Shown here: one piece after another, positions 1 to 46,441 of the stretch | Layout of the letters: every line of letters begins with the position of its first letter | Position numbering within the stretch: the stretch's first letter is position 1 | Source of the DNA: Lactovum miscens | GTDB taxonomy: Bacteria > Bacillota > Bacilli > Lactobacillales > Streptococcaceae | DNA: 46,441 bases | Assembly (NCBI RefSeq): GCF_014202895.1 | Contig: NZ_JACHHV010000011.1 | Span: forward strand, 1-46,441 | Direction: 5' to 3' | Notes under the pieces: model-generated | What the model was told of the DNA's origin: nothing | The model's input: only the letters and a program-made list of their open reading frames with translations | Databases searched by the model: none | Made by a program: the position numbers and the translations under genes

Positions 1-89
1 TTTCTACTTGTCTTCTTTCAAATTCAAGTATAAGAAATTCAGGTGTTTTTTTCTTGCTTCAGGTGGCTAAACTAATTTTACAATTTGCC
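1..89 (-). mobile_element. IS30-family element, left end only (continues off window)
   Basis: The reverse complement of this stretch closely matches the upstream end of the IS30-type element at 42337. Both share the outer terminal repeat GGCAAATTGTAAAATTA, then the blocks GCCACCTGAAG and TATACTTGAATTTG. The outer end is at about 89. The transposase would be read leftwards out of the window, so only the end with its promoter-proximal DNA is visible. The copy is similar but not identical to the other two copies in the window. Confidence 0.8.
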
Positions 90-197
90 ATCAAAAAATA
101 AACATAAAAACATATAAAGAATTATGCATGCATTTCAAAAATATTTGTGGATTTTTCTCAAAGATACAAGATTAGGATACTTTTTATAAAATTTACG

Positions 198-203
198 TAT
201 AAT
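198..203 (+). promoter_or_regulatory. recX -10 box, leaderless arrangement
   Basis: A perfect TATAAT ends 4 bases before ATG 208 and 7 bases before ATG 211. No Shine-Dalgarno sequence lies in between. Transcription should start at about 210, which favours ATG 211 as a leaderless start. No good -35 box is visible. Confidence 0.55.
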
Positions 204-207
204 AGAA

Positions 208-1041
208 ATGATGAAAATTACTGAGATTAAAAAATTAAAACGTCTCTATTCTGTTAAATTTGATGAAGATATACCTGCCATTGCTAATCTTGGCAATTCT
301 AAATCTTCCAATAAAATTTATGTCACTGAAGACACAATTGTAAAATTTAGATTGTCAAAAGAAACTGACTATGATAATAGTCAAGTTAAATCAATAATTG
401 ATTTTGCTAATTATTCTTATGGGAAAAATCTCGCTATTTATTTTATCTCTTTTAAATTTCGTACTTCTGCAGAAGTTTCAAAATATCTGATTGAACACGA
501 AGTTTTGAATAAGGATGTATCTCGAATTTTGATAAAGCTACAGGAGTTGGGATTAATCGACGATGAGAAGTATGCTGAAAGTTTCATTAATGGTAAAATC
601 CTAGCAGCTCAGTCAGGCCCATTCTCAATCAAGCAGAAACTCATCCAAAAAGGACTCTCGGATGATCTTATTGAAAGTAAGTTATCTGAACTTTTTAATG
701 AAGAAAAACAGCTTGAAGTTGCTATAAAAATTGGAGAAAAACAAGCTCGGGCGAAAAAAGCTCGGTTGCCGCTCAAGCAACTCAAATTGAAACTTTCGCA
801 AACACTAGTGAATAAAGGTTTCACTTATAAAATTGCGGAGCAAGCTCTAGATAATCTAAAACTTGAAGCAGATGAAGACAATGAACAAGACTTACTCGTC
901 AAAGAAGCTGAGAGAGTTTATAATCGACTGTCTCAACGTTATGAAGGCTATGATTTGAAACATCGTCTCTCTCAGACATTAGGCCGAAAAGGATTTGACT
1001 GGGGTGATATTTCTGACATTCTAACTAATTTTGAGTTTTAA
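208..1041 (+). CDS. recX: Recombination regulatory protein RecX
   Basis: RecX is a small cytosolic protein that binds RecA and modulates its filaments during recombination and the SOS response. The 277-residue product is basic and helical. From about residue 75 it shows the RecX pattern of repeated three-helix units (KFRTSAEVSKYLIEHEV, then LIDDEKYAESFING, then KQKLIQKGLSDDLIE). The length suits lactic-acid-bacterial RecX. Two ATG codons stand side by side at 208 and 211. The upstream -10 box is so close that 211 is the better start if the message is leaderless. The gene stands alone, converging on the membrane-protein gene at 1126. Identification rests on the repeat pattern, so the family is fairly sure. 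Confidence 0.85.
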   Translation: MMKITEIKKLKRLYSVKFDEDIPAIANLGNSKSSNKIYVTEDTIVKFRLSKETDYDNSQVKSIIDFANYSYGKNLAIYFISFKFRTSAEVSKYLIEHEVLNKDVSRILIKLQELGLIDDEKYAESFINGKILAAQSGPFSIKQKLIQKGLSDDLIESKLSELFNEEKQLEVAIKIGEKQARAKKARLPLKQLKLKLSQTLVNKGFTYKIAEQALDNLKLEADEDNEQDLLVKEAERVYNRLSQRYEGYDLKHRLSQTLGRKGFDWGDISDILTNFEF

Positions 1042-1066
1042 TTATATTTCGTAACTTAATTTTTTA

Positions 1067-1108
1067 ATAAATAGACCCTTACTGAATTCTCGGTAAAGGT
1101 CTATTTAT
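1067..1108. terminator. Bidirectional terminator between recX and the 1126 gene
   Basis: An inverted repeat pairs ATAAATAGACC with GGTCTATTTAT and includes an inner TTAC/GTAA pairing. It sits between two convergent genes, with T-rich DNA on the left side. Confidence 0.7.
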
Positions 1109-1125
1109 GGCTTGCAGAAAGAATA

Positions 1126-1689
1126 CTATTTTTTTCTTCTTTTCTTCAAAATTGGATCTACATAATCAATGACAACAATAGAAGGATTTGCGTTTTGTGC
1201 ATTTTTTTTTAGCTCGTCCCAGATTCTTTGCAAGCTTCTTTTCCTGAATTGAAAACCATCAATCAAAATATTGTAAAAAACATGATTTCCATTTCTCATC
1301 ATGTTTACCCTTACATTCTTTGCAAGTTCAGCATGATTTTCTAAATTCTGGCTCGCAAATATTCCAATTTGCAGTGAAGAATTATTTGATACTTCCTCAA
1401 TTTTCATAACCTCAGACCAGGACAAATCTATTATGTGATCTTTATTAGTCATATCCTTAATTCCATTGCCTGATATCTCATACATAAGGTCATTCTTCAG
1501 AAATTTTTTAACTTCATTATTAATCATGAGGAGGAAGAAAATTAGTAGGACAATAATAACCACAAAAATTAAAATTGGTGGGTTTTTGAAAATTAAAACA
1601 CTTAAAAAACCAAGAAAAATTAAAACCTCAATGGTTATTGAAATTCCCCCCCTAATCCTATCGGGGTATACCAGATATTTTGTATTCAT
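1126..1689 (-). CDS. Two-helix membrane protein of unknown function
   Basis: I do not recognise a named gene. The 187-residue product has two hydrophobic segments at about residues 15-35 and 37-56, then a soluble C-terminal half ending in a basic tail (KKRRKK). The layout of two adjacent N-terminal helices followed by a beta-rich domain resembles small bacterial PH-like membrane proteins (STM3941/YcxB type), but this is only a shape argument. Its start codon overlaps the stop of the HAD phosphatase gene (TAATG), so the two are probably translationally coupled. It is the last gene of the hydroxyacid dehydrogenase-phosphatase unit. Confidence 0.6.
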   Translation of the reverse strand: MNTKYLVYPDRIRGGISITIEVLIFLGFLSVLIFKNPPILIFVVIIVLLIFFLLMINNEVKKFLKNDLMYEISGNGIKDMTNKDHIIDLSWSEVMKIEEVSNNSSLQIGIFASQNLENHAELAKNVRVNMMRNGNHVFYNILIDGFQFRKRSLQRIWDELKKNAQNANPSIVVIDYVDPILKKRRKK

Positions 1690-2408
1690 TAAATAATGTA
1701 ATCCTTTTTAGATAGATATTTCTCAGCTTGGCTCAAATCATCAAATTTAAAATCCGAAATGACCATTTTGTCTCTTAAATTATCCAAATTCTTGAGTAAT
1801 TTGTGTTTTCCATCAAACCCGCCTAACGCTCTGATATCATCTTCTATTAGCACAGAGCGTATTCCTGCAGCTTTAGCCGCCTGAATTCCTACTATTGAAT
1901 CTTCAAATACTAAACAAGACTCGACTGCTATTTCTGCTAGTCGACTTGCCGCGAGAAATACATCTGGGGCAGGTTTACCTTGTTTCATATCCTGACCAGA
2001 TACAATGATATCCATCATTCCAGACATTTCTTCCATTTCTAGATATCTCATGATTTTAGGCTTTGAAGTTGAAGAAGCTAAGGCAACTTTTAAACCAGCA
2101 CTTTTTGCCGAGTTAAGTATTTGAAGCAAGCCCTTCTTTTTGAAAACTCGTTTTTCCTTTTTGAGAATTCCATCTTTTGACCTATTAATCTCGAATCTCC
2201 AAGTTCCTACTGGTGCAGTATCTCCATAGAGTTCATGCATTCCTTTCATTATGCCCTTTTCAGTTCTCCCCGTCAAATAATAATAGACATCCGCTGTAAC
2301 TTGAAAATTATGCATTTGAGCTGACTGTAAATACGCTCTATAAGCAAGACGGCCAGTATCAAACATTAACCCATCCATATCAAATATCAAAAGTTTAATT
2401 TTTGTCAT
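1689..2408 (-). CDS. HAD-superfamily phosphatase (beta-phosphoglucomutase-like)
   Basis: This is a 239-residue cytosolic haloacid dehalogenase-type enzyme that would hydrolyse or transfer phosphate on a small phosphorylated metabolite. Motif I is FDMDG at residues 9-13 with nucleophile Asp10 and acid/base Asp12. Motif II is SST in VALASSTSK. Motif III is GKPAPD, and motif IV is the acidic FEDS in LVFEDSIVGIQAA. The helical cap after motif I places it in the beta-phosphoglucomutase/YcjU-like subgroup. The gene starts immediately after the stop codon of the hydroxyacid dehydrogenase gene and overlaps the next gene. The company of sugar-acid genes suggests a sugar-acid phosphate substrate, but this is inference. 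Confidence 0.8.
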   Translation of the reverse strand: MTKIKLLIFDMDGLMFDTGRLAYRAYLQSAQMHNFQVTADVYYYLTGRTEKGIMKGMHELYGDTAPVGTWRFEINRSKDGILKKEKRVFKKKGLLQILNSAKSAGLKVALASSTSKPKIMRYLEMEEMSGMMDIIVSGQDMKQGKPAPDVFLAASRLAEIAVESCLVFEDSIVGIQAAKAAGIRSVLIEDDIRALGGFDGKHKLLKNLDNLRDKMVISDFKFDDLSQAEKYLSKKDYII

Positions 2409-3383
2409 CTAATTTACCAAATATTCTGGTTTTTCTCCTTTAACAACAGCTCTAATATCTGTCAAGCACTTCTCCCCCATCCCTTCAAGACATTCGTATG
2501 TATAAGCCGATGTATGGGGAGTTACTAAAATTTTTGGATTTCCAAAATATGGATGTGAACTCTCTGCTGGCTCTGATATCATTACATCCGTCGCCAATCC
2601 AGCAACTTGTCCTTTTTCAATAGCTGATATAATAGCTTTTTCTTCAATTAGTGCTCCACGTGCCGTATTTGTAATATAAACTCCACTTTTGACTAATTTT
2701 AAGGTCTCATAATTTATGATGTTCTCACTTGTTTCATTTAAAGTACAATTCAACGAAATAAAATCTGCTTCCCTCAGAAGAAGTTCAAGCGGAACTAATT
2801 CAACCTTATTTTTAATTGCCCATTCATTATCAAGTTTTGGATCCGTGACAAGAACACGACCATTAAAACCATATTTGAAAATTTCAGCTACTCGGCTCCC
2901 AATATTACCACAGCCAATCACTCCAAAAGTCTTACCAGTTAGATTATTTCCCATAAAATTTGCCCTATCCGTCCAGTGGCTTTCAATAGCTGCTTTGCTC
3001 GAATTACGAGTTTGACGGACTAGTGCCAAAAGGTTTGCCACCGCATTTTCCGCTACTGCATTTCGCTCTACCAAAGGAGGTACGATGGACACAAAAACAT
3101 TGTGATTTTTGGCAGCCGCAAGATCAATATTGTTATAACCTATCCCATGCCTTGAAATAATAAACAACTCATCTTTATTTTCAAAGAAATCTTTTGTAAA
3201 AAATGGGGTTACACTTGAAATGATAATATTGAAACCATTTAACTTTTCTGCTAATTCTCTACCCGAAATCTCATTTGGAACACGAAAGTATTCAACTTTC
3301 CCTATTTCTTTTAGTGCTTCAACATGCTTTGGAAAAACTCGTCCAAAGCTGCTCGAATTTACAATTGCAATTTTATATTCCAT
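2409..3383 (-). CDS. D-2-hydroxyacid dehydrogenase family protein
   Basis: This is an NAD(P)-dependent D-2-hydroxyacid dehydrogenase of 324 residues. The Rossmann fingerprint GCGNIG is at residues 157-162. The catalytic set is present: Arg242 in TARGAL, Glu271 in DVMISEP and His290 in TPHTSAY. The substrate is not fixed by sequence. Phosphoglycerate, glyoxylate or 2-keto-sugar-acid reductases share this fold, and the neighbouring gluconate-type genes make a 2-ketogluconate-like substrate attractive. It follows a terminator at 3442-3463, so it is either expressed by read-through of the PTS operon or from a weak promoter of its own. It is tightly linked to the downstream HAD phosphatase gene. 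Confidence 0.8.
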   Translation of the reverse strand: MEYKIAIVNSSSFGRVFPKHVEALKEIGKVEYFRVPNEISGRELAEKLNGFNIIISSVTPFFTKDFFENKDELFIISRHGIGYNNIDLAAAKNHNVFVSIVPPLVERNAVAENAVANLLALVRQTRNSSKAAIESHWTDRANFMGNNLTGKTFGVIGCGNIGSRVAEIFKYGFNGRVLVTDPKLDNEWAIKNKVELVPLELLLREADFISLNCTLNETSENIINYETLKLVKSGVYITNTARGALIEEKAIISAIEKGQVAGLATDVMISEPAESSHPYFGNPKILVTPHTSAYTYECLEGMGEKCLTDIRAVVKGEKPEYLVN

Positions 3384-3441
3384 AATTTTCCCATTCTTTT
3401 TTGATTTGTGATATTTTTTACAATCTTTTAAACTAATAAGA

Positions 3442-3463
3442 AAGCCGCCCCGTAGGACGGCTT
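3442..3463 (-). terminator. Terminator after the PTS operon
   Basis: On the minus strand AAGCCGTCC pairs with GGGCGGCTT around a TACG tetraloop and is followed by TCTTATT. It lies just past the stop codon of the PTS IIB gene. Confidence 0.8.
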
Positions 3464-3467
3464 GTCG

Positions 3468-3959
3468 CTACAAAGCCTTTAAAGCCTCTTCTAACGATAC
3501 TTTTTTTGTATCAGGAACCGTTTGGAAGGTCACTTCAATATTTTTTTCTTCATGAAGTTGCTTAAGAAGCTCTCCATCTTCTCTTGTCAGGCCAACAGTA
3601 TTAATTACGAATGTTGCATTCGTTTTTTTAGCAATTCCACCAATATTTAAGGCCACAGCAGGAATCCCATGATCAATGACTTCTTTGGCAGCTTTAATTG
3701 TTTTGAAAAGCAGAATCACATTGTCTGATCCAAATTGATTTTTCTCCCACTCTTCAATGGCCTCTGTCGTACTAAAGACACCAATCTTTAATCCTGACGA
3801 TGAATTTGTTGAAATATAAATGTCTTTCATGAAATCATCAGCAGCAGTATCATTATCAACAACGTAAATTGCATTCGTTCCCATGCCTTTAGACCACTTT
3901 GTCATAACCTGACCGTGAATCAAGCGATCATCCACACGCAATAAATTAATTTTTCCCAT
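3468..3959 (-). CDS. PTS mannose/fructose/sorbose-family IIB component
   Basis: This is the cytosolic IIB phosphocarrier of a mannose-family phosphotransferase system. It takes phosphate from IIA and passes it to the sugar entering through IIC-IID. The 163 residues have the family length. The phosphorylated His15 lies in the standard context DDRLIHGQV. A clear Shine-Dalgarno sequence (GAGAGGAAG) precedes the ATG. It is the last gene of the operon 6PGDH-IIC-IID-IIA-IIB, directly before a strong terminator. The substrate is unknown, and the operon context points to gluconate or another sugar acid rather than mannose. Confidence 0.9.
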   Translation of the reverse strand: MGKINLLRVDDRLIHGQVMTKWSKGMGTNAIYVVDNDTAADDFMKDIYISTNSSSGLKIGVFSTTEAIEEWEKNQFGSDNVILLFKTIKAAKEVIDHGIPAVALNIGGIAKKTNATFVINTVGLTREDGELLKQLHEEKNIEVTFQTVPDTKKVSLEEALKAL

Positions 3960-3961
3960 TT

Positions 3962-4381
3962 CTATCTTCCTCTCTTTAAAAAACTTATATCAATTAGTTG
4001 TATACCTTCCTCAGCTGTATTTTTAACGGTGTTGAGCAAAACCTCACTATCTTCAGCTGTTTTATAGAATGTCAGCATCTCGATAAGCATTGGCATATTT
4101 ACGCCTGTAAATATTTTTTCAACTCCCTTTGACAAGAGATAGAGAGCAACATTAGAGGGACTTCCTCCAAGTAAATCACAAAGTACATATACTTTCTTTC
4201 CTTCATTAATGTAATTTTCCACTACTAAACTGGCTTCAGAACGTAAATCTTCAACAGAATCTCCTGGTTTAAGCGCTAAAGCTTTGATATCTTCTTGAGG
4301 TCCCATTATCATTTCAGCGCTTTTGACTAACTCAATGCCAAATTGTCCATGAGTAATTATTAATAGTGCACGATTTTCCAT
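3962..4381 (-). CDS. PTS mannose-family IIA component
   Basis: This is the cytosolic IIA domain that receives phosphate from HPr. The 139-residue protein starts MENRALLIITHG, and His11 in the ITHG context is the expected phosphorylation site. A longer reading from 4426 is possible, but ATG 4381 has the strong ribosome-binding site AGGAGG at the right spacing, so it was chosen. IIA is a separate polypeptide here rather than fused to IIB, as in sorbose- and gluconate-type systems. The gene lies 2 bases upstream of the IIB gene and 31 bases after the IID gene. Confidence 0.88.
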   Translation of the reverse strand: MENRALLIITHGQFGIELVKSAEMIMGPQEDIKALALKPGDSVEDLRSEASLVVENYINEGKKVYVLCDLLGGSPSNVALYLLSKGVEKIFTGVNMPMLIEMLTFYKTAEDSEVLLNTVKNTAEEGIQLIDISFLKRGR

Positions 4382-4412
4382 GATTTTCCTCCTAATGTTG
4401 AATGTTGCAATA

Positions 4413-5357
4413 TTATAGTATTCCAACTGCTGCTAAAACAATTAATGCAATTGTTAAATAAACTAAACCGCGCATAATCTTTAACCCCTTCTTATCAAAG
4501 TAGAAGTAAAGTGCCATGATTGCAACAAGAGGAAGCAAGCCTGGAAGGATTTGGTTTAAAATATCTTGGATAACAAAAGCTTTCCCACTAATAGTAAATT
4601 TAAGACCTGAAGTAATAGTCACATAACTTGATGCCATTATTCCCATCATAAATAGGCCTAAAACACCTAGTGCATTGATGATTGTTTTTGTACGTTCACC
4701 GGTCATAATCTCTTTAGCAGCATTACGCCCAAGTCTATACCCCATTTTAGTGAAGAAATATCCATAGATAAATGTTGCAGTCGCAAAGCAGAGGAAAGGA
4801 AGTATCGCTCCAAGCGGATTTCCTTGTTTAGCATAAGGCAAGAAGATCGCAATAAAAATATATTGAATTGTGCCAGAGTCAATGGCGTCGCCAATACCAG
4901 CAAGTGGACCCATTAAGCCAACTTTTGTGTTTGAAATCAAACTTGGATCAATTGCCTCATTAACTTTTCCTTCATGAAGTGCTTTTGCACGACTTTCTTC
5001 AAGAGAAATCGACATACCTGTTAAGGTACCACCACCCCAAACGGCTTGAGTATTGAAAAACATTAGATGACGTTGATATGCCTCACCACGCATAATTTTA
5101 TCTTTGTATAGTTTTTTTAGAGCTGGCATCATACCAAACAAAAAGGATGGTGCAAGCATACGGTCAAATGTATGGGGTACTTCATTAGCCCACCACCAAC
5201 GAAACCAAGATTTCATTAAATCTTTGTTGGTAATTTCGTCGGGCTTGTTTTCAGGCTTTGTCATTACTGAAACATCAGCATGAATCAGTCCTTCCTCATC
5301 CATATAATCTTCAATTCTCGTCGATGTTGCTACAACATTTACATTATCTTCAGTCAT
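4413..5357 (-). CDS. PTS mannose-family IID component
   Basis: IID forms the membrane channel together with IIC. The 314-residue protein contains the family landmarks FNTQAVWGG (residues 101-109) and GPLAGIGDAID (150-160), with a C-terminal hydrophobic region from about 166 to 314. The hydrophilic N-terminus is unusual: about 40 acidic residues precede the usual KDLMKSWFRWWW start, making it longer than most IID proteins (roughly 270-300). A Shine-Dalgarno sequence (AAGGAAG) supports ATG 5357. The gene begins 1 base after the IIC gene, so it is translationally coupled. Confidence 0.9.
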   Translation of the reverse strand: MTEDNVNVVATSTRIEDYMDEEGLIHADVSVMTKPENKPDEITNKDLMKSWFRWWWANEVPHTFDRMLAPSFLFGMMPALKKLYKDKIMRGEAYQRHLMFFNTQAVWGGGTLTGMSISLEESRAKALHEGKVNEAIDPSLISNTKVGLMGPLAGIGDAIDSGTIQYIFIAIFLPYAKQGNPLGAILPFLCFATATFIYGYFFTKMGYRLGRNAAKEIMTGERTKTIINALGVLGLFMMGIMASSYVTITSGLKFTISGKAFVIQDILNQILPGLLPLVAIMALYFYFDKKGLKIMRGLVYLTIALIVLAAVGIL

Positions 5358-5358
5358 T

Positions 5359-6117
5359 TTAATCTTCCTTCTTCATAAATTGAGTATAGAGAACAGCTAA
5401 AGCTACACCAATTATGGCATATGTCACTGTGTTAATCTTAAGTGATACAAGAGCCACGCTTACAAAGTATGCAAGGAAGAAATAAACCAAAAGACTCTTT
5501 TTACCAATTACATGCATAATAACTGCAATTCCAAGGGCTGCTAATCCGCCACCAACCACTGTCAATATGTGTAAGACTGGTCCATTTGATAAACTCTTAA
5601 TTACTGATGAGATGGCTGGAGCACCATAATAAAGCGCGATGAAAAGCATTGGCACAAATAAACAAAAGGAAATAACTGCAGGGATTACCATAATGCTTGT
5701 TATAAGACCTTTGTCATTGGCTTCGCGGGCAAACTTATCCATTTGACGAGTAAAGAAAGTATTTAAGAAGAAACGGAATTGGTAAAGATAGCTCCCCAAA
5801 AGTCCAACTGGTACAGCTATGGCAACAGCTGCTTCTGGTTTCAAGTTACCAATAATCGCTACTGAAACCGCAATTGCTGCTGCAATAGAAGGTTCTGCAG
5901 GAAGTGTTCCTCCAGGAGCTACTGTCCCCATGTATATCAATTGGATTGTTGCAGTAACAATCATAGCCTCAGCAACGTGACCAGTTACTAACCCAACTAC
6001 GAAACCTGTCATTAGTGGACTAAAGCGTAAAGTTAATGTCGCATAACCAAGAATACGCGATTCAACAAGCGCTACCCAAATTGCAATGAGAAGAGCTTGA
6101 ACTACGGTGAGTGTCAT
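5359..6117 (-). CDS. PTS mannose-family IIC component
   Basis: This is an integral membrane permease component of 252 residues, hydrophobic almost throughout. It has the family pattern of an N-terminal helix (LLIAIWVALVESRILGY) and a conserved loop around GTVAPGGTLPAEPSIAAAIA. It pairs with IID to move the substrate. The start has an AAGGAG ribosome-binding site. It is the first PTS gene after the 6-phosphogluconate dehydrogenase gene, in the order IIC-IID-IIA-IIB. Confidence 0.9.
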   Translation of the reverse strand: MTLTVVQALLIAIWVALVESRILGYATLTLRFSPLMTGFVVGLVTGHVAEAMIVTATIQLIYMGTVAPGGTLPAEPSIAAAIAVSVAIIGNLKPEAAVAIAVPVGLLGSYLYQFRFFLNTFFTRQMDKFAREANDKGLITSIMVIPAVISFCLFVPMLFIALYYGAPAISSVIKSLSNGPVLHILTVVGGGLAALGIAVIMHVIGKKSLLVYFFLAYFVSVALVSLKINTVTYAIIGVALAVLYTQFMKKED

Positions 6118-6140
6118 AATATTTTTCTCCTTAAAATTTT

Positions 6141-7055
6141 TTATTTTTTTTCTACTAAATCAACAGCATGGCCACCAAAACCGTTTCTGAGGGCCGCAAC
6201 GACCTTACCGGTAAAGGTATCACTTTGCATCGAACGATTTCTCATCATCAGTGAAAGAGCGATAACTGGGGCTGGTACATTATATTCAAGAGCTTCTTCA
6301 ATTGCCCATTTGCCTTCACCGGATGCATGCATCCGGCCAGCAATTTCAGTAAGTTTTGGATCCTTTTTGAATGCTTCTTCAGCAAGTTCCATCAACCATG
6401 ATCTAACCACTGAACCATGATTCCATAGGTTTGCAACTTTTTCATAATCATAGTCATAATCAGAGGCTTCTAAAATTTCAAACCCCTCAGCAATTGCTTG
6501 CATCATCCCATATTCTATTCCATTATGAATCATTTTAAGATAATGTCCGGATCCAATTTTCCCTGTGAAAAGATAGGCGCCATTTTCTGATAAATCGGCA
6601 AAAAGTGGTTCAATTATTTCCCAAGATTCAACATCATTTCCTCCTATCATAAAGTTTCCCGCTCGGCGAGCCCCATCCATTCCGCCAGAGGTTCCTGCAT
6701 CAAAGAATTTTATTCCATTCTCTTCGAGTAACACATTTTGACGAAGATTTTCCTTATAATTTGAATTTCCTCCATCAATCAAAATATCACCTGCTTTAAG
6801 TTTTTTTGATAGTTGAGTCACCATTGAATCAGTGATTTCACCCGCTGGAAGCATCAACCAAATTATTTTTGGATTTGGCAATTTTTCAATTAATTCGTCT
6901 ATATCCTTTGCTCCAGTAACAAATGATGAATATGAATCAGCATTTTTTACAGCATCAGAATTTAAATCAAACGCCACAATTTTATTTCCATGATCAACCG
7001 CGTTTTTCACTAAATTTAGGCCCATTTTCCCAAGACCTATCATTCCAAACTTCAT
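6141..7055 (-). CDS. 6-phosphogluconate dehydrogenase, short (GntZ/YqeC) type
   Basis: The enzyme oxidatively decarboxylates 6-phosphogluconate to ribulose 5-phosphate. The 304 residues match the short, usually NAD-preferring, class rather than the roughly 470-residue Gnd class. Motifs seen are the nucleotide-binding GLGKMG (7-12), IDGGNSNY (93-100), GTSGG (121-125) and the catalytic Lys174 with His177-Asn178 in KMIHNG. The ribosome-binding site AAGGAGG gives a secure start. It is the first gene of the PTS operon. Its promoter carries a cre site and faces the divergent rpiR gene. Its presence in front of the PTS is the main reason to think the imported compound is gluconate-like. Confidence 0.88.
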   Translation of the reverse strand: MKFGMIGLGKMGLNLVKNAVDHGNKIVAFDLNSDAVKNADSYSSFVTGAKDIDELIEKLPNPKIIWLMLPAGEITDSMVTQLSKKLKAGDILIDGGNSNYKENLRQNVLLEENGIKFFDAGTSGGMDGARRAGNFMIGGNDVESWEIIEPLFADLSENGAYLFTGKIGSGHYLKMIHNGIEYGMMQAIAEGFEILEASDYDYDYEKVANLWNHGSVVRSWLMELAEEAFKKDPKLTEIAGRMHASGEGKWAIEEALEYNVPAPVIALSLMMRNRSMQSDTFTGKVVAALRNGFGGHAVDLVEKK

Positions 7056-7065
7056 TTTTCCTCCT

Positions 7066-7079
7066 TGTTAACGCTTACA
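7066..7079. promoter_or_regulatory. cre site (CcpA operator) of the PTS/6PGDH operon
   Basis: TGTTAACGCTTACA matches the catabolite-responsive element consensus TGWNANCGNTNWCA at every defined position. It lies at the predicted transcription start of the minus-strand operon, where CcpA binding would block transcription when better sugars are present. Confidence 0.85.
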
Positions 7080-7084
7080 TTAAT

Positions 7085-7113
7085 AGTTTACGAAAAAGTT
7101 TTTCTTTTGTCAA
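7085..7113 (-). promoter_or_regulatory. Promoter of the PTS/6PGDH operon
   Basis: On the minus strand a perfect -35 TTGACA (7108-7113) is followed by a 17-base spacer and -10 TAAACT (7085-7090). The cre site starts right downstream. Confidence 0.8.
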
Positions 7114-7121
7114 TAGTAAAA

Positions 7122-7136
7122 TGAAAATTTTTTTCA
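7122..7136. promoter_or_regulatory. Palindrome upstream of the PTS promoter, possible RpiR operator
   Basis: TGAAAATTTTTTTCA is an inverted repeat (TGAAAA-TTT-TTTTCA) just upstream of the -35 box, between the operon and the divergent rpiR gene. Position and symmetry suit an RpiR activator site. The assignment is inferred. Confidence 0.4.
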
Positions 7137-7193
7137 AAAATTAATCGTTTTATGCCTTTTGCGTAATCTTTTGTGTGATATAATAAATCCAAT

Positions 7194-8039
7194 ATGATAT
7201 CACTGATTAATAGAATTAGATCTTACGAAGATAAACTTAGCAAGTCTGACAAAAGTCTTGCGGAATTCATTTTAGGCAACCCAGTTAAAGCTGGAAAACT
7301 GTCGATCCAAGAACTATCAAATTTAACCCATATTTCTATTGCAACGATTTCTAGATTTGCAAAAAAAATTGGCTATCAATCTTACCAGGATTTAAAGTTT
7401 GAAATGTCTAGTATTTCTCCCAAAAGAAATGATGATTTTTTTCACGAAATCAATTCTAGCGACAGCCCTCATGAAATGTTGATTAAAAATTTTGGTGCAA
7501 ATATCGCCTCTCTCCAAGCAACTCAAGCTTTTATCACCGATACCGAAATTGAAAAGTCTGTGGGACTTCTTTTATCTGCCAAAAAATGTGCTTTTCTTGG
7601 GCTTGGTGCATCAAACGCGGTTGCTCTCATTGCATATCATCGATTTTTAAAAACTCCAATGACAGCTTTTTTTAGTTCAGATTTCCATTTTCAACAAATG
7701 ATTGCTGCCAAAATGACAAAAGGGGATTGCGCTATTGTCATCTCTCATAGTGGAAAAAATCGTGACACAATTCGATTGGTAGAAATTTTAAAAGAAAGAA
7801 ATGTCTCCGTCATTGGAATTACAAGTTTTGCAGGTTCTCCTTTTGCTGAAATGGTGGACATAGCTCTCATTTCAGTTGCTGAGGAAACTAGCTATCGCCT
7901 CGAAGCTGTTTCAAGTACACTTTCTCAAATCAGTTTACTTGACAGTTTATTCATGATTTATGGAATACAGAAAAAAAACAAAACGAATGAGGCTCTTGAA
8001 AGTATTCATGAAGTCATTCGTAAAACTAGGTTTGATTAA
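7194..8039 (+). CDS. RpiR-family transcriptional regulator
   Basis: This is a 281-residue sugar-phosphate-sensing regulator. The N-terminal helix-turn-helix domain spans about residues 1-80, with recognition region LSIQELSNLTHISIATISRFAKKIGY. A SIS (sugar isomerase) domain of about residues 110-245 contains FLGLGASN and VISHSGKNRDT, and would bind a phosphosugar. It is divergent from the PTS/6PGDH operon and next to the kinase gene, so it is the probable local regulator, with 6-phosphogluconate a likely effector by inference. An extended -10 TGATATAAT ends 9 bases before the ATG and no ribosome-binding site is visible, so the transcript has almost no leader. Confidence 0.85.
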   Translation: MISLINRIRSYEDKLSKSDKSLAEFILGNPVKAGKLSIQELSNLTHISIATISRFAKKIGYQSYQDLKFEMSSISPKRNDDFFHEINSSDSPHEMLIKNFGANIASLQATQAFITDTEIEKSVGLLLSAKKCAFLGLGASNAVALIAYHRFLKTPMTAFFSSDFHFQQMIAAKMTKGDCAIVISHSGKNRDTIRLVEILKERNVSVIGITSFAGSPFAEMVDIALISVAEETSYRLEAVSSTLSQISLLDSLFMIYGIQKKNKTNEALESIHEVIRKTRFD

Positions 8040-8053
8040 AATATTCTGTCAAA

Positions 8054-8083
8054 AAAAGTCGATTCATTATGAAATCGACTTTT
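8054..8083. terminator. Bidirectional terminator between rpiR and the kinase gene
   Basis: AAAAGTCGAT pairs with ATCGACTTTT, with A and T runs on both sides. The two flanking genes converge here. Confidence 0.8.
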
Positions 8084-9566
8084 AATTTGAATATTTTTTT
8101 TGGAAATTTGAAATTTTTCTAAAGAGTGGCTGGAGCTGAACAGTTAGCGAATGATAAATTAATGATAGCTCTTGATATATTATGACATTCTTTTGGATGG
8201 GTTGTAGGATTCTTACGACATTTTCAGGAGATTCAAGCTTACTCGTCAAACCTAGTGCCTTTTCTGCCATAATCACAGCCGCCAAGCATCCTGCCTCACT
8301 GCTTTGAGAGATTTTGATTGGTTTGTCAAAAATATCTGATAAAATTTGAAGCCAGAGCTCCGATTGGGTAAATCCCCCAGTTGCAAAAATTTCATTTATT
8401 TCCCCCAAACCTTCAGCTACCTCAGAAAGATTAAAGACAATTCCTTCAAGTATGGCTCGGGCAAGATGGGCTGGCTTATGGCTATAATTAAGGCCATAAA
8501 AATCAGCACGAGCATCTGCATCCCATAGAGGGGCTCTTTCTCCACCAAGATAAGGATGAAAAATTAAGCCATTACTTCCGGCTGGCACTGTTGATGCTAA
8601 GGTAGTTAAGTCATCAAAACTGTATTTTTTTTCAAAAATTTCTTCCTGCAACCAGCGAAAGACATCACCACCAGAGGTCACAGGGCCACCAGTTACCCAG
8701 TGTTCTGCATCTAGTGCGTAGCTGAAAGTTCGCCCTTTTGAGTCTACCTGAGGTTTTTCAGTAACCGAACGAATTGCACCAGAAGTCCCAATTGTTAAAG
8801 CTACCTGACCAGTATCTATTGCCGATACCCCAAGATTAGCCAAGGGGCCATCCCCAGCTCCCCAAATAAATCCAGTTTGTTTGGACACCCCCATTTCCTC
8901 TGCAAAACCTTGCTCTATAGACACTTCGTATTCATAAGGGCTAACAATAACAGGCAGTAAATCCTTACTTATTCCTGAGAGACTCAAAAGTTCTGAATCC
9001 CAGTCCAAAATCTGATTATTTAAGAGTCCCGTTCCACTTGCTACTGAAAGATCTATTTTATTAACAGCAAATAGACGCCAGAAAATATAGCCTTTAATAT
9101 CTAAAAAATGTGCAGTCTTCTCAAAGATTTCATTTTTTTCGCCCCTTAACCAAAGAATTTTTGATAATGGAGTCATCGGATGAATCGGCGTCCCTGTCCT
9201 CTCATAGATTCCTTGAGCATCTGGCTGAGCTTTAAGTTTTTGTGCAAATTTGTCTGAACGTGTGTCTGCCCATGTTATCAAATTGGTCAATTTTTCCCAA
9301 TTTTTATTCATTGCTATTAATGAATGCATCTGAGAACTAAATGAGACCGCTAAGAGTTCATCATTTTGATTCAAAATTTTTGTTAATTTTGAAATCGTCT
9401 CAATAACAGCTAAAAAAATTTCTTCAGGGTCTTCTTCAGCTTTTCCGGTAACATCACGGTATAGTTTATAACCTTTTTCTGATTTACAGACTTGAACCTT
9501 TTTCTCATCAAATAGAACCGCCTTTGTGGCTGTTGTCCCTATATCTACACCGATAAAATACTTCAT
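8082..9566 (-). CDS. gntK: FGGY-family carbohydrate kinase, probable gluconokinase
   Basis: This cytosolic ATP-dependent sugar kinase of about 494 residues would make 6-phosphogluconate from gluconate. The FGGY fold shows in the first phosphate motif FIGVDIGTTATKAV at the N-terminus, in the middle region GAGDGPLANLG and TIGTSGAIR, and in the C-terminal GGERAPLW and FATGGFTQSELW. Xylulokinase is the main alternative, and sequence alone does not settle it. The nearby 6-phosphogluconate dehydrogenase favours gluconate. ATG 9566 was taken rather than TTG 9575 because it gives the canonical N-terminus MKYFIGVDIG. The gene has its own promoter and sits beyond rpiR, outside the PTS operon. Confidence 0.8.
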   Translation of the reverse strand: MKYFIGVDIGTTATKAVLFDEKKVQVCKSEKGYKLYRDVTGKAEEDPEEIFLAVIETISKLTKILNQNDELLAVSFSSQMHSLIAMNKNWEKLTNLITWADTRSDKFAQKLKAQPDAQGIYERTGTPIHPMTPLSKILWLRGEKNEIFEKTAHFLDIKGYIFWRLFAVNKIDLSVASGTGLLNNQILDWDSELLSLSGISKDLLPVIVSPYEYEVSIEQGFAEEMGVSKQTGFIWGAGDGPLANLGVSAIDTGQVALTIGTSGAIRSVTEKPQVDSKGRTFSYALDAEHWVTGGPVTSGGDVFRWLQEEIFEKKYSFDDLTTLASTVPAGSNGLIFHPYLGGERAPLWDADARADFYGLNYSHKPAHLARAILEGIVFNLSEVAEGLGEINEIFATGGFTQSELWLQILSDIFDKPIKISQSSEAGCLAAVIMAEKALGLTSKLESPENVVRILQPIQKNVIIYQELSLIYHSLTVQLQPLFRKISNFQKKYSN

Positions 9567-9596
9567 CTTCACCAACCATTCTTTAAAACCATTATA

Positions 9597-9611
9597 TTAT
9601 ATCAGATATAA
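9597..9611. promoter_or_regulatory. Palindrome over the kinase promoter
   Basis: TTATATCAGATATAA is a perfect inverted repeat (TTATAT-CAG-ATATAA). It overlaps an extended -10 element (TGATATAAT on the minus strand, -10 at 9596-9601) of the kinase gene. It may be an operator or simply AT-rich promoter DNA. Confidence 0.35.
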
Positions 9612-9684
9612 TCTTAGCCAGATTATTTGACCTAAATTTACAAAAGTTATAAGATAGTAAAATAAAGCATTTATGGAGGTTGTC

Positions 9685-10002
9685 ATGGCTTTTGCAAATA
9701 CCAAACGTCGCTATGCTAGCTTCGGCACAGTTGAAAGTATTCCTGGGGATATCATTGATCTCTTTTGGTATCTGATTGATAATGACTTAAAAGGAGCATT
9801 TCCCCTTTCAACAGTGCTTAACTTTGAACTGATACAAACACCTAAAGGACAACTCTCTGTTCGTTTTTCCCAGGATGACATGCCTGAATTTTCTATCTTA
9901 TTTGATACGAGTTATGGTTTTGATCGACGCTGGCCAAGGTTGTTTCACGCTGTTGACAATACAGGACGTGAAACCATTACAACCCCTGCGGAAATGATTT
10001 AA
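9685..10002 (+). CDS. DUF960 family protein
   Basis: This is a small cytosolic protein of 105 residues that resembles the DUF960 family of Firmicutes, for which I know no function. Family features are an N-terminal block FANTKRRYASFGTVESIP, a short helix DIIDLFWYLID, and a beta-rich core ending in IQTPKGQLSVRFSQDDMPEF. ATG 9685 was chosen over 9673 because GGAGG lies directly upstream at normal spacing. The gene stands alone and converges on the ribosomal operon. No partner is suggested by context. Confidence 0.75.
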   Translation: MAFANTKRRYASFGTVESIPGDIIDLFWYLIDNDLKGAFPLSTVLNFELIQTPKGQLSVRFSQDDMPEFSILFDTSYGFDRRWPRLFHAVDNTGRETITTPAEMI

Positions 10003-10005
10003 TTA

Positions 10006-10036
10006 AAAAAGCTTGTCCAACGCGACAAGTTTTTTT
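10006..10036 (+). terminator. Terminator after the DUF960 gene
   Basis: AAGCTTGTC pairs with GACAAGTTT around CAACGC, followed by a run of seven T. Confidence 0.85.
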
Positions 10037-10052
10037 ATACTTTCAATTTTGA

Positions 10053-10090
10053 AATAATGTTTACCTCTCTTATGAGAGGTAAACATTATT
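10053..10090 (-). terminator. Long hairpin at the end of the rpsF-ssb-rpsR operon
   Basis: A perfect 17-bp stem (AATAATGTTTACCTCTC and its complement) with a 4-base loop overlaps the rpsR stop codon. The T-run on the minus strand is poor, so termination or mRNA 3'-end protection are both possible. Confidence 0.65.
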
Positions 10091-10337
10091 AATTATCTTG
10101 ATCAGCAACAAATGGAAGTAAAGCCATTATACGTGCACGTTTGATAGCTGTTACAACTTTACGTTGGTTACGAGCTGAAGTTCCAGTCACACGACGTGGC
10201 AAGATTTTTCCACGTTCAGAGATGAAACGTGAAAGCAATTCAGTATCTTTATAATCGACATATTCGATTTTGTTGGCTGCAATAAAGTCAACTTTTTTGC
10301 GGCGCTTAAAGCCTCCGCGGCGTTTATCAAATGCCAT
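10089..10337 (-). CDS. rpsR: 30S ribosomal protein S18
   Basis: S18 is a small-subunit ribosomal protein that pairs with S6 on the 30S platform. The 82-residue product is basic and has the family core [21 protein letters not shown] followed by [19 protein letters not shown] and MALLPFV. Order and spacing (rpsF-ssb-rpsR) are the usual bacterial ones, and the last gene ends in a strong hairpin. Confidence 0.97.
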
Positions 10338-10370
10338 TTAAATTCTCCTTATATTGTTGTTTGTTCGATC

Positions 10371-10874
10371 TTAGAATGGAAGATCGTCGTCTGAAATCTC
10401 CATTGGGCTTCCGCTTGAAAATGGATCAGAATCGCGTCCGAAATCTGGAACTGGTGCACTTGGTTGAGATGCAGAACGGTTAGTAGAGGAACTTTGTCCT
10501 CCTGCTGACGGCGCAGGATAGTTTCCAGCACCTGTGCCCGCAGCATCACGCGTTGTACGGCTTTCCAACATTTGAAAATTATCAACTACCACCTCTGTCA
10601 CGTAAACACGTTGACCTTGTTGATTTTCATAATTTCGAGTTTGGATAGAGCCAACAATACCTATTAAAGCGCCCTTTTTTGCCCAGTTAGCCAAATTTTC
10701 AGCAGCTTGGCGCCAAATGACACAGTTGATAAAATCCGCTTCACGCTCGCCAGCTGCATTCTTAAAACGCCGATTTACCGCGATTGAAAAAGTAGCAACA
10801 GCCGTATTTTGGCCAGTATAGCGGAGTTCAGGGTCTCGTGTCAAACGACCTACGAGAGTTACATTGTTAATCAT
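10371..10874 (-). CDS. ssb: Single-stranded DNA-binding protein
   Basis: SSB coats single-stranded DNA during replication and repair. The 167-residue product has an OB-fold domain of about residues 1-105 ([20 protein letters not shown] at the start). A flexible Gly/Ser/Gln-rich linker follows, then the acidic C-terminal tip DDDLPF that docks partner proteins. It lies between rpsF and rpsR as in most Firmicutes, so it is co-expressed with ribosomal proteins. Confidence 0.97.
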
Positions 10875-10892
10875 GTAAACCTTCTGTTTAAA

Positions 10893-11294
10893 TTATTCAG
10901 CTTCAACTGTTGCTTCTGCAGCAGGTGCAGCAATTTCTTCAGCGACTTCTGTATCTTCAGTTTTTGCTTTACGAGAAGCTTTTGGAGCTTTTGGTGCAAC
11001 AAATTCTTCGACAATTACAAACATGTGACGCAAGATGTCCGGGCTGATTTTTGCTAAACGATCAAATTCGCTAAGAGCAGCAGAATCTGATTCAGCTTCA
11101 AGATTTATGATTTGGTAGATACCTTCTTTAAAATCTTTAACTTCGTAGGCAAGGCGACGTTTTTCCCAAGTCTTAGACTCAACGATAGTAGCACCGTTAT
11201 CTGTCAAAACTCCATCAAAACGCTCAACCAGAGCAGTTTTTGCGGCATCATCAATGTTTGGGCGAATGATATAAAGTAGTTCGTATTTAGTCAT
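10893..11294 (-). CDS. rpsF: 30S ribosomal protein S6 with long acidic tail
   Basis: S6 binds S18 and 16S rRNA on the 30S platform. The core, residues 1 to about 97, is standard ([16 protein letters not shown] at the start, [10 protein letters not shown] near the end). A tail of about 35 residues rich in Ala, Glu and Lys (ending [12 protein letters not shown]) extends it to 133 residues, against about 95-100 in streptococcal relatives. The start has a strong AGGAGG ribosome-binding site. It is the first gene of the operon and has a structured 5' leader. Confidence 0.95.
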
Positions 11295-11321
11295 TGTTGA
11301 TTTCCTCCTTTTGGTCTTATG

Positions 11322-11342
11322 TCGTGTGATCGAGACACACGA
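11322..11342 (-). promoter_or_regulatory. Hairpin in the rpsF leader, candidate S6:S18 autoregulatory site
   Basis: On the minus strand TCGTGTG pairs with CACACGA around a 7-base loop, about 27 bases before the rpsF start codon. rpsF leaders of many bacteria carry an RNA hairpin bound by the S6:S18 complex. Position and the CGTGTG/CACACG stem fit, but I could not test the full motif. Confidence 0.45.
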
Positions 11343-11370
11343 AAGATGAGCTTTTTACTCACGAACATTA

Positions 11371-11399
11371 ATTCTAACAGAATAAATTAAAAATCGCAA
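11371..11399 (-). promoter_or_regulatory. Promoter of rpsF-ssb-rpsR
   Basis: On the minus strand -35 TTGCGA (11394-11399), a 17-base spacer and -10 TAGAAT (11371-11376) give a leader of about 70 bases. Confidence 0.75.
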
Positions 11400-11435
11400 G
11401 CAGCGATACTCACGACTTTATATATTCACCTTCTG

Positions 11436-12281
11436 TTAAAGCGATCCACCAGTTACAACAATAATAATTGCGATCATAATTAAAATTAAACCAAGTGCAA
11501 TTCGATACTTTCCAAAAAAAGTAAAATCGTGCTTTTTAACATAATCTATTAACCATCGAATAGTGAACATTGAAACGATAAAAGCCACGACAAAGGCAAT
11601 CAATAAAATCAGAATTTGGTAAAAACCAATTGAATTACCACTCGTAAAGTATTTGACAATTTTTAATCCGCTGGCACCAATCATGACTGGAATACCCAAG
11701 AAAAAGCTAAATTCAGCTCCCGCAGCACGACTAATACCAAGCAATAGAGCTCCAACTATGGTCGCTCCTGAACGAGAAGTCCCAGGAATTAATGACAAAA
11801 CTTGGAAACCACCAATGATTAAGGCCATTTTATAGGAAATCTGTCCAACCCGAGTAACTGAGAATTCATGAGCTGGTACCCAATAGCGTTCAACCACAAT
11901 GAAGGCGACACCATAAATTATCAACATAATTGCGACTGGGACAAATTTATTAAAATTTGCATCCAACCAGTCGTTGAGTGGAAGGCCAATCACTGCTGCT
12001 GGAATACAAGCAATCAATACTTTTGCCCAGAGTTGCCACGTATGTTGTACCTCTTTTTTTGATTTGGTTCTGGAAAAAGGGTTCAATTTATGAAAATAGA
12101 TAACTAAAACTGAGAGAATTGCACCAAGTTGGATGACAACATCAAACATGGCTTTGAAAGCTGCGGACTGATTAAGTCCCCAAAAACTTTCAACAATTAT
12201 TAAGTGTCCCGTTGAAGAAATGGGTAACCACTCAGTTACTCCCTCGACAATGCCGAGAACGAACGCTTTGATAATATCCAT
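11436..12281 (-). CDS. uppP: Undecaprenyl-diphosphate phosphatase (BacA/UppP)
   Basis: This integral membrane enzyme recycles undecaprenyl pyrophosphate to the phosphate carrier used for cell-wall synthesis, and gives low-level bacitracin resistance. The 281 residues show the two family signatures [15 protein letters not shown] (13-27) and PGTSRSGAT (166-174), and about eight hydrophobic segments. ATG 12281 gives the conserved N-terminus [14 protein letters not shown]. An upstream in-frame start at 12299 would lie across the -10 box. TATAAT ends 6 bases before the ATG with no ribosome-binding site, so the mRNA is probably leaderless. Confidence 0.93.
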
Positions 12282-12365
12282 GGGGTAATTATATAGCAAA
12301 TATATTAATTTAACAAGAAATATTGTTTTTTTATGGACTATTTTCAGAAAATTTTAATATTTTGC

Positions 12366-12394
12366 TTGACAGTACTTTTGCCTTATGCTACACT
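12366..12394 (+). promoter_or_regulatory. Promoter of the lysine-riboswitch operon
   Basis: -35 TTGACA (12366-12371), a 17-base spacer and an extended -10 TGCTACACT (-10 hexamer at 12389-12394) place the start of transcription at about 12401, the first base of the riboswitch. Confidence 0.8.
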
Positions 12395-12400
12395 TAAAAA

Positions 12401-12569
12401 CATCGAAGAGGTTGCAACTCATGAAGAGTAGGCTGTATGAGCAAGGCATTGCTATGATGCAGTCGAAAGGTATGGTTGCCGAAAGGTTTGACTGGCAAGT
12501 CAAAAGCTTGGGCTAATGGAGAAAATCCCTTAGACTGTCGCTATTAAGTTTTAGCGGTGCGCTTTGTTG
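12401..12569 (+). promoter_or_regulatory. Lysine riboswitch (L box) aptamer
   Basis: The conserved L-box blocks appear in order: AGAGGTTGCAACTCATGAAG then AGAGTAGGC, GAAAGGTATGG, GCCGAAAGG, ACTGGC, GGGCTA and GACTGTC. The closing stem P1 can form between CATCGAAG (12401-12408) and CTTTGTTG (12562-12569) with one mismatch. Known L boxes bind free lysine and shut off lysine synthesis or uptake genes by transcription termination. A terminator stands at 12621 and a transporter follows, so lysine-repressed uptake is the expected role. Confidence 0.85.
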
Positions 12570-12620
12570 GAAGAATTTTATTTAAATAATTACATACTTT
12601 CAATAACCCTGTAATCGTTA

Positions 12621-12653
12621 AAATCTAGCTCTTTGAACTAGATTTTTTATTTT
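12621..12653 (+). terminator. Riboswitch terminator
   Basis: AAATCTAG pairs with CTAGATTT around a 9-base loop, followed by a T-rich run. It lies between the L box and the transporter start codon and is the likely off-state hairpin. About 50 bases separate it from P1, so the switch between P1 and terminator is not obvious by eye. Confidence 0.8.
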
Positions 12654-12690
12654 GCATAACTGCAAAACACTATTAAGGAGTAATTATCTT

Positions 12691-14286
12691 ATGAAAAAGA
12701 TATTCACAATGTTGATTGCCTTCTTTACGATCTTTGGTCTACTATCATTTGTTAGCACCTCTGCCAATGCGGCAAGTCAACAAAAGGAATTCCAAGTTGG
12801 TATGGAAGCTGCTTATCCTCCATTTAACTGGACACAAGACACAGCAGCCAACGGAGCTTACCCAATTGAAGGATCAAAACAATTTGCCAATGGGTATGAT
12901 GTTCAAACCGCAAAAGCCATTGCTGCTAAATTGGGCAGGAAATTAGTTATTGTAAAATCAAAATGGGATGGTCTAATTCCTGCTCTAACATCTGGAAAAA
13001 TTGATGCCATTATTGCTGGCATGAGTCCAACTCCAGAACGTGCCCAAGCCATTAACTTTTCACAAGCTTATGAAACTGGGCAAATGGGTGTCATTGTAAA
13101 AAAGGGGAGTCAATTTGCTTCATCAACTGACATTGTTGGATTCGCTGGAGCAAAAATCACTGCTCAACAGGGTACCTTCCATTATGACTTGATTGATCAA
13201 CTCAAGGGCGTCAACAAACAACCTGCTATGGGTGACTTCTCAGCCATGCGCGTAGCTCTCAGCTCAGGTGTCATTGATGGTTACATCGCAGAACGTGTTG
13301 AGGGATTGACCGCAACTGCAAAAGAACCTAACTTTCAATTTATTGATCTTTCAGGAAAGGGTGGGTTTACGACCGACCCTTCAATGATGGTCTCTTCAGT
13401 TGGTCTTCGTAAGAATGATACAGCTGATCTGAAAATTATTAACTCTTATTTAAAGAGTTGGTCAAAGTCTAACCAAACAATTCTTATGGACAAAATGGTC
13501 AAACTTCAAAGCCACCCTGATACAATCAATGGATTCTGGAATCAAGTGTCCTTTATCTGGTCACAAAACTGGAAGAATTTGATTGATTCCGTTGGTATGA
13601 CACTCCTTCTTTCAATCATCGGAACAATTATTGGTTTTGTAATCGGTCTCTTAATCGGCGTCTTCCGTACAATGGATAAAAACTCCAGTGCCTTTGGCCG
13701 TTGGATTCATCGCATTATCGGTTGGGTTCTTAATATCTACATAGAAATCTTCCGTGGCACACCTATGATGGTTCAAGCTATGGTAATCTACTATGGTTCA
13801 GCTCAATTTTTACATTTAAATATTGATCGACTTTTCGCTGCATTCTTGATTGTCTCAATTAATACTGGTGCTTACATGTCAGAAATCGTCCGTGGTGGTA
13901 TCTATTCAGTAGATGAAGGTCAATTTGAGGCTGCCCATGCACTTGGATTTACCCATTGGCAGACTATGTATAAGATTGTCTTACCACAAGCAATTCGCAA
14001 TATTCTACCAGCAGTTGGAAACGAGTTTGTCATCAACATCAAAGATACTTCCGTTTTAAATGTTATCTCTGTTAGTGAGCTTTATTTTATGGGTAATACA
14101 ATTGCACAGCAAAATTATCAATACTTTCAGACGTTCTTCATCATCTCTGGAATTTACTTGATTCTAACATTCTCAATCACCCGCATCCTACGTAGTATTG
14201 AATATTTCCTAAATCGAACCAGTAAGACTACTATTAGTAGGGAGTTTCCTGAAAATACAACTGGTGTAAACCAAATGCGAATTTAA
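12691..14286 (+). CDS. Amino acid ABC transporter, fused substrate-binding protein and permease (lysine-regulated)
   Basis: One 531-residue polypeptide carries three parts. A signal/anchor segment spans about residues 1-27 ([12 protein letters not shown] to ANAAS). A family-3 type substrate-binding domain spans about 30-265 and includes YPPFNW and the ligand-region [21 protein letters not shown] GlnP/HisM-type permease domain of about 285-510 contains the EAA loop [11 protein letters not shown]. The first ATG could be at 12652, but ATG 12691 has AAGGAG in front and yields a clean signal sequence. It forms an operon with the ATPase gene 17 bases downstream. The lysine riboswitch makes lysine, or basic amino acids generally, the best substrate guess. 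GlnP of lactococci has two binding domains, whereas this has one. Confidence 0.85.
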
Positions 14287-14303
14287 AGAAAGGACTTGAT
14301 AAG

Positions 14304-15044
14304 ATGGAAAATGAAGTAATTTTAGAAATCAAGCATTTAAAAAAGTCTTTCGGTGAAAATGAGGTCTTGAAAGACATTAACTTAACAGTAAAGAAGGGTG
14401 AAGTCATATCTATCATTGGTTCTTCTGGCTCTGGTAAATCAACTATGCTTCGCTCAATCAACCTTTTAGAAGTTCCAACTGATGGCGAAATTATTTATCA
14501 AGGTGAAAATGTCTTACTGAAAGGTTATAACCTCGCTCAATATCGTACTCACATGGGGATGGTCTTCCAAAGTTTCAATCTTTTTGCCAATTTGACGGCT
14601 TTCCAAAATGTAGTTGTTGGACAGATGACAGTCTTGAAACGCAACAAAGCTGAGGCTGAGAAAATTGCAATTGAGAATCTTGAAAAGGTGGGAATGGCAG
14701 CTTTTAAGAAAGCCAAACCTTCTCAACTTTCTGGGGGACAAATGCAACGTGTTGCAATAGCTCGCGCCCTTTCAATGAATCCAGATGTTCTTCTATTTGA
14801 TGAGCCAACTTCTGCCCTTGACCCAGAAATGGTAGGCGAAGTCTTGATAACCATAAAGGAGTTGGCCAATACAGGTTTGACAATGATAATTGTTACCCAC
14901 GAGATGCAATTTGCACGTGAAGTTTCTGATCGTGTGATCTTTATGGAAAAAGGTGTCATCGCTGAGGAAGGCACACCTGATCAACTCTTCGGGAATCCTC
15001 AAGAAGCGCGTACTCGTGAGTTCTTAACTCGTTATCTTGACTAA
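14304..15044 (+). CDS. Amino acid ABC transporter ATP-binding protein
   Basis: This is the cytosolic ATPase that drives the preceding fused transporter. The 246 residues show Walker [10 protein letters not shown] (39-47), Q-loop MVFQSFNLF, signature LSGGQMQR (142-149), Walker [12 protein letters not shown] (163-173) and the H-loop in IIVTHEM. It belongs to the polar amino acid subfamily (GlnQ/HisP). Its place under the lysine riboswitch assigns it to the same uptake system. A terminator-like hairpin follows. Confidence 0.92.
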
Positions 15045-15096
15045 CCGCTTTGTGGGAAATAAAAAGTGTTCGAATGAGAACATTCAGACTATAGAT

Positions 15097-15126
15097 AAAT
15101 TCATCAACATTTTGGTGGATTTTCTT
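15097..15126 (+). terminator. Terminator after the transporter operon
   Basis: AAATTCATCA pairs with TGGTGGATTT (two G-T pairs) around a 6-base loop, followed by TTCTT. Confidence 0.6.
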
Positions 15127-15129
15127 GTT

Positions 15130-15890
15130 AGATTGTTTATTTTGAAGATTTGGACTAATCTTGGGTAAAAAAATAAGCGCCAGTTCGTATAAAACTTCAC
15201 CTATCCTTTTGATACTTGTGCCTCAACCCATGAAGTTCTTTCGCAGTGCCAATAGGCAAACTTTCATTCGTTTCTGTTTGTTACAAGCTCCTTCACAAAA
15301 TCAAATTCTTAAAGCTTTTTCCAAGCTTCTAAATCATCTTTCCTAACATGCGTGGCATGAACTTTGGCATAGTTGTATTTGAAGTTGACTTTTTGGAAAA
15401 ACTCTCCATAGAAAATTTATTAATTATTAAGAGGACAGTTTCTTAAAATGATAGACTTAGTTTTTTTATTAAAGGTTTAGAATAGAGGAATTTCCTCATC
15501 CAGTAGAAGATTTAAAAAAATAGCGATAAGTATGAACCATTTTAATAATCTAGCGCATACCTTGTATATTTCTCAGTATTGTAAAAATAGAAATGTTAAT
15601 CTTGAGTAAAAAAAGGTCAAATAAAAGTCAACCGTTTCCCCATCCTAAAGCGATTCAATGAGATCATAGATGAAATCAAAATCCACCACCGTATCCATTT
15701 GACGTAAGACGTGATCTTCTGGAGCAAATAAAAATAAAGAGAATATAACCAAATAGAGTTCGCAATTTCGGTTCCATTTTTTGATGCATCGAAATCCAAA
15801 AAAGCTTTGTATTTAGTGTCCTTGTACCACCTTAAAAGTATTAAAAAAGACAAAATCACATAGACTTTGTCTTCAATCAGAAACATGTGA
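15130..15890 (-). pseudogene. Decayed IS1182-type transposase remnant
   Basis: No intact gene lies between 15045 and 15903. Minus-strand pieces read as a broken transposase. Near 15640-15740 one frame gives FAPEDHVLRQMDTVVDFDFI then YDLIESL, typical of the N-terminal start of IS1182-family transposases. Near 15200-15260 another frame gives GTAKELHGLRHKY, typical of their C-terminal part. Near 15320-15390 NYAKVHATHVRKDDLE is also legible. Stops and frame changes interrupt all of it. The piece is about half the expected length, so it is internally deleted as well as frameshifted. The family call is by motif memory. Confidence 0.55.
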
Positions 15891-15903
15891 ATTCTTGCGC
15901 TTT

Positions 15904-17568
15904 TTAATCATTAATAATATTTACCTTATCTCCAAAGAGTTGCTGAGCAAGTTGAGAAATATCTTCTTTATCTTCATATTGAATCGCTTCTGTTTCTATT
16001 TGATCAGGCAAAACATCGGATGCTTCAGCTAAAATTTGACCAGTTCTGCGATTTGAAGCATATACCGCACGAATTTCTCGCCAATCTCCTTCAGCTAGAG
16101 TTAAAACTTCAGGTTGGAAACCACAAATATCGGAAATTGTAGAAGAAATAGTTCCTGTCAATTCTGGGTTTCCCACCAATAATTTGACTAGGTTTTCATG
16201 TTCAACAGTTAATATCAGAGCGCTTGTCGACGCCGCTGCCAGACGTGTTGACTTCAATACAGCTAAATCGCGAGGACTAGCACTTGCTCCAAGCACATCT
16301 CCCCAGGCTTCCTTTATTTTCGTGATTGCATCTGGATTTGCAACTGCTTCATCAAGAACTGCCAGAACGCGATCACGACTTACTCTCATAATAGAACTAG
16401 CTTTTGGTTTGGATTTCAAAATAGTCGCTGGCTCAACAGTCTCTTCTTCCTTAAATTCTTCTCCACGAGAGACCACAATATCAGACTGACTCGCCGCCGT
16501 TTGAGCCTTAATCCGACTTAGAGAAGGTTCAGTTTCAAGTAAAGCTACCTTGCTATCTGACAAACGCATTGTCATTACATCAGCAACTATCTTCGTTTGT
16601 GTAGTCTCTTTCAAAGCCTTTAAACTATCTATTGCAATATCTATCCAACGATAGAGCAATTTGTGCGAAATTTCTGATTTCTCATCAAATAGGAGGTCAC
16701 GGAAATTACCAAGTAAATCCTCAGTAAAACGGAGCATGTTTTTACCTTCAGCAAAAATAGTATTTAACTGTTCAAGAGCCGACTTAGAATCTGCTTTCTC
16801 TAAGTAAGAGATATAATCAACTAGAGCCTGATTAGAGATTGCTCCAGTTACCAATAAAGCATCATTGAGGACCAGTTTCTCTTCCGAAAACGATAGAGCT
16901 TGATCAAGAAGGCTCAAAGCATCTCGCATTCCACCTTCGGCTGATCTTGCAATAACATCTAAAGCTTCAGTTTCATAACTTAAATTTTCATCTTCCATAA
17001 CCTCTTGAAGATGCCCACTAATTTCTGCTGTGGAAATTGACTTAAACGCAAAGCGTTGAACACGTGAAATAATAGTTGCAGGAATTTTTTGGAGCTCAGT
17101 AGTTGCTAACACAAATACGACACCGGGCGTCGGTTCTTCCAGAGTTTTCAGTAAAGCGTTGAAAGCCCCTGCAGAAAGCATATGTACTTCATCAATAATA
17201 TAGACTTTATACTTCGCAATCGCGGCTGCGTAGGTGGATTTATCACGAATTTCACGAATTTCATCAACTCCATTATTAGAGGCTGCATCAAGTTCAATAA
17301 CATCCTCTAGTGTCCCTCTAGTAATTTCTGTACAAATGTCGCAGATATTACAAGGTTCTCCACCCACTTGATTTGGGCAATTAATTGCTTTAGCGAAAAT
17401 TTTGGCTGCTGAAGTTTTTCCTGTTCCTCGTGGGCCAGAAAATAGGTAAGCGTGCGAAATCTGCTCATTCACAATAGCATTTTTTAAGGTTGTAGTTACT
17501 ATCTCCTGACCAATCATGGAACCGAAAGTTTGTGATCGATATTTTCTATAAAGTGCCTGGTATGCCAT
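15904..17568 (-). CDS. dnaX: DNA polymerase III subunit gamma/tau
   Basis: This is the clamp-loader ATPase of the replicative polymerase. The 554-residue product has Walker A GPRGTGKT (45-52), four zinc-binding cysteines (64, 73, 76, 79), Walker B/DEVH (126-129) and a sensor region SRVQRF. A less conserved tau part starts at about 370. The start overlaps the end of the upstream APH-fold gene by 23 bases, so expression is coupled. The order msrC-like, APH-like, dnaX is a single minus-strand unit. I see no obvious slippery sequence for making a short gamma form. Confidence 0.95.
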   Translation of the reverse strand: MAYQALYRKYRSQTFGSMIGQEIVTTTLKNAIVNEQISHAYLFSGPRGTGKTSAAKIFAKAINCPNQVGGEPCNICDICTEITRGTLEDVIELDAASNNGVDEIREIRDKSTYAAAIAKYKVYIIDEVHMLSAGAFNALLKTLEEPTPGVVFVLATTELQKIPATIISRVQRFAFKSISTAEISGHLQEVMEDENLSYETEALDVIARSAEGGMRDALSLLDQALSFSEEKLVLNDALLVTGAISNQALVDYISYLEKADSKSALEQLNTIFAEGKNMLRFTEDLLGNFRDLLFDEKSEISHKLLYRWIDIAIDSLKALKETTQTKIVADVMTMRLSDSKVALLETEPSLSRIKAQTAASQSDIVVSRGEEFKEEETVEPATILKSKPKASSIMRVSRDRVLAVLDEAVANPDAITKIKEAWGDVLGASASPRDLAVLKSTRLAAASTSALILTVEHENLVKLLVGNPELTGTISSTISDICGFQPEVLTLAEGDWREIRAVYASNRRTGQILAEASDVLPDQIETEAIQYEDKEDISQLAQQLFGDKVNIIND

Positions 17569-18232
17569 TCACATCCCCTTCCGGAATATGATCATCGAAC
17601 AATTCATCCTGACCATGATAGCCAAGTTCATCAAGGATTTCTGACATTGCGTCTCTTGCCATGATTTGTTCATCAATATCATTAGAATTATAAGTCTTTA
17701 AAGCTAAGCGCATTGCGTGCATTCTTGCCCTATCAATTGTAGCTTGGTTCACCTCTGCCGCCCCAAAGAAGATCTTGCGAACATGACTATCGAATAGCGA
17801 CCAAGCAATAGCCAAATCGCATGCAGGGTCCCCCACAACAGCTTTTTCAAGTCCAAGAACTCCAGATAATTCGCCATCTTTAACAAAAATATTTTTAGCC
17901 ACAAAATTACCATGTACCCAAACTTGTTTTTTTATAGCCTTTTTTGTTGCAAGATCAAAAGTCATTCCCATAAAATTTTTTGGCACAAGATTTTTAAAAC
18001 CTGAAAGTAAGTCATTCATTTCCGCCTCAAAAAAGACGAGTTCTGAACCTGCAAAATAATTTTCAAAACTCGGTCTTGGAGCTACAATTGTTGAAAGATT
18101 TTGTAAATCATGTAAAAAATGTCCTAGATCACGCGCAAATTTTTTGGGATTCCCATAATTCCCGGGATTAACAGCTTTCCCATCCAAATTTGGAAATCTT
18201 GATTGAATAAATTCATCTATTACTTTCGTCAT
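17546..18232 (-). CDS. APH-fold phosphotransferase-like protein, probable pseudokinase
   Basis: This is a 228-residue cytosolic protein related to aminoglycoside/choline phosphotransferases. The catalytic loop, usually HGDxxxxN, reads HGNFVAKN (107-114), so the catalytic Asp is Asn109. The metal-binding DFG-like Asp is Gly127 in GVLGLEKAVVGDP. The family's structural tail VGDPACDLAIAW is intact. The N-terminal ATP lobe is short and lacks a visible lysine motif. Hence it is probably not an active kinase. ATG 18232 has GAGAAAG in front; a TTG at 18244 is less likely. The gene follows the GAF gene directly and overlaps dnaX by 23 bases. Function is unknown. Confidence 0.7.
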   Translation of the reverse strand: MTKVIDEFIQSRFPNLDGKAVNPGNYGNPKKFARDLGHFLHDLQNLSTIVAPRPSFENYFAGSELVFFEAEMNDLLSGFKNLVPKNFMGMTFDLATKKAIKKQVWVHGNFVAKNIFVKDGELSGVLGLEKAVVGDPACDLAIAWSLFDSHVRKIFFGAAEVNQATIDRARMHAMRLALKTYNSNDIDEQIMARDAMSEILDELGYHGQDELFDDHIPEGDVNGIPGTL

Positions 18233-18240
18233 TTTCTTTC

Positions 18241-18729
18241 TCAACCTACACTAAAGAAATTAAAATCAGTCATTTCGACCAGTTTAGCTGCAAACTCTTC
18301 AAGATACTTGACATCTATTTCATCATAGTAAGCCACTGTTGAGGCATCCAGGTCTAGAACCCCAATTAATTTTTCATCCTTGATGAGTGGGACAACGATT
18401 TCAGACATGGCTCGTGAATCACAAGAAATATAGTTTTCGTATTCTTTAACATTTTCTACAACAACCGTTCGACGCTCAGCAGCAGACTGCCCGCATATGC
18501 CCTTCCCCAACTCAATTTCTACACAAGAAACAGAACCTTGAAATGGAGCCAAAATTAATTTTTCACCGTTGTAAAGATAAAATCCAGTGAAAACTTGATC
18601 TGGTAATGCTTCCCAAAGTACTGCCGAAGCATTTGAAAGATTTGAAATTGTATAATTTTGAGAACTTAAAAGTCCTTCTAACATTGGTGTTAAAAGCTCA
18701 TACGCTTTAATTTTTTCAATCTTTTCCAT
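18241..18729 (-). CDS. msrC: Free methionine-R-sulfoxide reductase (GAF domain)
   Basis: This cytosolic enzyme reduces free methionine-R-sulfoxide and protects against oxidation. The 162-residue GAF-domain protein carries the three family cysteines at 69, 79 (GICGQSAAERR) and 103 (NYISCDSRAMSEIVVPL). The 10 and 24 residue spacings are the same as in E. coli fRMsr (Cys84, 94, 118). It heads the unit msrC, APH-like, dnaX. Its promoter is an extended -10 (TGCTATAAT) ending 7 bases before the ATG, with no ribosome-binding site, so a leaderless mRNA is likely. Confidence 0.88.
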   Translation of the reverse strand: MEKIEKIKAYELLTPMLEGLLSSQNYTISNLSNASAVLWEALPDQVFTGFYLYNGEKLILAPFQGSVSCVEIELGKGICGQSAAERRTVVVENVKEYENYISCDSRAMSEIVVPLIKDEKLIGVLDLDASTVAYYDEIDVKYLEEFAAKLVEMTDFNFFSVG

Positions 18730-18730
18730 A

Positions 18731-18843
18731 AATAAAATTATAGCACAAATGGCTAAAAATACATTAGATCCTCAACTAGATTATGTCTCTGAACTTACAT
18801 TTAATGGGGTCTGCTTGTGACTTACTTGTGCTATAATTTTATT
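18731..18843. promoter_or_regulatory. Divergent mirror-image promoters of msrC and the chorismate mutase gene
   Basis: The 18-base string TTGTGCTATAATTTTATT occurs at 18826-18843 on the plus strand and, inverted, at 18731-18748. Each copy contains an extended -10 (TGCTATAAT) and runs into a start codon: ATG 18844 directly, and ATG 18729 after one more base. No ribosome-binding site is present in either. Confidence 0.75.
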
Positions 18844-19119
18844 ATGTATTTGGAAGAAATAAGAAATGAAATTAATTGCATTGACGAACAAATTGTAAAA
18901 CTTTTAGAAGAAAGAATGGAACTCGTCAACCAAGTTGCAGAAATTAAAAAAAACTCTGAGGTAGCCATATTTGATTATAAACGTGAACAAAAGATCCTCG
19001 AAGGAGTTGCTTCTCAAGTTAAAAATAAGCGTTATGAGGAGGCAATTGTAGGAACCTTCTACGATATCATGAAGAACTCAAGAAAATATCAAAATAAAAA
19101 ACTCGGATCTCAAGAGTAG
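18844..19119 (+). CDS. Chorismate mutase (AroQ type), stand-alone
   Basis: The enzyme converts chorismate to prephenate for phenylalanine and tyrosine synthesis. The 91-residue helical product fits a single AroQ domain. The active-site set of the E. coli enzyme (Arg11, Arg28, Lys39, Asp48, Glu52, Gln88) maps onto Arg7, Arg24, Lys35, Asp44 and Glu48, with Gln83 near the last position. ATG 18844 was chosen because the longer reading from 18817 would cover the -10 box. The -10 ends 6 bases before the ATG, so the message is probably leaderless. It is monocistronic and ends at a strong terminator. Confidence 0.85.
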   Translation: MYLEEIRNEINCIDEQIVKLLEERMELVNQVAEIKKNSEVAIFDYKREQKILEGVASQVKNKRYEEAIVGTFYDIMKNSRKYQNKKLGSQE

Positions 19120-19133
19120 GACCGAGTTTTTTC
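19098..19133. terminator. Terminator between convergent genes
   Basis: AAAACTCGG pairs with CCGAGTTTT and a T-run follows. It serves the chorismate mutase gene and possibly the converging gene at 19134. Confidence 0.85.
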
Positions 19134-19592
19134 TTACATTTTTATTTTTCCAGCTAAGCTATCACGAATTGTCAAATATTCAACTTGTGGTAAGTCTAGA
19201 AGGAAAATCTTGCTATTTCCAAGCTTCTTTGAATCAAAAAGCGCCAAGATAAATGCTTTGATTTCCGATGTTCCTAAATTAAGACAGTTCACAAAAATTA
19301 AATGTTTCTTTGCTTCTAGCTTTGCTAAGTACCAATCGAAATCTGCTAATGTCAGCGCGACATCCTCGTTTTTTCTTTGAACTGAGATAAAGTCTTCATC
19401 GGAACTAGCCAAATTTTTAGCAATTGTTAATAGTTCACTAACATTTGATCTAGAGGCACCAGTTGTAGTGTCAAGATTTTCGGACTCATCCAACTCACGA
19501 TAAGGTCCGCGATCAACCATTGGAATGGCTTGTATTTCACCATATACCATCTCAGACAATCTTGTCTGCAAATTATCTTTAAGTTCGCTCAT
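19134..19592 (-). CDS. Hypothetical protein
   Basis: I do not recognise this 152-residue soluble protein. It has no signal peptide or membrane segment. The C-terminal two thirds look like an alternating alpha/beta fold (KHLIFVNCLNLGTSEIKAF, then KIFLLDLPQVEYLTIRDSL). ATG 19592 is preferred over TTG 19610 because a full promoter lies just upstream: -35 TTGAAT (19622-19627), a 17-base spacer and -10 TATGAT (19599-19604) ending 6 bases before the ATG. There is no ribosome-binding site, so it looks leaderless. It stands alone between the chorismate mutase and glnA genes. Confidence 0.75.
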   Translation of the reverse strand: MSELKDNLQTRLSEMVYGEIQAIPMVDRGPYRELDESENLDTTTGASRSNVSELLTIAKNLASSDEDFISVQRKNEDVALTLADFDWYLAKLEAKKHLIFVNCLNLGTSEIKAFILALFDSKKLGNSKIFLLDLPQVEYLTIRDSLAGKIKM

Positions 19593-19635
19593 ATTTTTAT
19601 CATACAACAATGCTCACAAACATTCAAAAAATCTG

Positions 19636-19670
19636 CACTTTAAAAGGAGCTATTGGCTCCTTTTAAAGTG
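19636..19670 (-). terminator. Terminator after glnA
   Basis: A perfect 15-bp stem (CACTTTAAAAGGAGC with its complement) encloses a 5-base loop, just past the glnA stop codon. Confidence 0.75.
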
Positions 19671-19695
19671 TTTTGAAATAATCAATTTATAATTC

Positions 19696-21036
19696 TTAGT
19701 ACAATTCTAAGTAATTGTCAATCTCCCAGCGTGATACAAATTGTGCATAAGAAGCCCATTCAATACGCTTCGCCTCGACAAAATTAGCTAATACATGATC
19801 CCCAAGCGCTTCAGTAACAACCGCATCTTCTTGGAGGGCTTTAACAGCATTATGCAAAGTAGATGGTAAATCTGTAATGCCATGCGCTTTACGTTCTGCC
19901 TCAGACATCATATATATGTTCTCTTCAATTGCTGCAGGTGCTTGCAATTTATCATTAATTCCGTCAAGTCCTGATGCAAGTAGCACTGAAAGCACCAAAT
20001 ATGGATTTGCCGTTGGATCTACCGAGCGAAGTTCAACGCGTGTTGACATACCACGCGATGCAGGAACACGAATCAATGGTGAACGATTGCGACCAGCCCA
20101 AGCCACATAAACTGGTGCTTCATATCCTGGGACAAGACGTTTGTAGCTATTCACTGTAGGGTTAGAGATGGCTGTGAAGTTATAGGCATGCTTCAAAAGT
20201 CCTGCAATAAAACTTTGCGCAACATCTGACAATCCCATATCACCTGCAGGATCTGCAAAAGCATTTTTTCCATCCGCAGTAAAAAGAGACATGTTACAAT
20301 GCATACCTGATCCATTAATTCCTTGAACAGGTTTTGCCATAAAGCTAGCATGTAAGCCATGTGCACGAGCAACAGTACGAACAACTAGTTTGAAAATTTG
20401 AATGTTGTCACAAGCTTTTAAAACATTTTCATATTTAAAATCAATTTCATGTTGACCAATCGCAACTTCATGATGCGAAGCTTCTACTTCAAATCCAAGC
20501 GAAGTCAAAACGTTCACAATTTCACGACGTGTATTTCCAGCTAAATCAGTTGGTGCAAGATCAAAGTACGACCCCTTATCATTAACTTCAAGAGTTGGGT
20601 TTCCATTCTCATCAAGTTTGAAAAGGAAAAATTCTGGTTCAGGTCCAAGGTTAAAACTCTTAAATCCAACCTTTTCCATCTTCTTAAGGTTACGTTTCAA
20701 AACACCACGTGGATCACCTGCAAAAGGTTCACCATCTGGGGTATAGACATCACAAATAACACCGGCAACTTTTCCATATTCATCTCCCCAAGGGAAAACA
20801 ATCCAAGTATCAAGATCAGGATAGAGAAGCATGTCTGATTCATTAATTCGAACGAAGCCCTCAATTGAGCTTCCATCAAACATCATCTTATTTTCAAAGA
20901 GTTTATCCAACTGCTCTTCGGTCGCTGGAACTTCAACATTCTTTAATGTTCCTAAAATATCAGTGAACATAAGCCTAAGGAATTTAATTCCTTTTTCTTT
21001 AACATCACGACGAATGTCCGCTTCAGTAATTACCAT
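19696..21036 (-). CDS. glnA: Glutamine synthetase type I
   Basis: This cytosolic dodecameric enzyme makes glutamine from glutamate, ammonia and ATP. The 446 residues suit the Gram-positive GSI-alpha class, which is feedback-inhibited and controlled through GlnR rather than adenylylated. Visible motifs are [10 protein letters not shown] near the N-terminus, the ammonia/metal region GPEPEFFLF and [13 protein letters not shown], the ATP loop [17 protein letters not shown], and [13 protein letters not shown]. It follows glnR by 26 bases with a strong ribosome-binding site (AAGGAGAAG), forming the standard glnRA operon. Confidence 0.97.
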
Positions 21037-21062
21037 TTTCTCTTCTCCTTTTTTAACTAAAT

Positions 21063-21428
21063 TTAAAATCTAGGCTGGTTGAATGTGGTACTGTCATTCC
21101 GATAGAAATTTGATTGAATTTCTAGTTCATGACGAAGTGCCCTTGAGATTTCTTCTTGGGTGGGCTGTTTTTGAGCGATTGTTTGCCTCCGTTTCAGAAT
21201 TCTTTTAACATCCACCATCGAGTTTGCACTCTGAAGGATATCTTTGATTTCTAGTAACTTATCAATATCATATAATGAATAAAGACGGTGATTCCCACCT
21301 GTCCGTTCGGGAATCACCAAGTCTTGTGCCTCATAATATCGAATCTGACGAGCAGACAACCCTGTAAGCTTTATTACAGTTGACATGGGTAAAACTGCCA
21401 TGTTTTTTCTAAGCTCACTTTCTTTCAT
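21063..21428 (-). CDS. glnR: Nitrogen regulator GlnR (MerR family)
   Basis: GlnR represses nitrogen genes when glutamine is plentiful, acting with feedback-inhibited glutamine synthetase. The 121-residue protein has a MerR-type winged helix at about residues 10-80 ([19 protein letters not shown] and [18 protein letters not shown]). It ends in a short tail typical of GlnR (TTFNQPRF). A consensus GlnR box lies upstream. The promoter -10 TAAACT ends 6 bases before the ATG with no ribosome-binding site, pointing to leaderless translation. Confidence 0.93.
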
Positions 21429-21434
21429 GATTTG

Positions 21435-21463
21435 AGTTTACGATATTTCATATTTTAAGTCAA
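21435..21463 (-). promoter_or_regulatory. glnRA promoter
   Basis: On the minus strand -35 TTGACT (21458-21463), a 17-base spacer and -10 TAAACT (21435-21440) are followed after 6 bases by the glnR ATG. Confidence 0.8.
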
Positions 21464-21480
21464 GAGATAAAACCATTCCA

Positions 21481-21497
21481 TGTAACATAATATAACA
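21481..21497. promoter_or_regulatory. GlnR box
   Basis: On the minus strand TGTTATATTATGTTACA matches TGTNA-N7-TNACA exactly. It lies 17 bases upstream of the glnRA -35 box, consistent with autoregulation. Confidence 0.85.
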
Positions 21498-21515
21498 TCA
21501 TCATTTTTATAATAT

Positions 21516-21541
21516 AAATTACTCACCTAAGTGAGTAATTT
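21516..21541 (-). terminator. Hairpin after the IIB-like gene
   Basis: AAATTACTCAC pairs perfectly with GTGAGTAATTT around a 4-base loop, just downstream of the stop at 21552. The T-rich tail is modest. Confidence 0.6.
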
Positions 21542-21551
21542 AAAATGTCTA

Positions 21552-22493
21552 TTAACTTTCCCAACTAAAGAACCAAAAATTCTTTTTCTTTGGTAACTCT
21601 TTTTCTTCAAACTTCCTAATAAAAATCTCTGATGTCCGTCCTGTTTGAAGTTCTAAATTTTGAAGAAAATCAAGAACTTTATTTTTTTCATTTTCAAAAT
21701 CATTACTTTTAATAAGTTTCTTCGCATCAGAATTGTCAAACCTTTGATAAGGAATTTGATAATCTAGAAGCCAGGATAATCGGTTTTTCAAAGAAACAAG
21801 GGAGCTTGGTGAAACCAGAAAACCATCAATTCGTCTGGCAACTTTTGAAAAATCTTTTTCCTGGAGCATTGACATATGCCCAAACAAAAAACGAACTTCA
21901 AAATCCTCAATTGGTTGGTAATCATACAGCTCAGATAGGCTAAATTTTTGATGGACAGTGCGAATTTCCAATTCATCAAGAAACTTAAATATTTCTTGCC
22001 AGTACGGTTCAGCATGCCCTGCACCTGCTACAAAAATTTCCAAATCTTTATCAGAAGATTTATTGGTAGTTGAATTTGGAGACTGATAGCCCCGCCAAAG
22101 ATCAAGCTCGATTAACATTCCTCTTAAAATATTATAAGCTCCGGTTCCATTCATCATTCCAAAAAGCTTTCTTGGAAGAGTTTCTACAACAGACGGATAA
22201 TCCTTCAAATATTCCTTTACCGTTGCTGTCAAATAGTTCGATTGAGGTGCAACAAATATGACATCAAATAATTCTCCAAATTCAACGGCATTATAAGGAT
22301 GAATACTATCGATTCCTCCGTAAGCAAAAACCATATCATACATGGAACCATAGGCCCGGCTCTTTTGGAACACCTGGTCAATTGACGCGAATGCAGCCGT
22401 CATGTTTTCATCATTCTCATTGATTTCTTTTACAATTCTCTGGCAAAACATACTTGAGCTTGCACCACCCGAACAACCTACAAAAATAAACAA
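21552..22493 (-). CDS. PTS IIB-like protein with extra C-terminal domain, function unknown
   Basis: The N-terminal ~100 residues resemble the lactose/cellobiose-type IIB phosphocarrier fold. A strand runs into a P-loop-like CSGGASSSMFCQRI, with Cys7 at the position phosphorylated in true IIB proteins, and later VIFVAPQSNYL resembles the IIB pattern DVILLGPQV. True IIB proteins are about 100 residues, whereas this one has 313. The second half opens with IFVAGAGHAEPYWQEI, which could be a second, cysteine-less domain of the same fold. No IIA or IIC gene is nearby. Translation starts at a TTG with GAGAGG seven bases upstream. It lies 27 bases behind ruvB and is probably co-transcribed with it. 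Confidence 0.6.
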   Translation of the reverse strand: MFIFVGCSGGASSSMFCQRIVKEINENDENMTAAFASIDQVFQKSRAYGSMYDMVFAYGGIDSIHPYNAVEFGELFDVIFVAPQSNYLTATVKEYLKDYPSVVETLPRKLFGMMNGTGAYNILRGMLIELDLWRGYQSPNSTTNKSSDKDLEIFVAGAGHAEPYWQEIFKFLDELEIRTVHQKFSLSELYDYQPIEDFEVRFLFGHMSMLQEKDFSKVARRIDGFLVSPSSLVSLKNRLSWLLDYQIPYQRFDNSDAKKLIKSNDFENEKNKVLDFLQNLELQTGRTSEIFIRKFEEKELPKKKNFWFFSWES

Positions 22494-22520
22494 GATCTAC
22501 CTCTCAAAAATAATGTGAAA

Positions 22521-23519
22521 TCAAATTGCTGGTAAAGGATAACCCAGATGTTCATAAGCCTTTTTTGTAGCTCGACGACCTTGTTTCGTCCGAATTATAA
22601 AGCCATGTTGAATCAGATAGGGCTCATACATATCTTCTACCGTTTCTGTTTCTTCCGAAATCGCCACAGACAAAGTCCCCAGCCCAACAGGGCCACCATT
22701 ATAAAGTTCAATCATAGTTCTTAGTAATTTTTGATCCACATAATCAAGGCCTTCTGAATCTACATCTAGCATTTTAAGTGCAAGATCTGAGATTTCACGG
22801 TCAATAATTCCTTCACCTTTAATCTGGGAATAATCCCGCACACGTTTTAAAAGACGATTTGCTATACGTGGGGTTCCTCGGCTCCGTAGAGCAATTTCAT
22901 GAGCCCCATCCTCTGCAATTTCTGTTACAAAAATCTCGGCCGTACGTTTGGTGATTGTTTCCAAATCTTCAATCGTGTAGTACTCCATATGTGCAGAAAT
23001 TCCAAAACGAGCACGTAAAGGATTGGATAGCATACCAGCCCTAGTAGTAGCACCAACCAAAGTGAAGGGTGGCAATTCCAAATGCACTGAACGAGAGCCA
23101 TCGCCTGATCCCAGCATAATATCAATATAAAAATCTTCCATAGCACTATAAAGAACTTCTTCTACATTCATTGGCATACGGTGAATTTCATCAATAAAGA
23201 GAACATCACCCGGTTCAAGTTCATTAAGTAGCGCCACCAAATCCCCCGGTTTTTCAATTGCTGGTCCGGAAGTTTGCTTAATATTCACACCTAATTCATT
23301 AGCTATGACAAATGCCATGGTTGTTTTCCCTAAACCTGGAGGGCCAAAGAGCAAAACATGATCTAGTGCTTCTTCACGTTTTTTTGCGGCTGCAATGAAA
23401 ATCTCAAGTTGTTCCTTGACCTTGTCCTGACCGATATACTGAGCAAAACTTTTTGGACGAAGAGATTGTTCAAGAATAATCTCCCCATTTATTATTTCCG
23501 AATTTAAATTTTCGTTCAT
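22521..23519 (-). CDS. ruvB: Holliday junction branch migration helicase RuvB
   Basis: RuvB is the hexameric AAA+ motor that, with RuvA, drives branch migration of Holliday junctions. The 332 residues show Walker [10 protein letters not shown] (59-67), Walker B DEIH (110-113), sensor I GATTRAG and arginine finger LRARFG, and a C-terminal winged helix ([12 protein letters not shown]). The gene is separate from ruvA, with a divergent permease gene between them. A -10 box TATAAT ends 9 bases before the ATG and no clear ribosome-binding site is seen. Confidence 0.96.
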
Positions 23520-23624
23520 GGTGGTTCAATTATACACTTTTTCGATATCTAAAAGCACTGCTCATAGCACCAATATACTTCAAATTTATTACTCCCTTCT
23601 CAAAATTTGGAGTATAATCGAAGG

Positions 23625-24383
23625 GTGTTAACGATTACTTTATTACTTATTGGAGGCATATTAGCTGGAATACTTGCCAGTGTAACTGGCATGGCTTCTC
23701 TAGTATCATATCCAATTCTTCTCGCGACTGGGCTTTCGCCTATAGTTGCAAATGTAACAAATACTGCTGGCTTAATATTTTCAGGTCTTGGTTCGAGTAT
23801 CTCATCTCGCCGGGAACTAAAATTTAGCTTTAAAGATTTAATATGGATCTTACCAACTGCTATTTTTGGAAGTTTATCTGGTTGTATTCTCTTACTGACT
23901 TTTCCTAACAAGGTTTTTGAAAAAGTAGTTCCATTTATGATTCTTGGTGCCGCTATTTTTTTTGTTTTCCAACCCCTATTAAAAAAGGCCTCCACTGGCA
24001 ACGCTCAAGAGGTAAGGGTCAAGAAATCCCTATTTAATTTGATTGCCATTTTTCTCATTGGTACTTATGGGGGATACTTTGGTGCTGCTAGTGGTGTATT
24101 TATGCTTCTGGTCTTTAGTCTAACCGAAGGTATGAGTCTCCTTGCGGCCAACGCTTTAAAAAATGTCACTATGGGAATTACAAATTTAGTTGCGACCATT
24201 GTTTTTATATTCTTTGGTCATATTAATTGGCTATTTGGACTGACAATGGGAGCAGGATTTATGATCGGAGGTTACATCGGTCCTGCAATTGCGCGTAAAC
24301 TCCCAAAAACTTTTCTACGCTGGTTAATCATTATTGGAGCCTTTATTCTTGCAGGCTATATGTTTAAAATTGCCTACTTATAA
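23625..24383 (+). CDS. TauE/SafE-family membrane permease
   Basis: This is an integral membrane protein of about 252 residues with roughly eight hydrophobic segments. Family landmarks are the repeated blocks GILAGILASVTGMASLVSYPILLATGL and GGYFGAASGVFMLL. Members move sulfonates, sulfite or other small anions; the substrate is unknown here. GTG 23625 is the likely start: a longer reading from 23607 would begin inside the -10 box. TATAAT (23613-23618) ends 6 bases before the GTG, so the message may be leaderless, although AAGG just before the GTG is too close for a normal ribosome-binding site. Confidence 0.82.
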   Translation: MLTITLLLIGGILAGILASVTGMASLVSYPILLATGLSPIVANVTNTAGLIFSGLGSSISSRRELKFSFKDLIWILPTAIFGSLSGCILLLTFPNKVFEKVVPFMILGAAIFFVFQPLLKKASTGNAQEVRVKKSLFNLIAIFLIGTYGGYFGAASGVFMLLVFSLTEGMSLLAANALKNVTMGITNLVATIVFIFFGHINWLFGLTMGAGFMIGGYIGPAIARKLPKTFLRWLIIIGAFILAGYMFKIAYL

Positions 24384-24403
24384 TTTAGATTTTTAAAGCG
24401 TAA

Positions 24404-24434
24404 TGAAAAAAATCATCCATAAATGATTTTTTTT
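24404..24434. terminator. Bidirectional terminator between the TauE gene and ruvA
   Basis: AAAAAAATCAT pairs with ATGATTTTTTT around a short loop, with T and A runs on both sides of the stem. Confidence 0.85.
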
Positions 24435-24438
24435 TAAT

Positions 24439-25014
24439 TTATTTAATCAATAACTTCAAAGCTAACTTAATATATGACTCAGCTGATCCATTGGTTTCTG
24501 CCTCTAGGCTTGGAATGATTTTCTTTAACTCTACACCCTTATAGCCCAATGCCTCAAGAGCTTCAAGAGCTTCCCCCAGTTCTTGATTTCCAATTACCTT
24601 GGCAACTTGATTCAAAGTTTGTGGAACAAATTTGCCAGCCAGGTCCAAGACCATTTGACTTGCAGTTTTTTTCCCAACACCCGGAAATTTTGTTAAATAA
24701 GTAATGTCTGAATTATCAATAGCGTTTACAAGGCCAACATTATCAGCTCTTGCAATAATTGCTAAAGCTGACTTTGGACCAATTCCTGAAACAGAAATCA
24801 GCTTTAGAAAAACTTCTTTTTCTTCCTCGTTGACAAACCCGTAAAGTGTCTGTGCATCTTCACGCACAACCTGATGGACATAGACTTTCTTGCTGGTATT
24901 TACGTCCCAACTATAAGGATTAGCCACGCTAAGTAAATAACCTACTCCCATGACATCAAGCACTATGTAAGTTGGTTTGATTTTGGTAATTGTACCCAAA
25001 AGATATTCGTACAT
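24439..25014 (-). CDS. ruvA: Holliday junction DNA-binding protein RuvA
   Basis: RuvA forms tetramers on Holliday junctions and recruits RuvB. The 191-residue product starts [20 protein letters not shown], an OB-fold typical of RuvA. It contains paired helix-hairpin-helix motifs around [12 protein letters not shown] and [16 protein letters not shown], and ends with the RuvB-contacting domain. It follows mutL by 47 bases with a strong ribosome-binding site (AGAGGAG), so a mutL-ruvA unit is likely. Confidence 0.95.
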
Positions 25015-25061
25015 GTTCTCCTCTTATTTTCTTGCTGGTAAGTTTGCTAGTCCCTTGTTTC

Positions 25062-26945
25062 TCAATCACTCAAGCTATTTAACCTAGCAGATGAATGACT
25101 GGCTTGAATACGACGAAACATCTTCTCCACCTCAGTGCTAGTAAATTTTACCAATGCAGGTCGCCCATGAGGACAGTTATATGGATTCTCACATTGCGAC
25201 AACTGTCTTAATAAGTCTCGTGCTCCTTCAGGATCAATCGGATCGTGCGCTTTGATACTTGATTTACAGGCAATCATGATTGCCAGATTCTCCCGATACT
25301 TTTTAACTGAGGTTTCTTTATCATTCAGCAATAAGTCAATCAACTCATAAGTGGCACTTTCAATTTCACCTTCTCTCATCCAAATCGGATGTTCACGCAA
25401 TATAAGCTGAGAGTTTCCATATTCCTCTAAATAGAGACCTGCTTCTTCTAATTCTGACTTTCGCAAAAGCACGCGTTGAAAATCATTTTTTGGCAAATCA
25501 ATTAAAAGAGGCAAAAGTAAGTTTTGCTGTTCATAATTTACCTCTCCGATTTTGTCACGCCAATACTCATACTTTACCCGCTCCTGTGCTGCATGTTGAT
25601 CGACAATGTAAAATGCATCTGGTGATTGGCAAAGAAGATAAGTACTGTGAAGTTGAGCCAAATATTGAAGTTCTGGGAAAGTCTGATTGGCATTTGAAAC
25701 ACCTACTGAAGAGGTACTAGCTCTTTCAAACGGACTTGAATCCAAACTAAGCAACAGCTCTTTTTCTGTCAAAAAATTGTTAAGCTTTTCTTCTACTGGT
25801 TGCTTATATGAGGTGAAAGGTGTGCTTTTTTCTGATAGATTTGGAACCTTTTCAGCTTGCGCAAAATTTTGGGGGTCAAAAACTTCATTTAGATTCCTGT
25901 TTTCCAACATCCCAGCACGGGTTTGGGACAAATTTTCTAAGGCCAAAGGTATTAAAGTTTTCTCAGATAATGTCTTGCGAATTGATTCAGAAATTAACTG
26001 CATCAACTCATCACCTTTAGTAAATTTCACTTCTAGTTTATTTGGGTGAACATTAACATCTACTATTTGAGGTGACATTTGGATGTTCAAAACAACCAAT
26101 GGAAAACGACCTACCATTAATTTAGTTCCATAACCTTTAATAATTGCACGATTGATTTCCAAATTCCTAATATAGCGACCATTCAACAATATTGAAATAT
26201 AATTTCGACTCGCTCGTGTTAACTCAGGCAACGAGATATAACCTTGAATTTTATAATCTAAGTCTTCAGCCGAAATATCGATAATTTTCCGAGCATTTGC
26301 AATTCCATAGATTTGAGCGATTGTTTGACGCAAATCTCCTGAGCCAGTCGTTTGAACAATTGGTTTATTCTCACTAATTAAAGTAAAACTTGTTTCGGGG
26401 TGTGCCAGACTTTCACGATTAATAATATCCGTAATATGGTAATTTTCAACTTGGAGCGAATGAACAAATTTTAGTCGAGCTGGTGTATTGAAGAAGAGCT
26501 TTTTTATCGAAATTCTAGTCCCCTTAATTTTTGCCATCGCTTCGAGAAGCTCAACTTTCCCCCCTTTAGCAACTAAACGACTACCTGAAAGTTCCTTTTC
26601 AGTTGAAGTTTCTATTGTCAATTCAGAAATTGAAGCAATCGATGCAAGAGCTTCACCACGAAAGCCCAAAGTACGAATTCGATCTAGGTCCGCACTTGTT
26701 TTTATTTTACTGGTCGCATGACTGAGCAGTGCAATTGGCAAGTCGTCAGCCTCAATTCCTGAGCCATTGTCGATAATCTCAATCAGATTAAGACCCGCTT
26801 CTTCAACACTAACTCGAATTTTTTTTGCTCCCGAATCAATTGAGTTTTCAATTAACTCTTTGACAGCAGAGGCTGGCCTGTCAACTACCTCACCGGCTGA
26901 AATTTTATTGGCCAATTCTTCTGGGAGTTCTTTTATTATACCCAT
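25062..26945 (-). CDS. mutL: DNA mismatch repair protein MutL
   Basis: MutL couples mismatch recognition by MutS to strand incision. The 627-residue protein has an N-terminal GHKL ATPase with ELIENSIDSGA (catalytic Glu33), DNGSGI and TLGFRGEAL. A linker of about 340-420 follows, then a C-terminal dimerisation domain with the endonuclease motif DQHAAQERVKYE starting at residue 449, plus CPHGRP near the end. It is therefore of the nicking type expected where MutH is absent. ATG 26945 was chosen because of GAGGAGG upstream and the canonical MGIIKELPEELANKI start; 26966 is also open. Confidence 0.96.
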   Translation of the reverse strand: MGIIKELPEELANKISAGEVVDRPASAVKELIENSIDSGAKKIRVSVEEAGLNLIEIIDNGSGIEADDLPIALLSHATSKIKTSADLDRIRTLGFRGEALASIASISELTIETSTEKELSGSRLVAKGGKVELLEAMAKIKGTRISIKKLFFNTPARLKFVHSLQVENYHITDIINRESLAHPETSFTLISENKPIVQTTGSGDLRQTIAQIYGIANARKIIDISAEDLDYKIQGYISLPELTRASRNYISILLNGRYIRNLEINRAIIKGYGTKLMVGRFPLVVLNIQMSPQIVDVNVHPNKLEVKFTKGDELMQLISESIRKTLSEKTLIPLALENLSQTRAGMLENRNLNEVFDPQNFAQAEKVPNLSEKSTPFTSYKQPVEEKLNNFLTEKELLLSLDSSPFERASTSSVGVSNANQTFPELQYLAQLHSTYLLCQSPDAFYIVDQHAAQERVKYEYWRDKIGEVNYEQQNLLLPLLIDLPKNDFQRVLLRKSELEEAGLYLEEYGNSQLILREHPIWMREGEIESATYELIDLLLNDKETSVKKYRENLAIMIACKSSIKAHDPIDPEGARDLLRQLSQCENPYNCPHGRPALVKFTSTEVEKMFRRIQASHSSARLNSLSD

Positions 26946-27011
26946 TTTGAAAACTCCTCCTCGCATTCCTTTTTTACTTGAAAAAAGTTCTGATTCTATT
27001 TTTGAAATAAT

Positions 27012-29498
27012 TTACAACAATTCTTTTAGCTTGACCAATTGGTTCATCGCTTCAATTGGTGTCATATTCATTATATCAAGAGCCTCCAAAGCTATTTCAA
27101 CTTCTGATTCCTTTGAATCAAAAGTGAAAAGTTCCATTTGCTCTGAATTTCCTGAGTTGACGAGATTAGGAGATTGATTCTCAAGCTTTTGGAGAATCAC
27201 ATCAGCTCTTGTCAACAAGTCATTTGGCAATCCTGCAATTTTAGCAACATGAATACCATAGGACTTATCTGCAGGACCATCTGAAATCTTATGCAAAAAG
27301 ACAACTTCACCATTCTGTTCCAAAGTAGAAACGTGGACATTAGTCAAGTCTTTTAAAGTTTTGTCAAGGCTTGTCAACTCATGATAATGAGTTGCAAAAA
27401 GAGTCTTGGCATGAATATGATCATGAATATATTCAATAATGGCCTGAGCCAATGCCATACCATCATATGTTGCAGTCCCCCGGCCAAGTTCATCAAACAG
27501 GATCAACGAGTTAGCAGTTGCATGTTGAATTGCTTGATTTGCCTCTGACATTTCGACCATAAAGGTAGATTCACCACCAATTAAATTATCTGAGGCACCT
27601 ATCCGCGTAAAAATTGCATCAAAAACTGGCATCTCTGCTGCTTCAGCAGGCAAATAAGATCCGATTTGAGCCAAAATCACGAGCAATGCAAATTGTCGCA
27701 TGTAGGTCGATTTTCCGGACATATTCGGTCCAGTAATCAGTTGAATATTTGTCCCATCAAATAAATGAATATCGTTTGCAACATATTCTTGATCTCCCAT
27801 GACGGCTTCAATTACTGCATGACGTCCCTTATCAATTTTTACTTCATGTGAGGTCTCATTTAGCAGCGGGCAAGTATAGTTATACTTTTCAGCTACTGTT
27901 GCCAAACTCTGTAAGCAATCAATCTCGGCCACTGTTGCAGCAAGAACTTGTAATCGATTTATATACTTTATAATTTGTTCTCGAACTTTTTGGAAAAGAG
28001 TATATTCCAAATTTGAAGATTTTTCTTGAGCTTCTAAAACAGTTATTTCAATTGCCTCAAGATCTGGCGTAGTGTAACGAGTCGCGCTTTTCAGAGCCTT
28101 TTTGTAGATAAAATAACTGGGTACTCGATCAAGTTGAGAATTCGTGACATGGAAATAAAAGCCATCTTGACGATTATATTCAATCTTCAAGCCAGAAATC
28201 CCAGTTTTTTCCTTTTCTTTAGCTTCCAGTTCAAGCCGCCAAGTATTTCCTTCTGTTAAGGCTTCACGATACTTATCAAGTTGTGCATTATAGCCTTTCT
28301 TGATAATGCCACCTTCGGTAATACTGCGTTGCGCATTTTCATCAATAGCGGCATTAATTAGGTTTGAAAGCTCTGGAATCTCATCCAAATTGGATATTAT
28401 ATCCAGAAGCAACTCACTTCCCATGACTTTCATCACATTGCGAATTGCTGGAACATTTGACAATGAATTAGAAAGTTGCAACAAGTCAATTGGGACGGCT
28501 TTACCAAAAGATACCCTGGAAGCCAAACGTTCCAGATCATAAACACCTTTTAAAGCCTCAATCAAGTCGGCTCGTTCAAAAAAGTTTTCAATGAGTGCGG
28601 TAACAATTCCTTGACGCTTCTGAATTCGAGCTAAATCGATCAGGGGATGTTCAATCCAAGATTTAAGCATTCGCGTTCCCATGGCAGTCTTTGTCGCATC
28701 AAGTAACCCATACAAGGTCCCAAACTTCTTCCCATCGCGCTTATTTATAGTAAGCTCCAGTGCAGTCTTTGTTGCATAGTCCATTTGAAGAAAATCTGCG
28801 ATTTCATAATGAACAGCCTCCTGAATATGAGTCAAATCTCTTAGCTGAGTCCGTGACACATAATTCATAAGTTTTTCGCAAACATCTTCACCTGTGAATT
28901 CTTCTGAAATTAGGAGATTGTGTTGCTTTGTCAAAACTTCTCTCTGTTCATCAGAGAGATTAAACCCAACCACGACCTCACGTGCTCTTAAAGAAGCAAT
29001 TTCACCACAAACAGCTGCAAAATTTACCAACTCGGTTCTTTTAAATTCACCCGTTGCCAAATCCAAATAAGCCAACGTAAAATTATCTGCCACTTTATCA
29101 ATTCCGACCAGGAAGTTGTTATCACTTGAAGAAAGAGTGTCAACTGTTGTTCCAGGTGTAATTACCTGAGTCACACCACGTTTAACAACCCCAATTGCAT
29201 CTTTGGGATTTTCTAATTGGTCAGCTATTGCTACTTTATAGCCAAGATTAACTAATTTCTCAACATATTCCATGACCGATTTATGAGGTACACCCGCCAT
29301 TGGAATGGGATTATCCGCATTTTTATTGCGTGAAGTCAAAGTTAATTCTAAAATCTGGGCAGCATTTACCGCATCCTCATAAAATAGCTCATAAAAATCT
29401 CCCATTCGAAAAAGCAAAAAGGCGTCTGGATAATCTTTTTTGACGTCTAAATATTGTTGCATACCTGGTGATATTTTTTCCTGTGTTATAAAATCCAT
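27012..29498 (-). CDS. mutS: DNA mismatch repair protein MutS
   Basis: MutS recognises mismatches and small loops. The 828-residue product has the mismatch-contacting motif [12 protein letters not shown] near the N-terminus (the Phe-x-Glu wedge), a connector and lever region, and an ABC-type ATPase. The ATPase shows Walker [10 protein letters not shown] near residue 600, Walker [14 protein letters not shown] and the downstream histidine ATHYHEL. It precedes mutL by 66 bases on the same strand. Its promoter is an extended -10 (TGTTATAAT) ending 8 bases before the ATG with no ribosome-binding site, so the transcript is nearly leaderless. Confidence 0.97.
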
Positions 29499-29506
29499 TA
29501 ATTTTA

Positions 29507-29512
29507 ATTATA
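29507..29512 (-). promoter_or_regulatory. mutS -10 box, near-leaderless
   Basis: Minus-strand TGTTATAAT is an extended -10, ending 8 bases before the mutS ATG at 29498. No Shine-Dalgarno sequence is present in between. Confidence 0.55.
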
Positions 29513-29811
29513 ACATTAATGAAAGTAAAACAAAATCTAACTGAATGAATTCAAAGTGTCGCATCTTCTTTAAACAAATTGTTTGAGTGATCTTGCTATT
29601 TTAAGATTCAGTAGAAATAATAGATTGCAAGTTTACGGTTTCTAGTCATGTCAGAGAGTGTTAATATTACTTTGCTAAAGAGTTGGATTTCTTCTTTTAA
29701 CTGTTTTGAAACATGAAGTTGAAAATTCTCATAAAAGCGTTCCACTTTAAGTATGACAAGGACTGTTATGGTTATGCAGTTTTGTTTTACCTTTTTTACC
29801 CAATAAGAGTA
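29513..29811. other. Intergenic DNA between mutS and the argR unit
   Basis: No intact gene is recognised. A short minus-strand reading from about 29790 to the stop at 29608 gives a coherent but unidentified peptide containing FYENFQLHVSKQLKEE and LSDMTRNRKLAIYYFY, possibly the tail of a lost gene. It has no visible start signal. Confidence 0.3.
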
Positions 29812-29854
29812 AAAAAAATAGCCTATTGTCTCACCTTAAGGGAGGATAATAGGC
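29812..29854 (-). terminator. Terminator of the argR-ylbF unit
   Basis: On the minus strand GCCTATT pairs with AATAGGC, enclosing further partial pairing, and is followed by TATTTTTTTT. It separates this unit from mutS. Confidence 0.8.
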
Positions 29855-29994
29855 AAAACATCTTTCATCTCGGCATTAAAAACTCAAACTTTTCAATGCT
29901 ACGCCATAAATTACGTTTCAAATTATCAGTTTATATTAAGTTCTCTCATTTTAAGATTTTTATAATCTCTGTTTTATAGAGTCGTCTTGTTTCT

Positions 29995-30339
29995 TCAATG
30001 GGAAGCTTCCATAGCAAGTAAGCCATCATTGACTTTACGCTCGATTTCTCCGGTAACATATGTTAAGAGATCATCTGTGTCTATCATTTTATTAACATAA
30101 TTCTGCACTTCTGAATTTAACTTCAAAGTTTTTTCAAGCCTTTGAGCTTGGAAAGAGGTTTCTTTGAAGGCTTGAAACTTTCCAATCTGTTTAAATAAAA
30201 TTGCGTCTTTCTGAAGTTTTTTCATCAACTGATAATCTGACCAAAGTTTCTCATCAGATCGAAGTAACTCTTCAGAACGCTTAAATTCCTGAACATAATC
30301 AAGTTCAGAAATTAATTCAGACAGTTTTTTTGAGAGCAT
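29995..30339 (-). CDS. YlbF/YmcA family protein
   Basis: This is a 114-residue, all-helical cytosolic protein of the YlbF/YmcA family. In Bacillus such proteins form a complex with RNase Y that affects mRNA processing and competence. The long heptad-like stretches (ELISELDYVQEFKRSEELL, LMKKLQKDAILFKQIGKFQ, QNYVNKMIDTDDLL) fit this fold. It overlaps the end of argR by 23 bases, so it is translationally coupled to the arginine repressor. Its role in this organism is not shown by sequence. Confidence 0.75.
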   Translation of the reverse strand: MLSKKLSELISELDYVQEFKRSEELLRSDEKLWSDYQLMKKLQKDAILFKQIGKFQAFKETSFQAQRLEKTLKLNSEVQNYVNKMIDTDDLLTYVTGEIERKVNDGLLAMEASH

Positions 30340-30784
30340 CTTGAATTTCTTTCAAAAGAGCATTAGCTGAATCAACACTATCGCAAACTATAAAAAGCGT
30401 ATCCGCTCCTGCTAAAGTTCCAAGAATTTCTGCTTTATTTTGGCCATCAATCTCATCTGCTAAGATTGATGCCTCTCCAAGTTCTGTGCGGCAAATCACC
30501 ATAAACATGACACTTTGAGCGGAGAGTATCTGAGAACGATATGTGATATTGAGATTTATTAGTCTTTGGTTTGAATTATAAATTCCATAGAAATTCTCAT
30601 TACCGTGTCGAAATTTCACAATTCCCAATTCACTTATATCGCGAGAAAGAGTTGCCTGTGTAGCCTTAACCCCAAGTTCTCCAAGTTCTTTTGAGAGCTC
30701 AGCCTGTGTAGAAATGTGTTTTTCTTTTATAACATCTATTATAAGTTGGCGTCGATCTTCTTGTGTTTGTTTACCAATTTTCAT
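30317..30784 (-). CDS. argR: Arginine repressor ArgR
   Basis: This arginine-responsive regulator would control arginine synthesis and the arc cluster. The 155-residue product has an N-terminal winged helix (about 1-70, HISTQAELSKELGELGVKATQATLSRDI) and a C-terminal arginine-binding oligomerisation domain with GTLAGADTLFIV. It is divergent from argS. ATG 30784 is preferred over the TTG at 30790. An extended -10 (TGGTATAAT, -10 at 30792-30797) ends 7 bases before the ATG and no ribosome-binding site exists, so a leaderless mRNA is likely. Lactococci usually have a second paralogue, not in this window. Confidence 0.92.
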   Translation of the reverse strand: MKIGKQTQEDRRQLIIDVIKEKHISTQAELSKELGELGVKATQATLSRDISELGIVKFRHGNENFYGIYNSNQRLINLNITYRSQILSAQSVMFMVICRTELGEASILADEIDGQNKAEILGTLAGADTLFIVCDSVDSANALLKEIQDALKKTV

Positions 30785-30810
30785 TTCCAATATTATACCA
30801 TAATTTATGA

Positions 30811-30816
30811 TATAAT
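30811..30816 (+). promoter_or_regulatory. argS -10 box
   Basis: TATAAT lies between argR and argS, only 13 bases from the divergent argR -10 box, so the two promoters face away from each other across very AT-rich DNA. The -35 box is weak. Confidence 0.55.
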
Positions 30817-30827
30817 AATCACAAAAA

Positions 30828-30855
30828 AGCTGTATTTTACAGCTATTTTGAGTAT
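30828..30855 (+). promoter_or_regulatory. Terminator-like hairpin in the argS leader
   Basis: AGCTGTA pairs with TACAGCT around TTT and is followed by ATTTTGAGTATTTTT. It lies right after the predicted start of transcription, within a leader of about 120 bases. A second pairing TTTTCAGC/GCTGAAAA brackets 30876-30921. No T-box features are seen. Confidence 0.4.
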
Positions 30856-30942
30856 TTTTATGATCAATATATTTAGAATTTTCAGCTTCTTATTTTGTAA
30901 CCTTTCAATGACCGCTGAAAAAATTATGGAGAAATTTTTCAA

Positions 30943-32640
30943 ATGAACGAAAAAAAAATCGTTGCTCAAGTTATTGCTAAGGAACTTAATGATGAACTGA
31001 CTAGTGATAAAATCTATGAGCTTCTTGAATCACCAAAAAATATTGAAATGGGTGATATTGCCTTTCCAACTTTTTCATTAGCAAAGAAGCTACACAAATC
31101 TCCACAAATTATTGCCACTGAACTCGCCGAGAAAATAGATGTAAGTTCATTTGAAAAGATTGAAGCTACTGGTTCCTACATTAACTTCTTCCTTGACAAA
31201 AACGCTGTTGCTTCAGATGTTATTAATGAAATTGTAGACAAATCTGGAAGCTATGGCAATCAAAACATTGGCCAAGGGCGAAATGTCACTCTTGATATGT
31301 CTTCACCTAATATTGCTAAACCCTTCGGTATTGGTCATCTCCGTTCTACAGTTATTGCTGACTCAATCGCCTTTATCTATGAAAAATTAGGTTATATTCC
31401 TGTTCGTATTAATCACCTCGGTGACTGGGGTAAACAGTTTGGTATGCTTATCACGGCCTATGAATTATGGGGAGACGAAGAAGCCGTAAAAGCTCATCCT
31501 ATTGATGAACTCTTAAAATTGTATGTAAAAATCAACGCAGAAGCAGAAACCAATCCCCAGCTTGACGAAGAAGCCAGAGCTTGGTTCCTGAAACTAGAAA
31601 ATGGCGACAAGGAAGCCCTTGCTCTCTGGCAATGGTTCCGGGATGAATCACTTATTGAGTTTCAACGTATATATGACAAAATGAACGTTAGCTTTGCCTC
31701 TATGAATGGCGAAGCATTCTACAACGATAAAATGGATGAAATTGTTGATCTTCTTGAAAAAAAGGGATTACTTATCGAGTCACAAGGTGCTTCAATCGTT
31801 GACCTTCAAAAATACAATCTCAACCCAGCTATGATCAAAAAATCAGATGGGGCTACTCTTTATATTACACGTGATTTGGCTGCTGCTCTCTATCGCAAAA
31901 GAACTTATGATTTTGCAAAATCTATTTACGTTGTTGGCAATGAACAGTCTGGTCACTTCAAACAACTAAAGGCAGTCCTTAAGGAAATGGGATACGCATG
32001 GTCAGATGATATGGTACATGTCGCTTTCGGCTTAGTCACTAAAGACGGAAAAAAACTTTCTACTCGTAAAGGCAATGTTATCTTACTTGAGCCAACAATT
32101 GATGAAGCAATTGAACGTTCTTTAAAGCAAATCAATGATAAAAATCCTAAACTTGCCAATAAAGAAAAAGTTGCCACTCAAGTCGGAGTTGGGGCTATTA
32201 AATTTTATGATCTTAAAACAGATCGCATGAATGGCTATGACTTTAATCTTGAAAAGATGGTTAGTTTTGAAGGAGAAACAGGCCCCTATGTCCAATACGC
32301 GAACGCTCGTATTCAGTCTATTCTGAGAAAAGCCAATTTTAAGGTTAATCTCAATCTTCAACTCAGCTTTTTGGAAAATGGTAGTGAACATTGGGAACTT
32401 ATCACTTTATTGAAAGACTTCCCTACTACTGTAAAAAGAGCAGCAGATAAGTATGAGCCAAGTATCCTCGCTAAATACGTGATCAACTTAGCTCAGTCAT
32501 TCAACCGTTATTATGCACATGTACGCATCCTTGATGAAACTTCTGAGCGTGAAAGCCGTTTGACTTTGATCTATGCTGTTTCTGTTATTCTTAAAGAATC
32601 CCTTCGACTTCTCGGTATAGAGTCTCCTGAAGAAATGTAA
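30943..32640 (+). CDS. argS: Arginyl-tRNA synthetase
   Basis: This class I synthetase charges tRNA-Arg. The 565 residues have the ArgS N-terminal additional domain, the HIGH-type signature [15 protein letters not shown] (121-135), the KMSKS-equivalent KKLSTRKGN near residue 370, and a C-terminal anticodon domain ([14 protein letters not shown]). A GGAG ribosome-binding site precedes ATG 30943. It is divergent from argR and precedes the arc cluster, so it sits within a broader arginine locus. Confidence 0.96.
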
Positions 32641-32680
32641 AATACATTTTAACTTTTTATAAATTTTAACAATAAATATT

Positions 32681-32707
32681 AGTGTGCGATCTGCTCACTT
32701 TTTTACT
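32681..32707 (+). terminator. Terminator after argS
   Basis: AGTGTGC pairs with GCTCACT (one mismatch) around GATCT, followed by a run of T. Confidence 0.7.
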
Positions 32708-33460
32708 TTTAATATGCAAACCTATAAAATATAAATATATGCGCTTTATCTAAAACAATTTAATGAAAATTTTCTTATAAAACGGCAAAGAAAAAGTTCC
32801 AAATCTTTCGGCGTTCACAATTTTCTTTATTTCTATCGCGGATATACCAGTTCTAACTTAGTTCACCCTTTCAGACGCATATTACAACTAAAAATTTGGT
32901 AACAGCATCTCTAGCACATACAAAGTCTTGATAACGAATTCTCTGGGTATGTTTGGGATATTATTATGATAACTATCTATGGGTTGAAAACGGCAACCAT
33001 AGAATGATGGTTCGATAGAAGTTTAATTCAATTACTGTTGCAGGTGACTTTCTAAGTTAGTTAACCAAACTAGTTTATATTAAAGCAGTATTGACTCTAT
33101 CATAAATTGCTTCAAAAGTCGTGAAAAATTCTCAACCCTGTTTTGATAACTCTCTTAACGCTTATTACTAGCTGTGCTAAAAAATAGCAGAAGAAATTTT
33201 AGATTTCCATGTTTTGATTATTTCCGTTACGAGTGCAGAATGTTTTGAAAATATCACTATGTTGTAATTGTTTGGTGAGTTGGCAGGACAGATACCTCGC
33301 TTCCACAGCTAGTTTATCCGTGACAGATGTGGCTTCTCAGGAATTCAGAGTATGTAAAAGCAAACTATCGCCACTGCGTTTAATCCAACATGGTTCACAT
33401 ATAGAAAAACTTCTGCCAAAATAAGCTTGCAAAAGTTTTAGTAAATACATATTCCAAAAA
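32708..33460. other. Gene-free region, possibly decayed transposase
   Basis: No intact gene is seen in about 750 bases. The only open reading of note (33233-33424 on the plus strand) resembles nothing known. On the minus strand at about 33230-33420 broken frames show Cys- and His-rich fragments (CEPCWIKRS, RYLSCQ, HSDIFKTFC) faintly like the zinc-binding start of an ISL3-type transposase. A short palindrome AACCATAGAATGATGGTT lies near 32995. Low confidence. Confidence 0.25.
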
Positions 33461-34921
33461 TTAGAGTCCTAAAGATGATCTCAAATTAATCCAGTTTCCT
33501 ATCAGGCCAAACAAGGCTAGAATTGCTAAGAGTGCAATTAGAAACATTGCTAACCACTCATTTCTATGAATCTTGAGCTTATGTTCCCGCCGAGCAATTA
33601 TATACAGTGCAAACCCAATTGTATAGAGCAAGGTTGTTAGCCAGATATATTCCCAACCACTTAGGTAGAGAGCTAAGAGTTGGAAAACCAAGGCAACAGC
33701 ACCAAAAGCTCCAATTTCAGCCTGTTTTTTCTGAATCCCCAACTTTATAACGTAAAGTCCAACAAGAGCATAACAAATCATAATAGCTGCCGTACAAAGA
33801 TTGACAAAAACTATGTAGGCATTTGTAAAGAAATAAGTGACAACAATAAAAATCTGAACAATAATTTCGGTTAGCCAAAGCGAATTACTTGGTGCATTAT
33901 ACTTGTTGCGCTTATCAAACCAATTTGGCAACAAACGTTGCTCTGCCATCTGAGAGGTTGCTTCAACTGGTAGCATTGTCCATGCCAGCCAAGCTCCCAT
34001 AATTGAGATTATCAGTCCTACCGCCATAACAGCACTTCCCCAAGTCCCTACCATTTGTTTCATGATATAAACAAGTCCAGGAGTTTGAAGCTTTGCCAAA
34101 GCAGATTGATTCAAATAGCCAAAAGGTAGGAGAGAAAGAATAATATAAATAGCCAACAAGATAATAACACCCAACACGCTGGCACGACCAGCGTCATCTT
34201 TTTTCTTAGCACGGTTACTCATCATCGCCGCTCCCTCGACCCCAACAAATAGAAAAACCATAACCATCAAAGAGCTCTTTACCTGTCCCAATAAATCAGT
34301 GGCCGATAGCTTATCGCTGACAAATAAAAGTCCCTGAGCATTTTTTACTACATTACCCCAGAAATGGGCCGTAAAGAGACCTGCCTTAAAGCTAAGCACA
34401 GCTACTATCGTGAAAAAACCTAGGGGTACCAATTTGGCAACCAAAATAACTGCATTAATAAAGGCTGCAGACTCAACCCCATAGACAACGATAATTGTCA
34501 TTCCTAGAGAAATAATCGAAACTACAACAATTGATATTAGAGTCAGTGATCCTTTGGCTGTCTGAAAACTAGGTATGAAATAAGCCATTGTCTGCATAAG
34601 TAATACAGCAAAGGCAATATTTCCGAACCAGCTTGATAAGTAGTAACCCCAACCAGAAAGAAAACCAACAAAATCACCAAATCCTGCACGAGCATAGTCT
34701 GACAAACCACTTAATTCCGGCATTTTTAAGACTAAATAATTCAAACAAAGTACCAAAGCAACTATACCTACACCTACAAAAAACCAACTAATAACGACAC
34801 CACCTGGTGTTGCTTCTATCGCCAAAGAATTTGTTAAATTAAATACACCACCACCAATGGCTGAACTGACAATTACTGCAATGAGGGCAAATAATCCGAT
34901 ACCTTTTTGTTTTTTTTGCAT
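33461..34921 (-). CDS. arcD2: Arginine/ornithine antiporter ArcD (second copy)
   Basis: This membrane antiporter exchanges external arginine for internal ornithine. The 486 residues form about 12-13 hydrophobic segments, and the APA-family start GLFALIAVIVSSAIGGGVFN is intact. It is clearly related to the 530-residue copy at 38161, matching it in blocks such as YARAGFGD, GVEGAAMM and AWLAWTMLPVEAT, but it is shorter at the C-terminus. It is the last gene of the arc cluster. An extended -10 (TGTTATAAT, -10 at 34963-34968 on the minus strand) suggests a promoter of its own. Confidence 0.9.
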   Translation of the reverse strand: MQKKQKGIGLFALIAVIVSSAIGGGVFNLTNSLAIEATPGGVVISWFFVGVGIVALVLCLNYLVLKMPELSGLSDYARAGFGDFVGFLSGWGYYLSSWFGNIAFAVLLMQTMAYFIPSFQTAKGSLTLISIVVVSIISLGMTIIVVYGVESAAFINAVILVAKLVPLGFFTIVAVLSFKAGLFTAHFWGNVVKNAQGLLFVSDKLSATDLLGQVKSSLMVMVFLFVGVEGAAMMSNRAKKKDDAGRASVLGVIILLAIYIILSLLPFGYLNQSALAKLQTPGLVYIMKQMVGTWGSAVMAVGLIISIMGAWLAWTMLPVEATSQMAEQRLLPNWFDKRNKYNAPSNSLWLTEIIVQIFIVVTYFFTNAYIVFVNLCTAAIMICYALVGLYVIKLGIQKKQAEIGAFGAVALVFQLLALYLSGWEYIWLTTLLYTIGFALYIIARREHKLKIHRNEWLAMFLIALLAILALFGLIGNWINLRSSLGL

Positions 34922-34962
34922 ATTTATTCTATTCTATAATTTTTATTAGTGAAATCAAGGTG

Positions 34963-34968
34963 ATTATA
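34963..34968 (-). promoter_or_regulatory. Probable arcD2 promoter (-10)
   Basis: Minus-strand TGTTATAAT forms an extended -10 with TTGAAG 15 bases upstream. It lies 41 bases before the arcD2 start codon. Confidence 0.45.
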
Positions 34969-35024
34969 ACATATTAAAAAATCCTTCAAAAAGTACGTTT
35001 GATAACTTATCTCGTTATTTACTA

Positions 35025-35969
35025 TTAACTACCAATTATTCGAGTTCCAGCACCATTTTTAACAAAGTTTTTCACATTATCAAGTGAAGTAATTGTGGCA
35101 ATCTTACCTGTGCGCTCAGCAAATAAAGTGGCAGCAGCCACTTTTGGCTTCATTGAACCTTCCGCGAAGTAGCCATCGTTAATGTAACTGTTCATTTCAG
35201 ATGAGGTAACTTCGGTCAATAGAGATTGACTTGGCTTACCATAGTTCAAATAAACATCGCCACCAGATGTAAATATTACCAATTCATCAGCTCCAACAAG
35301 CTCTGCTAATTTAGCTGCTGAGAAATCTTTGTCAATCACGGCTTCAACACCTTGATAACCTCTCTCAACCTTGATTACTGGAATGCCACCCCCACCAGAT
35401 ACACAAACAAGTGCTCCAGCATTTAGAAGAGGCTCAATCACATCAGCTTCAAGCATCTCAACCGGAAGTGGTGAAGCAACAACACGACGATAACCGCGAC
35501 CAGCATCTTCAACGATTTGCCAATCTGGGTTTTGAGATTTTAACTTTTCTGATTCTTCTTCTGTGTAAAAGGGACCAATTGGCTTGGTCAAGTGAGTAAA
35601 AGCAGGATCAGTAGCCTCAACAACTGTACGAGTCACAATAGAGACAAATGGCTTTTTCAACCCATGCTTATCAAAAGCTTTCGTAAAGGCTTGCCCCATC
35701 CAATAACCAATTTGACCTTGAGTCATTGCACCAACAGTATCAAGTGGCATTGCGGGGTTCTTTTCAGAGTCGGATCCCAATTGTTGGAGGAGAAGGTTAC
35801 CAACTTGAGGACCGTTGCCATGAGTAATAATCAACTCCACATTTTTGTCAATAACCAGTGGCATTAACTGCTCAGCTGTATTTTCAAGGGAAAGTTGTTG
35901 AGCGTTTGCTGATGGATCACTTGCAAGAATAGCATTTCCTCCCAAAGCAACAACTATACGTCGCATCAT
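35025..35969 (-). CDS. arcC2: Carbamate kinase (second copy)
   Basis: The enzyme converts carbamoyl phosphate and ADP to ATP, ammonia and CO2, the energy-yielding step of arginine catabolism. The 314 residues carry VVALGGNAIL at the N-terminus, THGNGPQVGNLLLQQ, and GGGGIPV with AVIDKDFSAAKLAELVGAD. It is strongly similar throughout to the other copy at 37201 and has the same length, so the two are duplicates. ATG codons occur twice in a row at the start. It lies between arcT and arcD2. Confidence 0.93.
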   Translation of the reverse strand: MMRRIVVALGGNAILASDPSANAQQLSLENTAEQLMPLVIDKNVELIITHGNGPQVGNLLLQQLGSDSEKNPAMPLDTVGAMTQGQIGYWMGQAFTKAFDKHGLKKPFVSIVTRTVVEATDPAFTHLTKPIGPFYTEEESEKLKSQNPDWQIVEDAGRGYRRVVASPLPVEMLEADVIEPLLNAGALVCVSGGGGIPVIKVERGYQGVEAVIDKDFSAAKLAELVGADELVIFTSGGDVYLNYGKPSQSLLTEVTSSEMNSYINDGYFAEGSMKPKVAAATLFAERTGKIATITSLDNVKNFVKNGAGTRIIGS

Positions 35970-35999
35970 AATATTATATTTCCAATCTATCTAAATTAA

Positions 36000-37130
36000 T
36001 TATTTAAATTCGCGTAATGCTTCTGACAGTAATTCCAGACCTGTGCGCAGGGTTTTTTCATCAGTGCAATATCCAATTCGTGCATGTCCAGGCATATCAA
36101 AACGATTACCTGGAACAATAAGTACTCCTTTTTCCTTTAGAAGATACTCAGCAAACTCTTCTGTTCTTTCTGGAGCCAATTTTTCAAATTTTACAAAACT
36201 GACCGATACCATGTCTGGATAGATCATTGAAACCAGGGGCTCATTTTCAACCCAAGCCTTTAATATAGCCAAATTATTCAAAACAATTGAACGTGAACGA
36301 CATAATACTTTGTCCTTATGTTTCAAAACTAAAGCAGCAATTGCATCATCAAAAACTCCCGTGCATATCAATGTGTAGTCACGAATTTTTCGGATATTAT
36401 TGACAAGAAAATCGTCTTTAGTAGCTATCCAACCAACCCGAATGCCTGGAACTGAGTAGGTCTTTGACAATGAGTTAGTCGAAATTCCCTTATCATAAAG
36501 ATCAGCAATTGGGCTATAATCTATTTCTGAATTTAAGGGAAGATAAACCTCATCTGATAAAATATATGCACCAACTGAACGAGCAATTTCAACTACTTCT
36601 TTCAAGAATACAGTGTTCAAAATAGCACCTGTTGGCTGAGCAGCGTTGTTGATACAAATCAATTTTGTATTTTTTTTAACAAGAGCACGGAGCTCTTCAA
36701 GGCGAGGGTGCCAGTCTTCTTCTTCATACACATTCCAATAATCAACCTCTGCCCCCAAAGTCCTCGGCCAATCATAAAGCTGTTGATAAGTTGGATACTC
36801 AGCGATGACGTGATCTCCAGGCTCAATCAATCCAAGAACCGCTATGAAGTTAGCACCTGTTGCACCATTTGTTGATAAAATATTATCCGTCTTGATATTC
36901 TTGTAAAGTTTTGAGACTTCATTTTTGAATTGGGGTGAGCCCTCAATCCAACCGTATGAAAAAGTTTCTTTTTTTAATTTTTCTAGAATAGCCACTCCAG
37001 AATCTGGTTCAAGATTCAAAATATCTTCTAAAGTTAAGGATGATATCGTTGACTGAGCAATATCAATTTTGGCTGATTTTTCCCAATTATTTAACCAATC
37101 CTCACATCCAAATTGTACAAGATTCATCAT
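36000..37130 (-). CDS. arcT: PLP-dependent aminotransferase ArcT
   Basis: This is a class I/II aminotransferase of 376 residues found in arginine deiminase clusters; its exact substrate is unproven. The pyridoxal lysine is in SNSLSKTYSVPGIRVGW. Other features are NGATGANF for phosphate binding, INNAAQPTGAIL and LSDEVYLPL. A GAGG ribosome-binding site precedes the start. It lies between the two carbamate kinase genes, and a terminator-like hairpin separates it from the upstream arcC. Confidence 0.85.
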   Translation of the reverse strand: MMNLVQFGCEDWLNNWEKSAKIDIAQSTISSLTLEDILNLEPDSGVAILEKLKKETFSYGWIEGSPQFKNEVSKLYKNIKTDNILSTNGATGANFIAVLGLIEPGDHVIAEYPTYQQLYDWPRTLGAEVDYWNVYEEEDWHPRLEELRALVKKNTKLICINNAAQPTGAILNTVFLKEVVEIARSVGAYILSDEVYLPLNSEIDYSPIADLYDKGISTNSLSKTYSVPGIRVGWIATKDDFLVNNIRKIRDYTLICTGVFDDAIAALVLKHKDKVLCRSRSIVLNNLAILKAWVENEPLVSMIYPDMVSVSFVKFEKLAPERTEEFAEYLLKEKGVLIVPGNRFDMPGHARIGYCTDEKTLRTGLELLSEALREFK

Positions 37131-37143
37131 TTCTACCTCTAAA

Positions 37144-37187
37144 AAAAACTGTTACAGACTCTTTGATTCAGTGTTGCAACAGTTTTT
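37144..37187 (-). terminator. Internal terminator in the arc cluster
   Basis: On the minus strand AAAAACTGTT pairs with AACAGTTTTT across a larger loop, and a T-run follows. It stands between the first arcC and arcT and could reduce transcription into arcT-arcC2-arcD2. Confidence 0.65.
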
Positions 37188-37200
37188 GATTTTATCTATC

Positions 37201-38145
37201 TTAAGGAACAATTCTAGTACCAGAGCCAGTAGCTAAAAAGCTTGCCAGGTTATCCAGTGAAGTAATTGTAGCTGCATGTCCAGTGCAAGCCACAAATTCT
37301 ATTGCGGCTTGAACCTTTGGTAACATTGACCCAGCTGCAAATTGGCCTTGTTCAATATAATTGTTTATCTCAGCCATAGTCACAATCTCAAGCTTTTGTT
37401 GATCCAACTTGTTGAAGTTGACATAAACATTGTCTACCGCGGTCAGAATCAAAAGATCATCAGCTTCAATTAATTCTGCTAACCTTGCAGCTGAAAAGTC
37501 CTTATCAATAACTGCTTCAACTCCTTCATAACCGTCCTCAGTTTGAACAACTGGAACCCCGCCACCTCCTGAGATAATTGGAAGAACTGTCATTGAAACC
37601 ATTGCTGCCAAGGCTTTTGATTCGATAAACCCTTTTGGTTTTGGTGATGGAACGACTCGACGGTAGCCTCTTCCAGAGTCTTCAACAAAAGTCCACTCCG
37701 GATAAGTTTTAAGCAACTCATTGACTCCTGATTTATCGTAAAAAGGACCAATTGGTTTTGAAGGTTTCTCGAATGCTGGATCATTCTTGTCTACTAATGT
37801 ACGTGTTATGACTGGAAGAACATCAACTTGGCCCATACCATTCTTTTTTAACGCTTTAGTGAAGGCTTGAAGCGCCCAATAACCAATTTGTCCTTGAGTC
37901 ATCGCAACTGCCGTATCAAGTGGCATTGCTGGATTTTTTTTTGAATCTGTTGCTAATTGTTGCAACAAGAGGTTACCAACTTGTGGCCCATTTCCGTGAG
38001 TGACAATAATTTCTACATTATTATCTTTAATAAGTGGAATTAGCAGTTCAGCTGTTTTTTCTAAAGCAAGTTGTTGCGCCTTTGCAGTGGGGTCATCCGT
38101 TAAGATAGCATTCCCCCCCAAGGCTACTAAGATACGTCTTACCAT
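37201..38145 (-). CDS. arcC1: Carbamate kinase (first copy)
   Basis: This is the promoter-proximal of two 314-residue carbamate kinases. It starts MVRRILVALGGNAIL and contains THGNGPQVGNLLLQQL, MTQGQIGYW, GGGGVPV and AVIDKDFSAARLAEL. It follows arcD1 by 15 bases with a good ribosome-binding site (AGGAGA). It therefore belongs to the arcA-arcB-arcD1-arcC1 unit, which contains all that is needed for the deiminase pathway. Confidence 0.94.
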   Translation of the reverse strand: MVRRILVALGGNAILTDDPTAKAQQLALEKTAELLIPLIKDNNVEIIVTHGNGPQVGNLLLQQLATDSKKNPAMPLDTAVAMTQGQIGYWALQAFTKALKKNGMGQVDVLPVITRTLVDKNDPAFEKPSKPIGPFYDKSGVNELLKTYPEWTFVEDSGRGYRRVVPSPKPKGFIESKALAAMVSMTVLPIISGGGGVPVVQTEDGYEGVEAVIDKDFSAARLAELIEADDLLILTAVDNVYVNFNKLDQQKLEIVTMAEINNYIEQGQFAAGSMLPKVQAAIEFVACTGHAATITSLDNLASFLATGSGTRIVP

Positions 38146-38160
38146 CTCATTCTCCTATTT

Positions 38161-39753
38161 TTAAGCATCTTTAAGTTCAACCTTTTTAACAGCATTGTTT
38201 TTTATAATACTATAAATTAATGCACCAATACCCATTACCAAGATAGCTGTCAATAAATATACCATAACCATACTTGATGGATCAATTCCTAAATTTCCAC
38301 GTATATCAAGATTCCCCCCCCAAGATGCAAGCAAATCAATATCTGCAAAAATAGCTAGGAGCGTAATAATTGCAGAAGCGATGATATTTCCTTTTCCGAC
38401 TTTTTGACCGTTTTCTGTTTTTGCAATTGTAAAGAAGGCAAATCCAATGATATAGATAATTGTCGCTGCCCAGATAAAGATCCATCCTGATAAATAAAGG
38501 GCGTAAACTTGAAAAATACCAGCTAAGAATCCAATAATAATATTAGAAGTCTTCTTTTCCTGAAAGCCAAGTTTCATCATATAAAAGCCAACCAAGGTAT
38601 AACAAATCATGATGACAGCTGTGCATAGATACACGAACACATTATAGGCATTTGCAGAGAAATAAGTCATAATAATGAAAACCTGCATCAGCAGTCCTGT
38701 TAACATTAAAGCATTAAATGGTGCGTTGTTTTTATTAAGTTTACCAAACCATTTTGGCAAAAGCTTTTGCTTTGCTAATTGTGTAGTAGCCTCCACTGGC
38801 AACATTGTCCAAGATAACCAAGCACCGAGGAGAGAAATAATAAGGCCTATCGCCATTAATGAACCGCCCCAACCTCCTACCATGGCATTCAAAATATTTA
38901 TAAGTCCTGGAGCAGCAACATTTGCTAAAGTCTTTTGGTCCATAAATCCATAAGGTAAAATAGAAAGTAGAACATAGATAACAATTAAGCTAATTAAGCC
39001 GAGAATCGTGGCACGACCTGCATCAGATTTTTTCTTCGCACGATCCCCCATCATAGCAGCACCTTCAATACCAACAAAAACCCAAATCATAACCATCAAA
39101 GAGCTTGAAAATTGGCTCATAAATCCAGAACCCGTCATAGCTGAAAAAGTAAATTTTGACATGTCAGCATTCACTGACACATTTTGCCAAAAATGCTCTG
39201 TAAACACACCAGCCCTGAAAGAAACAATGGCAGCAATAGCAAAAATTAAAAGTGGGATCAATTTTGCAATCAAAACAATGGCATTAATCACAGCTGCTCC
39301 CTCGACTCCACGTGAAACAAGAATGGTCAAGCCCCACATGACTAGTGAAACAACAACAACTGAAAGAATCGTCAAAGATCCATTCTTATTGGCAAATGTT
39401 CCCTTGAAGAAGAAATCAACAGATGTCATAAGAAGTACAGCAAAGGCAATATTTCCTAACCATGCCGATAACCAGTAACCCCAACCAGAAATAAACCCAA
39501 CTAGATCCCCAAATCCAGCACGAGCATAGTCTGAAACGCCAGATAATTCTGGCTTATTAACAATTAAATAATTAAAAGTAAGTACCAAGAATAAAATCCC
39601 TAGCCCAACAATTAACCACGAAACAAGAGCACCACCTGCTGTCGCACCAGACGCCAAGCTATTAGGAAGGTTGAATACACCACCTCCAATTGCTCCTGAG
39701 ACGATTAGTGCAACTAAAGCAACTAGACCAATTCCCTTTTTATTTGCTTCCAT
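38161..39753 (-). CDS. arcD1: Arginine/ornithine antiporter ArcD (first copy)
   Basis: This integral membrane exchanger of the APA family has 530 residues. It starts GLVALVALIVSGAIGGGVFNLP, has about 13-14 hydrophobic segments and ends in a basic tail. It is longer than the second copy by an extra hydrophobic segment near the C-terminus (SSMVMVYLLTAILVMGIGAL). AAAAGGA precedes the ATG. It lies after arcB and before arcC1. Arginine import with ornithine export is the expected role. Confidence 0.93.
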   Translation of the reverse strand: MEANKKGIGLVALVALIVSGAIGGGVFNLPNSLASGATAGGALVSWLIVGLGILFLVLTFNYLIVNKPELSGVSDYARAGFGDLVGFISGWGYWLSAWLGNIAFAVLLMTSVDFFFKGTFANKNGSLTILSVVVVSLVMWGLTILVSRGVEGAAVINAIVLIAKLIPLLIFAIAAIVSFRAGVFTEHFWQNVSVNADMSKFTFSAMTGSGFMSQFSSSLMVMIWVFVGIEGAAMMGDRAKKKSDAGRATILGLISLIVIYVLLSILPYGFMDQKTLANVAAPGLINILNAMVGGWGGSLMAIGLIISLLGAWLSWTMLPVEATTQLAKQKLLPKWFGKLNKNNAPFNALMLTGLLMQVFIIMTYFSANAYNVFVYLCTAVIMICYTLVGFYMMKLGFQEKKTSNIIIGFLAGIFQVYALYLSGWIFIWAATIIYIIGFAFFTIAKTENGQKVGKGNIIASAIITLLAIFADIDLLASWGGNLDIRGNLGIDPSSMVMVYLLTAILVMGIGALIYSIIKNNAVKKVELKDA

Positions 39754-39819
39754 AATGTAATAATCCTTTTCTATAATTTGAGAAACCCATCAAAATGACA
39801 AATATCTCAAGCCAAAATA

Positions 39820-40869
39820 TTATTCCCAATCTTGTGGTACTGCTGGAATGAAGAGATTACCAAGTGTAGCTGCCATAATTGCCTTGATTGAGTGCATACG
39901 ATTTTCTGCTTCTTCAAACTGACGGGCAAACTTACTACGGAAGACTTCATCAGTAACTTCCATTTCAGTCAACCCATATTGCTCTTTAATTTCTTTGCCA
40001 TACTTAGTATCCGTGTCATGGAAGGCAGGTAAACAGTGCATAAAGATTAATTTACCATTTTCTGTGTTGCCAGTTAGTTCCATCATATTCATGGTGATAC
40101 GATATGGCGTGAGAAGTTTAACGCGTTCCTCCCAATTGCTTTCTCCCATTGATACCCAGACGTCTGAGTAGATAATGTTTGCACCTTTAACCCCCTCTTC
40201 AATACTCGAAGTGGCAAGTGGTTTAGCTCCTGATTTTACTGCAAAATCATTAGCAATATCCATGACTTCTTGACTCGGATGCAGACTGTCAGGGGCAACA
40301 ATGTGCACATTGACCCCAAGCATCGACCCAGTTACGATCAAACTATTCGCCATATTATTGCGTCCATCACCTACATAGACAAGAGTAAGGCCCTTAAGAT
40401 GACCAAATTCTTCTTTAACTGTCATGAAGTCTGCAATCATCTGAGTTGGGTGCCATTGATCGGTCAAACCATTCCAAACTGGAACACCAGAGTATTTTGC
40501 TAAATCTTCAACTTCTTGTTGTGAGAAGCCTCGGCGTTCAATGGCATCAAACATAGAACCCAATACTCTTGCAGTGTCCTCTGTTGATTCTTTGATTCCT
40601 AGTTGGATATCATCTTTTCCAAGATACTCAGGGTGAGCTCCCAAATCAATAGATGCTGTTGTAAAAGCAGCACGTGTACGCGTAGATGTCTTCGCGAAAA
40701 GTAGGGCTATGTTACGTCCCTCAAGATAGCGATGTGGGATTCGATTTTTCTTTAATGCCTTGAGGTGAATTCCAAAATCTACAAGATAGTTAATTTCTGC
40801 AGGGGTAAAGTCCTTCTCTGCTAAAAGGCTACGACCTTGAAATACTGAGTTTATTTTTGCTTCTTCCAT
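39820..40869 (-). CDS. arcB: Ornithine carbamoyltransferase, catabolic
   Basis: The enzyme cleaves citrulline with phosphate to ornithine and carbamoyl phosphate. The 349 residues show the carbamoyl-phosphate loop STRTR (62-66), HPTQMIADF and the ornithine-side motif HCLPAFHD. The HCLPAFHD form separates it from putrescine carbamoyltransferase. AAGGAAG precedes the start. It lies 43 bases after arcA in the operon, which makes the catabolic role clear. Confidence 0.95.
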
Positions 40870-40912
40870 TTTTCTTCCTTTGTGTTTGTATTATTTAAAA
40901 TATTGATTTTTT

Positions 40913-42151
40913 CTATAAGTCTTCGCGCCAAAGTGGTTGTGACATACAACGTGCTCCTCCACGACCACGAGCCAATTCCGACGATAAGATTTCGTGAACT
41001 TTAACGCCATGTTTCTTAAGCAATTCAATCGTGATATAGTTACGATCATAAGTTACAATTTCTCCAGGGGCAATGGCAAGTGTATTTGATCCATCATTCC
41101 ACTGCTCACGCGGTGCTATGATAGAGTCACCACCACCACACTCTATTAAATCAAGCTCTGTTAAATTCAAAACTCTCTTTAACGCGGCTTCAAGATCCGT
41201 TAGATGCTCAATCTTAATTTCATCTGCTTGCTTGCCGGGAGTTAAAATAAATGTATTAATTGATCCATCACCGTGGAAGATTCCAGGAAAAACTGTAAAC
41301 TGGTCACGATTAATCATTGTAAAAACTGTATCCAAGTGCATCATAGCATGGTTATGCGGAATTTCGACTGCCAATACAGTATCAAAGGTTGATAGTGGAT
41401 TCTTGAACAATTCAAGTGCTAATTGTTGAATAGATTTACTTGAAGTTCTTTCAGAGACCCCAATTGCCACAACATTTTTACTAAGGATCAATTCATCTCC
41501 ACCCTCAATTCGAGTTTGATGATTACGATTGCGCCACACAGGAACTTTACCTGCGAAACGTGGATGATGATTCAAAACATATTCTGTCAAAAGTGATTCT
41601 GGTTGACGAGCGGCAAAAGTCATACGGTTTACTGTCATACCAATACCCATGGAAGCTTGAGGATCCCGTGTAAAATAAGCGTTGGGCAGAGGATCAAGAT
41701 AAAATAATTTTTCTGCATCACTACCAGCCATGTCTGACAACACTTCATGAGGAATTTCAATTTCTTTTTTCTGAACACCAGCATATATTTTTTCAATAAA
41801 ATCTTTAGTGGTAAATGAATTTAGATATTCTGCCAGTCCCTCAAATGTTTTGCCTCTTGAATATCCATGTTCTTCAAGATATCTTCTAGTAAAACCTTCT
41901 CGAACTAATTTAGATGTATCCAAAGTTTCTGCGATCAATTGTTCAATGTACAATACTTCCGTTCCTGTATCGCGTAAAGTTTGAGCAAAGAAGTCATGTT
42001 CCTTTTGAGCAATTTCCAAATACGGAATATCATCAAACAGAAGACGATCCATTGTATCTGGCGTTATATTCTCAACTTCCTCTCCAGGTCTGTGGAGGAG
42101 CACAGTTTTTAACTTACCAATTTCGGAATTGACATTAATTGCATTATCCAT
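40913..42151 (-). CDS. arcA: Arginine deiminase
   Basis: This enzyme hydrolyses arginine to citrulline and ammonia, the first step of the pathway. The 412-residue product (from ATG 42151) has the catalytic Cys402 in GGARCMSQPLWRED at the C-terminus. Other family motifs are FTRDP, GGDELIL and MHLDTVFTMI. An open reading from 42169 also exists, but the later ATG has AAAGGA upstream and the conserved start NAINVNSEIGKLKTVLLHRPG. It is the first gene of the arc operon, downstream of a cre-containing promoter. Confidence 0.96.
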   Translation of the reverse strand: MDNAINVNSEIGKLKTVLLHRPGEEVENITPDTMDRLLFDDIPYLEIAQKEHDFFAQTLRDTGTEVLYIEQLIAETLDTSKLVREGFTRRYLEEHGYSRGKTFEGLAEYLNSFTTKDFIEKIYAGVQKKEIEIPHEVLSDMAGSDAEKLFYLDPLPNAYFTRDPQASMGIGMTVNRMTFAARQPESLLTEYVLNHHPRFAGKVPVWRNRNHQTRIEGGDELILSKNVVAIGVSERTSSKSIQQLALELFKNPLSTFDTVLAVEIPHNHAMMHLDTVFTMINRDQFTVFPGIFHGDGSINTFILTPGKQADEIKIEHLTDLEAALKRVLNLTELDLIECGGGDSIIAPREQWNDGSNTLAIAPGEIVTYDRNYITIELLKKHGVKVHEILSSELARGRGGARCMSQPLWREDL

Positions 42152-42189
42152 TTTTATAAATCCTTTCATTTAATCGTTACAACTATTTT

Positions 42190-42203
42190 TGAAAACGATT
42201 ACA
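42190..42203. promoter_or_regulatory. cre site of the arc operon
   Basis: TGAAAACGATTACA matches the CcpA consensus TGWNANCGNTNWCA at all defined positions. It overlaps the predicted transcription start, so glucose should repress arginine catabolism. Confidence 0.85.
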
Positions 42204-42208
42204 ACAAT

Positions 42209-42237
42209 AATATAATACTTTTATACAATAATGTCAA
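42209..42237 (-). promoter_or_regulatory. arcA promoter
   Basis: On the minus strand a perfect -35 TTGACA (42232-42237), a 17-base spacer and -10 TATATT (42209-42214) are seen. The spacer contains TTGTATAAAAGTATTA, which weakly resembles an ArgR operator half-palindrome. ArgR control is plausible but not shown. Confidence 0.8.
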
Positions 42238-42336
42238 GAATAAATAGACATATACATAAATTAGCACAATTATTTTTTAATAAATGGACACCTTATGATG
42301 ATTGATTATTTAAAAATTATTTTAAAAATCAGAAAA

Positions 42337-43378
42337 GGCAAATTGTAAAATTAAGTTAGCCACCTGAAGAAAGAAAAAAACACCTGAAACCTTTATACTT
42401 GAATTTGGAAAAATAAAGTAGAAAAGGATTCAGATGCAAGATGCTTCTAATACAAAAGGCAAACATTTAACACTGATTGAACGACATCAAATTGAACGTT
42501 GGCACAATAGGGGACACCGAAGTGACAATCAGATTGCACGCCTCTTAGGTAAGGCACCACAAACGATTCATCATGAACTCAAGCGGGGACGGGTTCAATT
42601 TAAGACCAAGACCAAGTATTCCGCTGAGGTGGCTCAAGCTTCCTATGACAAAAGTCGAAGGCATTGTGGACGTCCCTCAAAGTTCACAAAGGTTTTGAAT
42701 GATCTGATTTCAAAAGGCGTCCGGGAGAAATTATCACTTGAAGTCCTCTCTCATAAACTTTCTCATCCTGTCTGTTTACGAACGCTCTATCACTGGATTG
42801 AAGCGGGACGTCTGGATGTGAAAACCCATGATCTCCTTTATCCTCAGGTGAAGAAACTACGGTCAGCTCAGCCTAAGCGACCTTATGGGTCACCGAACAA
42901 CGTCCTGAGGTGATTAACCAGCGTGAAGAATTTGGAAATTACGAGATTGATACCGTCCTTCTGACAAAAGCGAAGGAGGAGTGTCTCCTAACGCTTACAG
43001 AAAGAAAGACACGTTCAGAGTTGATCCGATTGATTCCAGATAAGTCTGCCCAATCTGTTAACATGGAACTCAAGATAATCCAGCAAACCATAACGTTCAA
43101 ATCCCTTACTTCGGATAATGGCCGTGAATTTGCATGCCTTCGTGAAGCAGTAACTTGTTCGGTTCATTATTGTCATAACCTATGCAAGCTTTGAGCGTGG
43201 AAGAAATGAGAACCACAATCGTATGATCCGACGTTTTTTGCCTAAGGGAACACGATCAACGACAAAAGAATTTGTGACCTTTATTGAAGGTTGGATTAAT
43301 TCTTATCCAAGAAAAATGTTCACTTATAAAAGTTCGAACCAGATGTTAAGACTGGCTAACTTATAATTGCAATTTGCC
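42337..43378 (+). mobile_element. IS30-family insertion sequence, about 1.04 kb, inactive
   Basis: The element is bounded by imperfect terminal inverted repeats: GGCAAATTGTAAAATTAAGT at the left, and at the right the reverse complement reads GGCAAATTGCAATTATAAGT. Both continue into TAGCCA. The length fits the IS30 family. The transposase inside is frameshifted. The flanking 2-3 bases do not give a convincing target duplication. Confidence 0.85.
42434..43366 (+). pseudogene. IS30-family transposase, two frameshifts
   Basis: Reading starts at ATG 42434 with the helix-turn-helix region LTLIERHQIERWHNRGHRSD and runs in one frame to KRPYG near 42889. It then continues after a frame change with VTEQRPEVINQREEFGNYEI and DTVL (first catalytic Asp) and SDNGREF (second Asp). 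A second frame change near 43180 leads to YASFERGRNENHNRMIRRFL (catalytic Glu region) and ends at 43366. The domains are all present, so this is a recently inactivated copy. No slippery heptamer is seen at either break. Confidence 0.85.
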
Positions 43379-43395
43379 AATATTTGAGAATAATT

Positions 43396-43426
43396 AAAAA
43401 GTCGAGAAAATAATTCTCAACTTTTT
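43396..43426. terminator. Terminator between the redox operon and the IS element
   Basis: AAAAAGTCGAGAA pairs with TTCTCAACTTTTT (one mismatch) around AATAA, with T-runs in both directions. It follows the ferric-reductase-like gene on the minus strand. Confidence 0.8.
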
Positions 43427-44703
43427 TAAAAACTAAATTTTTCTCCATAAACATTTGAAGATTTAACACCTTTTTTCTTGAGCATGGTCATTGTCCCACT
43501 CATCATCTGATTGGACCCTCCGACCAGAAAATAAGACTTTTCATTTGCAAATTGGTCAATCTGATATTCTGATAACCTACCAATTTGAGATATATAGTGG
43601 AAGTTTGAATATCTATCAGATAAGCTTTTTAAGAACTCTTCATATATAAGATCTTTTGGCTCATGTGCCACACGTACAAAAGTGATCTCACGTTTCCCAA
43701 CAAAATGTATAACAATTGATATAAGTGGGACAGAGCCTAGACCTGAGCCAATCATAACTAAATTTTGATTTATGTGCTCTTGTAAAGATTCATATAGCCG
43801 CCCATAACTTCCATCAATCTTCACTCGACTTCTTAGTTTTAACTGATCTAATTTACCTGTGAAATCTGAATAATTTCGAATTGCAAAAGTTACCTGTTTT
43901 TTCTGCTTATTATACTGCAAAATTGAAAATGGATGTTTTTCTTTCATGCCTTCATCATTCGGAAATGAAATAAAAGCAAAATCTCCGGCACGATAAGCAA
44001 TATTTCCTTTAAGTTGAACGACAAGTTCTGTTATGTTATCTGCTAATTTTCTATTTGAGATGAGCCTCCCATTATGAAAAGCCAATGGTTTTATAAAATG
44101 ATAGCTAAAATAGACAACAGCTGTGACACCTGAGTATAGATAGAACCAAAACATATAAGATTTAATTGATGTAATATATGGTATCAATAACACATGTCCA
44201 AAGACTAGTAAGGTTGCGACAATATTTAATCGATGTAACCATATTGAAGTCTCATAATTGAAAATCTTTTCTAAATATTTCTTAACTTTGTTAGCAAAAC
44301 GGCTTCTTCCAGTCAGCCAACTTGACATAAAGAAAATTGAATAAAGCAAAATTGAAATAAATAAGTAAAGTGAGATCTCTCCAGTTAATTTTATCAACCC
44401 AGTAGAAGGGGAAAGTTCTTTATGAAAGAAAGCCAAGACTACAGCAAGTGTTCCAACAATTCCGTGTAAAAAATACATTTCGGGTAGCCCTATCAACCGA
44501 TCTAACCAACGTGGCTTTACTGAAATTGCGATAACCAAAAGCATCCATACATAGGCAATTGTTCCAATCTGTATACCCAAAGTCATTGGTGCGTTAATCG
44601 TACCTGTTACCCCCTGTGTAGCTGTCAAAATAAGAGGAAAAGGAATAATGAATATAGTTATTAGCCAAAAGAGGCCTAACCAAAATTTATGTTTCTTTAG
44701 CAT
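43426..44703 (-). CDS. Ferric reductase-like transmembrane flavocytochrome
   Basis: This is a 425-residue membrane protein with a six-helix ferric-reductase/NADPH-oxidase type domain of about residues 8-205. Two histidine pairs with b-type heme spacing are seen: His80/His94 and His157/His170. The C-terminal cytosolic part is a ferredoxin-reductase-like domain: FAD motif HPFS (257-260), GSYGRL (298-303), nucleotide loop GSGLGSVP (319-326) and a C-terminal VGGSNQM. It should carry electrons from cytosolic NAD(P)H through FAD and two hemes to the outer face. Its start overlaps the ApbE gene by 17 bases, and it is the last gene of a three-gene operon. The electron acceptor is unknown; the exported FMN protein or Fe(III) are candidates. 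Confidence 0.82.
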   Translation of the reverse strand: MLKKHKFWLGLFWLITIFIIPFPLILTATQGVTGTINAPMTLGIQIGTIAYVWMLLVIAISVKPRWLDRLIGLPEMYFLHGIVGTLAVVLAFFHKELSPSTGLIKLTGEISLYLFISILLYSIFFMSSWLTGRSRFANKVKKYLEKIFNYETSIWLHRLNIVATLLVFGHVLLIPYITSIKSYMFWFYLYSGVTAVVYFSYHFIKPLAFHNGRLISNRKLADNITELVVQLKGNIAYRAGDFAFISFPNDEGMKEKHPFSILQYNKQKKQVTFAIRNYSDFTGKLDQLKLRSRVKIDGSYGRLYESLQEHINQNLVMIGSGLGSVPLISIVIHFVGKREITFVRVAHEPKDLIYEEFLKSLSDRYSNFHYISQIGRLSEYQIDQFANEKSYFLVGGSNQMMSGTMTMLKKKGVKSSNVYGEKFSF

Positions 44704-45469
44704 TTGTTATTACTTCTTTCTCTACTATAATGCCGTGTCGGTTCACTTCAAAAGCTCTTAAATAGTTAGGCATCTTAGAATTAAAATCAACCATCAAAGC
44801 CGTCGCCCAAACGTCTACTTCTTGTAAATTTACTCCAATCACGGTTGTCTGCAAAATATTTTTATCTGCTCCAAAAATATGGTTTCCACGTTCTGAAATT
44901 CCCGAAGTAGCAATTGCTCCTTTTTTCATCGAAAGTTCTGCAATAATTTTCGTTTTATCAAAAGGATCGAGAACAGCAATTTCAAAATTCCAATCACTCT
45001 CTTCTTTGCTGGCCATTTGCATATCTCCACCACCATTCAAATTTGCGCCTATGACATTATTCAAATCAAGTAATGGCCTTAAATAACGATTAAACCCTTC
45101 CTCAATTGCCCAACCCTTAACAAATCCGCTTGGATCGTACCCAGATGGAAGCATTGCATTAAAAGAATGATGAGTTGCTTCACTTGCCTGAGCACATGAG
45201 ACATAGACAAAGCGCATTTCCTCAGACATACTTAAGAAGTCCACTTCGCCACGATTGTATTTGCTTACTTCTGAATTTTCCTTATAGGTTGAAAAGACTT
45301 CGTCAACATGTTCCAACCATTTTTCCAAAGCTCCTTGAGCAAACAAAATTTCGGGAACCGGACTTTCATCTTTGACAACGACCTGACTCGTAAAAGCTGT
45401 TCCCATCCCCAAATAGACAATGCTAATCATTTTATATCCCTGATTGACCTGTTTAATCGTTATTTTCAT
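44687..45469 (-). CDS. apbE: FAD:protein FMN transferase (ApbE family)
   Basis: The enzyme attaches FMN from FAD to a threonine of a target protein. The 260 residues show the family motifs DPSGFVKG (112-119), NGGGDM (145-150), ATSG (187-190), the RGNHI loop ending at Ile198, and the metal-site Asp219 and Thr223 in DVWATAL. No signal peptide or lipobox is present, so the protein looks cytosolic, unlike the lipoprotein ApbE/FmnB types. It starts right after the stop codon of the FMN-binding protein gene, which is its obvious substrate. Confidence 0.88.
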   Translation of the reverse strand: MKITIKQVNQGYKMISIVYLGMGTAFTSQVVVKDESPVPEILFAQGALEKWLEHVDEVFSTYKENSEVSKYNRGEVDFLSMSEEMRFVYVSCAQASEATHHSFNAMLPSGYDPSGFVKGWAIEEGFNRYLRPLLDLNNVIGANLNGGGDMQMASKEESDWNFEIAVLDPFDKTKIIAELSMKKGAIATSGISERGNHIFGADKNILQTTVIGVNLQEVDVWATALMVDFNSKMPNYLRAFEVNRHGIIVEKEVITNAKET

Positions 45470-45470
45470 A

Positions 45471-45983
45471 TCAGACCGCCTGTGTCAGCGCATTTTGTAG
45501 AGAATTCGTAAAACCGTCATAGGTCTCAGTTGCACCTGATATGGCTTGAATATTGGCCGAATTCGCTGACTTGGCTTCACTGATATAGATAGGTTCAGCA
45601 ATAGAGTCAATCTGATGGCTTCTACCCGCGCCATCAGAAGAAGTTGATTTGAGCATAATAATGTTACTGATTTGACCGCTAGAAACTGTGACTTGTACTT
45701 GTACATTACCCCACTGCGTCGCTATACTTTTTCCAGTGTAGGTTCCATCTTTATAGCCAGAAGAACCTGTCGAGCTTGACCCACTAACACTAGAAGCTTC
45801 CAAAGTATCAGAACTTTGAACCGTAGAAGTTACTGAAGAACTTCTTTGACTAGCGGAAGAACTCGAGGAGGCTGTAGCTAAAGTAGTTGTTTTTGTTATA
45901 TTTTTACTAAAGAACCAATAGCCATCAACGACTGCTACCAAACCAATCAGGGCCGTTACAATAATAGATACTAATTTTTTCAT
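45471..45983 (-). CDS. Exported, membrane-anchored FMN-binding domain protein
   Basis: This small exported electron carrier has about 170 residues. An N-terminal hydrophobic anchor (KLVSIIVTALIGLVAVVDGYWFF) is followed by a Ser/Thr-rich linker of about 55 residues typical of surface proteins. An FMN_bind domain then begins at YKDGTYTGKS. The flavinylation motif SGAT lies near the C-terminus, in AISGATETYDGF, with the acceptor Thr152. ATG 45983 was chosen since AAAGAAAG precedes it; an in-frame ATG at 46007 has no ribosome-binding site. It is the first gene of the operon with apbE and the ferric-reductase-like gene. Confidence 0.82.
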   Translation of the reverse strand: MKKLVSIIVTALIGLVAVVDGYWFFSKNITKTTTLATASSSSSASQRSSSVTSTVQSSDTLEASSVSGSSSTGSSGYKDGTYTGKSIATQWGNVQVQVTVSSGQISNIIMLKSTSSDGAGRSHQIDSIAEPIYISEAKSANSANIQAISGATETYDGFTNSLQNALTQAV

Positions 45984-46095
45984 CTTTAAGTCTTTCTTTA
46001 ATTTCATCTATTAATTTTTCAAATTTTAATGAAGCTAGGAACTTGGATAGAGGACCTATGCGTTTAAGCGAAAATGCCACTATTCAATAGCCTGT

Positions 46096-46110
46096 TGATA
46101 AATATTATCA
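46096..46110. promoter_or_regulatory. Fur-type box upstream of the redox operon
   Basis: TGATAAATATTATCA matches the 7-1-7 Fur consensus TGATAATNATTATCA at 13 of 14 defined positions. It overlaps the predicted -10 box of the minus-strand operon promoter, about 113 bases before the start codon. The GATAA half-site favours Fur over PerR (TATAA-type). Iron repression is inferred. Confidence 0.65.
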
Positions 46111-46127
46111 GGCTTTTCTAATCTCAA
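46099..46127 (-). promoter_or_regulatory. Promoter of the redox operon
   Basis: On the minus strand -35 TTGAGA (46122-46127) is followed by a 17-base spacer and -10 TATTTA (46099-46104). The Fur-type box covers the -10 region. Confidence 0.55.
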
Positions 46128-46168
46128 GCTTAATAAAAACTTAATCATAACTTAAATTCTGACTTCAT

Positions 46169-46325
46169 GGCAAATTATAATATTAAGTCAGCCACCTAAA
46201 GAAAAAAAAAGCACCTGAAACCTTTATACTTGAATTTGGAAAAAATTGTAAGTAGAAAGTAATTCAGATCCAAAATCATTCTAACATAAAAGGCAAACAT
46301 TTAACACGGATTGAACGACGTCGTA
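46169..46325 (+). mobile_element. IS30-family element, truncated left end
   Basis: This repeats the left end of the element at 42337 in the same orientation: GGCAAATTATAATATTAAGT, then GCCACCTAAAG and CACCTGAAACCTTTATACTT. The transposase start codon has become ATC, and similarity stops near 46325, after GATTGAACGACG. From there to 46441 I recognise nothing. Confidence 0.8.
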
Positions 46326-46441
46326 AGTGTCAAATAATTGGCTGTGAATCTTCAAAACTGAATTTTTGTTTATATTTTAAAGCTCCTCCTGAGCTCCTGA
46401 GGCCCAAGATGTGCTTGGTAAAGTGAGTGGTAATCCCATTT

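Follow-up and report, generated by a model that had tools for sequence, protein, structure and literature searches.

Streptococcaceae are usually described as heme-auxotrophic. Within the window analysed here, the whole 46,441-nucleotide stretch of Lactovum miscens contig NZ_JACHHV010000011.1 (assembly GCF_014202895.1), one gene encodes a putative transmembrane reductase with histidines placed like the ligands of two b-type hemes, which raises the question of where this enzyme would obtain its heme and to which partner it would pass its electrons. The operon family described below offers a testable candidate for the natural electron acceptor of bacterial NOX homologues, namely the neighbouring flavoprotein.

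A NOX-like reductase and its predicted heme ligands

The reductase ORF (Table 1) is real and starts with ATG. Pfam recognised only the cytosolic part of the protein (FAD_binding_8, 28.9 bits vs a cut-off of 22); PF01794 gave no match to the reductase up to an E value of 1, leaving its membrane domain unrecognised by Pfam, and matched only two of 20 relatives, weakly (best 0.0069). Homology of the membrane domain is instead seen through the profile of SpNOX, the NADPH oxidase of Streptococcus pneumoniae. SpNOX chains 8qta, 8qt6 and 8qq7 are the best solved relatives of the reductase (~1e-15), and a profile of the 20 relatives matched SpNOX at 1e-35, placing His80/His94 on both ligands of transmembrane helix 3 (TM3) and His157/His170 on both ligands of TM5. 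For TM3 the conserved pattern weighs more than the score, because this stretch alone scores low; the two proteins share identical spacings (H-X13-H in TM3, H-X12-H in TM5) and an E-x(5)-H-R-L motif. From sequence homology, the fold of the reductase is assigned as NOX-like and six-helix. An AlphaFold2 model computed from three sequences (the reductase, L016 and L017) had a mean pLDDT of 54.5, with values below 50 over residues 13-210, the membrane part. The protein also contains the FNR-type domain and HPFS motif that characterise the NOX/ferric reductase superfamily. Where bacterial NOX proteins have their published NADPH motif, the sequence is GLGSVP, and 12 of the 20 alignment rows, the reductase included, do not match the motif; the protein is thus referred to as NOX-like and not as NOX.

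The reductase contains 12 histidines (at 5, 80, 94, 157, 170, 202, 210, 257, 310, 333, 347 and 369), four of which, His80, His94, His157 and His170, had originally been predicted to have the spacing of two b-heme ligands. These positions are exact. Shuffles of the same protein produced the exact pattern in 1.0% of cases and the looser published filter of H-X12/14-H pairs in 15%, so the spacing by itself is weak evidence. Chance spacing is nevertheless rejected by conservation: the only invariant histidines in the 20 relatives (31-76% identity) are the four ligands, all aligned with those of SpNOX, and His257 of the HPFS motif. The original prediction had paired the ligands along one helix (His80/His94 and His157/His170), whereas SpNOX holds each heme across TM3 and TM5, the inner one by H69 (TM3) and H129 (TM5) and the outer one by H82/83 and H142 (PMC11031084). 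The expected pairs are thus His80-His157 for the inner and His94-His170 for the outer heme, and the positive-inside rule, applied to charges and helices, places His80/157 on the inner and His94/170 on the outer side. In SpNOX, activity was abolished in the double mutants H69A-H129A and H83A-H142A (PMC5676040).

Table 1. Features of the reductase operon and of related loci. Window positions unless a locus handle is given.
Feature	Position	Strand	Evidence or remark
NOX-like transmembrane reductase, six-helix two-heme domain and cytosolic FAD/NAD(P) domain, 425 aa	43426..44703	minus	ORF, Pfam, SpNOX homology, alignment
HPFS FAD-binding motif, residues 257-260	43924..43935	minus	invariant 20/20
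His170 codon, predicted outer-heme ligand, TM5, pair with His94	44194..44196	minus	invariant 20/20; aligns with SpNOX H142
His157 codon, predicted inner-heme ligand, TM5, pair with His80	44233..44235	minus	invariant 20/20; aligns with SpNOX H129
His94 codon, predicted outer-heme ligand, TM3, pair with His170	44422..44424	minus	invariant 20/20; aligns with SpNOX H82/83
His80 codon, predicted inner-heme ligand, TM3, pair with His157	44464..44466	minus	invariant 20/20; aligns with SpNOX H69
Short ApbE-family FAD:protein FMN transferase, 260 aa, without signal peptide	44687..45469	minus	Pfam ApbE 3.3e-19; conserved in operon
FMN_bind protein, predicted exported: membrane anchor at the N-terminus, linker rich in Ser, single FMN_bind domain	45471..46007	minus	Pfam FMN_bind 7.7e-10; hydropathy
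Thr160 codon in invariant SGAT, expected covalent FMN site	45528..45530	minus	alignment; site by analogy with known FMN_bind proteins
Three NTTAAG half-sites, 11-bp period, candidate CiaR-type direct repeat upstream of operon	46129..46156	minus	consensus from PMC3091779
Flavodoxin_4 or DUF2271 partners in some Streptococcus genomes	L061:3738-5204, L062:8021-9490, L060:8700-9359		

Heme supply

The original prediction had proposed searching the whole genome for heme synthesis genes. In the host genome (1.76 Mb, 99.2% complete) HemB, HemE and HemH were not found, with positive controls working each time, and there is no complete pathway; heme proteins of this organism would therefore need exogenous heme. 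The reductase is almost certainly, as judged from its sequence, of the NOX/ferric reductase superfamily type that carries two b-hemes, which the cell cannot make. The predicted dependence on an external supply agrees with both the missing genes and the conserved NOX-type two-heme ligands, and it is well supported by gene content and homology that the enzyme would work only when heme is imported. This point is an ordinary one, since streptococci that cannot synthesise heme were already known to have heme proteins, SpNOX among them.

Two generalisations made alongside this prediction proved less secure. The host had been treated as a Lactococcus, an assignment that is not established, as it falls in a separate five-species genus within the Streptococcaceae. 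Furthermore, the description of an organism group unable to make heme is too broad, because at least two Streptococcaceae relatives carry large hem operons. Genome G030 contains a run (L075:2494-12119) with the order hemH, hemE, a gene of unknown function, a protoporphyrinogen oxidase-family gene (hemY-type), hemA, hemB, hemL, hemC and hemD, much of which is also present in G059 (L073:2691-11005), and G063 encodes hemB and two ferrochelatases, arranged as in G030, with matches in G065 too. Genomes G030, G059, G063 and G065 belong to genus g8, which is not that of the host and may be Lactococcus. HemB in Streptococcus was considered as a possible sign of heme synthesis and set aside: the single locus read (L076, in G218) has cobalamin-type gene surroundings, and the reductase-bearing genomes lack an intact ferrochelatase.

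A conserved operon with exported flavin carriers

The reductase is the third gene of an operon with the order FMN_bind, ApbE, reductase (43426-46007), in which the ApbE and reductase genes overlap by 17 bases; its partners are thus a putative exported flavoprotein and an FMN transferase, and no quinone or oxidase genes are present in it. The same order occurs in 17 sampled Streptococcaceae genomes from three or more genera and with differing flanks, including G002 and G003 of the host's genus, Streptococcus (genus g4, taken as such from its size, well above that of any other genus in the sample) and two other genera. The operon's FMN_bind protein is the only FMN_bind match in the host genome, and in the host's genus FMN_bind is present in all three members with the reductase and in neither of the two without it. 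By analogy, Thr160 is expected to carry the covalent FMN. The host genome also encodes a lipoprotein ApbE elsewhere (L067), which might serve the substrate, predicted to be exported, in view of the missing export signal of the operon's ApbE; alternatively, flavinylation may precede export. In addition, two FMN_red-like proteins with C-terminal DTGAS-type tails are encoded in the host genome (L070:1360-3089 and L011:13722-14960), one beside a cytosolic ApbE and the other on the cydABCD contig. They resemble flavinylated FMN_red proteins reported in Lactococcus (PMC11334425).

Across the operon family, the neighbouring flavoprotein is swapped for other exported flavin carriers. G138 has ApbE with a DUF2271 protein, and in G182 and G134 the partners are Flavodoxin_4 proteins that carry an N-terminal anchor or a lipoprotein signal. 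No other argument speaks as strongly for electron transfer out to a flavoprotein as this exchange among three families of exported flavin carriers. Four reductase members (L025, L026, L028 and L029) have neither FMN_bind nor ApbE alongside, so that the partner is either dispensable or encoded elsewhere. The tree sets the reductase clade apart from the SpNOX-like proteins at a fully supported split, and the host's protein groups with those of G003, G002, G067 and G054. Close relatives in a scan of genome contigs came from two MAGs only, and a search of plasmid DNA gave no match.

Proposed electron route and alternative explanations

From gene order, domain content, conserved ligands and the missing heme genes, we infer heme binding, the direction of electron flow, flavinylation and the acceptor as follows. 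The reductase is probably a membrane electron-transfer subunit leading from NAD(P)H via FAD and two hemes to the covalent FMN of the exported FMN_bind protein. Its cytosolic domain would oxidise NAD(P)H through FAD, electrons would pass to the inner heme (His80/His157) and on to the outer heme (His94/His170), and from there out of the cell to the FMN that ApbE would have attached to the membrane-anchored FMN_bind protein. Candidates for the final acceptor are ferric iron, oxygen, a disulfide or another protein. The reductase would be functional only upon heme uptake, as the cell makes none. Points against this route are the four members with neither FMN_bind nor ApbE alongside, the missing export signal of the ApbE, the low confidence of the structural model and the deviating NADPH motif.

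The electron recipient is most likely a flavin protein outside the cell rather than a heme-dependent respiratory chain. The original prediction had seen in the reductase an adjunct of heme-dependent, conditional respiration, a reading that fits the need for external heme and the presence of cydABCD in the host genome. Furthermore, intact cydA is somewhat enriched among reductase-clade genomes (11/24 vs 33/221 others in a sample of 245; Fisher 8e-4, phylogeny uncorrected). However, 13 of the 24 lack cydA, and in the host's genus cydA occurs in all five genomes but the reductase in three, leaving two with cytochrome bd and without reductase, so the association is mild and clearly not a dependence. 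The operon holds FMN_bind and ApbE instead of a quinone or oxidase gene, and no menD was found above the cut-off in the host genome, where quinone used by cytochrome bd would probably have to be imported as well. An adjunct of respiration is therefore very improbable. Another explanation sees the protein as an NADPH oxidase that produces superoxide, as SpNOX does in vitro: oxygen would accept electrons from the outer heme, and the flavin neighbours would have some other role. SpNOX, the nearest solved homologue, reduces oxygen in vitro (PMC5676040, PMC11564096), and some family members stand alone. Against this, SpNOX-like genes form a separate clade, and the six SpNOX-like loci examined closely have no adjoining FMN_bind or ApbE, whereas the reductase clade is operon-linked to extracytosolic flavoproteins; together with the missing NADPH motif, this makes oxygen reduction of the SpNOX type distinctly unlikely.

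A narrower form of the preferred route to an exported flavoprotein would be an iron-acquisition operon that reduces ferric or heme iron outside the cell, which is possible, if doubtful. Membership in the ferric reductase superfamily is consistent with it, and some MsrQ-like flavinylation clusters contain an iron transporter (PMC8238504). An intact ferrochelatase was found in 0/24 reductase-clade genomes vs 120/221 others (Fisher 4e-8; 245 Streptococcaceae), a hint of a link to iron or heme metabolism, although the pattern is uncorrected for phylogeny and, with shared descent still in the counts, stands as an observation and not as a result. In G054 the operon is present and the ferrochelatase broken; within the host's genus, G004 has a ferrochelatase (a match with one stop) and no reductase, and G000, G002 and G003 show the reverse. 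A putative heme enzyme thus appears to be retained by bacteria unable either to synthesise heme or to place iron in porphyrin. On the other hand, no iron or heme transport family recurs beside the operon in ~20 loci, and SpNOX is a poor iron reducer (PMC11564096).

Comparison with known systems

Like SpNOX (PDB 8qt6, 8qq7), the reductase has a six-helix two-heme domain, an FNR-type FAD/NAD(P) domain, the same ligand spacing and HPFS, and SpNOX too comes from a heme auxotroph. In contrast, it shares only ~25% identity with SpNOX, its clade mostly has FMN_bind/ApbE neighbours, and ferrochelatase, absent in intact form from the reductase-clade genomes, is encoded in 44/51 SpNOX-like genomes, of which none (0/51) encodes cydA. 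The authors of the SpNOX work inferred a protein acceptor and named none (PMC11564096).

The region 43426-46007 combines a two-heme membrane protein, ApbE and an exported FMN_bind protein, the composition that defines MsrQ-like flavinylation systems, and the operon is best modelled as a Streptococcaceae branch of these systems. As in the MsrQ-like clusters with an NAD domain described by Meheust et al. (2021; PMC8238504), that domain is C-terminal and ApbE and FMN_bind are adjacent. PF01794 set the scope of that survey, whose finds were mainly Actinobacteria; since this model recognises so few members of the reductase clade, the survey probably missed it. Similarity is also seen with the flavin-based extracellular electron transfer of Listeria and Lactobacillales (PplA, EetAB, Ndh2), where a membrane-anchored FMN_bind protein flavinylated by ApbE is fed by cytosolic NADH. 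Unlike this system, the operon has a heme reductase in place of the Ndh2/quinone/Eet route, and its FMN_bind protein scores 16.7 of 325 bits on the PplA model, far under the cut-off. New here are the ferrochelatase pattern and the CiaR-type boxes before several of the operons, with the ferrochelatase pattern and the named flavoprotein partner as the points of interest.

CiaR-type repeats and neighbouring genes

The repeat upstream of the operon was noticed by eye and tested afterwards. TTTAAG-N5-TTTAAG, the published CiaR box (PMC3091779), occurs with at most one mismatch upstream of 6/17 operons vs 3/177 other upstream regions of the same loci (p 1e-5), and one of these three background repeats belongs to an unpartnered reductase of the same clade. 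The gap of 5 and the TTTAAG half-site outscore other gaps and letter orders. Such repeats precede FMN_bind in L047, L048, L053, L056 and L057, with perfect copies in the last two. The repeat in the window does not keep the 10-bp spacing to a -10 element that has been published for CiaR boxes and is thus only a lead. Extending the proposed route, a CiaRH-controlled reductase running on scavenged heme might feed interchangeable extracytosolic carriers (FMN_bind, DUF2271, Flavodoxin_4) as an envelope redox system, neither respiratory nor superoxide-producing, of heme-auxotrophic Streptococcaceae without ferrochelatase, although this full combination is speculative and rather unlikely to hold in every part.

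Further along the window, an arginine deiminase cluster (33461-42169) encodes two carbamate-kinase-like proteins and two arcD-like transporters. Between this arc cluster and the reductase operon lies an IS30-like transposase (42434-43194) whose coding sequence is broken up into two ORFs, each in its own frame.
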